Positions 1-46,493 of a DNA stretch of 46,493 bases are shown here, one piece after another; positions within the stretch are counted from its first letter, which is position 1; the number at the start of each line of letters is the position of its first letter. A program made the position numbers and the translations under genes. Where the stretch lies: NCBI GenBank assembly GCA_029004515.1, contig JAQVYH010000009.1, forward strand, positions 1 to 46,493. The letters are read 5' to 3'. Under the pieces are notes generated by a model that was given only the letters and a program-made list of their open reading frames with translations, ran no database searches and was not told the DNA's origin. Source of the stretch: Eubacteriales bacterium. GTDB taxonomy: Bacteria; Bacillota; Clostridia; Monoglobales; UMGS1388.

Positions 1-894
1 CTCATCCGTATACTCCACATCATAGCTAAAGCAGGTCTTGTCCCGTTCAAATACATATACAGATGGTTGCTCAAACCTATCATCTGAAACCTGGGCAACA
101 CCTACGCTACCGTCTGTGTTTTCCCGTAACTGCCAGCCGGAAAGCAGTGAAACAACCTGTTCAATCCCTGCTTGCAGGTCAGTGTCCGACTCAAAGGTCA
201 GCTTCCACGGCTTTTCAGGGTCACCTACAAAATATTTCTCTATTCCTGAAAGGAACAATATAGATTCCAGGTTTTCTTTGAGTGTTTCATTTTGGAAGGT
301 GATATTCTCATCAAAGGTTTGTTCCTTGAGTAGCTTGCCGATACTGTTCCTCGCCGTGACAGAGATGCTTTCATCAGGGTATGAAGTGTTTACTCTGTCA
401 ATATAAAAAAGTCCGAGTGGTAACCATTCACTTTCACCCATTGTAAAGCTAATCTCGAGCATTGTATTAGGCATAATAATCGAGCGGTGCCTCCCAACAA
501 GCTCGCCGCTGAGATTCATAAATGAAATGCTTAGTTGTGACACCGGGCTATCCTTTGTAAATGATATACTGCCATCAATAAGTGCCACTGATACATCATA
601 GGGAAGCATATACATGACAAATCGATGACTATCCTCGCTGCTCCAAAATCCGTAAGCACCATGATGAGCCACTTTCTTCAGCTGAGGCCTGCTCACCTCA
701 AAGTCTGCAGATATTCTGCCTTTTTCTGTGTAGACAAGGTCATCATACAACCCCATATCGGGAAAACATTCCGCGGCTTCAACCAGTCCGCTTGAATTGA
801 TATAAATAAACCGTAGGCCGTTGTCCATCATATGAACTGCCTGCGGCGATAAACCTGTGCCCGCCGTTTTGGTGTATTCAAAGCTCAGTGCCAT
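1..894 (-). CDS. phage tail-tip/baseplate protein (partial, runs off left edge)
   Basis: Reading the minus strand from ATG at 894 gives an uninterrupted frame of 298 codons to the window edge, so the C-terminus is missing. It starts MALSFEYTKTAG. The start lies in a TGATG overlap with the stop of the gene upstream, which supports the start and translational coupling. The protein is soluble-looking, with no signal peptide or membrane segment. It is the fourth gene after the tape measure, where Firmicutes siphophages encode baseplate and tail-tip proteins, so a structural role is inferred from position. I do not recognise a named domain. A tail-associated hub or adhesion-device protein is most likely. 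Confidence 0.75.
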   Translation of the reverse strand, partial: MALSFEYTKTAGTGLSPQAVHMMDNGLRFIYINSSGLVEAAECFPDMGLYDDLVYTEKGRISADFEVSRPQLKKVAHHGAYGFWSSEDSHRFVMYMLPYDVSVALIDGSISFTKDSPVSQLSISFMNLSGELVGRHRSIIMPNTMLEISFTMGESEWLPLGLFYIDRVNTSYPDESISVTARNSIGKLLKEQTFDENITFQNETLKENLESILFLSGIEKYFVGDPEKPWKLTFESDTDLQAGIEQVVSLLSGWQLRENTDGSVGVAQVSDDRFEQPSVYVFERDKTCFSYDVEYTDE

Positions 895-2483
895 CAGCTA
901 CCTTCACCTCTTTCAAAGACCAGTGAACAGGTGAACCTCAATATGTTATTAGGTGTCTTGTACGGGCGGTCTATCTGGTAGCTTGCTTCAATAATTGCTC
1001 CGTTTGCCGGCGGAGATAAAAACTTTAACCCCGGCACTGTTTTTCCAAGAAAGAAGGATGTGCCGAAGGCCTGTTCATCCCGTGTGGGTGTACTTGATGC
1101 AACCAAGCTGTAGCTCCAGCTATAGCTTGGTATATATACCCTCCAGTACCTTGCGGTTGTAAGGTCGAAACTCCATACCTGATTTGTCCTGCTCATTCCC
1201 GATACATCAGTCCAAACCACGTCATCTTCGGAGTATTGTATTTTCATATTATCCAACTGAGAGGAAGCGACCGTTTGAATTTCTATTTTCATTCTGTTAC
1301 ATTCTTTTGGCTCTAAAAAATCAATATATATGGGCTTGGCCTCAGTTATAGTAAAGGAAACAGGATATTCATTACTCTCATAGCAATCCCACCATGCTAT
1401 GGGATCGCGATAATTGGTTGAATATTTGGTTGCCGTCTTCAAGTTCCCGAAATTGATATTTTCCATTCTGGCAGTGAAAGCCGCGGAATGATAGTTTTCA
1501 TGCATATCACAAAAATTGTTCTCATAATCAATCTCATAATCCACACCCTTTACCTGGGCAACATTATCAACATAGATGGTTTCTGAATTCGGCACAATAA
1601 AAGGAGCCTTAATATTAAACTCTGTTGATATTCCGTCTCCCGTACCGATTGCTGTTTTTGTAATCTGTAAAGGTGGGAAAAAGGTTGAGTTTGGCAGGGA
1701 GATAGCTCCGAAATCATTTGAGCCTATTGTCTTTATGGTGTGCTTATCCTTTTCTGTTCCCCATGTAAAAAGAGGATAATCGATTCTCCATAAAGAGGGG
1801 TTTCTTGTACAGCCATCAATTGAGGTGGTTTTAACGCCATGCTTTTTGACATACATCTCATAGGGGCTTTGCAGAGTATACCTTGAAAAAGAAAAGGTTG
1901 AGGGAAATGACGATATCCCAAACAGCCATTTGATAACACCGTTTTCTTGCGGCTGCGGGTATATACCGTTATCACCAAAGCCGCTGCAATTAAAGGTAAC
2001 ATAAAAGGTTCCTCTTATGATAATAACGTCGGTATCCGTCTTATTAATGGCAATCTGATTTCCTTCACTATCTTGTAAAAAGGCATGGGTAGCTAAATAG
2101 TAATTTGAGCTATAACGGTAATTGTAAAAACCAACCTCGGTTATGGTGTTTCCGTTATACTCATCGGCCTCAAGCCGAATCTCCTTTGTAATGTATGATA
2201 TAGGATACTGATATAGGGTTTCTACCGTTGTGGGAGTTTTGCGTCCAAGGTAACTGAAAAAATTTGTTCTTGTTGGGTCAAGTGTGCCTGTGCCTGTTCC
2301 TACACCGATATATGACAAAGCTGTACATTCATAATTAATACCGCCTGTTTTGCACAGACTGTTAAACCATTGGTTCAAAATATTGTTGTATGCTACGGCA
2401 TTTTGCTTTAGCTCGTTGGTTTTTGCATCTCTTACCTCGATATCAAAGCGGTTATGAATGGTAGCATTTTGACTTGACTGCAT
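894..2483 (-). CDS. phage tail/baseplate protein with F5/8 type C-like domain
   Basis: This 529 aa protein begins MQSSQNATIHNRF, then has a Gly/Thr-rich IGVGTGTGTLDPTRT segment near residue 58 of the sort seen at the start of receptor-binding tail proteins. Residues about 385-470 (YIDFLEPKECNRMKIEIQT, KIQYSEDDVVWTDVSG, ARYWRVYIPS) look like a discoidin/F5-8C carbohydrate-binding fold. It probably belongs to the host-recognition end of the tail. It lies 16 bases after the 455 aa gene and overlaps the next gene at TGATG, so it is in the tail operon. The carbohydrate-binding role is inferred from the fold-like pattern; exact family unknown. Confidence 0.7.
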   Translation of the reverse strand: MQSSQNATIHNRFDIEVRDAKTNELKQNAVAYNNILNQWFNSLCKTGGINYECTALSYIGVGTGTGTLDPTRTNFFSYLGRKTPTTVETLYQYPISYITKEIRLEADEYNGNTITEVGFYNYRYSSNYYLATHAFLQDSEGNQIAINKTDTDVIIIRGTFYVTFNCSGFGDNGIYPQPQENGVIKWLFGISSFPSTFSFSRYTLQSPYEMYVKKHGVKTTSIDGCTRNPSLWRIDYPLFTWGTEKDKHTIKTIGSNDFGAISLPNSTFFPPLQITKTAIGTGDGISTEFNIKAPFIVPNSETIYVDNVAQVKGVDYEIDYENNFCDMHENYHSAAFTARMENINFGNLKTATKYSTNYRDPIAWWDCYESNEYPVSFTITEAKPIYIDFLEPKECNRMKIEIQTVASSQLDNMKIQYSEDDVVWTDVSGMSRTNQVWSFDLTTARYWRVYIPSYSWSYSLVASSTPTRDEQAFGTSFFLGKTVPGLKFLSPPANGAIIEASYQIDRPYKTPNNILRFTCSLVFERGEGS

Positions 2484-2499
2484 ATATTTTGCCTCCTTA

Positions 2500-3867
2500 C
2501 TAAATTGGATTAATGCCTACCGGCTTAAGCTCAAGGGAAACACTGTTGATACTGACAACTGCCGATTCACGGGTTACGGTGTTATAGGTAGTGGCATCAA
2601 CAAGTGTCAGAGATATATTATCTAACCTGACCTCAACCCTTTGGATATGACTTACCTCATAAGGCTTGCCGGGTACGATTATCTCCATTGCCTCAAAGGG
2701 CTGGTTTTGATTTTCTATCAACTGCCATGCCTCACGGCACTCACTTACTGTCATTTCATAAGATAGGCTCGGCGCTAGGTCCTCGGAAAAGGATATTTTC
2801 AGCTGATTGGTGTTTTGCCATGTGGTATCGGATACTGAAATATTAGGTGTGGCTGTATAATAATTATGAAAAACATTATTCTTACCACCCACAGGTCTGC
2901 TAAAGGTAATAACAATTTCACGCTTTCCGATACGCTCCATATTTACAATTGAAAGAGGTGTTGGCTCCTCTGATAATAATCCAAGATAAATATTATCTGG
3001 CAGTGCTTTAGCCTTTTCAACCATAACAGTATGATACATTGTTGCATCCATAAACAAAAGCTGTGCATCGACTATATTTACCTTTGCATTTTCCGCCGGC
3101 ATGGATTGTCCAGCATAGGTGCGGTATGAGAGTACATATTTCATTTCACCGTTGTTTTCTGTTAAAAAGCCTACTCTAAAATCATTTGTACGAAAGACAC
3201 AAAGAGTGGAATTGCCACTGCCAAGTTCAGTAACTTCATTCTCCGGCTCCCAGATATATTGCCCAGTGCTTTGCTGACAATAGGAACGATAGAATACCTT
3301 TCCGTCGCGGATATAGCCGATGATAAGCCCCTGGTCAATTCCTGTGTCAAGGGTTGACTGCCAGCCCCTGCAAACAGAAAGGTGTGATGCACTTTCCGCA
3401 AGAAGTATCCTTGTACTCTCATCATCCCATTTTTGAACATACAGGGTATCAGTGCTATCCGTAAAGAAAATATATGGTACTTCCTCGGTAAAAAGCTCAT
3501 AATATCTGAACCTTGGATTAATCTTCCACTTGCCGTCAAACTCAATTGCAATATCATTTACACTGCCAAGACTCCATACAAACGTCCATTCCTGCTCAGC
3601 AAAGGCAGGCATTTTTCGCGAATAGATATTGCCAATACCGTTATCGATACAGGCAGCATATGCAAGGCTTGGCTTTATTTCTCCCGGAAGCTGGCGAATT
3701 GCCACATCACCGAAGTTTGCCGGAATATCCTCGTGTATGATCTCGGTAATCAATGTGTTGATGCTTGCTTGTTTTGCCACAACCTGTATCTTTGGAAGGT
3801 TGTCTGTCAATTTTCCATAAAACTGTTTTAATAGTTTTTGCTTAAGTTCGATTGGTACATTTCTCAA
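2500..3867 (-). CDS. phage tail-associated structural protein, family unassigned
   Basis: 455 aa, beginning MRNVPIELKQKLLKQFYG. Two parts can be seen: residues about 1-290 are rich in beta-strand-like, aromatic segments (LLAESASHLSVCRGWQST, GYIRDGKVFYRSY), resembling the repeated-blade texture of beta-propeller or sialidase-like tail proteins; residues about 300-395 (REIVITFSRPVGGKNN, LKISFSEDLAPSLSYEMTV) look like an Ig-like module. No catalytic motif is evident. It overlaps the 112 aa gene upstream by four bases and sits between tape measure and receptor-binding candidates. A structural tail or adhesion role is inferred from position only. Confidence 0.65.
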   Translation of the reverse strand: MRNVPIELKQKLLKQFYGKLTDNLPKIQVVAKQASINTLITEIIHEDIPANFGDVAIRQLPGEIKPSLAYAACIDNGIGNIYSRKMPAFAEQEWTFVWSLGSVNDIAIEFDGKWKINPRFRYYELFTEEVPYIFFTDSTDTLYVQKWDDESTRILLAESASHLSVCRGWQSTLDTGIDQGLIIGYIRDGKVFYRSYCQQSTGQYIWEPENEVTELGSGNSTLCVFRTNDFRVGFLTENNGEMKYVLSYRTYAGQSMPAENAKVNIVDAQLLFMDATMYHTVMVEKAKALPDNIYLGLLSEEPTPLSIVNMERIGKREIVITFSRPVGGKNNVFHNYYTATPNISVSDTTWQNTNQLKISFSEDLAPSLSYEMTVSECREAWQLIENQNQPFEAMEIIVPGKPYEVSHIQRVEVRLDNISLTLVDATTYNTVTRESAVVSINSVSLELKPVGINPI

Positions 3868-4202
3868 ACATCCACCTCCTTAGCAAGAGTAAGTTCTACC
3901 TTGAAATATTCTCTTGTAATTCGGTCAAATTCACCTAGCTTAATAATTCTGCCAAGATAGATTTTATCGTGGATAGTTACTCTTAAAAGTGAAAGTTCAT
4001 CTTGCGAGGATAAAAGCAAGAGTCTACCATCATCTTTAACGAAAACTGTTAATTCATAGGTGATTATAGGCGAACCAAATCTTGAACCTAACTGTCTGCC
4101 ATCTAAGGTTTGATGAAGTGTTAAGATAACCTCTTGCTTTTCTTTTAGAGATACAAAGGAAGTAATAACTGCATCTGTATCCATATTTTTAAGTTCAATC
4201 AT
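3864..4202 (-). CDS. small phage tail protein, function unknown
   Basis: 112 aa, beginning MIELKNMDTDAVITSFVSL. It is compact, probably beta-rich, without cysteines, signal or membrane segment. It overlaps both neighbours by four bases (tape measure end and next gene start), showing a translationally coupled tail operon. In siphophages the gene directly after the tape measure often encodes a distal tail or tail-tip adaptor, but this one is shorter than a classical Dit protein. I cannot assign a family. Confidence 0.65.
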   Translation of the reverse strand: MIELKNMDTDAVITSFVSLKEKQEVILTLHQTLDGRQLGSRFGSPIITYELTVFVKDDGRLLLLSSQDELSLLRVTIHDKIYLGRIIKLGEFDRITREYFKVELTLAKEVDV

Positions 4203-6457
4203 ATTCTCACTTCACCCCTTAGCTGGTTGATTACAATATCCACAACAGAGGTTAAATCGCCTTTGTTATTAACTCCCTCAACACGAATAACACCTGTGTG
4301 GTTGATGGTTTTATCTGCCTTTGGTGTGCCTGTTACATCAGCATTAACGTCAAACTGTGTAGGAATTGCTTTTTGCATATCCTTTTCTACACCATTCATA
4401 GCATCTAAAAAGCCAACACCGATACCTGCGCCCATATTGCCACCAATACCTGCAAATACGGTTGAGGGTGAGTGTATACCGAGCAGATTTTTAATGCCAC
4501 TTACAATTCCGCCAAAGAAACCACCAACACTATCGGACAGCCATTTACCCATAGATTTAATACCTTCCCACAGGCCCTTTACAATGTTTACACCAATCTG
4601 TGCAACCGAGCCTACTGCAGAACCAAGACCACCAAGAATAGCAGCAATAATTTGAGGAATTGCTGCCACTAGCTGAGGGATAGCCTGAATAAGACCAAAT
4701 GCAAGCTGAACGATTAACCTTATTCCCATTTCAATAATAAGGGGTAGGTTTTCAGTTATGAAGGTTATAATGCTTTCAATAATTCTTGGCAGTGCCTCAA
4801 TAAGGCGAGGGAGTGCATTAAGTAGACCTACTGCCAAACCCTCAATAATTGCAAATGCTGCCTCTAGGATTTTATCCATATTATTAAGTAGTACTTCTAC
4901 GATTAGGATAATTGCCTCAATTATTGATGGTATCAGTTCTGGTAGCGCCTCACCAATACCAATAGCAAGGGTTACTATCATTTGCAGTGCTGCTTCAATC
5001 AGCTGTGGCAAATTTGCAAGAATGCCATCTACTAAAGAAAGTACCAATTGTAATGCACCCTCTGTTAGTTGTGGCAGTGCTGATATTAAACCCTCAAGTA
5101 TGGTGAAAACAAGACTACTTGCAGTGTCAATAAGCATTGGCAGATTATCCATAAGTGCATTACCAATTGCACCTACAATGTCCATACCAACCTGAATGAT
5201 TTTAGGAAGATGCTCAAGTATCATATTGGCAATGCCACCTACTGTGTTACCAATAACCACGGATATTTTATCAAAGTCACCGCCGGCATCAACAAGGCCT
5301 TTTGTAAAATCCCCAAGAAGTGCAGTCCCGTCATCAGCAAGAGTCTGTAATTGGGGCAAAAGAATAGTGCCCATAACTCGCTTGGCAGCCTCACTGCCTT
5401 GCTTAAGTCGCTGGACACTATCATCAAACTTGCCTAATTTTTCAATTGTTTCCTCACTCATAACAGCACCCATGCGTTTTGCCTCGTCGGTAAGTGCTGC
5501 AATTCCTTCAGAGCCTTGTGCAATTAAAGGGTTTAAATCCCGAGCTGATTTTCCAAAAAGCTGCATAGCAAGAGCATCGCGTTCAGTTTCGTTACTTATT
5601 TTCCCTAATGCATCTATAGTTTCCCAATACACAGTTTCACTATCTCTAAGTGAGCCATCTGTATTTGTTACTGCAACACCAAGCTTTGTATAGGCATCTG
5701 CATATTTAGCACTTCCTTGAGATGCATTAGACATTGACTTTACATTTTTAGCCATAGAGCCTGTTAAGGTTTCAAGGGATACGTCAACAAGGTCAGCGGC
5801 ATATGAGTAGGCTTGCAGACTTTCCACACTCATTCCCGTTATGGTAGATTGGGTTAGCATTTCATCAGCATAAGCAGCAGACTCAACAGCCATATTAGTA
5901 AGTGCCTTAGCTGCACCTATAGTAGCTGCACCAACAGCTACAAATGCAGTACCCATTGCCGCACCGACACCTTTTAACACACCACCCAAGGCGCTGAATT
6001 TCCCGCCTGCGTTATTTGATTTATCTCCACTTTTTTCTACTGCATCACCAAACTGCTCAGCTTGTTTTTCAGCATCGTCAAACTCATTAGCAACATCATC
6101 AAGTGCAGACTCATTTTGCTTTAACTCTCGCTCCATACCATTTAGTTCAGCTTTGGCATTATTAAGCTGAATTGCCCAGGCTTGAGTGCGTTTATCATTT
6201 TCACCAAAGGAGTCAGATGCATTTTGCAGTGCTTTTTCTAGAGTAGAGATTTTATCCTTTTGTGTATCAATCTCTTTTGAAAGCACCTGATTCCTTGCAG
6301 TAACCGACTCAATGCTTTTATCCTGATTATCAAATTGAGATGTGGCAAGTTTCATTTCAGAGCCTAAAACCTTGAATGACTGGTTAATATCACGCAACGC
6401 ATTTTTAAATTCCTTTTCACCCTCAATTCCAATCTTCAAGCCAAAATTATCTGCCAT
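4199..6457 (-). CDS. phage tail tape measure protein
   Basis: 752 aa from ATG at 6457, chosen because a strong GGAGGTGAT Shine-Dalgarno lies just upstream; the frame is open 15 codons further but without one, through a terminator. The N-terminus (MADNFGLKIGIEGEKEFKNA) is followed by a coiled coil to about residue 130, a hydrophobic Gly/Ala-rich segment near 160-195, then about 200 residues of repeated amphipathic units of the type LP-x-LI-x-x-A. The C-terminal IHSPSTVFAGIGGNMGAG motif is typical of tape measure proteins. It sets tail length and is ejected on infection. At 752 aa a fairly short tail is expected. Position after the tail chaperone is conserved, except for the resistance gene inserted between them. 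Confidence 0.93.
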   Translation of the reverse strand: MADNFGLKIGIEGEKEFKNALRDINQSFKVLGSEMKLATSQFDNQDKSIESVTARNQVLSKEIDTQKDKISTLEKALQNASDSFGENDKRTQAWAIQLNNAKAELNGMERELKQNESALDDVANEFDDAEKQAEQFGDAVEKSGDKSNNAGGKFSALGGVLKGVGAAMGTAFVAVGAATIGAAKALTNMAVESAAYADEMLTQSTITGMSVESLQAYSYAADLVDVSLETLTGSMAKNVKSMSNASQGSAKYADAYTKLGVAVTNTDGSLRDSETVYWETIDALGKISNETERDALAMQLFGKSARDLNPLIAQGSEGIAALTDEAKRMGAVMSEETIEKLGKFDDSVQRLKQGSEAAKRVMGTILLPQLQTLADDGTALLGDFTKGLVDAGGDFDKISVVIGNTVGGIANMILEHLPKIIQVGMDIVGAIGNALMDNLPMLIDTASSLVFTILEGLISALPQLTEGALQLVLSLVDGILANLPQLIEAALQMIVTLAIGIGEALPELIPSIIEAIILIVEVLLNNMDKILEAAFAIIEGLAVGLLNALPRLIEALPRIIESIITFITENLPLIIEMGIRLIVQLAFGLIQAIPQLVAAIPQIIAAILGGLGSAVGSVAQIGVNIVKGLWEGIKSMGKWLSDSVGGFFGGIVSGIKNLLGIHSPSTVFAGIGGNMGAGIGVGFLDAMNGVEKDMQKAIPTQFDVNADVTGTPKADKTINHTGVIRVEGVNNKGDLTSVVDIVINQLRGEVRI

Positions 6458-6488
6458 AAGTATCACCTCCAATCTGAATAAGGGTATG

Positions 6489-6522
6489 AAAAAAGCAACC
6501 ACCTCTTTAAAAGTGATTGCTT
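6489..6522 (-). terminator. Rho-independent terminator after the ABC-F gene
   Basis: On the minus strand an AAGCAATCAC / GTGGTTGCTT hairpin is followed by TTTTTTC. It lies 49 bases after the ABC-F stop and just before the tape measure ribosome binding site, so it closes the resistance cassette. It also lies inside the phage tail operon, so late transcripts must read through it or the tape measure needs another promoter, which I do not see. Confidence 0.8.
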
Positions 6523-6570
6523 GTGAAAATTATTAAGATGTTATATACAGATTATGCTCATAATCTTTCC

Positions 6571-8058
6571 TTAGAGACTAACGATTTTTGTAGCTATATT
6601 TTCACAAAATGCTTTATCGTGTTCCACAAATAAGATTGTTGGCTTATATTCAAGTAATAGATTTTCAATTTGCATTCGTGAAATTACATCAATAAAGTTA
6701 AGAGGTTCATCCCAAATAAGGATATGCGCTTTTTCACACAGGCTTCTTGCGATAAGAACTTTTTTCTTTTGTCCACCGCTAAAACATTCAATACTTTTAT
6801 CAAACTGTACTCTCTCAAAATCGAGTTTTCTCAAAATTCCTTTAAAAAGACTTTCATCAATATTGTGCATTCTTGCAAAGTCGGAAAGATTTCCATTGAG
6901 ATGTGATGTATCTTGTGAAACATACGATATTTTTAGGGCGTTACCTTTTCTCAAAGTACCCTTATGGGCAATATCCTCTCCACAAATAAGTTTTATAATG
7001 CTTGATTTTCCTGAACCATTTTTGCCAGAGAGTGAAATTCTATCACCTTTTTCAATTACAAAAGATATGTTTTCGCAAACAATATTTTGACCGTAATTTA
7101 TGCTGACATTTTCAAGTGCAATAAGAGGTGAAGTGTGATAGCTTAGCTGGGATAGCTTTAAACTATCAGCAGTTTCAAGGTTTTTAAGCAGCTTTGATTT
7201 TTCTTTAATAGTAGTTTCCTGGCGTTGCTCTAAACCCTTTGCACGCTTCATGGCTTTTTTCGATTTTGCTCCTTCCATCGCTCGTCTATTTAAGCTTTTT
7301 TCTACCTTTGTAGGATCAAATCCAATTTTACGAGCTTCAGCTTTTTCAGACCAATCTGCTTTTTCTTTAGCGGTCTTTTCCAAGCGTTTTACTTCCTTTT
7401 GAAGCTTTTCATTTTCAGCGAGTTCAAAATTATCTCTCCGCTCTTTGTTGACAAGCCACGATGAAAAATTACCTTGCTCAATTTCAATATTGCATTTGTT
7501 TATAGATAATATATGGTCTACACACTCATCTAAAAAGTATCGGTCATGGGATACAAGTATAAAGCCTGACTTGCCTTTGAGATATCTACTAACAATCTGA
7601 CGCCCTAAAGCATCGAGATGATTAGTAGGCTCATCTATTAGCAAAAAACTATTTTCTTTTAAGAATAATGCCGCAAGCATAACTTTAGTTTGTTCGCCGT
7701 TTGACAAAGTATTAAATGTGCGATAGAGAACATCATTTGACACTTGCAAAAGGTTTAACTCTCTTGACAATTCCCATTCTTGATAGTCAAAACAAATTGA
7801 ATTTACCACTTCAATAGTGGTTGATGTTTTATCAGTTACTTCAAATGGAAAATATTCAAAATCGACACAAGCAGAAATATTACCACCATACTGATATTTT
7901 CCAAGCAAAAGATTAAGGAATGTAGTTTTTCCTCTGCCATTTCTGCCTGTAAATCCTAATTTCCAGTTGGTATCAATTTGAAAGCTGACATCTTCAAATA
8001 TGTTGTCATAGCTTTCAGGATAACTAAATGTTAAATTACTAACGTTAATTAATGACAA
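6571..8058 (-). CDS. ABC-F ribosomal protection protein, Lsa-like (antibiotic resistance)
   Basis: 495 aa from a TTG start at 8058, chosen because it gives MSLINVSNLTFSY, the usual N-terminus of the Lsa-type family, with GGGGGAC six bases upstream. Two ABC domains without membrane segments: Walker A GRNGRGKTT (38-46), signature LSNGEQ (118-123), Walker B plus switch LLIDEPTNHLD (139-149); charged helical linker about 200-300; second Walker A GKNGSGKSS (345-353), signature FSGGQ (426-430), Walker B LIWDEPLNFID (447-457). ABC-F proteins of this group bind the ribosomal E site and displace drugs such as lincosamides, pleuromutilins and streptogramin A; the exact spectrum cannot be read from sequence. 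It has its own promoter, attenuator and terminator and is inserted between phage tail genes as cargo. The clinical name (lsa, cplR or other) is left open. Confidence 0.92.
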   Translation of the reverse strand: MSLINVSNLTFSYPESYDNIFEDVSFQIDTNWKLGFTGRNGRGKTTFLNLLLGKYQYGGNISACVDFEYFPFEVTDKTSTTIEVVNSICFDYQEWELSRELNLLQVSNDVLYRTFNTLSNGEQTKVMLAALFLKENSFLLIDEPTNHLDALGRQIVSRYLKGKSGFILVSHDRYFLDECVDHILSINKCNIEIEQGNFSSWLVNKERRDNFELAENEKLQKEVKRLEKTAKEKADWSEKAEARKIGFDPTKVEKSLNRRAMEGAKSKKAMKRAKGLEQRQETTIKEKSKLLKNLETADSLKLSQLSYHTSPLIALENVSINYGQNIVCENISFVIEKGDRISLSGKNGSGKSSIIKLICGEDIAHKGTLRKGNALKISYVSQDTSHLNGNLSDFARMHNIDESLFKGILRKLDFERVQFDKSIECFSGGQKKKVLIARSLCEKAHILIWDEPLNFIDVISRMQIENLLLEYKPTILFVEHDKAFCENIATKIVSL

Positions 8059-8082
8059 TGTTTTGTCCCCCTGTATAATAAA

Positions 8083-8116
8083 AGTGGTTGCAAGAAAGTT
8101 AATTCTTACAACCACT
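8083..8116 (-). terminator. attenuator terminator hairpin of the ABC-F leader
   Basis: Arms 8103-8116 and 8083-8096 (AGTGGTTGTAAGAA and TTCTTGCAACCACT on the minus strand) pair over 14 bp with one G-U, then TTTTATTAT follows: an intrinsic terminator just before the ABC-F start. Its 3' arm contains TTCTTGC, which can instead pair with the upstream GCAAGAA (8184-8191), giving an antiterminator. Confidence 0.8.
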
Positions 8117-8183
8117 ACAAGACAAAACAATGCTTATAAAAAAGCACAATTTCAGTATAGTATAAGTTGAAAAAATGGATAAC

Positions 8184-8259
8184 CTTCTTGCACAGGCATA
8201 ACAAAACTACGGCATATGCCGTTTCATAGTTTTATTCTACCTAAATAATTAGCAAGAAG
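8184..8259 (-). promoter_or_regulatory. anti-antiterminator structure in the ABC-F leader
   Basis: CTTCTTGC (8259-8252), inside the leader peptide, pairs perfectly with GCAAGAAG (8191-8184). Between them is a nested dyad: AAAACTA/TAGTTTT (8233-8227 and 8209-8203) around the palindrome CGGCATATGCCG (8210-8221). In the free RNA this holds GCAAGAAG away from the terminator. A ribosome stalled on the leader would cover 8252-8259 and release GCAAGAAG to break the terminator at 8083-8116. Confidence 0.75.
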
Positions 8260-8269
8260 TATTACGCAT
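8249..8269 (-). CDS. six-codon leader peptide MRNTSC of the ABC-F gene
   Basis: The minus strand reads ATG CGT AAT ACT TCT TGC TAA, with GGAG eight bases upstream (8278-8281) and a promoter about 30 bases before that. Its last codons form the 5' arm of the regulatory stem, the arrangement expected when antibiotic-stalled ribosomes on a short ORF switch on a resistance gene. Too short for normal gene calling. Confidence 0.75.
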   Translation of the reverse strand: MRNTSC

Positions 8270-8300
8270 CTTTTCAACTCCAATCTTTATAAATATATTT

Positions 8301-8329
8301 ACTATACCATAATCAATTGCTGTTGTCAA
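8301..8329 (-). promoter_or_regulatory. promoter of the ABC-F resistance gene
   Basis: Minus-strand TTGACA (8324-8329), 17-base spacer, TATAGT (8301-8306), close to the sigma-A consensus. It serves the leader peptide and ABC-F gene, so the cassette can be expressed from a silent prophage. The 8059-8407 stretch holds only this promoter, the leader and the attenuator. Confidence 0.85.
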
Positions 8330-8407
8330 TGAAAAAAATATAAATAATCCATGTTTTGTCTTTATAGATAATTATACCGCAAATCTTTCAAAAGAACAAT
8401 CTATATG

Positions 8408-8605
8408 TTATATCGGCACTATTTCATCAATCGTCCATTCATGCTTAGGCTTTTCAATGCCACTAAATTGTTTATGGCAAGTCCATAAATCAAGTAGCTT
8501 TCCAATAGGCATTAGCCAAAATTCAGCTTCACTAAGATTTAGCTGAACAACACCATAATATAAAAATCGAGTAAAGAGCTCATCATCATTTACTCGACCT
8601 TCGTG
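8408..8605 (-). CDS. tail assembly chaperone, frameshifted C-terminal part (gpT-like)
   Basis: This -1 frame has no start of its own near its beginning. After slippage at 8605-8611 it reads HEGRVNDDELFTRFLYYG and continues for 65 codons, ending EWTIDEIVPI before TAA at 8408. The segment NLSEAEFWLMPIGKL carries the EFW motif usual in the T domain of tail chaperones. By analogy with lambda gpG/gpGT, the fusion bridges tape measure protein and tail tube subunits during tail assembly. It is followed by the resistance cassette and not directly by the tape measure gene. Confidence 0.85.
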   Translation of the reverse strand, partial: HEGRVNDDELFTRFLYYGVVQLNLSEAEFWLMPIGKLLDLWTCHKQFSGIEKPKHEWTIDEIVPI

Positions 8606-8979
8606 TTTTTTGAGGAATCAGTGTCCTCACTTTCAACATTTCTCTTTGTACCCTTAAACATTGCGTCCATAATTGCATTTTTATAGTCTGCAAGTTCTAG
8701 TGGTGAGGTTAAAAGTTCTACGGTTTCCTCTGTTAGCAAGTCTTTTTTATCCTTGTTTTGTAGGTTGTAAATTAAAATGCTTTGATTTGCAAGAAGTGTT
8801 AAAAGCCACACAACCTCATCAAGTGCCATTTCAAAGTTTTCTGAATTCATCAGCTTTTCACCAAGGTTCGAAAGTCCTCCATAGCGTTTTGCAATTTCCT
8901 TTGTTGCCTTGGTGGTTAGTATTAAATCATACTCAGTACTACCAATTCTAACAGCAGATTTTCTTTCATTCTCAATCAT
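8590..8979 (-). CDS. tail assembly chaperone, G part
   Basis: 129 aa, starting MIENERKSAVRIGSTEYDL and directly following the major tail protein (one shared base). The family protein coats the tape measure during tail assembly. Near the 3' end the codons TCA AAA AAC contain the heptamer A-AAA-AAC (8605-8611), a canonical -1 slippery site. The zero-frame product ends six codons later; slipping yields a G-T fusion of about 190 aa. Position and architecture match lambda G/GT; sequence similarity to lambda is not expected. Confidence 0.88.
   Translation of the reverse strand: MIENERKSAVRIGSTEYDLILTTKATKEIAKRYGGLSNLGEKLMNSENFEMALDEVVWLLTLLANQSILIYNLQNKDKKDLLTEETVELLTSPLELADYKNAIMDAMFKGTKRNVESEDTDSSKNTKVE
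8605..8611 (-). promoter_or_regulatory. programmed -1 ribosomal frameshift site A-AAA-AAC
   Basis: In the zero frame the minus strand reads TC-A AAA AAC, the X-XXY-YYZ pattern. Slipping back one base opens a 65-codon frame with tail chaperone T-domain features. The zero-frame stop is 13 bases downstream of the heptamer (8590-8592). Confidence 0.88.
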
Positions 8980-9560
8980 TATTCAGCACCTCCGGAAGTG
9001 ATTGTCGCAAGGTTATCAAGGTAAGCTTTAGCCTCAGCCTCGGTTGTAAATGTAGCCTCTTTCTTCCACACGCCAGTAATATCGGTTAAGATTGTACCTT
9101 CTATAGTTGGTGTTTGAAAGTTAATTGCATCGCCCTTGGTTTCAAGACTTTCATTTGGAATACCGAATTTAACCTTAGTAAGCCAGATCGCTCTGTAACC
9201 ACGAGTGCCCCCGTTTACAGTTGTTGCATAGAATCCAACACCTACAAAAGCACCATCATCTTCACCTTTGGCAACTAACTCCTTGTTAGTAGTAGATCCT
9301 ATGGTTTCAAGGGTATGACCTAGCACCAGTGCTAAGGTCTCATAGCTGATGTGGTCACCGTTTAAGGTAAGTTTTCCGCTTTTAAATTCCTTAATGTTTT
9401 CTACTATTTGGTCGTCTGCATACAGTTTTCCCTCATTTATTTCGATAGACAAATCAGCCTTGATGGCTTTTGACATTACAAGTCCACCAGAATAACTGGT
9501 GCTATTTGTAGTTTCAGCAAGTTCCGAACAGATTAAATATTTAAGTCCTATTTGTGCCAT
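8979..9560 (-). CDS. phage major tail (tube) protein, phi13-like family
   Basis: 193 aa, starting MAQIGLKYLICSELAE. It has the layout of the phi13-type major tail proteins of Firmicutes phages: short N-terminal strand, VMSKAIKADLSIEINEGKLYADD near residue 28, and LYADDQIVENIKEFKSGKLT motifs, ending in a beta-rich C-terminal half with YRAIWLTKVKFGIPNES. It polymerises into the tail tube. Located between a tail completion gene and the tail chaperone, as in HK97-type genomes. Ribosome binding site GGAGGAATAAAAA precedes the ATG. Confidence 0.9.
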   Translation of the reverse strand: MAQIGLKYLICSELAETTNSTSYSGGLVMSKAIKADLSIEINEGKLYADDQIVENIKEFKSGKLTLNGDHISYETLALVLGHTLETIGSTTNKELVAKGEDDGAFVGVGFYATTVNGGTRGYRAIWLTKVKFGIPNESLETKGDAINFQTPTIEGTILTDITGVWKKEATFTTEAEAKAYLDNLATITSGGAE

Positions 9561-9563
9561 TTT

Positions 9564-9905
9564 TTATTCCTCCAATTCATATTCTTTTGCCACGTCAATA
9601 CAAAAGTTGTGATACCCGGTATCATTTTCATATCCCACATATCTGCGATCAGTAATAACAAAATCAGCCTGTAAAAGAAGTTTTACAAGCTGATTTTTTC
9701 TATTTAAATAGTTGTTCTTAGAAAAGAGTGAGAGCCTAACTTCGCTTACATCAAGCTGTGGTGAGTTATCAGCAAATACAGAAAAGCTATCCGTTAGTGG
9801 AGTAAGCACCACATACTCATTTGGAGGTGTGCCACTGAATACTCCTGTCTCTACTGATAAACCAATAGATTCAATTAAGTTGTTTAATTCTGATAATATG
9901 CTCAT
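9564..9905 (-). CDS. phage tail completion/terminator-like protein
   Basis: 113 aa, MSILSELNNLIESIGLSVETG. Small alpha/beta protein with the segment GTPPNEYVVLTPLTDSFSVFADN, resembling the head-tail joining proteins that cap the tail tube (lambda gpU-type role). Overlaps the HK97 gp10-like gene by four bases and ends three bases before the major tail gene. Function assigned from position and size. Confidence 0.7.
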   Translation of the reverse strand: MSILSELNNLIESIGLSVETGVFSGTPPNEYVVLTPLTDSFSVFADNSPQLDVSEVRLSLFSKNNYLNRKNQLVKLLLQADFVITDRRYVGYENDTGYHNFCIDVAKEYELEE

Positions 9906-10339
9906 AGGCTGTTCATCTCGCTTTCAAGCTTGTTCTTCATAGCGTTAATACAAGCGTTTTTTGTCTGTGTTTTTGCAGGCTTTAAAAATGGTTTTGGTGG
10001 CTGACCATGTTTGCCATATTCTAAGATATTTGCTATCATAGCATTACTTTTACCATCGCTACGAGGCTCTGCAAAGCCAATCTTAACATTAAAATCACCA
10101 TTTCTGTCTTGTAGTGCCGGAGTAACACCGAGAGCCTTTTCAAGTTCTCCGGTAGAGCGACTATCTTCTTTTGTGTTTTTGCCAACAACAGAAGATAGGT
10201 TGCTTTTTACCTTTGCAAGAACAACCTCAGCACCACTCTCTAAAACCTTAGGAAGTATTTCGTCCGTTTTGTCTCCAAGCCTTGATACTTTTAAAAGAAA
10301 GTCATCAGGTAGTTTAAAATCTGCTTTAGCCATCATCAC
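9902..10339 (-). CDS. HK97 gp10-like neck/tail-joining protein
   Basis: About 145 aa; GTG at 10339 or the ATGs just after it can serve as start. The segment ANILEYGKHGQPPKPFLKPAK is characteristic of HK97 gp10-type proteins, with the E-x-G...PKPFL core. These small proteins act in head-tail joining. The start overlaps the end of the head closure gene and the end overlaps the next gene by four bases. Confidence 0.82.
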   Translation of the reverse strand: MMMAKADFKLPDDFLLKVSRLGDKTDEILPKVLESGAEVVLAKVKSNLSSVVGKNTKEDSRSTGELEKALGVTPALQDRNGDFNVKIGFAEPRSDGKSNAMIANILEYGKHGQPPKPFLKPAKTQTKNACINAMKNKLESEMNSL

Positions 10340-10652
10340 TCACTCCTAATATTTCAAGATACATACCCCGATTACGGATATTTTCAATAGAGTAGATATT
10401 GTATTTAATACCACCACAAAGGATGTAGTGCTTGTTTGTGATTGTTAAGTTAGGAATTGCCCGCATTCTAAACAGAGCATTAACCTCGCTGTTTTGAGCC
10501 ATATTCAGCCACTTTTCGGTAGAGTTTTTCTGCTCAAAATATGCTCGAACTTCTGCAACTTGCGTATCTGAATTGGTAACAAATCCGTCAGCATCCTTTG
10601 TAGGCTGTGACGTTAGAATTTGTATTTGTGTGTTTAGCTTTCCAAAACTCAT
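10326..10652 (-). CDS. phage head closure protein (SPP1 gp16-like)
   Basis: 108 aa from ATG at 10652, chosen because GGAAGGTG lies just upstream; the frame is open eight codons further. MSFGKLNTQIQILTSQPTKDADGFV is the usual N-terminus of small head-tail adaptor proteins, followed by AYFEQKNSTEKW and a C-terminal YNIYSIENIRNRGMYLEI. It closes the head after packaging and forms the tail docking surface. Coupled to neighbours on both sides. Confidence 0.85.
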   Translation of the reverse strand: MSFGKLNTQIQILTSQPTKDADGFVTNSDTQVAEVRAYFEQKNSTEKWLNMAQNSEVNALFRMRAIPNLTITNKHYILCGGIKYNIYSIENIRNRGMYLEILGVSDDG

Positions 10653-10653
10653 G

Positions 10654-10962
10654 TTACACCTTCCAATCTCGGTCAAGTCGAAGTAGCATATTTACAGTGT
10701 TCCATACTTGCTGACTTGCCTGCACATTATCTGAAAAGAAACCACCCGTTGAGCCATCTCTGCTTTCATAAAAATGTGATGCAAGCATTATTACAGCTTG
10801 TTCTGTTGTGGCACGCATTGTATTTTCTGTATATGTGCCACTTGTAATATGCTGATAGCTTTCTGCATAAGAGGTAGCGGCGGTAATGTACATCACCAGA
10901 AGTTCATCGTCCTCGTTATGCTGAAGTATTAAATTTGCTTTTACCTTTTCAAGCATTGTCAT
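10654..10962 (-). CDS. head-tail connector (gp6/gp15-like) protein
   Basis: 102 aa, mostly helical: MTMLEKVKANLILQHNEDDEL, then LLVMYITAATSYAESY and ATTEQAVIMLASHFYESRDG. This is the pattern of the phage connector family (DNA packaging protein of the HK97 gp6/SPP1 gp15 type), which forms the ring below the portal. It lies immediately before the head closure gene, as expected. Confidence 0.85.
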   Translation of the reverse strand: MTMLEKVKANLILQHNEDDELLVMYITAATSYAESYQHITSGTYTENTMRATTEQAVIMLASHFYESRDGSTGGFFSDNVQASQQVWNTVNMLLRLDRDWKV

Positions 10963-10981
10963 ACATTACCGCCACCTTTCA

Positions 10982-11191
10982 TTACTCCAATTTCATAAGT
11001 CCTGCATTTTTAAGCTTAGTAAGTAGAGCATTAAAATCTGTTACCAAATCCTCAATAGTTGTTGCTGTGCTATCTGCTTGATTTAGAGCAGTAGGTAAGC
11101 CAATTAAAATGGCACCCTCTTTAATTTCGAGAGTGCCACCGATTACTGTTTTATCTCCACCTTGCTCGGTGTAATTCTTAGCGTTATACAT
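10982..11191 (-). CDS. phage head fibre protein
   Basis: 69 aa, MYNAKNYTEQGGDKTVIGG. The N-terminal EQGGDKTVIGGTLEIKEGA and the Ala/Thr-rich helix DSTATTIEDLVTDFNALLTKLK match the small head fibre family found beside major capsid genes. It probably decorates the capsid surface. It lies 13 bases after the capsid gene. Confidence rests on family recognition plus position. Confidence 0.8.
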   Translation of the reverse strand: MYNAKNYTEQGGDKTVIGGTLEIKEGAILIGLPTALNQADSTATTIEDLVTDFNALLTKLKNAGLMKLE

Positions 11192-11204
11192 AAATAACCT
11201 CCAA

Positions 11205-12395
11205 TTATGCCTTCATCTTTAGAATTTGTACTGCCTCTGGAAGAACAAGTTTTCCATCCACACGCTCTTTTGCTACAAATCCTACCATACCATTACCTGC
11301 ATAAAGTTCTTTGAGTTCTGCAAAAGAACGAGTTCCGCGATCACCAATGTTGTAGTAACTAAAATCACCAAAAGCGATAACAGGTTTCCCTGCCTCTATG
11401 GTAGGTACATAAGCTGAGGTAAGTACCTTGTATCCAAAAAGAATATCAGGTTCATTTGCTTGATTAGATGGTTGCCATAAATAGTTTCCGTTGCCGTCTT
11501 TAAGCTTTCTAATACCAGCTATTGTTTGGTCATTCATTATAAACACAGCATTTTTACGATATGGACGTTTGAGAGCATATACAAGATTTATAATTTCATC
11601 TGCTGTAATTGCTGTGGCACTTGCTGTTGTAATTCCAACTTGACCGCCACCTGTTGTAGCAAAAATACCTAGTGGCTTACCAACACCATCACCATTTAAG
11701 AATGCATCCTCTTCAGCGTTAGATAAAGCCTTAGTAAACATATCTATAATGTGATTTTCAAGCTGAAATGCATTATCATATAGTAGTTCTTCTGTTACTT
11801 TTACAGCAACGTGTAACTTATGTGCATCAAGGTTAATTTGCTCAAAGGTTGCATCCCCAAAAGTAAGTGCTTCGCCCTCATCAATCCAAGCGGCTGCTGG
11901 CTTTGATGCCGCAATGTTAATTTTACGTTCGCCGCTCGTAGTGATTCTGGTTGCAAGACCGCGGAAGATGTTTTCTTCTTCTAAACCGTCAATAAGTCTG
12001 CTATCATATTCTTCTGGAACAAGATACCCACCATCTGTATCTACACCTTCCTGCAATACATTGCTTACATTACGGAAGTTGGAACGGAGTGCTGACATCA
12101 TAGCTTTTTTGTATTCATCGGTAGCGCGTCCTGTTTTCTTTTCCTCATCTTTTCCCATAGTAGGTTTATGAGTGATAGGGGTATTAACAGGCTTTTTCAT
12201 CTCGTTTTCCATCTCTTCCATTGCCTGCATACGCTCAATTTCAAGGCCTAAATCTTTAACCTTTTGTTCCATTTCGGCATAGGCTTTGGCATCTTCACTG
12301 GAAAGCAAACCGTCTTTATCACGCTTACTTTCAACAAATGCCTTGGCACCTTCCCAAGCCTTATTACGTTTTTCTCTAAGTTCTAAAATAGTCAT
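11205..12395 (-). CDS. major capsid protein, HK97 family
   Basis: 396 aa. Residues 1 to about 95 form a charged coiled-coil delta (scaffolding) domain (MTILELREKRNKAWEGAK), normally cut away by the prohead protease. The mature part begins near VLQEGVDTDGGYLVPEEYD and shows the HK97 fold signs: GGYLVPEE, ASKPAAAWIDEGEAL, AEEDAFLNGDGVGKPLGI and the C-terminal YNIGDRGTRSFAELKELY. It lies directly after the ClpP-type protease, matching a self-scaffolding capsid. Confidence 0.95.
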   Translation of the reverse strand: MTILELREKRNKAWEGAKAFVESKRDKDGLLSSEDAKAYAEMEQKVKDLGLEIERMQAMEEMENEMKKPVNTPITHKPTMGKDEEKKTGRATDEYKKAMMSALRSNFRNVSNVLQEGVDTDGGYLVPEEYDSRLIDGLEEENIFRGLATRITTSGERKINIAASKPAAAWIDEGEALTFGDATFEQINLDAHKLHVAVKVTEELLYDNAFQLENHIIDMFTKALSNAEEDAFLNGDGVGKPLGIFATTGGGQVGITTASATAITADEIINLVYALKRPYRKNAVFIMNDQTIAGIRKLKDGNGNYLWQPSNQANEPDILFGYKVLTSAYVPTIEAGKPVIAFGDFSYYNIGDRGTRSFAELKELYAGNGMVGFVAKERVDGKLVLPEAVQILKMKA

Positions 12396-12401
12396 ATTAA
12401 A

Positions 12402-13154
12402 TTACCTCCAATTTTTTATTAGGTTAAGTCGATCCACAAGGGTATCGGCTTTAATTTTTTGTGTTTCCTCTACAGGCTTAGGTGGAATTTTGCAATGTAC
12501 TGCAAGCTTATCCATAAGAGAATTAGTTACTGCAGCTTTTGAAAACAGCATGGATACCTGTGGGATTTCCAAGTCCTCTGCAATATCTATACGTTTAATT
12601 ACATCATCAGCAAAGCCAAGTTCCACAGCTTTATTGGCATCCATCCAGGTTTCCGAATCCATAAGATGTGAAAGTTTTGTGCGAGATAGACCTGTCTTAA
12701 TCTCGTAAGCATTTATGATGCTTTCTTTTACTTCATCTAGCATAGAAATAGCTTTTTGCATTTCTGTACTATTCCCAAATGCAATGGTCATAGGGTTATG
12801 AATCATTAACATTGATACAGGAGACATTAAAACTTTTGTACCAGCCATTGCAATAACTGACGCAGCACTTGCTGCTATGCCATCAATTTTTACTGTAATG
12901 TTGCCTTTGTAGTCCATCAGCATATTGTAGATTTGAGCCGCTGCAACACAATCTCCTCCGGGAGAGTTAATCCAAACGGTAACATCACCGTTGCCACTAA
13001 ATAGTTCATCCTTAAACAGCTGTGGTGTAACATCATCATCAAACCAACTATCCTCTGCGATGGTGCCGTTTAGGAATAGCACTCGCTCCATCGTCTGTTC
13101 CTGTGTCTCCTTGTTCATAATCGTTTGATTCTTCCAATTCCAAAACTTCTTCAT
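12402..13154 (-). CDS. ClpP-type prohead maturation protease
   Basis: 250 aa from ATG at 13154, chosen for AAGGAGGAAACC upstream; 10 more codons are open before it. N-terminal MKKFWNWKNQTIMN precedes the protease core: VTVWINSPGGDCVAAAQIYN, the nucleophile segment GIAASAASVIAMAG, and the histidine in MLMIHNPMTIAFG. It cuts the capsid delta domain. The first 107 bases of the gene overlap the end of the portal gene in another frame, a long overlap even for phages. Confidence 0.92.
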   Translation of the reverse strand: MKKFWNWKNQTIMNKETQEQTMERVLFLNGTIAEDSWFDDDVTPQLFKDELFSGNGDVTVWINSPGGDCVAAAQIYNMLMDYKGNITVKIDGIAASAASVIAMAGTKVLMSPVSMLMIHNPMTIAFGNSTEMQKAISMLDEVKESIINAYEIKTGLSRTKLSHLMDSETWMDANKAVELGFADDVIKRIDIAEDLEIPQVSMLFSKAAVTNSLMDKLAVHCKIPPKPVEETQKIKADTLVDRLNLIKNWR

Positions 13155-14403
13155 TTTCGGTTTCCTCCTTTCCATTTGTAGCAAATATTCCTGCGTCAGA
13201 AAGCTTGGTCATTGCACCATTTACAAGGTACAAGTCACCACCATCTTCAGCCGAAATGCGGTCTAGATTTTCAAGTTCTCGTATATCGTTGGCACTCATC
13301 CAACCGTTCTGCCTTGCAGTTGCATAGCCATTCATACGGCTCTGATAATCACCACGCAAAAGTCCATCCACATTGAATCTAATAAAATATTTTGATTTTT
13401 CCTCTGTGGTTAAAAGAGAGCGTACCATTGCTTGCTCCCATCTTGATACCCAAGGATCGAGAGTGTATTTCACAAATTCAAGGGATTGTTGCTCAATATT
13501 AGAAAAGCTCGATTTTTCAAGGTCACCAACCATATGAGGTGGCACTCTGAAAATTCGAGCAATTTCATTGATTTGGAATTTGCGTGTCTCTAAAAATTGT
13601 GCTTGTTCTGGTGAGATAGAAATAGGTGTGTATTTCATACCTTCTTCTAAAACAGCCACCTTATGCGCATTGGAACTGCCTTGATACACCGAGTTCCAAC
13701 TTTCTTTTACTTTTTGTGGATCCTTTATAGTTCCGGGATGTTCAAGCACACCGCTTGGAGCAGCACCATTTGCAAAGAATTTAGCACCGTATTCTTCTGT
13801 TGCAATTGCAAGACCAATAGCATTCTTAGCCATAGCAATTGGCGAATAACCAACTAGTCCATCAAATCCTAGTCCGGGGATATGAAGAACATCACTTTGC
13901 TTTAGAATAACTGTGCTGCCGTTTAAAGTGGGTGCATCATCTTTACTTGTATTGTACTGATAATAAAGCTCTCCGTTATTATCTCTATCTACTGTCATCC
14001 TGTTTGGCATAAGTGGATAGAGGGCAATAACTTCACCTTTGCCATTTCTAATTATCTGTGCGTAAGCATTACCCCAAAGGAGGAGGTGCGTCATAAGCGT
14101 TTCTCGGAATATAAAAGATGTCATTTCAGGGTTAGGCTCATCGTGTAGTAGAAAATACAATGGATGTTTCACTGCTTTTTCCTTACTTCCGTTATCCGTA
14201 TATTGATAAAAATGCAGTGGCAAGCCTGCAACAGCTTCTGCAAGTATTCTCACACAAGAATATACAGCGGTCATTTGCATAGATGTTCTCTCAGTTACAA
14301 CCTTGCCACTAGTAGAGCCACCAAACAAGAAACGGTAGGCACTACCTGACGTACTGTTGGTAGGCTTATCTCTCGACCTAAAAAGTCCACTAAATATGTT
14401 CAT
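13048..14403 (-). CDS. phage portal protein, HK97 family
   Basis: 451 aa from ATG at 14403; AAGGAG lies ten bases upstream, favouring it over the GTG and TTG codons just before. Motifs: YSCVRILAEAVAGLPLHFY near residue 50, LLWGNAYAQIIRNGKGEV, DVLHIPGLGFDGLVGYSP, and RIFRVPPHMVGDLEKSS. It forms the dodecameric ring through which DNA enters. Its acidic C-terminus (EEVLELEESNDYEQ) is encoded in the overlap with the protease gene. Confidence 0.95.
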   Translation of the reverse strand: MNIFSGLFRSRDKPTNSTSGSAYRFLFGGSTSGKVVTERTSMQMTAVYSCVRILAEAVAGLPLHFYQYTDNGSKEKAVKHPLYFLLHDEPNPEMTSFIFRETLMTHLLLWGNAYAQIIRNGKGEVIALYPLMPNRMTVDRDNNGELYYQYNTSKDDAPTLNGSTVILKQSDVLHIPGLGFDGLVGYSPIAMAKNAIGLAIATEEYGAKFFANGAAPSGVLEHPGTIKDPQKVKESWNSVYQGSSNAHKVAVLEEGMKYTPISISPEQAQFLETRKFQINEIARIFRVPPHMVGDLEKSSFSNIEQQSLEFVKYTLDPWVSRWEQAMVRSLLTTEEKSKYFIRFNVDGLLRGDYQSRMNGYATARQNGWMSANDIRELENLDRISAEDGGDLYLVNGAMTKLSDAGIFATNGKEETENEEVLELEESNDYEQGDTGTDDGASAIPKRHHRRG

Positions 14404-14417
14404 CGGCAACACGCTCC

Positions 14418-16019
14418 TTAAAATACTATTAATCCTCTTGTATCATATATACTTTCACTATTATCATTACCGCAGCGGATTGCTCTGTCAAGGGCCATAA
14501 TGGTTGCAACAGCACCATCAATTTTCTCTGTGGATTTTTCTTTGTCGGGCTTGATGTTCCCAGCAGGGTCTGTTCTTATAAAAATATTATCCATCATCCA
14601 ACGAAGCACTGGATGCCCACCGTGGGCGAGCTTTTCTTCAAGGGTAAGTTTCATAAGTTCCTTTGTGGGTGGAGACATATCCTTAAAACCTTGACCAAAT
14701 GGAACTACGGTAAAGCCAAGGCCCTCAAGATTCTGTACCATTTGAACAGCACCCCAACGGTCAAAGGCAATTTCTCGTATGTTGTATTTCTCGCCAAGCT
14801 TTTCTATGAAAGTTTCAATGTATCCGTAATGTACTACATTGCCATCTGTTGTAAGTAACTGACCTTGCTGTTCCCATAAATCATAAGGCACATGGTCACG
14901 CCTTACGCGAAGGTCTATGTTATCCTCTGGAATCCAAAAATAAGGTATTACATGGTATTTGTCATCTTCATCAATTGGCGGGAATACAAGCACAAAGGCT
15001 GTAATATCTGTTGAGGATGAAAGGTCAAGTCCTCCATAGCAAACTCTACCTTCAAGCTGTTCTGGATTTACTGCAAAACTGCATTTATCCCATTTCTCCA
15101 TTGGCATCCAACGGATAGCCTGTTTTACCCATTGATTAAGTCTTAATTGACGAAAACTGTTCTCCTCAGCAGGGTTCTGCTTTGCTGATTCACAGGCAGC
15201 TTTAACCTTATCTATTCCAACAGTGATGCCGAGTGAGGGGTTAGCCTTTTTCCATACCTTAGGGTCTGTCCAATCATCCTCTTGCGCCGCACCAAAGATG
15301 ACAGGATAAAATGTTGGGTCATGCTTTCTGCCCTCAATAATATCAAGTGCCTTTTGATGCACCTCCCAACAAATACTATTTTGGTTATCTCCAGCAGTGG
15401 TAATAAGGAAATATAAAGGTTGCATTCGTGCATCACCTGAGCCTTTTGTCATAACATCAAAAAGCTTCCTATTTGGTTGAGTATGGAGTTCGTCAAACAC
15501 AACGCCGTGAGTATTAAAACCATGCTTATTGCCGACATCGGCGGAAAGCACTTGATAGATACTGCCTGTCGGCTGATAAATTAATCGCTTTTGTGAGTCA
15601 AGGATTTTCACTCTTTTAGATAGTGCAGGACACATTCTTACCATATCCGCCGCTACATTAAAAACAATGCTTGCTTGATTACGGTCTGCTGCACAACCAT
15701 AAACCTCGGCTCGTTCTTCATCATCACCACAGGTAAGTAGCAATGCAACAGCCGCCGCAAGTTCTGATTTGCCCATCTTTTTAGGAATTTCAACATAGGC
15801 TGTATTAAATTGTCTATAGCCGTTTGGCTTTAGCGTACCAAATACATCACGAATAATCTGTTCTTGCCAATCTATCAGCTCAAATGGTTTGCCTGCCCAT
15901 GTGCCTTTGGTGTGGCAGAGGCTTTCAATAAAGGTGACTGCAAAGTCTGCCATTTCTTTATCATAGACGGAGTCTGCAGTCATAAAGCGTGTTGGCTTGT
16001 ATTTATTCAATTTCCGCAA
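14418..16019 (-). CDS. phage terminase large subunit
   Basis: 533 aa from a TTG start at 16019, chosen because AAGGAGG sits eight bases upstream. ATPase domain: variant Walker A EIPKKMGKSELAA, Walker B HGVVFDELHTQ, coupling motif FLITTAGD. Nuclease domain: GGLDLSSSTDITAF and C-terminal EKIDGAVATIMALDRA, supplying the acidic metal ligands. It pumps and cuts the phage genome during packaging. Unusually, about 4.1 kb and seven genes separate it from the small subunit at 20127-20669. Confidence 0.95.
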   Translation of the reverse strand: MRKLNKYKPTRFMTADSVYDKEMADFAVTFIESLCHTKGTWAGKPFELIDWQEQIIRDVFGTLKPNGYRQFNTAYVEIPKKMGKSELAAAVALLLTCGDDEERAEVYGCAADRNQASIVFNVAADMVRMCPALSKRVKILDSQKRLIYQPTGSIYQVLSADVGNKHGFNTHGVVFDELHTQPNRKLFDVMTKGSGDARMQPLYFLITTAGDNQNSICWEVHQKALDIIEGRKHDPTFYPVIFGAAQEDDWTDPKVWKKANPSLGITVGIDKVKAACESAKQNPAEENSFRQLRLNQWVKQAIRWMPMEKWDKCSFAVNPEQLEGRVCYGGLDLSSSTDITAFVLVFPPIDEDDKYHVIPYFWIPEDNIDLRVRRDHVPYDLWEQQGQLLTTDGNVVHYGYIETFIEKLGEKYNIREIAFDRWGAVQMVQNLEGLGFTVVPFGQGFKDMSPPTKELMKLTLEEKLAHGGHPVLRWMMDNIFIRTDPAGNIKPDKEKSTEKIDGAVATIMALDRAIRCGNDNSESIYDTRGLIVF

Positions 16020-16136
16020 TTGCTGCACCTCCTTCAAAAACGCATAAAAAATAGCCGCCGGCATAGACCGCGACTTCTAGTATACGAGGAACAGCCCTAT
16101 TTGGGGGCCGTCCTATGGAATATTTAATTCTATGAG

Positions 16137-16376
16137 CTAATTATGCTCATTTAGCAAAATACTAAGTGCAATGCTCGCTTCTTCGCTGGTGGCTTCAATA
16201 TCCCAACCTCTGTCATAGTTTGCGATAATCTCACCATCTAGCTTTAAGGTGAGCTTGCTGATTTTGCCTCCGTTGATACCAAACTCGCTACCTTCTTCGT
16301 AGGACTTAATCCAGTAATGAACAACCTTATATCCGCCGCATTTCTTAGGTATTCCGACGGTTCCTTCTTTCCACAT
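16137..16376 (-). CDS. small phage protein (DUF7678-like)
   Basis: 79 aa, MWKEGTVGIPKKCGGYKVVHYW. Compact alpha/beta, with YDRGWDIEATSEEASIALSILL near the C-terminus. I believe it belongs to a small uncharacterised family common in Firmicutes prophages (DUF7678), but this is from memory. Located with other small accessory proteins between the terminase subunits; role unknown. Confidence 0.65.
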   Translation of the reverse strand: MWKEGTVGIPKKCGGYKVVHYWIKSYEEGSEFGINGGKISKLTLKLDGEIIANYDRGWDIEATSEEASIALSILLNEHN

Positions 16377-16379
16377 GAT

Positions 16380-16748
16380 TTAGACCTCCTTTGCGCTGAA
16401 CTTAATTGCTGGAATGCGAGTTTTCTTTCCAGTGAAAACGTCAGTGTGTCTTGAATTAACCTCTGTAAGTCCTGCCATTTGATATCCGTGCCTTTGAAAC
16501 GCTGCAAGGGTTTCTATAAGGCTTGCAAAAGTGCTAGAAATCGTAAACTCAACAATTCCGTTTTCCCTGAGGCAGTTTACAATGTCCTCAATCTCGCTTT
16601 CCCAAATGCACTCGTTAAAGTCGATTTTATCGTTTCCGGAGTCTATGCTCTCTCTGTATGCCCAGAATAGTGTTGGGTTAATACCTTCGGCTCTTAAGTC
16701 CTTGACCTTGTTTTCAATTGCCTGTTCAAAAATTTCAATTTTCTTCAT
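16380..16748 (-). CDS. small phage protein, unknown (DUF7698-like)
   Basis: 122 aa, MKKIEIFEQAIENKVKDLRAEG. The segment LRENGIVEFTISSTFASLIETLAAFQRHGY and the end RIPAIKFSAKEV suggest a small alpha/beta protein. It is preceded by GGAGGAATTC and by promoter cassette A (16796-16824). Probably co-transcribed with the DUF7678-like gene three bases downstream. Function unknown; the DUF name is tentative. Confidence 0.65.
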   Translation of the reverse strand: MKKIEIFEQAIENKVKDLRAEGINPTLFWAYRESIDSGNDKIDFNECIWESEIEDIVNCLRENGIVEFTISSTFASLIETLAAFQRHGYQMAGLTEVNSRHTDVFTGKKTRIPAIKFSAKEV

Positions 16749-16795
16749 TATGAATTCCTCCTTAATTCTTGAGGTTTGCCCCTTTGGTAGTACAC

Positions 16796-16824
16796 ATATT
16801 ACCTCTAAAAGGACATATTATCAA
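16796..16824 (-). promoter_or_regulatory. promoter cassette, copy A
   Basis: Minus-strand TTGATA (16819-16824), 17-base spacer, TAATAT (16796-16801). It shares AATGACTTGATA, the spacer end TTAGAGG, TAATATGTG and the downstream ACTACCAAA with copy B at 17986-18014. It probably drives the 122 aa gene. Confidence 0.75.
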
Positions 16825-16876
16825 GTCATTTTCTGATAATAAACCACACAAAAACATAGGTGGAAAACTGTGTATA

Positions 16877-17059
16877 TTACAGAATGCTTTCACCCGTCAA
16901 AATGAAGTGAACGTATTCCTTGCGATGCTCTTCAATGAAGATGACAAGCTCATAAAAGTTCATATCGTTTGCTATTCGCTGAACTGCGAGGGTGTCAAAC
17001 ATATTTGTAAGTCCCGTAGCTCTGACAGCAAGGATTTGCTCCTTGATTATATCAGTCAT
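16877..17059 (-). CDS. DUF5049-like small phage protein
   Basis: 60 aa, starting MTDIIKEQILAVRATGLTN and ending EHRKEYVHFILTGES. The pattern I-x-x-QI-x-x-R...TNMFD...V-x-x-IA...F-x-EL-x-x-FI fits the DUF5049 family of short prophage proteins. It overlaps the DUF4314-like gene by four bases. No function is known. Confidence 0.75.
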   Translation of the reverse strand: MTDIIKEQILAVRATGLTNMFDTLAVQRIANDMNFYELVIFIEEHRKEYVHFILTGESIL

Positions 17060-17292
17060 TCTTCGTCCGTCACCTTTCTGCAGGAATCCTCACCATATAC
17101 AATACCAAGGGAAGAGCCGCAGTCCCAACTCACATGGGTTGTTCCCAAATCGTCAATGCTTTGTACGGTTCCTTTTGAACCAGGAAATAGCTGTGTGTTG
17201 TATGGATCGTCCATATGCAAGAGTTCAACTCTTGTTCCTTTCGGAAAGCGTTCTCTTAAGGTCTTAAGAGCTTCTTTTGAAATAGTATACAT
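17056..17292 (-). CDS. DUF4314-like small phage protein
   Basis: 78 aa, MYTISKEALKTLRERFPKGTR. The segment PGSKGTVQSIDDLGTTHVSWDCGS is the SH3-like core of DUF4314 proteins, found beside DUF5049 genes in prophages. It is coupled to both neighbours (one shared base upstream, four downstream). Function unknown. Confidence 0.78.
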   Translation of the reverse strand: MYTISKEALKTLRERFPKGTRVELLHMDDPYNTQLFPGSKGTVQSIDDLGTTHVSWDCGSSLGIVYGEDSCRKVTDEE

Positions 17293-17954
17293 TATTCTGC
17301 CTCCTTTGATTTTTCTGCTTTAAATGCAGCGTTGCCATTAAGGTTTTTAAGAAGAATTTTTCTTATTTCCTTGTATTCAGAACCAATGAACCCCAAGCGG
17401 AGGAGAAAGCAGCGGAAGGAGTATCTTTCGTTGTCACATGGTCTTTCTATCGCATTAACTCTCTTTTGAGTCCTTGCCATTTCGCATAGCCTGCAGATGA
17501 AATTTTCATACGCTCGTATTTCTTCCGGTGTAGCATTACCGCAGAACCAGGGAAAGCTAACTTTTTCATCTTTCTCAAGCACAGAAAGTTCATCTGTACC
17601 AAAAACCTTTTTAAGAAGGCTTTCCTTTGAGGCTATAATGTTTTTTAAATTCTCCATTGATTTTTCAGTAAAAAGGCTTTTAGGCATTGAAATGCAAAGT
17701 CCTGTGTTTTCGCTTTCCGGCAAGCTTTCTGCTTCAAAGCCGTTGTCGTAGAGCATTTCAAGAAGTCTTTCGATAACCTCGCTGTCAGCCCTGTCATCGA
17801 AAATAAGTGTTCCGTCTTTGTCGATGGTGAAATAATCCACTTCGTAAGCAAACGTCGGTGCTCCAAGATATTTGACCTCGCTGCCGAGCCATTTTGCGAT
17901 TGTTAGTACGAGTTCTTTGCGTTTCGAACCCGTTACATTGTACTTTACCGTCAT
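17292..17954 (-). CDS. phage 'virulence-associated' type protein, function unknown
   Basis: 220 aa from ATG at 17954, with AAGGAGG nine bases upstream; six more codons are open to a TTG. It starts MTVKYNVTGSKRKELVLTIAKW, shows a DKDGTLIFDDRADSEVIERLLEML segment and ends in a basic helical region. Similar prophage proteins are often labelled virulence-related, a historical name without evidence here. Promoter cassette B lies directly upstream; this gene heads the virulence-type/DUF4314/DUF5049 operon. Confidence 0.65.
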   Translation of the reverse strand: MTVKYNVTGSKRKELVLTIAKWLGSEVKYLGAPTFAYEVDYFTIDKDGTLIFDDRADSEVIERLLEMLYDNGFEAESLPESENTGLCISMPKSLFTEKSMENLKNIIASKESLLKKVFGTDELSVLEKDEKVSFPWFCGNATPEEIRAYENFICRLCEMARTQKRVNAIERPCDNERYSFRCFLLRLGFIGSEYKEIRKILLKNLNGNAAFKAEKSKEAE

Positions 17955-17985
17955 ATATATGACCTCCTTCAATTTTGGTAGTCAC

Positions 17986-18014
17986 ATATTACCTCTAAGC
18001 CCTTGATATATCAA
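17986..18014 (-). promoter_or_regulatory. promoter cassette, copy B
   Basis: Minus-strand TTGATA (18009-18014), 17-base spacer, TAATAT (17986-17991), followed by GTGACTACCAAA shared with copy A except for one base. A perfect 7-bp dyad ATTGTGT/ACACAAT (18057-18075) lies between the methyltransferase stop and this promoter and may end the upstream transcript. Confidence 0.75.
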
Positions 18015-18102
18015 GTCATTTAGCATACAAACTTGTGTAGAATTATCAAGCCTCACATTGTGTATAAAACACAATACAAATTGTTAGGAAAAATTATGAG
18101 AA

Positions 18103-19341
18103 TTACTTTTCATTAAACTTCATGACCTCTTCATAAGTAAAAGTCACGCCATCTCGTTCAACTGAAACATAGTCCGAAGAACCCACAAGCTCAATGTATC
18201 GGTTTACGATTACATCAGAGAACTTTTCGTCTAGTTCGATGGTGAAGCAAATTCTGTCAGACTGCTCACAAGCAACAAGGGTTGAACCGCTACCTCCGAA
18301 TGGGTCAAGCACTACAGAGTTTGTCATACTTGAATTCATAATCGGATAAGCAAGCAATGGAATAGGTTTCATTGTAGGATGCTCTCCGTTTTTCTTAGGT
18401 TTATCAAATTCCCAAATGGTAGATTCCTTGCGACCCGTGTACCACTGGTGTTTGCCTTTCTTTTTCCAGCCAAACAACACAGGCTCATGTTGCCATTGAT
18501 AAGGACTTCGACCAAGTACAAGACTCTGCTTTTTCCAAATGCAAGTCCCTGATAAATAAAAACCCGCATCGGCAAAAGCCTTGCGGAAGTTAAGTCCCTC
18601 TGTATCTGCATGGAATACATAAATAGATGAATCATCAGCCATAGCCGATTCTGTATTAACAAAGGCATCCAAGAGAAACTGATAAAATTTATCGTTAGTC
18701 ATGTTATCGTTTTTGATTTTTCCTGCAGAGCCTTCATAGTTTACATTGTAGGGAGGGTCCGTAACGACAAGATTTGCCTTTACACCATTCATAAGAGTTT
18801 CAAAGGTTTCTGCTTTTGTGCTGTCTCCACAGATAAGTCTGTGCTTACCAAGAATCCAGACATCACCGCTTTTTGAAAATGTAGGTTTCTTAAGCTCGGC
18901 ATCGACATCAAAGTCATCATCTTTAATACCATCTTTAAGGGTGTCCTTAAAAAGGTCATCGATTTCTGCCGGGTCAAAACCAGTAAGAGAAACATCGAAG
19001 TCAGCACCTTGCAGATCTGAAATAAGAAAAGCAAGTTTGTCCTTGTCCCAATCACCGCTTATTTTGTTAAGGGCAACATTGAGTGCCTTTTCCTTATCCT
19101 CGGTAAGTTCCACTACAACACAATCGACTTCTGTCATCCCCATATCAATTAAAACCTTAAGTCTTTGGTGACCGCCGACAACTCTACCCGTGGTCTTGTT
19201 CCAAATCACAGGTTCAACATACCCGAACTGTTCAATGGAGCGTTTTAGCTTTTCGTATTCTAAATCACCGGGTTTTAAATCCTTACGCGGGTTATACTCA
19301 GCAGGAAGGAGGGATGCTGTGTTTTTCTTTTCTATCAACAT
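18103..19341 (-). CDS. DNA methyltransferase with N-terminal ParB-like domain
   Basis: 412 aa from ATG at 19341; the start overlaps the end of the SAM synthetase gene. Residues about 1-90 form a ParB/sulfiredoxin-type module (EYNPRKDL, YVEPVIWNKTTGRVVGGHQR). The methyltransferase part has motif IV TDPPYNVNYEG before motif I DPFGGSGSTLVACEQ, the class beta order for N4-cytosine or N6-adenine methylation. No partner nuclease is adjacent, so it is probably an orphan enzyme protecting phage DNA or timing replication or packaging. Target site cannot be read from sequence. Confidence 0.9.
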   Translation of the reverse strand: MLIEKKNTASLLPAEYNPRKDLKPGDLEYEKLKRSIEQFGYVEPVIWNKTTGRVVGGHQRLKVLIDMGMTEVDCVVVELTEDKEKALNVALNKISGDWDKDKLAFLISDLQGADFDVSLTGFDPAEIDDLFKDTLKDGIKDDDFDVDAELKKPTFSKSGDVWILGKHRLICGDSTKAETFETLMNGVKANLVVTDPPYNVNYEGSAGKIKNDNMTNDKFYQFLLDAFVNTESAMADDSSIYVFHADTEGLNFRKAFADAGFYLSGTCIWKKQSLVLGRSPYQWQHEPVLFGWKKKGKHQWYTGRKESTIWEFDKPKKNGEHPTMKPIPLLAYPIMNSSMTNSVVLDPFGGSGSTLVACEQSDRICFTIELDEKFSDVIVNRYIELVGSSDYVSVERDGVTFTYEEVMKFNEK

Positions 19342-20123
19342 ACCAAACCCCACTCGGCAAATGCCTCAAATCCACCAATGGACTTAATGTATGCTCTTGC
19401 CGTTTCTAAGATTTCTTCGTAAGGGATACCATTTACACTTTCATCACCGATTGCACAGCACAGTTCGATGTGTTTGCCTGTTTTCTGTGCTTCAAGGAAA
19501 GCATAAATATTTACACTAACATCTGCTTTGGATAAGTCTTTACCATGAAGTCCTCCACCTGTAATGCTATCGGCCATATCACTACCAAGTTTTCTGTTAG
19601 TAGCGCCGGTATCAACATCAGTTCCGCCCGTCCAATCTCCGAGGGGATTGATTTCAGCTTTATTATATTGTTTGCGGATATCATTCGTTTTGGCATTGCT
19701 TTGGCAGATAATAAGTCTGTCGCCATCAATAATGTATTTCCCATCAAATGGATATTTGCTGTAAATATTACGGGCAACATCTATAAGCTGACGCTGTTCC
19801 AATGTAACAGGTACACCTTTGAAGATTCCGTTGTCTCCGCAACGAAGCAAATCTGCCTGGTTTCGGGCTAGATGTTTGTCTTGCGGTTTGATTTTTATAT
19901 CGCACACAAGATTGCTTCCACCAATTCTGTTTATAGCTTTTGCTACATCAGTTTTATTAATTGGTGAAGAGGTTTCTATAATCGCATGGCAGACACCGTG
20001 TCCAATTAAAACCTCAACTGCAACTTTGGGATTGTCTTGCACATTGTATGCAAGGTCTACAATCGCACCTGCAATTCTGTCTGCCACCTTATCGGGGTGA
20101 GCGGGATTTACTTTTTCAAACAT
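19335..20123 (-). CDS. compact phage S-adenosylmethionine synthetase
   Basis: 262 aa, against about 380-400 for cellular MetK. Key residues are kept: HPDK near residue 8, GDNG (E. coli GDQG equivalent), a lysine in ICQSNAK, the phosphate-binding DTGATNRKLGSD, and GGGLHGKDLSKAD with both lysines. It would make SAM from methionine and ATP. It ends inside the start of the ParB-methyltransferase gene, so the two are translationally coupled: a cofactor maker beside a cofactor user. What is lost is mainly peripheral and C-terminal sequence. Activity is an inference. Confidence 0.85.
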   Translation of the reverse strand: MFEKVNPAHPDKVADRIAGAIVDLAYNVQDNPKVAVEVLIGHGVCHAIIETSSPINKTDVAKAINRIGGSNLVCDIKIKPQDKHLARNQADLLRCGDNGIFKGVPVTLEQRQLIDVARNIYSKYPFDGKYIIDGDRLIICQSNAKTNDIRKQYNKAEINPLGDWTGGTDVDTGATNRKLGSDMADSITGGGLHGKDLSKADVSVNIYAFLEAQKTGKHIELCCAIGDESVNGIPYEEILETARAYIKSIGGFEAFAEWGLVC

Positions 20124-20126
20124 ATA

Positions 20127-20669
20127 TCATCGTCCTCTCCTTGCACGAAGCAATCTTTCCATTACATCATCTTGCGGATTAGAACCGCTGTATTCGGATG
20201 TGCAGTTTTCTCGAATTATCTGAAATATTTCCGACCACAGCCTATTTGCCTGTGTCATATACTTATCTCCAATTGCAACATACGGAGACTGGATTGCTGC
20301 ACCCGTTGTCGGATGCTTTGCTAAAAAGCCAAGCTCACTTGTTAAGGTTTCACATTGAATCCACCTTGCACAGCTCATTGCAAAACGTTCTATAAGTTGC
20401 GGAGAAACTATTGTGGCACAACCACGTTCATATAACCACGACCATGTGTTTTGGAATATTTCTGCAGCACATAATGTTGTACCATCTTTTTGTTTTGCAG
20501 ATAAATACTCTGCAGGCTTTGGCATTAGTTGCCCCTCAAGGTCAGGTGCGCTGTCTTTGAAATCAATGACTGTCAGCACTCTTTTGCCGGGATTTCCATT
20601 TGAAATCTTATCAGCAATTGCCTTTTTTGGTCGACCGCCAGAGCCACTCTGTGGGCCTCTTTTCCCCAT
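20127..20669 (-). CDS. phage terminase small subunit, P27 family
   Basis: 180 aa, MGKRGPQSGSGGRPKKAIAD, a Gly/Arg-rich N-terminus typical of P27-type small terminases, followed by a helical core (RFAMSCARWIQCETLTSELG) and the YVAIGDKYMTQANRLWSEI segment. It recognises the packaging site for the large subunit. Preceded by GAAGGTGA and by the presumed cos region. Confidence 0.9.
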   Translation of the reverse strand: MGKRGPQSGSGGRPKKAIADKISNGNPGKRVLTVIDFKDSAPDLEGQLMPKPAEYLSAKQKDGTTLCAAEIFQNTWSWLYERGCATIVSPQLIERFAMSCARWIQCETLTSELGFLAKHPTTGAAIQSPYVAIGDKYMTQANRLWSEIFQIIRENCTSEYSGSNPQDDVMERLLRARRGR

Positions 20670-20854
20670 AAAAAATCACCTTCTTTCAAGCTGGGGGTCT
20701 ATTCCCCTGAAAACTTTTGCGAAAATTCACACGGCACCCCACGCCGCTGTCCACATTAAAAAGTTTTGAAGATTTGACCGCCCCCAGGGAATGACAATAG
20801 CACAAAGCATATATAGCTTTGAGGTATCGTACTAAAATGTATACGATGCCTCTT
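20670..20854 (-). other. candidate cos/packaging region between HNH and small terminase
   Basis: A gap of 185 bases with G/C-rich patches unusual for this window (gaccgcccccaggg near 20778, gctgggggtctattcccct near 20691, cacggcaccccacgccgct near 20731) and a long dyad at 20821-20852 (11-bp arms). HNH-cos-TerS order is common in HK97-type phages. The cut site itself cannot be located from sequence. Confidence 0.45.
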
Positions 20855-21220
20855 TTATTGTTTTCCCCATCGGTCGCCCATCTCCACAGTAATACGTGAG
20901 TGGCAGGACTTACACAAAGACATAAGGTTACTTGCATCATTGTCACCACCACGAGAGAGTGGCAGGATATGATGAACCTCCTCGGCAGCAACAAACCTAC
21001 CGTTCTTTTGACACTCCTCACACAAAGGGTGAGCCTTGATGTACCTATCACGAATGCGTTTCCAGGCACGACCATATCTTTTGTTGGATGTAGGGTCACG
21101 TTGATACTGGTTGTAATGCTTGTTGGCTACTTGCTTATGCTCGCTACAGTATTGCTCACCATTTTCACAGAGCCGACCGCAGCCGTTCATACTACAAGGT
21201 CGCTTAGGTTTGATTGGCAC
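20855..21220 (-). CDS. HNH endonuclease (packaging-associated)
   Basis: 121 aa from GTG at 21220, with CGGAGGTGA six bases upstream. Zinc-binding Cys pairs (CSMNGCGRLC, CEEC, CKSC) frame the HNH core: EEVHHILPLSRGGDNDASNLMS then CKSCHSRIT. Phage HNH proteins next to terminase genes help the terminase cut cos DNA. It is the first gene after the candidate late promoter. Confidence 0.92.
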   Translation of the reverse strand: MPIKPKRPCSMNGCGRLCENGEQYCSEHKQVANKHYNQYQRDPTSNKRYGRAWKRIRDRYIKAHPLCEECQKNGRFVAAEEVHHILPLSRGGDNDASNLMSLCKSCHSRITVEMGDRWGKQ

Positions 21221-21248
21221 AGTTTCACCTCCGTTCAGGCATAAGAAA

Positions 21249-21276
21249 AGCCACTAAGGATTTCTCCCCAATGGCT
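21249..21276 (-). terminator. terminator-like hairpin ahead of the HNH gene
   Basis: On the minus strand AGCCATTGGGG and CCTTAGTGGCT pair imperfectly and are followed by TTTCTTAT. It lies between the candidate late promoter and the HNH gene, so it could end the early transcript or act as a late-gene attenuator. Confidence 0.5.
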
Positions 21277-21294
21277 GTATGCTAATCTTCTATT

Positions 21295-21323
21295 ATAATA
21301 ATATCACACTTACACTGTGCCAA
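21295..21323 (-). promoter_or_regulatory. candidate late promoter
   Basis: Minus-strand TTGGCA (21318-21323), 17-base spacer, TATTAT (21295-21300). The -35 box lies inside the first of three TTGGCACA repeats. Position between the DUF1492-like regulator and the HNH/terminase genes fits a switch from early to late transcription. Confidence 0.5.
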
Positions 21324-21343
21324 GTTGTGCCAAAGTGTGCCAA
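21316..21343 (-). repeat. three TTGGCACA repeats at exact 10-base spacing
   Basis: Copies at 21316-21323, 21326-21333 and 21336-21343 (tgtgccaa on the plus strand). A 10-base period puts them on one face of the helix, as for an activator binding side by side and touching RNA polymerase at the -35 box. The upstream gene product (DUF1492-like) is the obvious candidate protein. Confidence 0.85.
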
Positions 21344-21346
21344 CTT

Positions 21347-21757
21347 TCATTTTGGGGCAGAAAAGTTTTTTAGGGCCGAGGAATGAATGCGATGCACAGT
21401 ACGATTAGACACATTCATGAGAATGCCGATTTTACTCCAAGAGTAATTATTGACATAACGGTAACGCAGCAGCATTCTTTCATCGGGACTACTCATAGAT
21501 TTAATTGCACTGTTGATTTCACCTTTTAATGCAATCAGCCTATCAATCTCGATGCCCAGTTCTTTTTCCATATCAACAATTTTTGTAATGCAACGCACAA
21601 ATGGTGGGTCAGTGCTTCTAGTATGGTCAACACGCTCACCAAAGTTACTGCCTGAAAGGCTACAAGAGAGGGAGCGAAGTTCGTCAATCTCAGCAAGGTG
21701 TGAATTTACCAGTTCATTTAGTCGGTAAGCTTGGCCTAAGTATTCCTTTGCTGTCAT
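21347..21757 (-). CDS. DUF1492/sigma-like late transcription regulator
   Basis: 136 aa, MTAKEYLGQAYRLNELVNSHL. N-terminal helical part, then a C-terminal sigma region 4-like helix-turn-helix: DERMLLRYRYVNNYSWSKIGILMNVSNRTVHRIHSSAL. It resembles DUF1492/ArpU-type proteins that control late phage genes. It is the last gene before the TTGGCACA repeats and candidate late promoter, consistent with acting there. Directly adjoins the 81 aa gene. Confidence 0.8.
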   Translation of the reverse strand: MTAKEYLGQAYRLNELVNSHLAEIDELRSLSCSLSGSNFGERVDHTRSTDPPFVRCITKIVDMEKELGIEIDRLIALKGEINSAIKSMSSPDERMLLRYRYVNNYSWSKIGILMNVSNRTVHRIHSSALKNFSAPK

Positions 21758-22003
21758 TTACACCACCTCGCTTTTTAACTTTGCAAGAAGTGATTTTCCG
21801 TCAAGCTTAGTCAACATAGAAAACCAATCTCCCAAAAAGAATCGCTCAATGGAGGTCTTCTCAGACACCATCTTGATATACTCGCAATCCTGCTCATCTT
21901 CTAAACAAAGAGGACGGTGGGCATTCAGCCACATCACCGTTTCACGGTAATCTTTCACGGCTTGTATAATAATTGCATTTGCTAAGTTTTCATAGTTTTG
22001 CAT
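21758..22003 (-). CDS. small phage protein, function unknown
   Basis: 81 aa, MQNYENLANAIIIQAVKDYRET. Mostly helical, with FLGDWFSMLTKLDGKSLLAKLK at the C-terminal end. It stops one base before the DUF1492-like start, so the two are coupled. Similar small proteins are often found just before such regulators in Firmicutes prophages. Function unknown. Confidence 0.65.
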   Translation of the reverse strand: MQNYENLANAIIIQAVKDYRETVMWLNAHRPLCLEDEQDCEYIKMVSEKTSIERFFLGDWFSMLTKLDGKSLLAKLKSEVV

Positions 22004-22060
22004 TCTGATACCTCCGAAAATTAAAATTTCCAGTGAAGCATCGAAGCGTTGTATTTTTGT

Positions 22061-22345
22061 TTATTGCAGAGTACCGTTTATAACGGCACGCACCTCATCT
22101 ACGGAGCGGACCACATAAGCGCGTCCACCACAAGCAAGGATTTTTTTAATCGTAGCATTTTGAAGTGCTGTAACCTTACCATTTGCAGTTTTTACTTCAA
22201 ATGCGTAGAACTTGCCACTTATGCAGGCAATAATATCGGGAATGCCAGCCGTACCATACATTCCACCATGTTCCTTCCAAGCAAAGCACCCATCAATAGT
22301 TTTAAGATGTTTTAAAATTGATCTAACAATATCTGTTTCTTTCAT
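22061..22345 (-). CDS. VRR-NUC domain nuclease
   Basis: 94 aa, a stand-alone VRR-NUC fold: KHLKTIDGCFAWKEHGGMYG, GIPDIIACISGKFYAFEVKT with the D...E-x-K metal site, then the C-terminal RAYVVRSVDEVRAVIN. Phage VRR-NUC proteins are structure-specific nucleases thought to process replication or recombination intermediates. It lies next to the primase-helicase gene across an inverted-repeat, AT-rich gap. Confidence 0.9.
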   Translation of the reverse strand: MKETDIVRSILKHLKTIDGCFAWKEHGGMYGTAGIPDIIACISGKFYAFEVKTANGKVTALQNATIKKILACGGRAYVVRSVDEVRAVINGTLQ

Positions 22346-22377
22346 GTGTCAACCAACTTTCCTTTAATTTCAAGGCT

Positions 22378-22501
22378 TTTGACACATTTGACAGCTGAAT
22401 TTACATTTTCACAGATATTAAAATAAAAATATATAGTATGTGTGTATATATTTTTTAATAATAATATAAGAATATAGGATTTCTGCTGTCAAAGTGTCAA
22501 A
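22378..22501. repeat. inverted repeat flanking AT-rich DNA, candidate replication origin
   Basis: Left arm 22378-22395 (tttgacacatttgacagc) and right arm 22485-22501 (gctgtcaaagtgtcaaa) are inverted copies differing by one base deletion and flank about 89 bases of almost pure A+T. Each arm holds two TTTGACA units; another gttgacaca unit (complement) lies at 22345-22353. Located directly downstream of the primase-helicase gene. Confidence 0.55.
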
Positions 22502-22520
22502 TCGCAAATCCGATTGTGGC

Positions 22521-25004
22521 TTAAATTTGCGTTTCATCAAGCTTAATACCTATAATAACTCGTCGTTTTCCGAGTTTGTCAACTCCACGCTCTATTTGTG
22601 GCAGAGCAGAAGTCAGCTGAGAAACAAACATTTTTTGAGAATATGGCTTTAACCCACATTCCTCGCAATAGCTTTTATAGGCATGGAATAACTCTGTACT
22701 TCCAACGTTGTGTTTGTCATCAACTTGGCAATATTCCCTGACAAAAGATAACACTGAATCGCTGTCTTCTCGGTATTGTTGTAATTCTGCTTTGTTTTTC
22801 TCGGTTTCACTGAACATATAGTGGTTGTTCATAAGACGCTTTAACCCTTCAAGAGCAAAAAGAAATATTCCATCCGCCTCAGCACGGAATTTATCCACAA
22901 GGTTCGGGTCACGTTTTTCCTTGGGTACCGTGTTATTAAATCGCATGATGATAAGCCTGCGATAAAAGCCCTCTGACCTATCACCATAGTTTTTAGGGAT
23001 GCTATTACAAGAAAACAGCAGTCTAGCACAGGACTGAAAGCTAAATGGGTTCTTGTTTTTCTTTTCCACGGTTAAATAGTCCTCACCAACCAGTGCTTTG
23101 AAGATACCATTATCATCAATATTCTTTGTGGGCAAATCAGCAAAAATATTTGCAAGCTTTCCGAATAGTTCAGCTGTCTTAAAACGCTCATTTAATGCCT
23201 GCCACGATACATTTGACACGTTCTGCTTGCCTAAAAGAATATCGTTTAATACTCTTAAAAGCACGGACTTGCCAGCACCCGCCGCACCCACAATTACAAA
23301 GCATTTTTGTGCGGAGTTTACAGGTATTAGAAAATAGCCAAGCATCTCCTGAATAAGTGCCACTTGCTCCATATCTCCACCCATAGACTCTTTTAGAAAT
23401 TGCTTAAATAGTGGGCAATCCGAATTTTTATCGTAAGTCACATTCAGCTGCACTGTTGAGGAATACTCAGGGGTATGCTCTGAGAGAGTATCTTCAAGAA
23501 CATTGTACAAGCCGTTTCTGACATTGATAATATAGGGGTTAGCGTTTAGCTCACGAATATCACGTTGTATACGAAGTCGCCATTGATGTTCTGCGTCCAC
23601 GATTTGGTTCATCTTGGTTTCTCGTGAGAGCATTTTTTCCTGCACCAATCTTTGCGCCTCCATTTCCTGCATATCTCTGTAAACACCACCTTGATAAATG
23701 AAATGTTGCTCTGCGGCATAAAACACATTTTCTGAAATTGCTAAATTTTCCGCTAAAACACCGGGAAGAAATTTAAGGCCACGCTCGGTTGTCTCATACC
23801 AATCAGGCACATCGGTTTGAATGCGATTTTGCTTTACCTTAGCGTTTGCAGAGTAGGTTTTACTGACCTCTTTATAAATAGCGGTTAGTGGTTTTAGAAA
23901 TGTGTTCTTAAACTTAAAATGCTCCTTGAGTTCAAAGTTAATAATTGTTTCAGCGGTAACAACATCTTGGTTATAGAGATAGGTTTCGATAAAGCTTTTA
24001 GCAGTCTGCGTATCGTTTACAGCATCACCACTTACAGGCAATGTCTGTATTATTTCACGCAAACCCCCAACGCTCATAGGTAAATACACAAGTGCCGCAG
24101 GTGCTTTGCAGGTACATTCTCCATTTTGCAGTTTTGGACACCTATAGCCTTTTTCTGAAATGGTCTGACAGGTCATAGGCTTGGTTCCACTTTCAAGAAA
24201 ATGATTGATTTTCCTTTGTGTAGTGGCTTTGTCATACCCTGTATATGGAGCGGATAACTCATGAATGATTGCTGTGCCACCCTCAAAAGATGCAATATTT
24301 GTAATCATAGCATACCAATCATGTTCAGGTAGGGTTGCGGCATTTTCACGGCAGTGCTTCATAAATGCACATTGATGCAAAATCATATCAAGACCTTTTT
24401 CAGAGCCTTTTTTAATTTCCAGTGGCTTGCTTTCTAATTCGGGCAACGCATCAGATAACTGCTTTTGTGTGTATCTGCGTTCTGGGTGAAAGGAAATGCA
24501 CTCCACCATAACAGGGTCAGCCTTGCAATGATTAAACCCCGGCAGACGCATTACGCGGCTTTCATTTACACACATTGGGTCCCCAGAAAACTGCTTTACC
24601 AGCTGTTTTTGAACGCCACGAAATTCTTTCACAACGGCATCCTTCATAAACCAATAGGTGTGTAGGGACTTCTTTGTTTTTATCACCATGGATGGTGGCA
24701 ACGGAAACTCATCAATGCGTTTTTGTTGCTCCTCAAAGGTAGAATCATCACATTCTACAAACTGAGCATTGATACGGGTAATACTTGAATCATCGTGTCC
24801 ACCAGAGTTTACTACAAAGAAAATACCACGATTTAAATTGTTGTGTTGCGTAAGTGTGGTTTCTATTGTCTTGTATTTACCACATTCAACCGTTAGCTTT
24901 TGCCCTGTGAAAATACCTTCTTTTTTATCATCAAATACACGAAAGCAGACGGTATCCTCTGGATTGAATAGGCTCTGTAAAATTTCCTGTGCAGATACGC
25001 TCAT
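22521..25004 (-). CDS. phage primase-helicase, P4/D5 type
   Basis: 827 aa. The N-terminal part (residues about 1-180) includes FFVVNSGGHDDSSITRINAQFVEC and SLHTYWFM, a RepB-like primase fold. A Cys cluster near 290-305 (CPKLQNGECTC) is a possible zinc site. The C-terminal SF3-like ATPase has Walker A VGAAGAGKSVLLRVL near residue 571, IFADLPTKNIDDNGIF, and the RLLFSCNSIPKNYGDRSEGF arginine region. It starts phage replication by unwinding the origin and making primers. The start overlaps the DUF7768-like gene by one base. Confidence 0.9.
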   Translation of the reverse strand: MSVSAQEILQSLFNPEDTVCFRVFDDKKEGIFTGQKLTVECGKYKTIETTLTQHNNLNRGIFFVVNSGGHDDSSITRINAQFVECDDSTFEEQQKRIDEFPLPPSMVIKTKKSLHTYWFMKDAVVKEFRGVQKQLVKQFSGDPMCVNESRVMRLPGFNHCKADPVMVECISFHPERRYTQKQLSDALPELESKPLEIKKGSEKGLDMILHQCAFMKHCRENAATLPEHDWYAMITNIASFEGGTAIIHELSAPYTGYDKATTQRKINHFLESGTKPMTCQTISEKGYRCPKLQNGECTCKAPAALVYLPMSVGGLREIIQTLPVSGDAVNDTQTAKSFIETYLYNQDVVTAETIINFELKEHFKFKNTFLKPLTAIYKEVSKTYSANAKVKQNRIQTDVPDWYETTERGLKFLPGVLAENLAISENVFYAAEQHFIYQGGVYRDMQEMEAQRLVQEKMLSRETKMNQIVDAEHQWRLRIQRDIRELNANPYIINVRNGLYNVLEDTLSEHTPEYSSTVQLNVTYDKNSDCPLFKQFLKESMGGDMEQVALIQEMLGYFLIPVNSAQKCFVIVGAAGAGKSVLLRVLNDILLGKQNVSNVSWQALNERFKTAELFGKLANIFADLPTKNIDDNGIFKALVGEDYLTVEKKNKNPFSFQSCARLLFSCNSIPKNYGDRSEGFYRRLIIMRFNNTVPKEKRDPNLVDKFRAEADGIFLFALEGLKRLMNNHYMFSETEKNKAELQQYREDSDSVLSFVREYCQVDDKHNVGSTELFHAYKSYCEECGLKPYSQKMFVSQLTSALPQIERGVDKLGKRRVIIGIKLDETQI

Positions 25005-25432
25005 TAAACCGCCCCCTTAAAGTAACAAATTTTTTTACCGAGCCTTTTGGCTTCATTTATCTCTAACTCCATACCCTGTGAGATTTCACCAAAGCACCAA
25101 ACCTCGTCACAAATCGCAAGCAGTGCAAGGCCGAACATCAATCCCATCTCCCGCTCGTGGGGGTCTGCGTCATTTAGCATTACAGGGTAAGTAAGGTGGC
25201 TGGCAACAGGCATACACTTTTTCTCAATTACATATTGACAATAGCGAATTGCATTGGCTACATTTGAATTAATATCTCCAGCGTATTTGGATGCCACATA
25301 AACCTTGGGTCGGTTTTTGAGTTCGTGTTGGCGTCTCCACTTTTCCTTTTGCTCTAGCTTATATTCACGCATGACTCGACCTATTGCAATGCCGGCCGTT
25401 GGGTCTGAATACCCTTCAGAATTTTTATACAT
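25004..25432 (-). CDS. DUF7768-like (nucleoside deoxyribosyltransferase-fold) protein
   Basis: 142 aa. After a charged N-terminus, PKVYVASKYAGDINSNVANAI, PVASHLTYPVMLNDADPHERE and CDEVWCFGEISQGMELEI form the Rossmann-like pattern of DUF4406/DUF7768 proteins, related to nucleoside 2-deoxyribosyltransferases. A role in nucleotide metabolism or replication is possible but unproven. It fits tightly between polymerase and primase genes. Confidence 0.7.
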   Translation of the reverse strand: MYKNSEGYSDPTAGIAIGRVMREYKLEQKEKWRRQHELKNRPKVYVASKYAGDINSNVANAIRYCQYVIEKKCMPVASHLTYPVMLNDADPHEREMGLMFGLALLAICDEVWCFGEISQGMELEINEAKRLGKKICYFKGAV

Positions 25433-27361
25433 TTAAGTTTCCTCCAGTTCCTCCATAGTTCCAAAGGTGCTACCCACTGAGCTTTCCGCAACAAGAGGCA
25501 GGTCAAACTCAGGGAAGGGCTGTGGTTGCATACATTCTTTGATGTAGGACACAGCTTCATCTAAGCGTTCTTTGGGAATGATAAATGTTAACTCATCGTG
25601 AATCTGTAAAATGGGTTGGAGCCAAGGACGATCCGGCAAGCCGAGCAGAATCCTACCTAAAGCAAGTTTTAAAATATCTGCCGCTGTACCTTGAATAGGT
25701 GTATTCATACTTTGGCGCTCTGCAAATGATTTCTTGCCCCAATCGGTGCTGTTGATATCAGGCAAATAACGCCTTCTTCCAAGCCGTGTTTCACAGTACA
25801 TTCTTTTAGCAGCCCCAGTTTTGGTTTCTTCCTGCCATGTGACTAGCTTTGGATAACCTTCTTTAAGATTTGCGATGATTGTTTCACACTCCAAGGCCGA
25901 TTTAACAACCCCCGCTTTGAATTTTAATGTTGTTTGCAATCCTCTAGGAAAAAGGCCGTAGAAAGTGCCAAAATTCACATTTTTTGCAATAGTACGTCGC
26001 TCTTTGTATAAGGGATGATGTTTGTCCAGGGCCTCGCTATAACTGCAACCAAAAACAACTGAGGTTGTGGCTGCGTGAATATCTCCGCCAGTGCGATAGG
26101 TTTCCATCATGATTTCGTCTTGACAATAATGTGCGCCAACTCTAAGTTCTATCTGGGAGTAATCACAACTGACAATAAGGTAACCCTCTGGTGCTGCGAT
26201 GAAATTTCTAACACCAATGGGGTCATTGGTTTTACGGGGCATATTCTGACAATTAGGATGATTGCAATTAAACCTACCTGTGTCGGTAGATAGAGCATAC
26301 ATATTGGGATGAATTTTCCCAGTTGCCGAATTTAGGTATTTCAAATATCCGTCAATATAGGTGGACTTGATTTTGCCCCATTTTCGGTATTCTTGTACCA
26401 AGGCAAATAAGGGAGAGAGTTCCTTGCGGTTTTCATCACACCATTCCTTAAGTAATGTCATCGTTGCATCATCTGCCGCTTCTTTGTCGGTGTTCGTAGT
26501 TTTTAGAACAGGCAAATTTAAGGTCTGGTATAAATAATCCTTAAAAGCTTTGGTGCTACAATTTGACCCGATTTTCACGTCACCAATGATTAACGCAATC
26601 TGTCCCCGGAGTTGCTCCATCGCATTTTCTGCTTCTTCCTTACGCTGTAACATAAGGGGTAGATTGATTGGCACACCATTACATTTCATAATGCCGAGAT
26701 ATACCGCTGTAGGTGACTCAATGTTTTCTACAATCCATTTGTGCTTTGGTAGAAAACGCTCAAACCAACTATTGAAAATGTGCATCAGCCTAAGTGAATA
26801 ATCAGAGTCGGCGGCCCCGTAACGCACAGCTTCTGTATCTTGTGCATCTAGCTCATCAAAGTGTTTTCCACCTGTTACATCGGTAAAAGTAGGAATGGCC
26901 TCGTGGCACAGTTCTGTCGCTAACTTTTTTAAACCACTATCCGATAGACCTCGAAATTCAGTACTGCTTTTAAGGGACATTTGTGATGCTGCAATGGTGT
27001 CATAAACAGGTGGCAGAATTACAATTCCTAAGTAATAGCTGAACATTGCCTCAAAAGACAAATTATGTGCGATTTTACGAATAGACTTATCCATTAGAAA
27101 TTCACGCAAAAAAGCCAAAAACTCTGCCTTATCGATATTAGTGCCGACCTTATGGTCTACAGGAACATAGATCCCAGTGTATTCCTTTACACTAAAGCTA
27201 CAGCCAACAATGTGACTTTTAGCAGGGTCAAGTGCGGCTTTTTCATCGTCACGGTATTCATCATTGGGGGAAGTTTCAAAATCGAATGCTACATCGGTTG
27301 CTCCTGCTATATAGTTACGAATGCCGTCTAAGGTAGTGACACATATATAATTACTTTCCAT
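25433..27361 (-). CDS. phage DNA polymerase, family A
   Basis: 642 aa with a 3'-5' exonuclease domain (D27-F-E29 of the ExoI motif, then KIAHNLSFEAMFSYY) and a polymerase domain: motif A CDYSQIELRVGAHY, motif B RRTIAKNVNFGTFYG, motif C LQIHDELTFIIP. The 5' nuclease domain of bacterial Pol I is absent, as usual for phage enzymes. It replicates phage DNA with the primase-helicase and SNF2 protein encoded beside it. Confidence 0.95.
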   Translation of the reverse strand: MESNYICVTTLDGIRNYIAGATDVAFDFETSPNDEYRDDEKAALDPAKSHIVGCSFSVKEYTGIYVPVDHKVGTNIDKAEFLAFLREFLMDKSIRKIAHNLSFEAMFSYYLGIVILPPVYDTIAASQMSLKSSTEFRGLSDSGLKKLATELCHEAIPTFTDVTGGKHFDELDAQDTEAVRYGAADSDYSLRLMHIFNSWFERFLPKHKWIVENIESPTAVYLGIMKCNGVPINLPLMLQRKEEAENAMEQLRGQIALIIGDVKIGSNCSTKAFKDYLYQTLNLPVLKTTNTDKEAADDATMTLLKEWCDENRKELSPLFALVQEYRKWGKIKSTYIDGYLKYLNSATGKIHPNMYALSTDTGRFNCNHPNCQNMPRKTNDPIGVRNFIAAPEGYLIVSCDYSQIELRVGAHYCQDEIMMETYRTGGDIHAATTSVVFGCSYSEALDKHHPLYKERRTIAKNVNFGTFYGLFPRGLQTTLKFKAGVVKSALECETIIANLKEGYPKLVTWQEETKTGAAKRMYCETRLGRRRYLPDINSTDWGKKSFAERQSMNTPIQGTAADILKLALGRILLGLPDRPWLQPILQIHDELTFIIPKERLDEAVSYIKECMQPQPFPEFDLPLVAESSVGSTFGTMEELEET

Positions 27362-27425
27362 TCAAATCATCTCCATTAGATTAAAGTCGGGAGAGGAAAC
27401 CCCTCCCGACTATTTTTTTATCTAC

Positions 27426-28190
27426 TTACTTTAAAGGCTCAATAACTTCGCCTGTTTCAATATCTACAAATGGTACTTCGTCAACTGGGGCAAGTGCTGA
27501 CATTGACAGATTAGCAGCATAGGATTTCACCTGCTCGGTGATTGCACCAATCGACTTGATTTCCTCAGCATTCAGCATACGCTCAAAAGAAAATACCGCT
27601 TGAGAGAATGTGATACCAGAACTATTGGTGGCTTTCTTGAGCGAAACTTTTGTCACTATGTGGCTAAGTTTCCTGCCCTTAGAAAGCTGACGTTTTGCGT
27701 AGGTAGTGTATTCCTTAAGGCTTCCCGTTGGAACGGACAACATCATAGGAAACAATTCGCCCTCCATCAAAATGTAGAGCATACGGCGATTTTTACACGC
27801 TTTGCTTTGTCCTTCGCCACTGCCATATTGGTTATATTGACAGGTGGCACAATTGCCACCGGGAGTGCCGTTGCCTGTAATTCCATCGAAAGAACCGCAA
27901 TCGGGTGGATTTTTGCCACCTGTATATTTCTCAGCGTAGTAAGCAAAAGCGGGATGCTGTAAAAGAATAACACCTGTAATATCCTTTACCATTTGGGCAT
28001 CTTCTTCATCCCCATCGGGAATTTCAAATGCAGTAGAACCACCTGCAGGGATTTTGATACGGTCAAAGGTAAGCTCAAGACCTGCTAAATCCTCAGCTAG
28101 TGCCTCGTTAAAATTGGTCATATTAGAAAGTGCTGCAAAGCCGCTTGTAACGGCAATTTCTGTAGAATGAGTGTTTTGTTTTTCTGACAT
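27426..28190 (-). CDS. phage replication-module protein with possible zinc site
   Basis: 254 aa from ATG at 28190 (AGGAGG upstream). Four cysteines (DCGSFDG, GGNCATCQYN, KACKNRR) suggest a zinc ribbon in the middle. The protein has an acidic N-terminus and a C-terminus rich in acidic and hydrophobic residues (VPFVDIETGEVIEP). Position before the polymerase gene suggests a single-strand DNA binding or replication accessory role, but no family is recognised with confidence. Confidence 0.6.
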   Translation of the reverse strand: MSEKQNTHSTEIAVTSGFAALSNMTNFNEALAEDLAGLELTFDRIKIPAGGSTAFEIPDGDEEDAQMVKDITGVILLQHPAFAYYAEKYTGGKNPPDCGSFDGITGNGTPGGNCATCQYNQYGSGEGQSKACKNRRMLYILMEGELFPMMLSVPTGSLKEYTTYAKRQLSKGRKLSHIVTKVSLKKATNSSGITFSQAVFSFERMLNAEEIKSIGAITEQVKSYAANLSMSALAPVDEVPFVDIETGEVIEPLK

Positions 28191-28222
28191 CAATGTGTCC
28201 TCCTATAAATTTAAATTTGTTT

Positions 28223-28633
28223 TTAGCCTTTACGAATTCCAACCGATGTTTTTTCGTAGGTTTTCACTACACCCAATAGCCAACCTGGAACTGTGTCATT
28301 ATTGAGTAGTGTTTGTTCTTTGATAAATGATGCGAGGGTGTTTGCATTAACCGTTTCAGTAACGATATCTGCGTAGCCGTGTGTTTTTAGAGCGAGAATC
28401 ATCTCGTCCTTACAGCCAGAGACAGGTGATGCAAACAATCTGCTGCTAAGATAAAATGTGATGCCGTTGCGGGAAAAACGATCACATTCCGCCTCAGCCA
28501 TTGCATCGGATAGAGCAAGGTCGAGTTTTTCAATCTCTTCAGCAACTTCCTTGGACTGTGCATCAATTTCCTTTTTTAGTGCCTTTGCAGCTTTTAGCTG
28601 GTCTGCCAGTTCAAAAATCTTTGTATTTTTCAT
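28223..28633 (-). CDS. small coiled-coil phage protein, function unknown
   Basis: 136 aa, with a charged coiled coil over residues about 5-55 (KIFELADQLKAAKALKKEID) and a globular C-terminal part (VNANTLASFIKEQTLLN, VPGWLLGVVKTYEKTS). Such genes are common in phage recombination and replication modules, for example near nuclease-protection proteins, but I cannot name this one. Confidence 0.6.
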   Translation of the reverse strand: MKNTKIFELADQLKAAKALKKEIDAQSKEVAEEIEKLDLALSDAMAEAECDRFSRNGITFYLSSRLFASPVSGCKDEMILALKTHGYADIVTETVNANTLASFIKEQTLLNNDTVPGWLLGVVKTYEKTSVGIRKG

Positions 28634-28677
28634 AGGTCATTACCTCCTTTCGAATACTAGGCGAAAATAACAACCCC

Positions 28678-30117
28678 CTAAGTTTTGAATGGATTTATGC
28701 CTCTACGGTAGTCGTCTACAAGGGTTCGTGCTAGGTCTACTTTGTTTTGCAGAGAACGGAGAACTTTATAATCCACGGTATTTTTTGCAACAAGATAGAT
28801 ATAGTGACAGTCATTTTTTTGTGATACACGATGAATTCGTGCCTTTGCCTGCTCAAAATTACTCATAGAATAATCCATGCTGTAAAAAATCATTGTGGAT
28901 GCCGCTGTTAATGTGATACCAAGACCGGCAGCCGCAATCTGTCCTACAAACACACGGCACTCAGGGTCATTTTGAAAACGGCTTATTTCATCGGATCGGT
29001 TTTTAACCCCACCACGCACAACGGCATAGTCAATTTTCTTTTTCTCAAGTAATTGTTGTATATCGTTTAGTTCAGGCACAAATCGTGCTATTACCACAAT
29101 TTTTTTATCTTCCTCTACAGCTGAGTCGATAATATCGGATAGGGCATCAATCTTTGCTGTACTGATTGCATTTATATCGCCTTCATCATCAGTAAGGTGA
29201 CCACCTGTAAGTTGGCAAAGGCGGAGTAGCTTGGTCAGAACATTTACGGCAGAAACTTCAGCACCTGCCAATTCTGTATAGGACTCTTTTTCTAACTCAG
29301 TGTATAGTTTCATTGCCTTTGGCTCTAATTCCACTGTGCGGATTTCTTCTGTGATCTCGGGCAAATCTAAGCATTCCGCTTTTGTCACACGGAAGGCAAC
29401 TGAATGTAGACGATGCAAAAACTCTCGTGTCATGCTTTTTCTAAATCTAGGGATGTGGTTGCCGTAACCTACCATGTCAAAATATTTGTTACGGAATACA
29501 TAAAATGAGTTACCAAACACCTCATGATTTAAAAAGCGATATTGCGAAAACACATCCAATTCCTTATTGGTGATCACGGTGCCTGTTAAAAGCAGCTTGT
29601 ACTTTGTTTTGTCACCCAATTGGTGCATTGCCTTGGATTGAGCGGTGCGAGATTCCTTTAATTTATGTGCCTCATCAGCTATAACGAGGTCAGCATTAAA
29701 TGCTTGCAATTCTTTCTCCAATCGCCATGCACTTTCATAGTTGATTACAATAATTTCTAAACCATCAGTTTTTTGATGTTTTAACTGTTCTTTCTTTTGA
29801 GCACTGCTGCCTTTCAGCTCGGTAAGGGTATATGGGAACTTTGCGAATTTTTCAAATTCCTCTTGCCATACCCCTAAAATGGAGAGCGGTGCAACCACTA
29901 AAACCCGCTCTACCAAACCAAACTGATATAAAATACCCGTCAAAGCTACGGAAACAATGGTTTTCCCGCAGCCCATTTCCATAAGTAGAGCAACACCTTT
30001 ACTCCTGCTTGCGACTGTAGGCAATAACCCAAATTTCTCGCAAGCAAAATCGAAAGCCTCTTGCTGATGTTGGTATGGCTTTGCCGTAATAGGCATTGGT
30101 AAGCTATAATCTGCCAT
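28678..30117 (-). CDS. SNF2-type SF2 helicase of phage
   Basis: 479 aa. Motif I LLMEMGCGKTIVSVAL (residues about 44-59), motif II ADEAHKLK (147-154), motif III LLLTGT (175-180), and C-terminal helicase motifs RVFVGQIAAAGLGITLTAAS and QAKARIHRVSQKNDCHYIY. Short SNF2-like proteins are standard in the replication block of this prophage type, though their exact task is unclear. The start overlaps the MazF-like gene. Confidence 0.93.
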   Translation of the reverse strand: MADYSLPMPITAKPYQHQQEAFDFACEKFGLLPTVASRSKGVALLMEMGCGKTIVSVALTGILYQFGLVERVLVVAPLSILGVWQEEFEKFAKFPYTLTELKGSSAQKKEQLKHQKTDGLEIIVINYESAWRLEKELQAFNADLVIADEAHKLKESRTAQSKAMHQLGDKTKYKLLLTGTVITNKELDVFSQYRFLNHEVFGNSFYVFRNKYFDMVGYGNHIPRFRKSMTREFLHRLHSVAFRVTKAECLDLPEITEEIRTVELEPKAMKLYTELEKESYTELAGAEVSAVNVLTKLLRLCQLTGGHLTDDEGDINAISTAKIDALSDIIDSAVEEDKKIVVIARFVPELNDIQQLLEKKKIDYAVVRGGVKNRSDEISRFQNDPECRVFVGQIAAAGLGITLTAASTMIFYSMDYSMSNFEQAKARIHRVSQKNDCHYIYLVAKNTVDYKVLRSLQNKVDLARTLVDDYRRGINPFKT

Positions 30118-30485
30118 TAACCCACCTCCAAACCGATTGATATTCTTACGGCATTATCTACACGAGTGATGTCTTCAGGTCTAAGCTTTGTTACTACACT
30201 TAAAATGTCAGATTTATTAATGGTAACAATTTGTTCTGCTTGAACAACTGATACTCTCATATTGTCATAGTGCTGCAGTAGTACATGGGTTTTCAGATCC
30301 AAACGCTTTAATTGAGATGTAAGGTAGCAGACAATAACGGTGGGACTGAAACGATTTCCTACATCATTCTGGATAATAACAGCGGGGTGATTACCACTCA
30401 TAACATTTCCGCTATCACTATCATTTTTTACAAAAACTATTGTTCCTCGTGTTAATTGATCATTGATGGCATTGTTATTTATCAC
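30117..30485 (-). CDS. MazF/PemK-like phage protein, catalytic Arg replaced
   Basis: 122 aa from GTG at 30485, chosen because AAAGGAGG lies eight bases upstream. The fold matches MazF: LTRGTIVFVKND, HPAVIIQNDVGNRFSPTV, YLTSQLKRLDLKTHV, VVQAEQIVTINKSDI. Compared with the host MazF in this window (40957-41325), the catalytic Arg25 position is His33 here, while the catalytic Thr48 equivalent (Thr56) is kept. No MazE-like antitoxin lies beside it. It may have no RNase activity and could act as a regulator or as a decoy for host MazE; that is inference. Confidence 0.8.
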   Translation of the reverse strand: MINNNAINDQLTRGTIVFVKNDSDSGNVMSGNHPAVIIQNDVGNRFSPTVIVCYLTSQLKRLDLKTHVLLQHYDNMRVSVVQAEQIVTINKSDILSVVTKLRPEDITRVDNAVRISIGLEVG

Positions 30486-30684
30486 AGCAATTACCTCCTT
30501 TGGTTTCATGGATTTCCACGCTTTCTACCGACTTGCCGGGTATTAAAACAAGCACCTCTGTAAACTCGCCAAACAGCCAAGTAAGCAAGCGGCATGGTAT
30601 TCGTTTTGATGTACCTGTTAGCACCGTCTTTTGTGTGCCATTTTTGCCTGCGATATTGATGCGAACTTTGTGATTTAAATTCAT
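30475..30684 (-). CDS. small basic phage protein, function unknown
   Basis: 69 aa from ATG at 30684 (GAGGAG upstream). Basic beta-rich N-terminus MNLNHKVRINIAGKNG, then GTSKRIPCRLLTWLFGEF and a C-terminal GGNCCDK. It overlaps the MazF-like gene by 11 bases. It does not look like a ribbon-helix-helix or AbrB antitoxin. Function unknown. Confidence 0.6.
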   Translation of the reverse strand: MNLNHKVRINIAGKNGTQKTVLTGTSKRIPCRLLTWLFGEFTEVLVLIPGKSVESVEIHETKGGNCCDK

Positions 30685-30778
30685 TTTTTCTCTCCTCACT
30701 TATGAACGGGTATTACACCCGGAGGTTGATACCTCTACCTACAGCCTGAAATAACAACCCCCAGTTCAAACCGCCGTG

Positions 30779-31399
30779 TTATTCTTCGTTTTTAACGCCA
30801 CGTTTGCGTGGGATAGGCACATCAAACTCCTTGCAAAAGCGAGTGATAATTTTCTTTAGGCGGTTGCTAAAAGCTTGTTGCGATACTTCTTTGCTTGTTG
30901 AAGTAATTTCTGCTTGGCGGATTTCTTCCAATGTTTTTCTTGCGCCAAAGTGGTCATAAATAAGGTCACGCTGTGCGTCGGTAAGCTTGTCCATCGCAGA
31001 AATAAGCTTTAATAATAATTCACTTGGTTTTTCCTCTGTTGGAAACAGGGAATCAAAAATATCTGCCTGCTTGTCCTCTAGCTCGTTAATAGGGTCAGTA
31101 GCATTTTCATCCTCTTGATTTCTGCAATAGGCAAACTGCTTGTTTTGAAAACTGTAGTCAGCATTTTCATTGTTGTAACGCTCTTGCAAATCAGTGTCAT
31201 GGTCATCCTCGTCAAGGAAAATAAGGAGTTCTTCGGTTACACCGTCTTTACCAACCTCAAGGTAGTGGGTGACATTGCGATTATGCTCTCCGTCCCAAGT
31301 GATATAGGCATATCTGCCGTCCTTGGTAAGGTAGCAATTACGCATAGCATTGTAGTGGGATTTACCATTCAGTGTTGCATTGTTTTTTTGTTCTTTCAT
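30779..31399 (-). CDS. sigma-70 region 4-like phage factor
   Basis: 206 aa. N-terminal half: KSHYNAMRNCYLTKDGRYAYITW and acidic linker. C-terminal half: LISAMDKLTDAQRDLIYDHF, KTLEEIRQAEITSTSKEVSQQAFSNRLKK, a sigma region 4/helix-turn-helix pattern. It heads the leftward early operon and probably controls phage gene expression. Confidence 0.75.
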   Translation of the reverse strand: MKEQKNNATLNGKSHYNAMRNCYLTKDGRYAYITWDGEHNRNVTHYLEVGKDGVTEELLIFLDEDDHDTDLQERYNNENADYSFQNKQFAYCRNQEDENATDPINELEDKQADIFDSLFPTEEKPSELLLKLISAMDKLTDAQRDLIYDHFGARKTLEEIRQAEITSTSKEVSQQAFSNRLKKIITRFCKEFDVPIPRKRGVKNEE

Positions 31400-31444
31400 C
31401 TTTGTGGCCTTTCCGCCTGTGCGGGGTCAAAGGACAACACAAAA

Positions 31445-31472
31445 GGGTCTGCGGTGAGAAGCACACAGACCC
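31445..31472 (-). terminator. leader hairpin upstream of the sigma-like gene
   Basis: GGGTCTG/CAGACCC arms (31466-31472 and 31445-31451) with an inner GTG/CAC pairing, then TTTTGTG on the minus strand. It sits about 45 bases before the sigma-like gene start and may attenuate the early operon. Confidence 0.5.
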
Positions 31473-31745
31473 TGCAGCCTAAAAATGGATGCAAAAGGTC
31501 AAGGGTACTCCTCATCGCTCACTGACCACCTGTGGTGGCTGTGATGAACGATTTGTGTATCCTTTGCCCTTATTGCAAATCAGGCTTTGAAATATTTATT
31601 TTTTAAGTGTTTCTGGCACTTAGTTAAATCCACGTTATGGACTCAGCAAAATGTCAGACAAGAAGCAAAAGCAATCAATCCTATCGTTCATTTCTGTGAA
31701 CGCATATTGAAAAATTGCGAAAGTGTAGATTTTTCTATATTTTTC

Positions 31746-31754
31746 TGATATAAT
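31746..31754 (+). promoter_or_regulatory. candidate extended -10 promoter of the island operon
   Basis: tga immediately before tataat gives TG-n-TATAAT; no good -35 box at 17 bases. The 5' leader would be about 140 bases and would carry the ggtaggcttc tandem repeat. Confidence 0.4.
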
Positions 31755-31903
31755 ATGATGTAGACAAATTCCCAAATACCCAACCACTCTCTCCGGTGTT
31801 CTTTTGCTTGTTTTCTACGCTTTTAATTATAGACTATTGACTTGGTAGCATTGGGCAGTCATGGGTAGGCTTCGGTAGGCTTCGATAAAAGGAGGTGAAA
31901 AAG

Positions 31904-32737
31904 ATGGACTTTGTAGAATTCGTAAGCATAACGCGACCAATAATCGGTGGAAAAAGTGGTGTTCATACCTATGTAAAAACACTCTTTGACGCAATGCTTA
32001 CTGAAAACGGAAAAGACATACTTGATGATTATGGGGATTCAACCTTCAAAGCTTATGCCAATGGTTCAACAAGCATCAGCAAAATATCCAAGGCGATGGT
32101 TCCTTATATAGACCCTGTTGAATTTTCTTCCTTTGTCTTTGATACCGAGGAATCTGTTCAAATAGCTCTATGTCAACGTTTTACTGAATATATAACAAAT
32201 ATTACTATCAATAATGTTGGTGATGAAATTGCCGAGTTATTTGCAAATATAATAAGAACTGCTGCTCAAACAAAAAGAAAAAGGCCAGCATCCAAAACGG
32301 ATACTGGCACACAGGCTATTGAAATTCCTGATGAACAGCCTTCTGTTGAGAGTCCATATTCTTCAGAGGATAAAATGTTACTTCAAGAATTTACATCAGA
32401 TTATGATGAAATAATGGTTACGATGATAGGTGAAAACTATGGTGCTTCATTAATTGATATGTCGCTACCCTGTAAAATCCAAGGCTTATATAAAACAAAG
32501 TGGAATGCAAAGGCAGATGCTTTTCTTGCCCCAAATTTGAAATCGTATGTATTTGGCTTGCTTGGAGAGTTAAATCAACTAAGCAATAGCCTTTTACTTG
32601 GTGGTAGCGAACCTTTTTTCATCAAGCAAGCGAGAACAAAGATAAGGAATTTATATGTAAAACTTCATCCCGACTCATTTGCCGGAGCATTTCCATATGA
32701 TGCTTTTATTGATGATTGGGATGATGGAGAATACTAA
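31904..32737 (+). CDS. unknown protein, first gene of putative defence operon
   Basis: 277 aa from ATG at 31904, with AAGGAGG eight bases upstream. Residues 1-120 look helical (FVEFVSITRPIIGGKSGV, YVKTLFDAMLTENGKDIL); a low-complexity linker (KRKRPASKTDTGTQAIE) follows at about 125-155; a second domain contains LLQEFTSDYDEIMVTMIGEN and FIKQARTKIRNLYVKLHP. No family recognised, no membrane segment or signal. The helicase gene begins 21 bases downstream, so they form an operon and probably a complex. Base composition is AT-richer in look than the phage genes. Confidence 0.85.
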   Translation: MDFVEFVSITRPIIGGKSGVHTYVKTLFDAMLTENGKDILDDYGDSTFKAYANGSTSISKISKAMVPYIDPVEFSSFVFDTEESVQIALCQRFTEYITNITINNVGDEIAELFANIIRTAAQTKRKRPASKTDTGTQAIEIPDEQPSVESPYSSEDKMLLQEFTSDYDEIMVTMIGENYGASLIDMSLPCKIQGLYKTKWNAKADAFLAPNLKSYVFGLLGELNQLSNSLLLGGSEPFFIKQARTKIRNLYVKLHPDSFAGAFPYDAFIDDWDDGEY

Positions 32738-32758
32738 CGAACGAAAGGGGGAATGTCA

Positions 32759-35551
32759 ATGCCAACAATCGATGATTCTATCCGAAAAATAGATAATGTA
32801 ATATGCAGGCATCTAGATGACATTGAAGATACATCTCGTGGTGCTATATCCCAAGATATTTTAGAGCAGTTAATGAAGTTCGTTAATCATGTGATGCTCA
32901 AATTTTATGCTAACGGCAGAGATATCGTCATTAGCGAAGAAAATATATCTAAGGCAGTCGAGTTTGCTCAAATAGACAGTGAACTACACACTTTATATAA
33001 ATTTCGCAATTATTTGCAAATTGTAACCACCCAATACACTTTGGATGAAGACGGCTCAGAACGATTAATGCTGAAGTATTACCAATACTTGCTAGAGATA
33101 AAGAATCTTCTTAGCCACTACTATGGTATTGAGGTATTACATAACATAGATAAATTTCCTCTGCATTTGGATGATACCTTACAGGAATACTATAAAAAGA
33201 TTTCTGAAAAAATAGAACGTCATCCTGCGGTATTACATACTGATGGCAAGGATAAATACTATATTCAAAAAATTAAACCGCTGTTTGTAAACAGAAAAAT
33301 ATATTATGAAATCACATTTACTCCTATAGATGATAGGAAAAATAAATCCAAATCTAACAGAGTAATTGCTTTTACCAAACTGCCAATCAAAAGTAACTAC
33401 GCATCGAAGTTTCATCTTATGCATGAAACAATCGAAATATTAGGAAAAACAATGCCTATCATCCTTATTGATGGCTGGGAAGTTTCCATCCGTGACTGTG
33501 AGTTTCAAAATTTTATTTCGTTAATAAAAGGTGAGAAAAAAGGAGTACCTTACCCAGAACAACGATTAATCTGTGAATTTCTTACAAAAAAGAAATTCAC
33601 TCTGACTGATTTAATGGACTTCCCGGATAAGGCATATGATAAGATTACTCTCGAATGGAAAAATAACCTTAAATCTTCGATATTTATTCCAATTTTAGAT
33701 GACTGCAGAAATCTAATACGAAACGGTCGCAATGGACAAAATGTGCTTAGATATCTTCTTTATAACATGAACAATGTCATTATTAAGAGCCAATATTCAT
33801 CTGGATACTATAGTAGATATTATGAAGAATGGATAAATGCTGGAAATAGTTATCTTTCTGGTTTGTATTTAGCAAACGGCTGTAGGCAATTTGATTCTTT
33901 ACCATTTAACAGATCTCCTATTGGACATAATCCAAAATTAGGAGCGATATTTGATTGTATTCCTTGTAAGGATAAACGCCCAGAATTATTCGCAAGATTT
34001 ATACGAAACAACACAGAAGGTAAAGGTCAGCTATTCACCGATATTGATGAATTGAACAATTTTCCTGATTACCAAACTCTTATAAAGAGGTATAACGATA
34101 GTCTTTGGGATGGACACAGACCTGCTAGTGATTTGATGTTTGAACACAATCAAGTATTTATAAATGCTTACAATCTTGACACTTGTAAGGTGATTGAGGC
34201 GTTACAAAACCTGGCTGAATCAGGCATTGAAAATTACTCCAATGATGTTGACATTTGGTTACTCTTTGATGATTACGAGATTGACTGTGATGAGAAAAAG
34301 GATATCATTAGCCATATCTTCTCAGAATCAAGGGTTGGTGTAATATATGGTTCTGCAGGTGTAGGTAAATCAACGCTGATAAACCATGTTTCCCACTATT
34401 TAAATGATACAGAAAAATTATACCTAACACAGACAAATCCTGCGAAAGAGAACTTGATGAGAAAGATTGATGCCGAAAATACAACTTTTTCAACAATTGA
34501 AAGTTTTAAGCACCAAGGTTCTTCTTTCACAAAATATAAATTATTAGTTATCGATGAATGTAGCACTGTTAGCAATAAAGATATGGTTGAGGTATTGCAA
34601 AAAGCAAATTTTGAAATGCTTTTATTGGTTGGAGACACTTATCAGATAGATGCAATTCAATTTGGCAACTGGTTCTCCGTATTAAAATCATTCTTGCCAG
34701 AAAGCTCTGTTTTCGAGCTTTCTCAGCCTCATCGAACTAAGGACGAGCGATTGCTTGAACTATGGAATAAAGTCAGACATATGGATGATACTGCAAAAGA
34801 AGTTATTGAGAGAGAAAGCTATTCATTAAAAGTAGAAGAAACACTACTATCTTCTCTTGAACCAGGTGAGGCTATCCTCTGCCTAAATTATGATGGCTTG
34901 TATGGAATAAACAACATAAACAGATTCCTGCAAGAAAGTAATCCTAACCCTGCTGTCACTTGGGATATCCAACAATACAAAGTTGGAGACCCTATCCTAT
35001 TCCTTGACTCAGATAGATTTCGTCCCATCATACACAACAACATGAAAGGCATACTTCAAGGAGTAAAAACAATAGATGCAGACACTATGGAAGAACGTAT
35101 TCAATTTGATGTTGAAATACAAAAGACGGTAGATGAGCGTGATGTTTCAGGCTTGAATCTTGAACTTCTTGAATGTTTCGAGAAAGAAGAAAAATCTTTA
35201 ATTAGATTTTATGTTCATAAACTAAAAAGTGCAGATGAGGATGGCGAAGATTCCGGCACAGCAGTTCCATTCCAAGTTGCTTATGCCGTATCAATCCATA
35301 AAGCACAAGGTTTAGAATATGACTCTGTTAAAATAGTAATAACAGATGAGGTGGAAGAATTAGTAACACACAATATTTTCTACACTGCCATCACTAGAGC
35401 AAGAGAAAAATTGAAGATTTACTGGACCCCAGAAGTTGAAGAAAAGGTAATCAACAGAATCAAGCCCCGAGATATAAGCAAGGATGTTGAACTTTTAAAA
35501 AATTATCTGACTGATAAACAACAAACTGATTCACTTGCTTTTTTGCTGTGA
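32759..35551 (+). CDS. RecD-like SF1 helicase with large unassigned N-terminal half
   Basis: 930 aa from ATG at 32759 (AAAGGGGG seven bases upstream; the ATG at 32753 is too close). Residues 1 to about 500 match nothing I know. The C-terminal part is an SF1B helicase: Walker A GSAGVGKST (about 531-539), Walker B LLVIDECSTVSN, motif III LLVGDTYQIDAIQ, motif IV region LSQPHRTKDERL, motif V SIHKAQGLEYDSVKI, motif VI FYTAITRAREKLKIYW. It would move along DNA in an ATP-driven way. Lying between an unknown protein and XRE/restriction genes, it is most likely part of an anti-phage system. The N-terminal half may sense or cut the target. Confidence 0.9.
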   Translation: MPTIDDSIRKIDNVICRHLDDIEDTSRGAISQDILEQLMKFVNHVMLKFYANGRDIVISEENISKAVEFAQIDSELHTLYKFRNYLQIVTTQYTLDEDGSERLMLKYYQYLLEIKNLLSHYYGIEVLHNIDKFPLHLDDTLQEYYKKISEKIERHPAVLHTDGKDKYYIQKIKPLFVNRKIYYEITFTPIDDRKNKSKSNRVIAFTKLPIKSNYASKFHLMHETIEILGKTMPIILIDGWEVSIRDCEFQNFISLIKGEKKGVPYPEQRLICEFLTKKKFTLTDLMDFPDKAYDKITLEWKNNLKSSIFIPILDDCRNLIRNGRNGQNVLRYLLYNMNNVIIKSQYSSGYYSRYYEEWINAGNSYLSGLYLANGCRQFDSLPFNRSPIGHNPKLGAIFDCIPCKDKRPELFARFIRNNTEGKGQLFTDIDELNNFPDYQTLIKRYNDSLWDGHRPASDLMFEHNQVFINAYNLDTCKVIEALQNLAESGIENYSNDVDIWLLFDDYEIDCDEKKDIISHIFSESRVGVIYGSAGVGKSTLINHVSHYLNDTEKLYLTQTNPAKENLMRKIDAENTTFSTIESFKHQGSSFTKYKLLVIDECSTVSNKDMVEVLQKANFEMLLLVGDTYQIDAIQFGNWFSVLKSFLPESSVFELSQPHRTKDERLLELWNKVRHMDDTAKEVIERESYSLKVEETLLSSLEPGEAILCLNYDGLYGINNINRFLQESNPNPAVTWDIQQYKVGDPILFLDSDRFRPIIHNNMKGILQGVKTIDADTMEERIQFDVEIQKTVDERDVSGLNLELLECFEKEEKSLIRFYVHKLKSADEDGEDSGTAVPFQVAYAVSIHKAQGLEYDSVKIVITDEVEELVTHNIFYTAITRAREKLKIYWTPEVEEKVINRIKPRDISKDVELLKNYLTDKQQTDSLAFLL

Positions 35552-35567
35552 AACAAGGAGGTAGAAA

Positions 35568-35771
35568 ATGCGCATCAGCTATAACAAGTTATGGAAAATG
35601 TTAATTGACAAAGAAATGAATAAAAATGACCTAAAGGAGGCTGCAGAAATCAGTGCTGCTTCCATTGCTAAACTTGGCAAAGGTGCGAATATTACCACCG
35701 ATGTTCTTCTTAAAATCTGCGAAGCAATGGATTGTAAGTTAGAAGATATCATGGAAACCATCAAAGATTAA
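35568..35771 (+). CDS. small Cro/XRE-type repressor
   Basis: 67 aa, MRISYNKLWKMLIDKEMNKND. The helix-turn-helix (LKEAAEISAASIAKLGKGAN, TTDVLLKICEAMDCKLEDIME) is the short XRE class related to YozG-like proteins. AAGGAGG precedes it; 16 bases separate it from the helicase gene. It may regulate the operon or act as a control protein delaying nuclease expression, as C proteins do in type II R-M systems. Confidence 0.88.
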   Translation: MRISYNKLWKMLIDKEMNKNDLKEAAEISAASIAKLGKGANITTDVLLKICEAMDCKLEDIMETIKD

Positions 35772-35791
35772 AGGAATCGTGGACTGCAAAT

Positions 35792-36013
35792 ATGTATCTC
35801 ATATTCGTATTAAACCGAATGGACATATTACCTACAAACGACGCTGCATTTTTGCAGGCTTATGAATGGCTATACAAGACAACGGACCGTTCTGACGCAT
35901 CTATAATAAATAGATGTAAAAAATGGAAACCTTACTCTTCCATTGCAAGTAGATACCTATATCGAGCATTGGATGATGGCTTCACAAAAGAAGATTTTCA
36001 TTTATTCAAATAA
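35792..36013 (+). pseudogene. C-terminal fragment of AlkA-like DNA glycosylase
   Basis: 73 aa frame, MYLIFVLNRMDILPTNDAAF. The matching part starts a few codons before this ATG: in frame upstream the sequence reads ESWTAN, giving the WTA-x-M...LPTND pattern of the HhH-GPD glycosylase C-terminus, with WKPYSSIASRYLYRAL following as in AlkA-type proteins. About 130 or more N-terminal residues, including most of the helix-hairpin-helix, are missing; the XRE gene ends right at the break. The catalytic Asp equivalent (in LPTND) remains. It is either a scar of gene fusion or a kept small protein. No clear ribosome binding site precedes the ATG. Confidence 0.72.
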
Positions 36014-36031
36014 CAAGGAGGATTTATTATT

Positions 36032-36604
36032 ATGAACAATAACAATGTACAAAATTTTAAAGATGAAGCTGAACAACTAATGAAAAACTATTCAGACAGT
36101 TTTTCCGCAAAGCAATACAATGACGAAAACAATGACTATGATATTCTTATGGAATTATTTAATATTTCACCAATCACTAAAAGAGAAAATAGACAGTATT
36201 GGGGAAGGGAACTCGGTAAATTCTGGGAAAGATTCGTTGTTGATTTATTCAAGAATACCCGACCTGATTTATTTAAGCCTGCAGAAAAATATGGTCTAGA
36301 TGAACCATATGACTTAATTGTTGGTAATTATGCAATTGATACAAAATATCGAGTAGGTTCAGGTGATTCTGGAACATTAAAAAAATTTAAGCAATATGGT
36401 GAAATGATAAAGGAACTTGGCTATACACCAGTTTTTTTAATGGTACGAGAAGATAACCTCCCTGCTGCAATGACTGCAATTAAAAACGGAGGCTGGATAG
36501 CATATACAGGAAATGACGCATTTTCATTTATTAAAGAATACACCGGCATAGACATAGTAAAGTTATTTAAGGATTATGGAAATACATATCATATTAATCG
36601 ATAA
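36032..36604 (+). CDS. PD-(D/E)XK restriction endonuclease
   Basis: 190 aa. Nuclease core: E66 in GRELGKFWERFVVDLF, D94 in LDEPYDLIVGNY, and D103-T-K105 in AIDTKYRVGSGDSG. The size and placement facing a class beta methyltransferase indicate a type II restriction enzyme. The pattern recalls the ApaLI-type Pfam family, but I cannot confirm that or the target site. AAGGAGG is followed by a 10-base gap to ATG. It is the last gene of the helicase operon, which is unusual for a plain R-M pair. Confidence 0.8.
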   Translation: MNNNNVQNFKDEAEQLMKNYSDSFSAKQYNDENNDYDILMELFNISPITKRENRQYWGRELGKFWERFVVDLFKNTRPDLFKPAEKYGLDEPYDLIVGNYAIDTKYRVGSGDSGTLKKFKQYGEMIKELGYTPVFLMVREDNLPAAMTAIKNGGWIAYTGNDAFSFIKEYTGIDIVKLFKDYGNTYHINR

Positions 36605-36617
36605 ACTCTAAGAACTT

Positions 36618-36671
36618 AAAACAGAGAAATAAGCTATTGTCGCTCTCGGCAAAGACTTATTTCTCTGTTTT
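36618..36671. terminator. bidirectional terminator between endonuclease and methyltransferase
   Basis: Perfect 16-bp arms (36618-36633 and 36656-36671) with A-rich and T-rich outer ends on both strands, placed between convergent genes. It ends both transcripts. Confidence 0.9.
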
Positions 36672-36672
36672 T

Positions 36673-37596
36673 CTACTTATTTGATGACGCTTTTTCAATT
36701 CTATCATTAGCAATTGATACATATTCTGGATTACGTTCTATTCCGATCCAACTAATTCCCAAATTAATAGCAGCAACAGCCGTTGTTCCTGAGCCTAAAA
36801 ATGGGTCAATTACCACATTACCTTCAATTGGTGGGATAACCATTTCAACTAATTTTTGTATTAACTCTAATGGTTTTATAGTAATATGCGTATTACTCTC
36901 TGTTTTTGGATCTCTTTTAATGTCTTCAATAATATTGGATTGAAAGCCATCTATGTTTGCCCCTTTAGTTTTTAGCAACCCCACATCATATTTTTGTAGT
37001 GTATTCAAATAGTTATTAACGAGAGGTTTTTGAACGACAGTTATTGCCTCCCATTCACTTCTCAATGCGCTGTGCCATCCCTTCCACAGTTCAGAATTTT
37101 CATCACCCATTTTTTCAAGTTTTTTTTCCGCATTAAGACCTTTTGGTATACCGCTTTGCCTTCTCCATACAATAGTGTCTCTTGCATAAAATCCAACATC
37201 TTCAAGAGCAACTTGTATATGTGCCGATGTTCTTGTGCTATTGAATACAAGAACATATGAACCGGGTTTTAGTACTCTAAATAGTTCTGCACCCCACACT
37301 TTTATCCAATCTCTATATTCTAAAATATTATCTCGATTCTTTTTATACCATCTTTCATTTCTCACCCCACCAGCAAGTCCACTACCATATGGGATGTTTT
37401 TCACAAGTGTAGATGACTCTTTTTCCTGACTTCTTTTAATACGTCTTTCAATTTCTTCGTCATCCCAATTTCTTCCAATAAATTCATAATTATATGGTGG
37501 ATCAGTAATACAACCCGCAATAGAATTATCGTCAATTTCCTTCAATACTTCCAGTGAATCACCACATATTACTCTATTAATATATTTATCATTCAT
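36673..37596 (-). CDS. class beta DNA methyltransferase of type II R-M system
   Basis: 307 aa. Motif IV TDPPYNYEFIGR at about 31-42 comes before motif I VIDPFLGSGTTAVAA near 263-277, the class beta order; PLELIQKLVEMVIPP (motif X) lies just before motif I. It methylates N4-cytosine or N6-adenine, protecting host DNA from the convergent endonuclease. It is transcribed with an HTH protein from a strong promoter, so modification can start independently of the nuclease operon. Target unknown. Confidence 0.9.
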   Translation of the reverse strand: MNDKYINRVICGDSLEVLKEIDDNSIAGCITDPPYNYEFIGRNWDDEEIERRIKRSQEKESSTLVKNIPYGSGLAGGVRNERWYKKNRDNILEYRDWIKVWGAELFRVLKPGSYVLVFNSTRTSAHIQVALEDVGFYARDTIVWRRQSGIPKGLNAEKKLEKMGDENSELWKGWHSALRSEWEAITVVQKPLVNNYLNTLQKYDVGLLKTKGANIDGFQSNIIEDIKRDPKTESNTHITIKPLELIQKLVEMVIPPIEGNVVIDPFLGSGTTAVAAINLGISWIGIERNPEYVSIANDRIEKASSNK

Positions 37597-37640
37597 ACAT
37601 ATTATCTCCTAATCTATAATAATTCGCTAACAAAAATCCA

Positions 37641-37835
37641 TTATTCCATCGCACTTTTGCCACTTTCAACCCAAGCATCAAGTTCTGATTTCTTAAATTT
37701 CCACTGTTTTCCTATCTTATGGGCAGGTATGCCGACATCCTTTTTTATCCAATTTCGTATGCTGTCTTTATTGACATCAAGGTATTCTGCCGCAGCATCT
37801 ATTCCAATCCATTTGTCGTCATTATTTTCGTGCAT
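37641..37835 (-). CDS. excisionase-family HTH DNA-binding protein
   Basis: 64 aa from ATG at 37835 (AAGGAGG eight bases upstream; the frame is open seven codons further). WIGIDAAAEYLDVNKDSIRNW and KIGKQWKFKKSELDAWVES form the winged-helix of excisionase/MerR-type small proteins. It is cotranscribed with the methyltransferase. It could control R-M expression or be an excisionase for the island; the operon with the methyltransferase favours control. Confidence 0.8.
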   Translation of the reverse strand: MHENNDDKWIGIDAAAEYLDVNKDSIRNWIKKDVGIPAHKIGKQWKFKKSELDAWVESGKSAME

Positions 37836-37872
37836 TTGCAAAGCCTCCTTATCCAACTACTTCACCACAGCA

Positions 37873-37901
37873 ATTATAACATTAAACAGCCTAAATATCA
37901 A
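37873..37901 (-). promoter_or_regulatory. promoter of the HTH-methyltransferase operon
   Basis: Minus-strand TTGATA (37896-37901), 17-base spacer, TATAAT (37873-37878), about 40 bases before the HTH gene start. Confidence 0.8.
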
Positions 37902-38312
37902 TGAATATATATGATTTGATATGATTTTATATTAATATACACATTAATATCTGACACAAAAAATCCCGAGAATCAGAGTCGCCCCCAACTCTTGGAATTC
38001 CTATTTCCTATTTCCTATATCAATCCCATCAACACAACCTACCTGTTTTTATCCTGTCAACTCAACCCTAAGGTATTTCTATCGTGGATATGTTTGGTTC
38101 TGATTTATTCAATAAAAAATCCGAGAGCCAGAGTTTCTACTCCTACCCTCGGAAATCCCTTTATTTCAAGGCTCTTTAAGCCTTTACCTATCTTTTCTTG
38201 TTATCAATACAACACTCTCCACATGTATCAACTAAGGAAACATATCAATACTAAATTTTCTTAGATATAATATTATATAAAATAATAATTTTCAATAAAC
38301 AAATAATATTAC
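37902..38312. other. AT-rich noncoding stretch with two similar leftward terminator hairpins
   Basis: No gene seen. Two hairpins of the same design, at 37959-37995 and 38112-38152, each show ccgag, an inner gagt/actc stem and a closing cttgg or ctcgg; on the minus strand both are followed by GATTTTTT or ATTTTTT. They look like terminators left after loss of leftward genes. Confidence 0.6.
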
Positions 38313-38532
38313 ACATTTTAACAATACCCTAAACCTTTTAATTATTCCCCTAATCGTTAAAAAGTAGGTGCATAATTTAATTTTAAGGGTGCAAGAGTAG
38401 TCGGCAACTACAGTGCTGAACCACAGCAGAACACCCCATAAACGACAAAAAACCTTGAAACCACGCAGTTTCAAGGTTTTTTTAGATAGAAAAACAGCAA
38501 GCCAATGTATCATTAGCTTGCTGTAATTATGG
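38313..38532. repeat. 220-base direct repeat, copy 1
   Basis: Aligns without gaps to 39715-39934 (offset 1402) with about 16 differences, roughly 93% identity by eye. It contains a dyad region, a multi-stem structured part, a plus-strand terminator (38451-38478) and a minus-strand terminator (38494-38524). Copy 1 has no tRNA gene attached, unlike copy 2. It ends at the bases (tgg) that in copy 2 are the CCA end of tRNA-Ser. Confidence 0.92.
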
Positions 38533-38681
38533 TTTGACTAGGTGTAGTTAGCTTTTTATACAATTTAACGCAAACCCCTTGTAAAATCAGACTTTTTCCT
38601 GTATTATTAGAATTAACAAAACTGGAGACATCTAAATAAAAAGTAGGCTAAATTGGTTTAAGTCACGAAAGGAGCGGCTAT

Positions 38682-39656
38682 ATGACTAATAACACTAAAG
38701 TAACAGTAATACCACCAACTAACAGATACAGCAATAAAGTTGGCATTTATTGTCGTGTCAGCTCCAAAAGTGAGGAGCAATTAAACAGCCTTGTAAACCA
38801 AGTGTCTTTTTTGACGCAAATAGTGTCTACTAAATTAGGCTGGCATTTGGTAGATATATATTTAGATATTCGTTCTGGTTCTGATGCTAAAAGCAGAATT
38901 GAATTTCAGCGCCTACTAAATGATTGCCGTAGCGGTAAGGTGGATTTAGTATTTACAAAGAGTATTAGTAGGTTTGGTCGCAACACCTCTGAAATATTAT
39001 CGGCCATCAATAGCCTTCGTGAATGCCAAGTAGAAGTGGTATTTGACCAAGAGGAGGTTAGCACTAATGACCCATCATCCAGTCTTTACCTATCTATAAT
39101 GGAAGGTGTAGCACAGGCTGAAAATGAAAATCGCAGTAAAAATGTCCGCTGGGGCCTTATGAAAAAAGCTGAGGAAGGCACCGCCAAAATGTTTAATAGA
39201 AAGTGCTATGGCTATGTATTAGATGAAAATGGAGAATTAAAGATTGACCGTGAACGAGCAGACATAGTTATAAAGATATTTGAAATGTACTTACAGGGTA
39301 AAAGCATCGTTGGTATTATAAGTGCATTAGAAAATCAACAGATACCTTCTCCCAGTGGTAAGGTAAAATGGAGTAAGCGTTCCATAGAACTTATGCTAAG
39401 AAATGAAAAATACTCTGGCGATGTGATAATATTTAAAACATACAACTCGGATGGTCTTGTAAAAAGGCGAGTTTCAAACAAGGATGGGGCAAGGGATAAG
39501 TATTTATCTGTTTCAAATCATCCGGCAATTATATCAAAAGAGACCTTTGAGGCTGTCCAATCTGAGATTGAACGCAGATGTAATGTTGTTAAAAGTGATG
39601 ATGCTACAAAGCGTAAGTCTACCAAGTACAGTTCTAAGGCAAAAAATATTACATAA
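38682..39656 (+). pseudogene. serine recombinase lacking its C-terminal part
   Basis: 324 aa, AAAGGAGCGG before ATG. Resolvase domain: GIYCRVSSKSEEQ with the nucleophile serine, DIRSGSDAKSRIEFQRLL, LVFTKSISRFGRN; then the recombinase domain (NRKCYGYVLDENGELKI, SIVGIISALENQQIPSPSGK, RNEKYSGDVIIFK). Intact relatives continue after KRKSTKYSSK into a zinc-ribbon and coiled coil of some 150-200 residues; here it changes to AKNIT and stops. The DNA-binding part is therefore missing and integration activity is doubtful, although the catalytic domain is intact. Repeats flank it on both sides. Confidence 0.85.
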
Positions 39657-39788
39657 TAGCCTATTTTTATATTGTATTTTGCAATACTATCTTGACTAGG
39701 TTGTTGTGATTTATACATTTTAACGATACCCTAAACCTTTTAATTATTCCCCTAATCGTTAAAAAGTAGGTGCATAATTTAATTTTGA

Positions 39789-39838
39789 GGGTGCAAGAGT
39801 AGTCGGCGACTACAGTGTTGCGCTACAGCCGAACACCC
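39789..39838 (+). ncRNA. possible structured RNA within the repeat
   Basis: GGGTG (39789-39793) pairs with CACCC (39834-39838), enclosing GTAGTC/GACTAC (39799-39813) and a second small hairpin; the copy 1 counterpart (38387-38436) keeps most pairs, with a C-G to U-G change in one stem. A plus-strand terminator follows 15 bases later. Could be a small RNA or just a DNA fold; no promoter identified. Confidence 0.3.
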
Positions 39839-39852
39839 CACAAACAACGAAA

Positions 39853-39885
39853 AGCCTTGAAACCACGCAGTTTCAAGGCTTTTTT
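39853..39885 (+). terminator. plus-strand terminator downstream of the recombinase
   Basis: 11-bp arms 39853-39863 and 39870-39880 with loop cacgca and a T-run. It ends transcription from the recombinase side; copy 1 has the same hairpin at 38451-38478. Confidence 0.85.
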
Positions 39886-39890
39886 GCATA

Positions 39891-39926
39891 GAAAAACAGC
39901 AAGCCAATGTATAATTAGCTTGCTGT
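39891..39926 (-). terminator. terminator of the tRNA-Ser transcript
   Basis: Minus-strand ACAGCAAGC/GCTTGCTGT (arms 39918-39926 and 39896-39904) followed by TTTTTC, six bases after the tRNA-Ser(GCT) CCA end. Confidence 0.85.
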
Positions 39927-39931
39927 AATTA

Positions 39932-40023
39932 TGGCGGAGTAGGAGAGATTCGAACTCTCGCGCCGGTTACCCGACCTATACCCTTAGCAGGGGCACCTCT
40001 TGAGCCAACTTGAGTACTACTCC
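39932..40023 (-). tRNA. tRNA-Ser (anticodon GCT)
   Basis: Acceptor GGAGTAG/CTACTCC, discriminator G, encoded CCA (39932-39934), long variable arm typical of serine tRNA, T loop GTTCGAATC, anticodon GCT (39986-39988). It reads AGC/AGU codons. It shares a promoter with the tRNA-Ser(TGA) upstream. Confidence 0.95.
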
Positions 40024-40071
40024 GTAGCTAAATTTGTAATTATATCTATTAAATTGTGGGATAAAAAAAGT

Positions 40072-40158
40072 TGGCGGAGAGGGTGAGATTCGAACTCACG
40101 GCACTTTCGTGTCACTGGTTTTCAAGACCAGCTCCTTAAACCGCTCGGACACCTCTCC
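40072..40158 (-). tRNA. tRNA-Ser (anticodon TGA)
   Basis: Acceptor GGAGAGG/CCTCTCC, discriminator G, encoded CCA, long variable arm (GTGACACGAAAGTGCC), T loop GTTCGAATC, anticodon TGA (40122-40124). It reads UCN codons. First gene of the two-tRNA transcript. Confidence 0.96.
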
Positions 40159-40183
40159 ATGTGTTAGTCAGCCAACGAATGAT

Positions 40184-40213
40184 ATTATAGCATAGTAGAC
40201 ATACCATTGTCAA
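40184..40213 (-). promoter_or_regulatory. promoter of the tRNA-Ser pair
   Basis: Minus-strand TTGACA (40208-40213), 18-base spacer, TATAAT (40184-40189): both boxes at consensus. Confidence 0.88.
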
Positions 40214-40250
40214 GGCTTTTTCACAAAAAAACGAAAAAATATTTGAGGTA

Positions 40251-40279
40251 TATCCGCACTCAGTTATTGAGTGCGGATA
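40251..40279 (-). terminator. terminator after the membrane-anchored protein gene
   Basis: 12-bp arms (40251-40262 and 40268-40279), a strong stem, but the T-run (TTTTTT) starts about 12 bases after the stem on the minus strand, so termination may be imperfect. Confidence 0.7.
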
Positions 40280-40294
40280 TTAATAAAAACTTGA

Positions 40295-40831
40295 TTATTT
40301 AACTATTTCGTAAGTACCTTTAACCATGATAATTACATCTGTTGCAGCCTTAAAACCCCTGCCCTCTGCCTTAGGCACAACCAAAAGACAGTTAGAAGGA
40401 ACGCTTTCACCTGATGAAAGGTCATAGCCTCTTGTAAGGTCAGCGACACCGCCATTAGCACTACCGATAATTGTACCAGAACCCTGACGAAGAATAAACT
40501 CTGTACCTTCTCCACCCTGGAATGTTTCACCAGCATAAACAGTAATAACAGAGAAAGAATTATTCTGACCATTTGATGTAAGGAAATCCTTTATGTACTC
40601 ATGAATATTAGGCATTAATACATCTTCAACATAGCTCTTTGTGATAACCGGGTCCCCCTCACTACCAGGAGCTGCATACATAATCCCTACTCCGCCAAGA
40701 ATAACAACACTAAGTACAAGGCCAAAAACAACAGCACTTATGATGAGGTTCTTCAAGCTGATTCTTACCTTTCTTCTGATTCTTGGTTTATTAATTTGTG
40801 GTTCACTATTTTCTTTGTTAAATATTTTCAT
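40295..40831 (-). CDS. membrane-anchored protein with extracytoplasmic domain, unknown
   Basis: 178 aa from ATG at 40831 with AAAGGGACG upstream; 29 further codons are open without a start signal. A basic N-terminus (KPRIRRKVRISLK) precedes one membrane segment, residues about 29-53 (LIISAVVFGLVLSVVILGG), then a beta-rich domain with TVYAGETFQGGEGTEFILR, GGVADLTRGYDLSSGESVP and NCLLVVPKAEGRGFKA. Similar proteins are seen in Clostridia, without known function. Host gene. Confidence 0.75.
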   Translation of the reverse strand: MKIFNKENSEPQINKPRIRRKVRISLKNLIISAVVFGLVLSVVILGGVGIMYAAPGSEGDPVITKSYVEDVLMPNIHEYIKDFLTSNGQNNSFSVITVYAGETFQGGEGTEFILRQGSGTIIGSANGGVADLTRGYDLSSGESVPSNCLLVVPKAEGRGFKAATDVIIMVKGTYEIVK

Positions 40832-40914
40832 TGGAATCGTCCCTTTCTTATTTGTACATACATTATACTTTATATGACAAAAAAAATCAAGCGTTTTCAA
40901 AACAATGTAATAAA

Positions 40915-40950
40915 ACAAAAAATCCGAGGGAATATTACTTCCATCGGATT
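40915..40950 (-). terminator. terminator of mazEF
   Basis: ATCCGA/TCGGAT arms (40944-40949 and 40922-40927) with inner GAA/TTC pairs, then TTTTTTGTTTT on the minus strand, just after the mazF stop. Confidence 0.85.
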
Positions 40951-40956
40951 ATAAGA

Positions 40957-41325
40957 TCAATTATATTTATCATTTTCTCTATGTGCTAGTCCAAAACTAA
41001 TTGCAAGAGCATTATCTACCTGCTCCATATGATTATCGTCAAGTCTCCCTATTTTATCTCTCAATCTCTCTTTATCAATTGTACGGATTTGTTCCATAAG
41101 AATTACAGAATCTTTGGTTAAACCGCCGCTCTGTGCATCAATCTCAATATGAGTGGGCAAATTTGCCTTGTTTATTTGAGAAGTAATTGCTGCTGCAATT
41201 ACTGTTGGACTATATTTATTTCCTATATCGTTTTGAACAATCAAAACAGGTCTTACTCCTCCCTGCTCACTTCCGATAACAGGGCTTAAATCTGCGTAGA
41301 AAATATCTCCTCTTTTTACAATCAC
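40957..41325 (-). CDS. mazF: MazF endoribonuclease toxin
   Basis: 122 aa from GTG at 41325 (GGAG upstream, one base after the mazE stop). The sequence [55 protein letters not shown] and [15 protein letters not shown] matches Bacillus subtilis MazF (EndoA) closely. Catalytic Arg25 and Thr48 are present. It cuts mRNA at short motifs when not held by MazE. Host copy; compare the phage MazF-like protein at 30117-30485. Confidence 0.95.
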
Positions 41326-41326
41326 G

Positions 41327-41602
41327 CTATTCACACTCCGATAGTTTTTCCTCGTATGAGAGATATTGACGATTGTCTGCTTCAAGGGCAAATTCTGCTT
41401 CTTCCAGGTTTATCTTGCCCATAAGCTGATAACCTTTCTTCATTTGCTCCTCAAGTTTTTCATAGTCACGCTTCTCCAAATACAAACGCAGTGCTTTTCT
41501 GATAAGTCCGCTACGACTAATACCATCTTCTTTGGCATACTCGTCTGCTGCGTCTATAAGCTTATCAGATAGGTGCAAAAGCACCTTTTTTGGCTCTGCC
41601 AC
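41327..41602 (-). CDS. mazE: MazE-type ribbon-helix-helix antitoxin
   Basis: 91 aa from GTG at 41602 (AAGGGGG eight bases upstream; a TTG three codons earlier is too close). The N-terminal [38 protein letters not shown] is a ribbon-helix-helix DNA-binding fold; the acidic C-terminus ([20 protein letters not shown]) is the MazF-neutralising tail seen in EndoAI. It represses its own operon and blocks the toxin. Confidence 0.92.
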
Positions 41603-41704
41603 ACTAATCAAGCCCCCTTTTATACACTTTTAAAATTCTGCGTCAGAATACATTAGGCTAACTACTTTGTATATATAATTTATATCTCTAATATATATAC
41701 TGAT

Positions 41705-41733
41705 ATTATATATCAATATGTAGCTATCGTCAA
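41705..41733 (-). promoter_or_regulatory. mazEF promoter
   Basis: Minus-strand TTGACG (41728-41733), 17-base spacer, TATAAT (41705-41710), followed by an AT-rich leader of about 100 bases to mazE. Confidence 0.85.
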
Positions 41734-41740
41734 TGTTAAT

Positions 41741-42925
41741 TTATACCAAATAGTTCTTGACTGCAGACACCTTACCATGCGTTGTATAAACTCGGGGGAC
41801 TCTTCTTCCGATGTCACATAAAATCTCGTAGCCGATAGTGTCTTTCCAAGCGGCAACCTCCTCTATTGAAACTTGAGTATTACCTGATCTGCCAAATAGG
41901 ATAACCTCATCTTCAACATTAATATTATTGACACCGTTTAACTTAATCATACATTGATCCATACAAATTGTTCCAACCACAGGAACACGAACTCCTCCAG
42001 CAATTACACAGGCTTTTCCGGACATATTTCTAGAATATCCGTCAGCATATCCAACTGGAATCGTTCCTATTATATCACCAGCCTCGGCTGTATATCTGCT
42101 ACCATAGCTTACACCTTCATCACCATGCATAATTTTGATCTGTGCTAAAGTAGTTTTAAGCTGCATAACAGGTTGCAGATTAATGTCCCATTCAATTTCA
42201 CTAGATGGTTCAACTCCATAAAGAATAATACCTGCGCGAACCATATCAAGATGCATATGTGGATATCTTATAAGTGCTGCGCTATTACATACATGCTTTA
42301 TTGGAATATTGATACCGCGTTTTTCCAACTCATCTGCAACGGATATATACCTTTGAAATTGCTTTTCTGTCAATGAATCATCAGCAGAATCAGCTTTCGC
42401 AAAATGAGTGAATAAACCTTCAATCTTTATGTTCGGAAGCTTTGCAATCTTAACAATATCATTAACTGATTCTTCTACAGCATCCTCATTATTGCAAACA
42501 AAGCCAACTCTTGACATACCAGTATCAACCTTAATATGAATTTTGCACTCTGTTTGAAGATCAACCGCAACCTCTGAAAAGCGCTTCGCCATATTATAGC
42601 TCATAATTGCGGGCTGAATATTATTAACAATAATCTTTTTTGCCTGGCATAAGGGGGTGTAGCCCAGAAGCATAATCGGATTATCAATACCGTTGTTACG
42701 AAGCTCAACTCCCTCATCAACAAACGCAACCGCAAAGCAATTTGCACCGCATTTAGCAAGAGTATTAGCTACCTGTACAACACCATGACCATAGGCATCA
42801 CTTTTAATTACAGCTAGTATTTTAGCGTCACCGCTAACCTTACTTCTTATTTCATTAAAATTGTGCTCCAGTGCGTCAATAGAAACCTCAGCCCAGGTTC
42901 TTCTTACATAATCATTGTTAAGCAT
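41741..42925 (-). CDS. alr: alanine racemase
   Basis: 394 aa. PLP lysine K41 in AVIKSDAYGHG; KVDTGMSRVGF; HVCNSAALIRYPH; the second catalytic Tyr in GVSYGSRYTAEAGD; C-terminal DQCMIKLNGVNNINVEDEV. It makes D-alanine for cell wall. It lies three bases after nnr, in the common Gram-positive acpS-nnr-alr-mazEF cluster. Confidence 0.97.
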   Translation of the reverse strand: MLNNDYVRRTWAEVSIDALEHNFNEIRSKVSGDAKILAVIKSDAYGHGVVQVANTLAKCGANCFAVAFVDEGVELRNNGIDNPIMLLGYTPLCQAKKIIVNNIQPAIMSYNMAKRFSEVAVDLQTECKIHIKVDTGMSRVGFVCNNEDAVEESVNDIVKIAKLPNIKIEGLFTHFAKADSADDSLTEKQFQRYISVADELEKRGINIPIKHVCNSAALIRYPHMHLDMVRAGIILYGVEPSSEIEWDINLQPVMQLKTTLAQIKIMHGDEGVSYGSRYTAEAGDIIGTIPVGYADGYSRNMSGKACVIAGGVRVPVVGTICMDQCMIKLNGVNNINVEDEVILFGRSGNTQVSIEEVAAWKDTIGYEILCDIGRRVPRVYTTHGKVSAVKNYLV

Positions 42926-42928
42926 AAA

Positions 42929-44422
42929 TCATTCAACTTCTTTCACTATATCAATTGCTTCACCGATATAACTTATCATATCAGTTGGGAGCATAGAGTA
43001 AATTCCTTTGTATTCTTTGGCAATATCTCCGCTCAAACCGTGGAGATACACGCCACACAGCGCCGCATTTTGGGTAGTCATTCCTTGACCGATAAATGAT
43101 GCTATCATCCCAACCAGAACATCACCACTACCCCCTGTTGCCATCCCTTCATTGCCTGTATTGTTAATATAGCAACGCCCATCAGGTAGGGCAATAACTG
43201 TGCCTTTTCCTTTAAGGACTAATACAACATTGTATTTAGTAGCAAACATAGTCGCTACTGTCACTTTATCTTTATTTATTTCTTCTATCGTTAAGCCAGA
43301 AAGCCTTGAAAACTCCATAAGATGCGGTGTAATCACAACATTTTTTCCGTCTATAAGATGGATGTCTTCCGAAAGTATATTAAGACCATCTGCATCTATA
43401 ACCATGGGCAAATTTGATTGTTTTATTATTTCAGCAAAAGCTCTCTTAGTCTGAGGTTTAGTGGAAAGACCACAACCAATCAAAAGAACATCAGAATTCT
43501 TTAAGTGGGAAGAAATTTCTCCAACACTCTCCTGCGAAATAGCTCCGTCAAATTCTGCAACCGGTATTGTCATAGCCTCAATCAAGGTCTTTTCCATAAC
43601 AATATTCAGAGAACGAGGAATTGCAAGTTTTACAAGTCCACAGCCGCTACGAAGAGCTGCTTCACAGCTAAGTCTGGCAGCACCTGTCATACCCTCTGAG
43701 CCAGCAACAACGAGGATTTTTCCACAGCTACCCTTATGAGAATCAGTGCTTCTTTGTGGAAGCATCTGCTTGACATCGCTTTTTTCTAGCAGATAGGTTG
43801 TAATATTTTCCTCATTAATTGCATCGATTGGAATAGATATGCTTTTAAGGACAAGTTTACCTACATTATCTGACCACAATTGACCTTGCTTAATAAGTGC
43901 AAATGTAACAGTTTTATCTGCCTTTACGCTTATGCCACAAGTAATGCCACTAGCACCATCAGTCCCACTTGGGACATCAACAGAAATAATGTAACTTTTG
44001 GTATTATTAATATATTCTATTATTTCTTTTTGTTCTTGACGAACATCACCAGATAAACCTGTGCCTAGCATCGCATCTATAATAACATCATATTCCTTAA
44101 GCTTATCAAAGGTAACAAAAGGAACACCAATATCTTTCGCATATTTATAGTTAAGCTTGGCATCATCTGTTTTTGGTGGTGAAACGCATAATACCTCAAC
44201 CATCTTACCACTGCAAAAAAGCTGACGAGCTACCGCATAGCCATCCCCACCGTTGTTACCCGAACCGCACACTACAAGAAAGCTTTTAGCTTTAGGCGGT
44301 AGTTCGCAAACCACAGCAGAAGCAGCGTTCTCCATAAGCAAAAGGGAGGGAACCCCCTTTTTAACTGCTCTTTGGTCTATATTATTCATTTGTGTAGGAG
44401 TTGCAATAAGCATAACCTTCAA
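42929..44422 (-). CDS. nnr: bifunctional NAD(P)H-hydrate repair enzyme
   Basis: 497 aa with an N-terminal epimerase (GSGNNGGDGYAVARQL near residue 52, VIIDAMLGTGLSGDVR) and a C-terminal ADP/ATP-dependent dehydratase (CGKILVVAGSEGMTGAARLS near 235, VITPHLMEFSRLSG, NTGNEGMATGGSGDVLVGM). Together they repair damaged NAD(P)HX. Ends three bases before alr. Confidence 0.96.
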   Translation of the reverse strand: MKVMLIATPTQMNNIDQRAVKKGVPSLLLMENAASAVVCELPPKAKSFLVVCGSGNNGGDGYAVARQLFCSGKMVEVLCVSPPKTDDAKLNYKYAKDIGVPFVTFDKLKEYDVIIDAMLGTGLSGDVRQEQKEIIEYINNTKSYIISVDVPSGTDGASGITCGISVKADKTVTFALIKQGQLWSDNVGKLVLKSISIPIDAINEENITTYLLEKSDVKQMLPQRSTDSHKGSCGKILVVAGSEGMTGAARLSCEAALRSGCGLVKLAIPRSLNIVMEKTLIEAMTIPVAEFDGAISQESVGEISSHLKNSDVLLIGCGLSTKPQTKRAFAEIIKQSNLPMVIDADGLNILSEDIHLIDGKNVVITPHLMEFSRLSGLTIEEINKDKVTVATMFATKYNVVLVLKGKGTVIALPDGRCYINNTGNEGMATGGSGDVLVGMIASFIGQGMTTQNAALCGVYLHGLSGDIAKEYKGIYSMLPTDMISYIGEAIDIVKEVE

Positions 44423-44431
44423 CCTTTCAAA

Positions 44432-44752
44432 TCATTCAGTATATGCGATAACAAATGCTACAGCATAACTATCACAGTGCGATATTGACAGAAAAGCTTT
44501 TTTATCGTATAAATAGGGTTTTCCATCCGAATTATGGAGAATCTCATAATCATCTATTACCCCCCCCATAGCCTTAACTGCCGCTTCTTTGGCAGCAAAC
44601 ATACCTGCATAGGTCTGAAAGGGGTTGTGTTTAGATGAGGCATAGTCCCTTTCGTTATTTGTAAACACCCTGTTTAACAGGTGCTCATTATTAACAGCCT
44701 TTTCTATACGATTAATTTCAACAATATCTGTACCTACTCCTATTACATTCAT
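44432..44752 (-). CDS. acpS: holo-[acyl-carrier-protein] synthase
   Basis: 106 aa, slightly short for the family (about 115-125). MNVIGVGTDIVEINRIEKA contains the metal-binding Asp, and YAGMFAAKEAAVKAMGG the catalytic Glu. It transfers 4'-phosphopantetheine to ACP. The ATG overlaps the stop of the DUF6106-like gene by four bases. Confidence 0.95.
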   Translation of the reverse strand: MNVIGVGTDIVEINRIEKAVNNEHLLNRVFTNNERDYASSKHNPFQTYAGMFAAKEAAVKAMGGVIDDYEILHNSDGKPYLYDKKAFLSISHCDSYAVAFVIAYTE

Positions 44753-45249
44753 CTTCTTCTCCTATTAATAGCGTCGAGGATTTTATCATTCGGCTGGATA
44801 TACAAGCAGGTTTTAATGCCGCGATTGTTAAAGATAGCACCATATGTTTCAGTAGAGTTAATATCACCTTCAGCATGAATGATTTTTATTGGAGTGATAT
44901 TTTTCACTCTATTGATAAATCCATCATTTGCCTGCTCGAAAGTTTCAAAATTCTTAACCTCAACAGAAATAATACGCTTTCTTCTTTTACGGTTAGTAAT
45001 TTTATCGATAGATAAATCGCCGTTAAAAAAGGCATATTCATACTCAATATTTCGTGATACGATAACTCTGTATGCCAGATAGGCTATTCCCACTACAAGC
45101 CAGAACAAAATCACAATATAAGTTGAGATTGCCTGCAAAGATAGCACGATAAAACAGCATAGAAATGCAACAAGGCAGGTCAGTAGCCAAATGCCATAAT
45201 CTGCAACTGTCTTTTTTCTTTTTACAATACATTCAATAAAATTATTCAT
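44749..45249 (-). CDS. membrane protein with PH-like domain (DUF6106-like)
   Basis: 166 aa. Two hydrophobic segments at about 18-40 and 43-62 (LLTCLVAFLCCFIVLSL, VILFWLVVGIAYLAYRV) precede a soluble domain: YEYAFFNGDLSIDKITNRKRRKRI, FETFEQANDGFINRVKN, CLYIQPNDKILDAINRR. It resembles the DUF6106 proteins of Clostridia. Cytoplasmic domain, role unknown. Coupled to acpS. Confidence 0.78.
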   Translation of the reverse strand: MNNFIECIVKRKKTVADYGIWLLTCLVAFLCCFIVLSLQAISTYIVILFWLVVGIAYLAYRVIVSRNIEYEYAFFNGDLSIDKITNRKRRKRIISVEVKNFETFEQANDGFINRVKNITPIKIIHAEGDINSTETYGAIFNNRGIKTCLYIQPNDKILDAINRRRR

Positions 45250-45263
45250 CTATATTCACCCAC

Positions 45264-46493
45264 TTATTTTATATATCCACCATCTTCAATAATTTGCTTA
45301 CGAAGAAGCTGAACATCAATGTTATGCATATCGATATTTTGTGAGTTCATAGCAATAGCCGCTGCTTTACCTGCCGCTTCACCCATACAGAGACATACAG
45401 GCATAACTCGTGTGCTTCCCTGAAGGGCTCTGTCAGTAGAAATGCTTCTACCAGCTACAATAACATTCTTCAGTCCCTTTGGAGTAAGGCATCTGTAAGG
45501 AACACCGTGAGATTCACCAGGATTGTATCTGCGAGCTCTAGTCTCCAAATCAAGCTTACCCGAATTGATAAGCTTAGCTTCTTCAGCTGAGTGGTGCACA
45601 TCAATATAATAGCTGTTACGACAGATTTCATCGTCGAAGGTTTTTCTATCAAGATAGTCATCGGTAACAAGAATATAATCACCGAGAATTCTTCTTGTTT
45701 CTCTGATTCCCATAAGTGGGGCGGTAAGAGAGACCTTTGAGCCTGCGAAGGTCTTTGGCTGATAATCCACAAGTGCACGATGAATCTCGTGGGCAAGCTT
45801 TCTACCCTTTATAAGAGCATCAGATACACTGTGAGGATCTGTATTGTCTACATTCCAGATGTGTCCTGCATTAAAGCCTACTGTACCGGGAGCTACTTCG
45901 TTATTACACAAGTGTCCATCTGGGATGTCATATTTGCCTGATGCAACTATTTCGTGAATCGGGCTCTGATTGTTATTTGGATGAAGCCATGGACCTGATC
46001 TATAGCTGTAAATATTAACATTAGAAACCTCAAAGCAATGAGTTGCTGGCTGATAGCCGCTGCCTTCATCAACAGGGATAACCTCTGCCCCTGCCCAAGC
46101 AGCAAGGTCAGCATCGCCAGTACAATCAATATATACTTTTGCCTTATAAGCAGAAAGACCCGCCTTATTGCTTACGATGATAGTTTTAACTTCACCATCT
46201 TCCGCTTCTACTGCACTGAGCATTGTGTTAAAGAGAATATCCGCACCAGCTTCAGTAACAAGCTTATCATATACAAGCTTTAAATGTTCAGGCTCTATAG
46301 CAACCCAATCTACGTCACCAGGCTTAACATGGTCAACTCCGGCATTTGAAGCATTGAATATCTCCTGCGCAATTCCTTTATATATAACCTGCTCTTTGTC
46401 AGAGAATGGACACCATGTTGGAACAAGACCCATTGTACTCATACCACCAAGACAACCAGTTGCTTCGATGATAAGTGTTTTTGCACCTTTTCT
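45264..46493 (-). CDS. FAD-dependent oxidoreductase (partial, N-terminus beyond right edge)
   Basis: Continuous frame to the window edge (17 codons before the first internal ATG at 46442: KTLIIEATGCLGG, the end of an FAD-binding Rossmann unit). GGMSTMGLVPTWCPFSD, YIDCTGDADLAAWAG and C-terminal NVIVAGRSISTDRALQGSTR, VCLCMGEAAGKAAAIAM are typical of the FAD_oxidored family. The substrate is unknown; related genes often sit with sugar or uronate metabolism. Only 14 bases separate it from the next gene. Confidence 0.9.
   Translation of the reverse strand, partial: RKGAKTLIIEATGCLGGMSTMGLVPTWCPFSDKEQVIYKGIAQEIFNASNAGVDHVKPGDVDWVAIEPEHLKLVYDKLVTEAGADILFNTMLSAVEAEDGEVKTIIVSNKAGLSAYKAKVYIDCTGDADLAAWAGAEVIPVDEGSGYQPATHCFEVSNVNIYSYRSGPWLHPNNNQSPIHEIVASGKYDIPDGHLCNNEVAPGTVGFNAGHIWNVDNTDPHSVSDALIKGRKLAHEIHRALVDYQPKTFAGSKVSLTAPLMGIRETRRILGDYILVTDDYLDRKTFDDEICRNSYYIDVHHSAEEAKLINSGKLDLETRARRYNPGESHGVPYRCLTPKGLKNVIVAGRSISTDRALQGSTRVMPVCLCMGEAAGKAAAIAMNSQNIDMHNIDVQLLRKQIIEDGGYIK

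Follow-up and report, generated by a model that had tools for sequence, protein, structure and literature searches.

A predicted prophage defence slot that combines a RecD2-like helicase and its partner protein with an exchangeable restriction-modification cassette

In the window (the whole 46,493-nt stretch of DNA analysed here), the genes at 31904-37835 appear to make up a two-module defence slot of a prophage, not one five-gene system. Module 1 consists of the p277 gene and the helicase gene (31904-35551), and module 2 of the XRE gene, a glycosylase remnant, the putative restriction endonuclease gene and a converging methyltransferase gene. We modestly favour the explanation that the two modules are independent and that module 1 is a candidate anti-phage system, in which the helicase would sense DNA and p277 would act as effector or adaptor. 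The features of the locus are as follows.

31904-32737, + strand: p277 gene, 277 aa
32759-35551, + strand: SF1B helicase gene, 930 aa; possible upstream ATG at 32753
35568-35771, + strand: XRE (HTH_26) gene, 67 aa; Pfam HTH_26
35792-36013, + strand: HhH-GPD glycosylase remnant, 73 aa
36032-36604, + strand: putative type II restriction endonuclease, PD-(D/E)XK-like, 190 aa
36618-36671, strand-neutral: bidirectional terminator, from an inverted repeat and folding
36673-37596, - strand: N6/N4 DNA methyltransferase, 307 aa; Pfam N6_N4_Mtase
37641-37835, - strand: HTH_17 excisionase-like small protein, 64 aa; Pfam HTH_17

The five plus-strand genes are separated by 16-21 nt (21, 16, 20 and 18 nt in order). 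Between the converging operons, the terminator arms (36618-36633 and 36656-36671) form a perfect 16-bp inverted repeat with a folding z-score of -6.6; 0 of 200 shuffles were equally stable. The seven-gene layout and the perfect bidirectional terminator described in the first-pass annotation were both confirmed.

The window represents a siphovirus-like prophage. Its minus strand encodes tail, capsid, portal and terminase proteins together with a primase, a DNA polymerase and an SNF2 helicase (names other than that of the SNF2 helicase were read off the translations). The prophage ends near a serine recombinase gene and two tRNA-Ser genes. The early region and the integrase end flank the cassette, whose transcription runs opposite to that of the early replication operon. 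Lysogenic cargo is typically found at such a site, which resembles previously described prophage defence hotspots (PMC9122126). In other loci compared (given here as L numbers), XRE homologues that follow the helicase were 76-97% identical to that of the window. The same XRE gene is present 3' of Lamassu-like cassettes in other Clostridia (L124, L127, L129 and L130; 58-79% identity), and R-M genes adjoin it in L124 and L129. HTH_17 homologues in L010 and L011 (71-73% identity) stand beside different methyltransferases. The XRE and HTH_17 genes are conserved edges between which the R-M content varies. Because Lamassu-like cassettes can also precede this XRE gene, with R-M genes in L124 and L129, the slot evidently swaps both its front and its back modules. 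XRE probably serves as control gene for the R-M cassette. The locus also illustrates the way in which prophages rebuild a defence slot, with the R-M cassette changed between conserved XRE and HTH flanks.

The 73-aa ORF of module 2 was 79 and 78% identical to residues ~143-215 of the L013 and L007 proteins, which are intact at 215 aa and match HhH-GPD (E=1.8e-12). Since only the C-terminal third of the glycosylase that is intact in L007 and L013 is retained, the ORF is regarded as a remnant, apparently left by a deletion just past the XRE stop codon. The sole family match of the 190-aa ORF was a weak one to ApaLI (Pfam, E=0.019). One of its homologues carries the annotation "restriction endonuclease", and in L152, L153, L156 and L157 homologues with 50-57% identity converge on homologues of the window methyltransferase. 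The methyltransferase itself matched PF01555 (E=1.7e-36) and MTase_II (PADLOC, E=4e-46). The convergent pair (endonuclease 50-57%, methyltransferase 59-68% identity) was found without p277 or the helicase on plasmids of Shewanella and Campylobacter and in two viral contigs, L152, which also has a glycosylase homologue, and L153. In Shewanella NZ_CP022090 and Campylobacter coli NZ_CP082875, an HTH gene, the endonuclease (51-57%) and the methyltransferase (60-61%) follow the same convergent order; the window cassette differs in being preceded by the truncated glycosylase and the p277-helicase module. Module 2 is best described as a probable XRE-regulated type II R-M cassette, apparently freely exchanged.

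Module 1 recurred in viral contigs (L004-L011, L101, L109 and L111-L113), in bacterial genomes, and in Erysipelothrix phage phi1605 and Terrisporobacter phage TPDSL_ph1; p277 in the same gene order was absent from the other 50 genomes. The neighbours of module 1 included C5 methyltransferases (L006, L011), differing REase_II families (L010, L013, L109, L123), a IIG enzyme (L111), an annotated type IIS system (phi1605, L012) and type I systems (L025, L026). The module is sometimes not intact, since the helicase frame is broken in L011 and L101 and the helicase is lost in L110. Neither module needs the other, because the endonuclease-methyltransferase pair recurs without the helicase and module 1 recurs beside other R-M systems. 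The first-pass annotation had left open a helicase-assisted restriction system or two defence systems joined. The latter reading was borne out by conservation of the p277-helicase pair beside many unrelated R-M types and by recurrence of the R-M pair alone; no support was obtained for helicase-assisted restriction as an obligatory unit, nor for grouping XRE, the glycosylase fragment and the nuclease into a single system.

Residues 1-920 of the helicase aligned over the full length of PADLOC model PDLC05035 (PDC-S53; positions 1-897 of 900, 1213 bits). Pfam matches were AAA_30, Viral_helicase1 and UvrD_C_2. In the AlphaFold2 model (pLDDT 85.8, pTM 0.82), the core (~510-910) resembled RecD2, RecD, Pif1 and Dda in Foldseek searches (best match RecD2, E=2.5e-17). 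The N-terminal ~490 aa were predicted to form a beta domain with a helical part on either side; this region lacked a sequence match among PDB chains, and structure matches fell on the core. The helicase motifs were invariant in 56 relatives. Relatives occur in many bacterial phyla, mostly without p277, and such solo helicases are also found on plasmids and chromosomes, often beside type I R-M genes. With p277 missing from most relatives of PDC-S53, the helicase may function by itself or have different partners. True PDC-S53, defined by a match starting in the N-terminal region, was rare and patchy in the class (~8 of 293 genomes), and the remaining matches in that search were ordinary RecD2. 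PADLOC defence candidates (PDCs) derive from a "guilt-by-embedding" screen, and most lack experimental validation so far (PMC12988326); a literature search for PDC-S53 found no paper. The first-pass annotation had overlooked that the helicase is a catalogued candidate; p277 matched no catalogued family over its whole length.

AlphaFold2 modelling and alignments divided p277 into an N-terminal LmuA-type domain (1-~125), a disordered linker and a helical C-terminal domain (~148-277). Residues 1-145 matched positions 1-154 of the 327 in LmuA model PDLC03857 (PADLOC, E=6e-14), and relatives of p277 matched it better, up to E=8.6e-27. A search of 393 genomes revealed the p277-type N-terminal domain without the p277 C-terminal domain in 7 further genomes. 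L125 and L129 encode full-length LmuA with this N-terminal domain (E=9e-90 and 7e-120). LmuB was matched by the L125 and L128 ATPases (E=3e-198 and 1e-187). Other carriers have a Cys-rich, HNH-like middle region and matched PDC-M68A. The N-terminal domain also weakly matched residues ~46-145 of HamA1 model PDLC00151 (L109, E=3e-4; L124, E=1e-8). An unrelated ~220-aa region takes the place of the N-terminal domain in L111, with the C-terminal domain retained. Every occurrence of the C-terminal domain was immediately upstream of a PDC-S53 helicase except for L110, where a deletion fuses p277 to the helicase tail. Identities of the N-terminal domain, C-terminal domain and helicase to those of the window were 40, 74 and 87% in L005, 30, 71 and 88% in L007, 34, 72 and 88% in L010, and 27, 72 and 76% in L111. 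On the simplest reading of these values, the C-terminal domain would be the part that works together with the helicase, and diversifying or exchange pressure would act on the N-terminal domain.

In Pfam, NCBIfam and PDB, p277 had no significant match, to a catalytic domain or otherwise, and PDB searches with the p277 and restriction endonuclease sequences gave nothing significant. Comparison of the p277 model with viral structure models gave two significant matches, both to uncharacterised siphovirus proteins. Swapped p277 C-termini were considered and refuted by the alignment, in which the C-terminal domain is conserved and both the linker or insert and the N-terminal domain vary. An XRE-like HTH in the N-terminal domain was suggestive by eye; profile comparison gave 0.3% probability. 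The duplicated insert of L008, used as a query for other architectures, matched only itself. The front part of p277, an unknown protein in the first-pass annotation, is a module in common with Lamassu LmuA; its C-terminal domain is new.

The pairing of p277 with the helicase, the separability of the modules and the modular build of p277 were evident from the comparisons above. For the mechanism of module 1, we infer the following by analogy with HamAB and, more broadly, with Hachiman- and Lamassu-like systems. The SF1B helicase would load on aberrant DNA, such as ends, gaps or forks arising from phage replication or left by restriction. ATP-driven translocation would alter its contact with the conserved p277 C-terminal domain. 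p277 would then act as the effector, or as an adaptor arming the effector, and its fast-changing LmuA-type N-terminal domain would set recognition or restraint.

The near-constant R-M neighbour could indicate more functional coupling than independent modules imply. By our own tally, R-M genes were near module 1 in ~16 of the 18 loci with enough downstream sequence, despite the differing R-M types. The wider helicase family was strongly enriched next to type I R-M: among 74 loci without p277, HsdR lay within 7 kb of the helicase in 16 and any R-M gene in 27, and the solo helicase was often on the same strand as, and within 1.5 kb of, hsdR/M/S. The HSDR_N frequency in the class (~0.3 per Mb) predicts well under 1% per such interval, a rough comparison because the 74 loci span many phyla. 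This setting and the patchy distribution of PDC-S53 also favour a defence role under the explanation of two independent modules. Module 1 might therefore be a guard or second line to R-M, the helicase loading on restriction ends or sensing failed or blocked restriction and p277 shutting the cell down; PrrC provides a comparable cell shutdown tied to type I R-M. However, R-M is very common defence cargo, so that co-location is weak when taken alone; L022 has module 1 without R-M; and no feature common to the differing R-M types ties them to the helicase. We consider this coupling rather unlikely, though it is the strongest of the alternatives.

A second alternative concerns the chemistry of p277, whose C-terminal domain might be a HEPN-type RNase, making module 1 an abortive-infection RNase armed by the helicase. 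The sole invariant Arg and the sole invariant His of this domain form R-[N/D]-x5-H (Rx6H) in 18 of 18 sequences. This agrees with the HEPN Rx4-6H motif (R248-x6-H255 in p277); the full motif, R248-[N/D]-x-Y-V-K-L-H255, is modelled at a helix end in an all-helical bundle, and a duplicated copy in L008 and L109 has a degenerate motif. Although the motif fits, Foldseek against PDB gave no significant match, fragments of the p277 domain had no Pfam HEPN match, and profile comparison with HepT-like HEPN gave 0.3% probability. Because fold and profile searches thus lent no support, we regard a HEPN RNase as improbable.

Prophage housekeeping, with the helicase and its partner serving the phage's own replication or recombination in the manner of Dda, was suggested by PHROG 325, which labels the helicase family Dda-like (566 bits for the window helicase). 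However, module 1 lies between the early replication operon and the integrase end, with transcription leading away from that operon; the prophage already brings an SNF2 helicase, a primase and a polymerase of its own; and solo relatives are found on plasmids and chromosomes of many phyla, often beside type I R-M. This role is very unlikely. Least credible, in spite of the tight operon spacing, is helicase-assisted restriction with p277 and the helicase as restriction enzyme subunits, as in type I/III systems or DISARM: it is largely ruled out by the separability of the modules, the endonuclease-methyltransferase pair being complete without the helicase in Shewanella, Campylobacter and viral contigs and the helicase being partnered with chemically different R-M systems.

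Module 1 is a real, conserved and mobile two-gene variant of a catalogued candidate helicase, situated beside ordinary R-M. The window helicase fits PDC-S53 over its whole length; PDC-S53 is catalogued as a single gene, whereas the window and relatives down to ~57% helicase identity add p277 upstream. What is new beyond the catalogued PDC-S53 is its dedicated partner p277, together with the front-domain exchange of p277 with Lamassu. For a broadly distributed, unexplained defence candidate, this partner provides a testable architecture. The core fold is common to RecD2, T4 Dda and Pif1 SF1B helicases, from which the window helicase differs in its extra ~490-aa N-terminal region, PDB-unmatched and conserved across the PDC-S53 family.

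In line with the first-pass annotation, the p277-helicase pair fits no named, experimentally characterised system. A helicase + DUF2290 system is known from prophage hotspots (PMC9122126); p277 had no Pfam match to its DUF2290 partner. In Lamassu (LmuA-LmuB-LmuC; ABC-3C), LmuA is a putative effector complexed with the SMC-like LmuB (PMC10586767). The N-terminal domain of PDLC03857-type LmuA is also that of p277, and it is carried by the Lamassu-like cassettes located before the same XRE gene in other Clostridia; however, the window module lacks the LmuA C-terminal domain (1.9% probability in profile comparison with that of p277), and its motor is an SF1B helicase, with no PADLOC match to the LmuB SMC-like ATPase among the window proteins tested. 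Hachiman (HamA-HamB) resembles module 1 in its two-gene layout, with the gene of a sensor helicase placed after that of a small partner, and HamB senses damaged DNA and frees the HamA nuclease (PMC12278908). The HamA DUF1837 nuclease domain was not matched in p277 (Pfam, PADLOC), nor HamB by the window helicase, which matched SF1B RecD2-like families instead. Module 1 may, tentatively and at somewhat less than an even chance, represent a new two-gene immune class in which a RecD2-like sensor helicase acts by way of a new helical domain to drive a response, with a recognition module interchangeable with that of Lamassu and some Hachiman-type proteins. If so, different defence motors would use one plug-in adaptor domain, and SMC-type and helicase-type immune motors would be drawing on a common adaptor-domain pool. 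The logic of module 1 would be that of HamA-HamB, an effector with a sensor helicase, built from unrelated catalytic parts.

Two of the loci compared with the window, L008 (4603-5982) and L109 (5143-6537), carry variants of the 277-aa protein (p277) in which the C-terminal domain is doubled. The extra copy is divergent (hhalign 84%, E=7e-6), and both the R and the H of the Rx6H motif are missing from it. At L110 (1058-2027), a natural deletion has fused p277 to the final residues of the helicase; the XRE gene is retained.

The LmuA N-terminal domain was also found in the first protein of three-gene Lamassu-like cassettes at L124, L126 and L127, where it is followed by a Cys-rich HNH-like region; this first protein matches the PADLOC phage defence candidate PDC-M68A. 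A second PDC-S53 helicase (46% identity) is encoded in the same genome as the window (G000:C66:8246-13294; locus L018). Its neighbours on either side match PDC-S06 and PDC-S41, and L018 is a run of three putative defence genes, all of them candidates.

Further features of the window were as follows.

6571-8130, minus strand: ABC-F ribosomal-protection protein of the Lsa family (726 bits to NF000167)
30117-30509, minus strand: MazF-like protein, prophage early region
40957-41391, minus strand: MazF-like protein, host flank, adjoining alr
38682-39656: serine recombinase gene
38309-38532: direct repeat, left copy, 224 nt
39711-39934: direct repeat, right copy, 224 nt

The ABC-F protein falls slightly short of the NF000167 cut-off (750 bits) and exceeds the general ribo_prot_ABC_F cut-off. 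Its gene lies between the tail tape-measure and tail assembly genes of the prophage and may be cargo that confers antibiotic resistance. The direct repeats (92% identity between copies) bracket the serine recombinase gene and contain strong hairpins; the right copy terminates at tRNA-Ser(gct) (39932-40023).

Intact HhH-GPD glycosylases were found inside R-M operons at three loci.

L013, 15025-15672
L007, 9465-10112
L152, 4618-5241

These glycosylases may partner the methyltransferase, either in repair or in base-excision restriction. They are whole in these R-M operons, whereas the glycosylase of the window is truncated.
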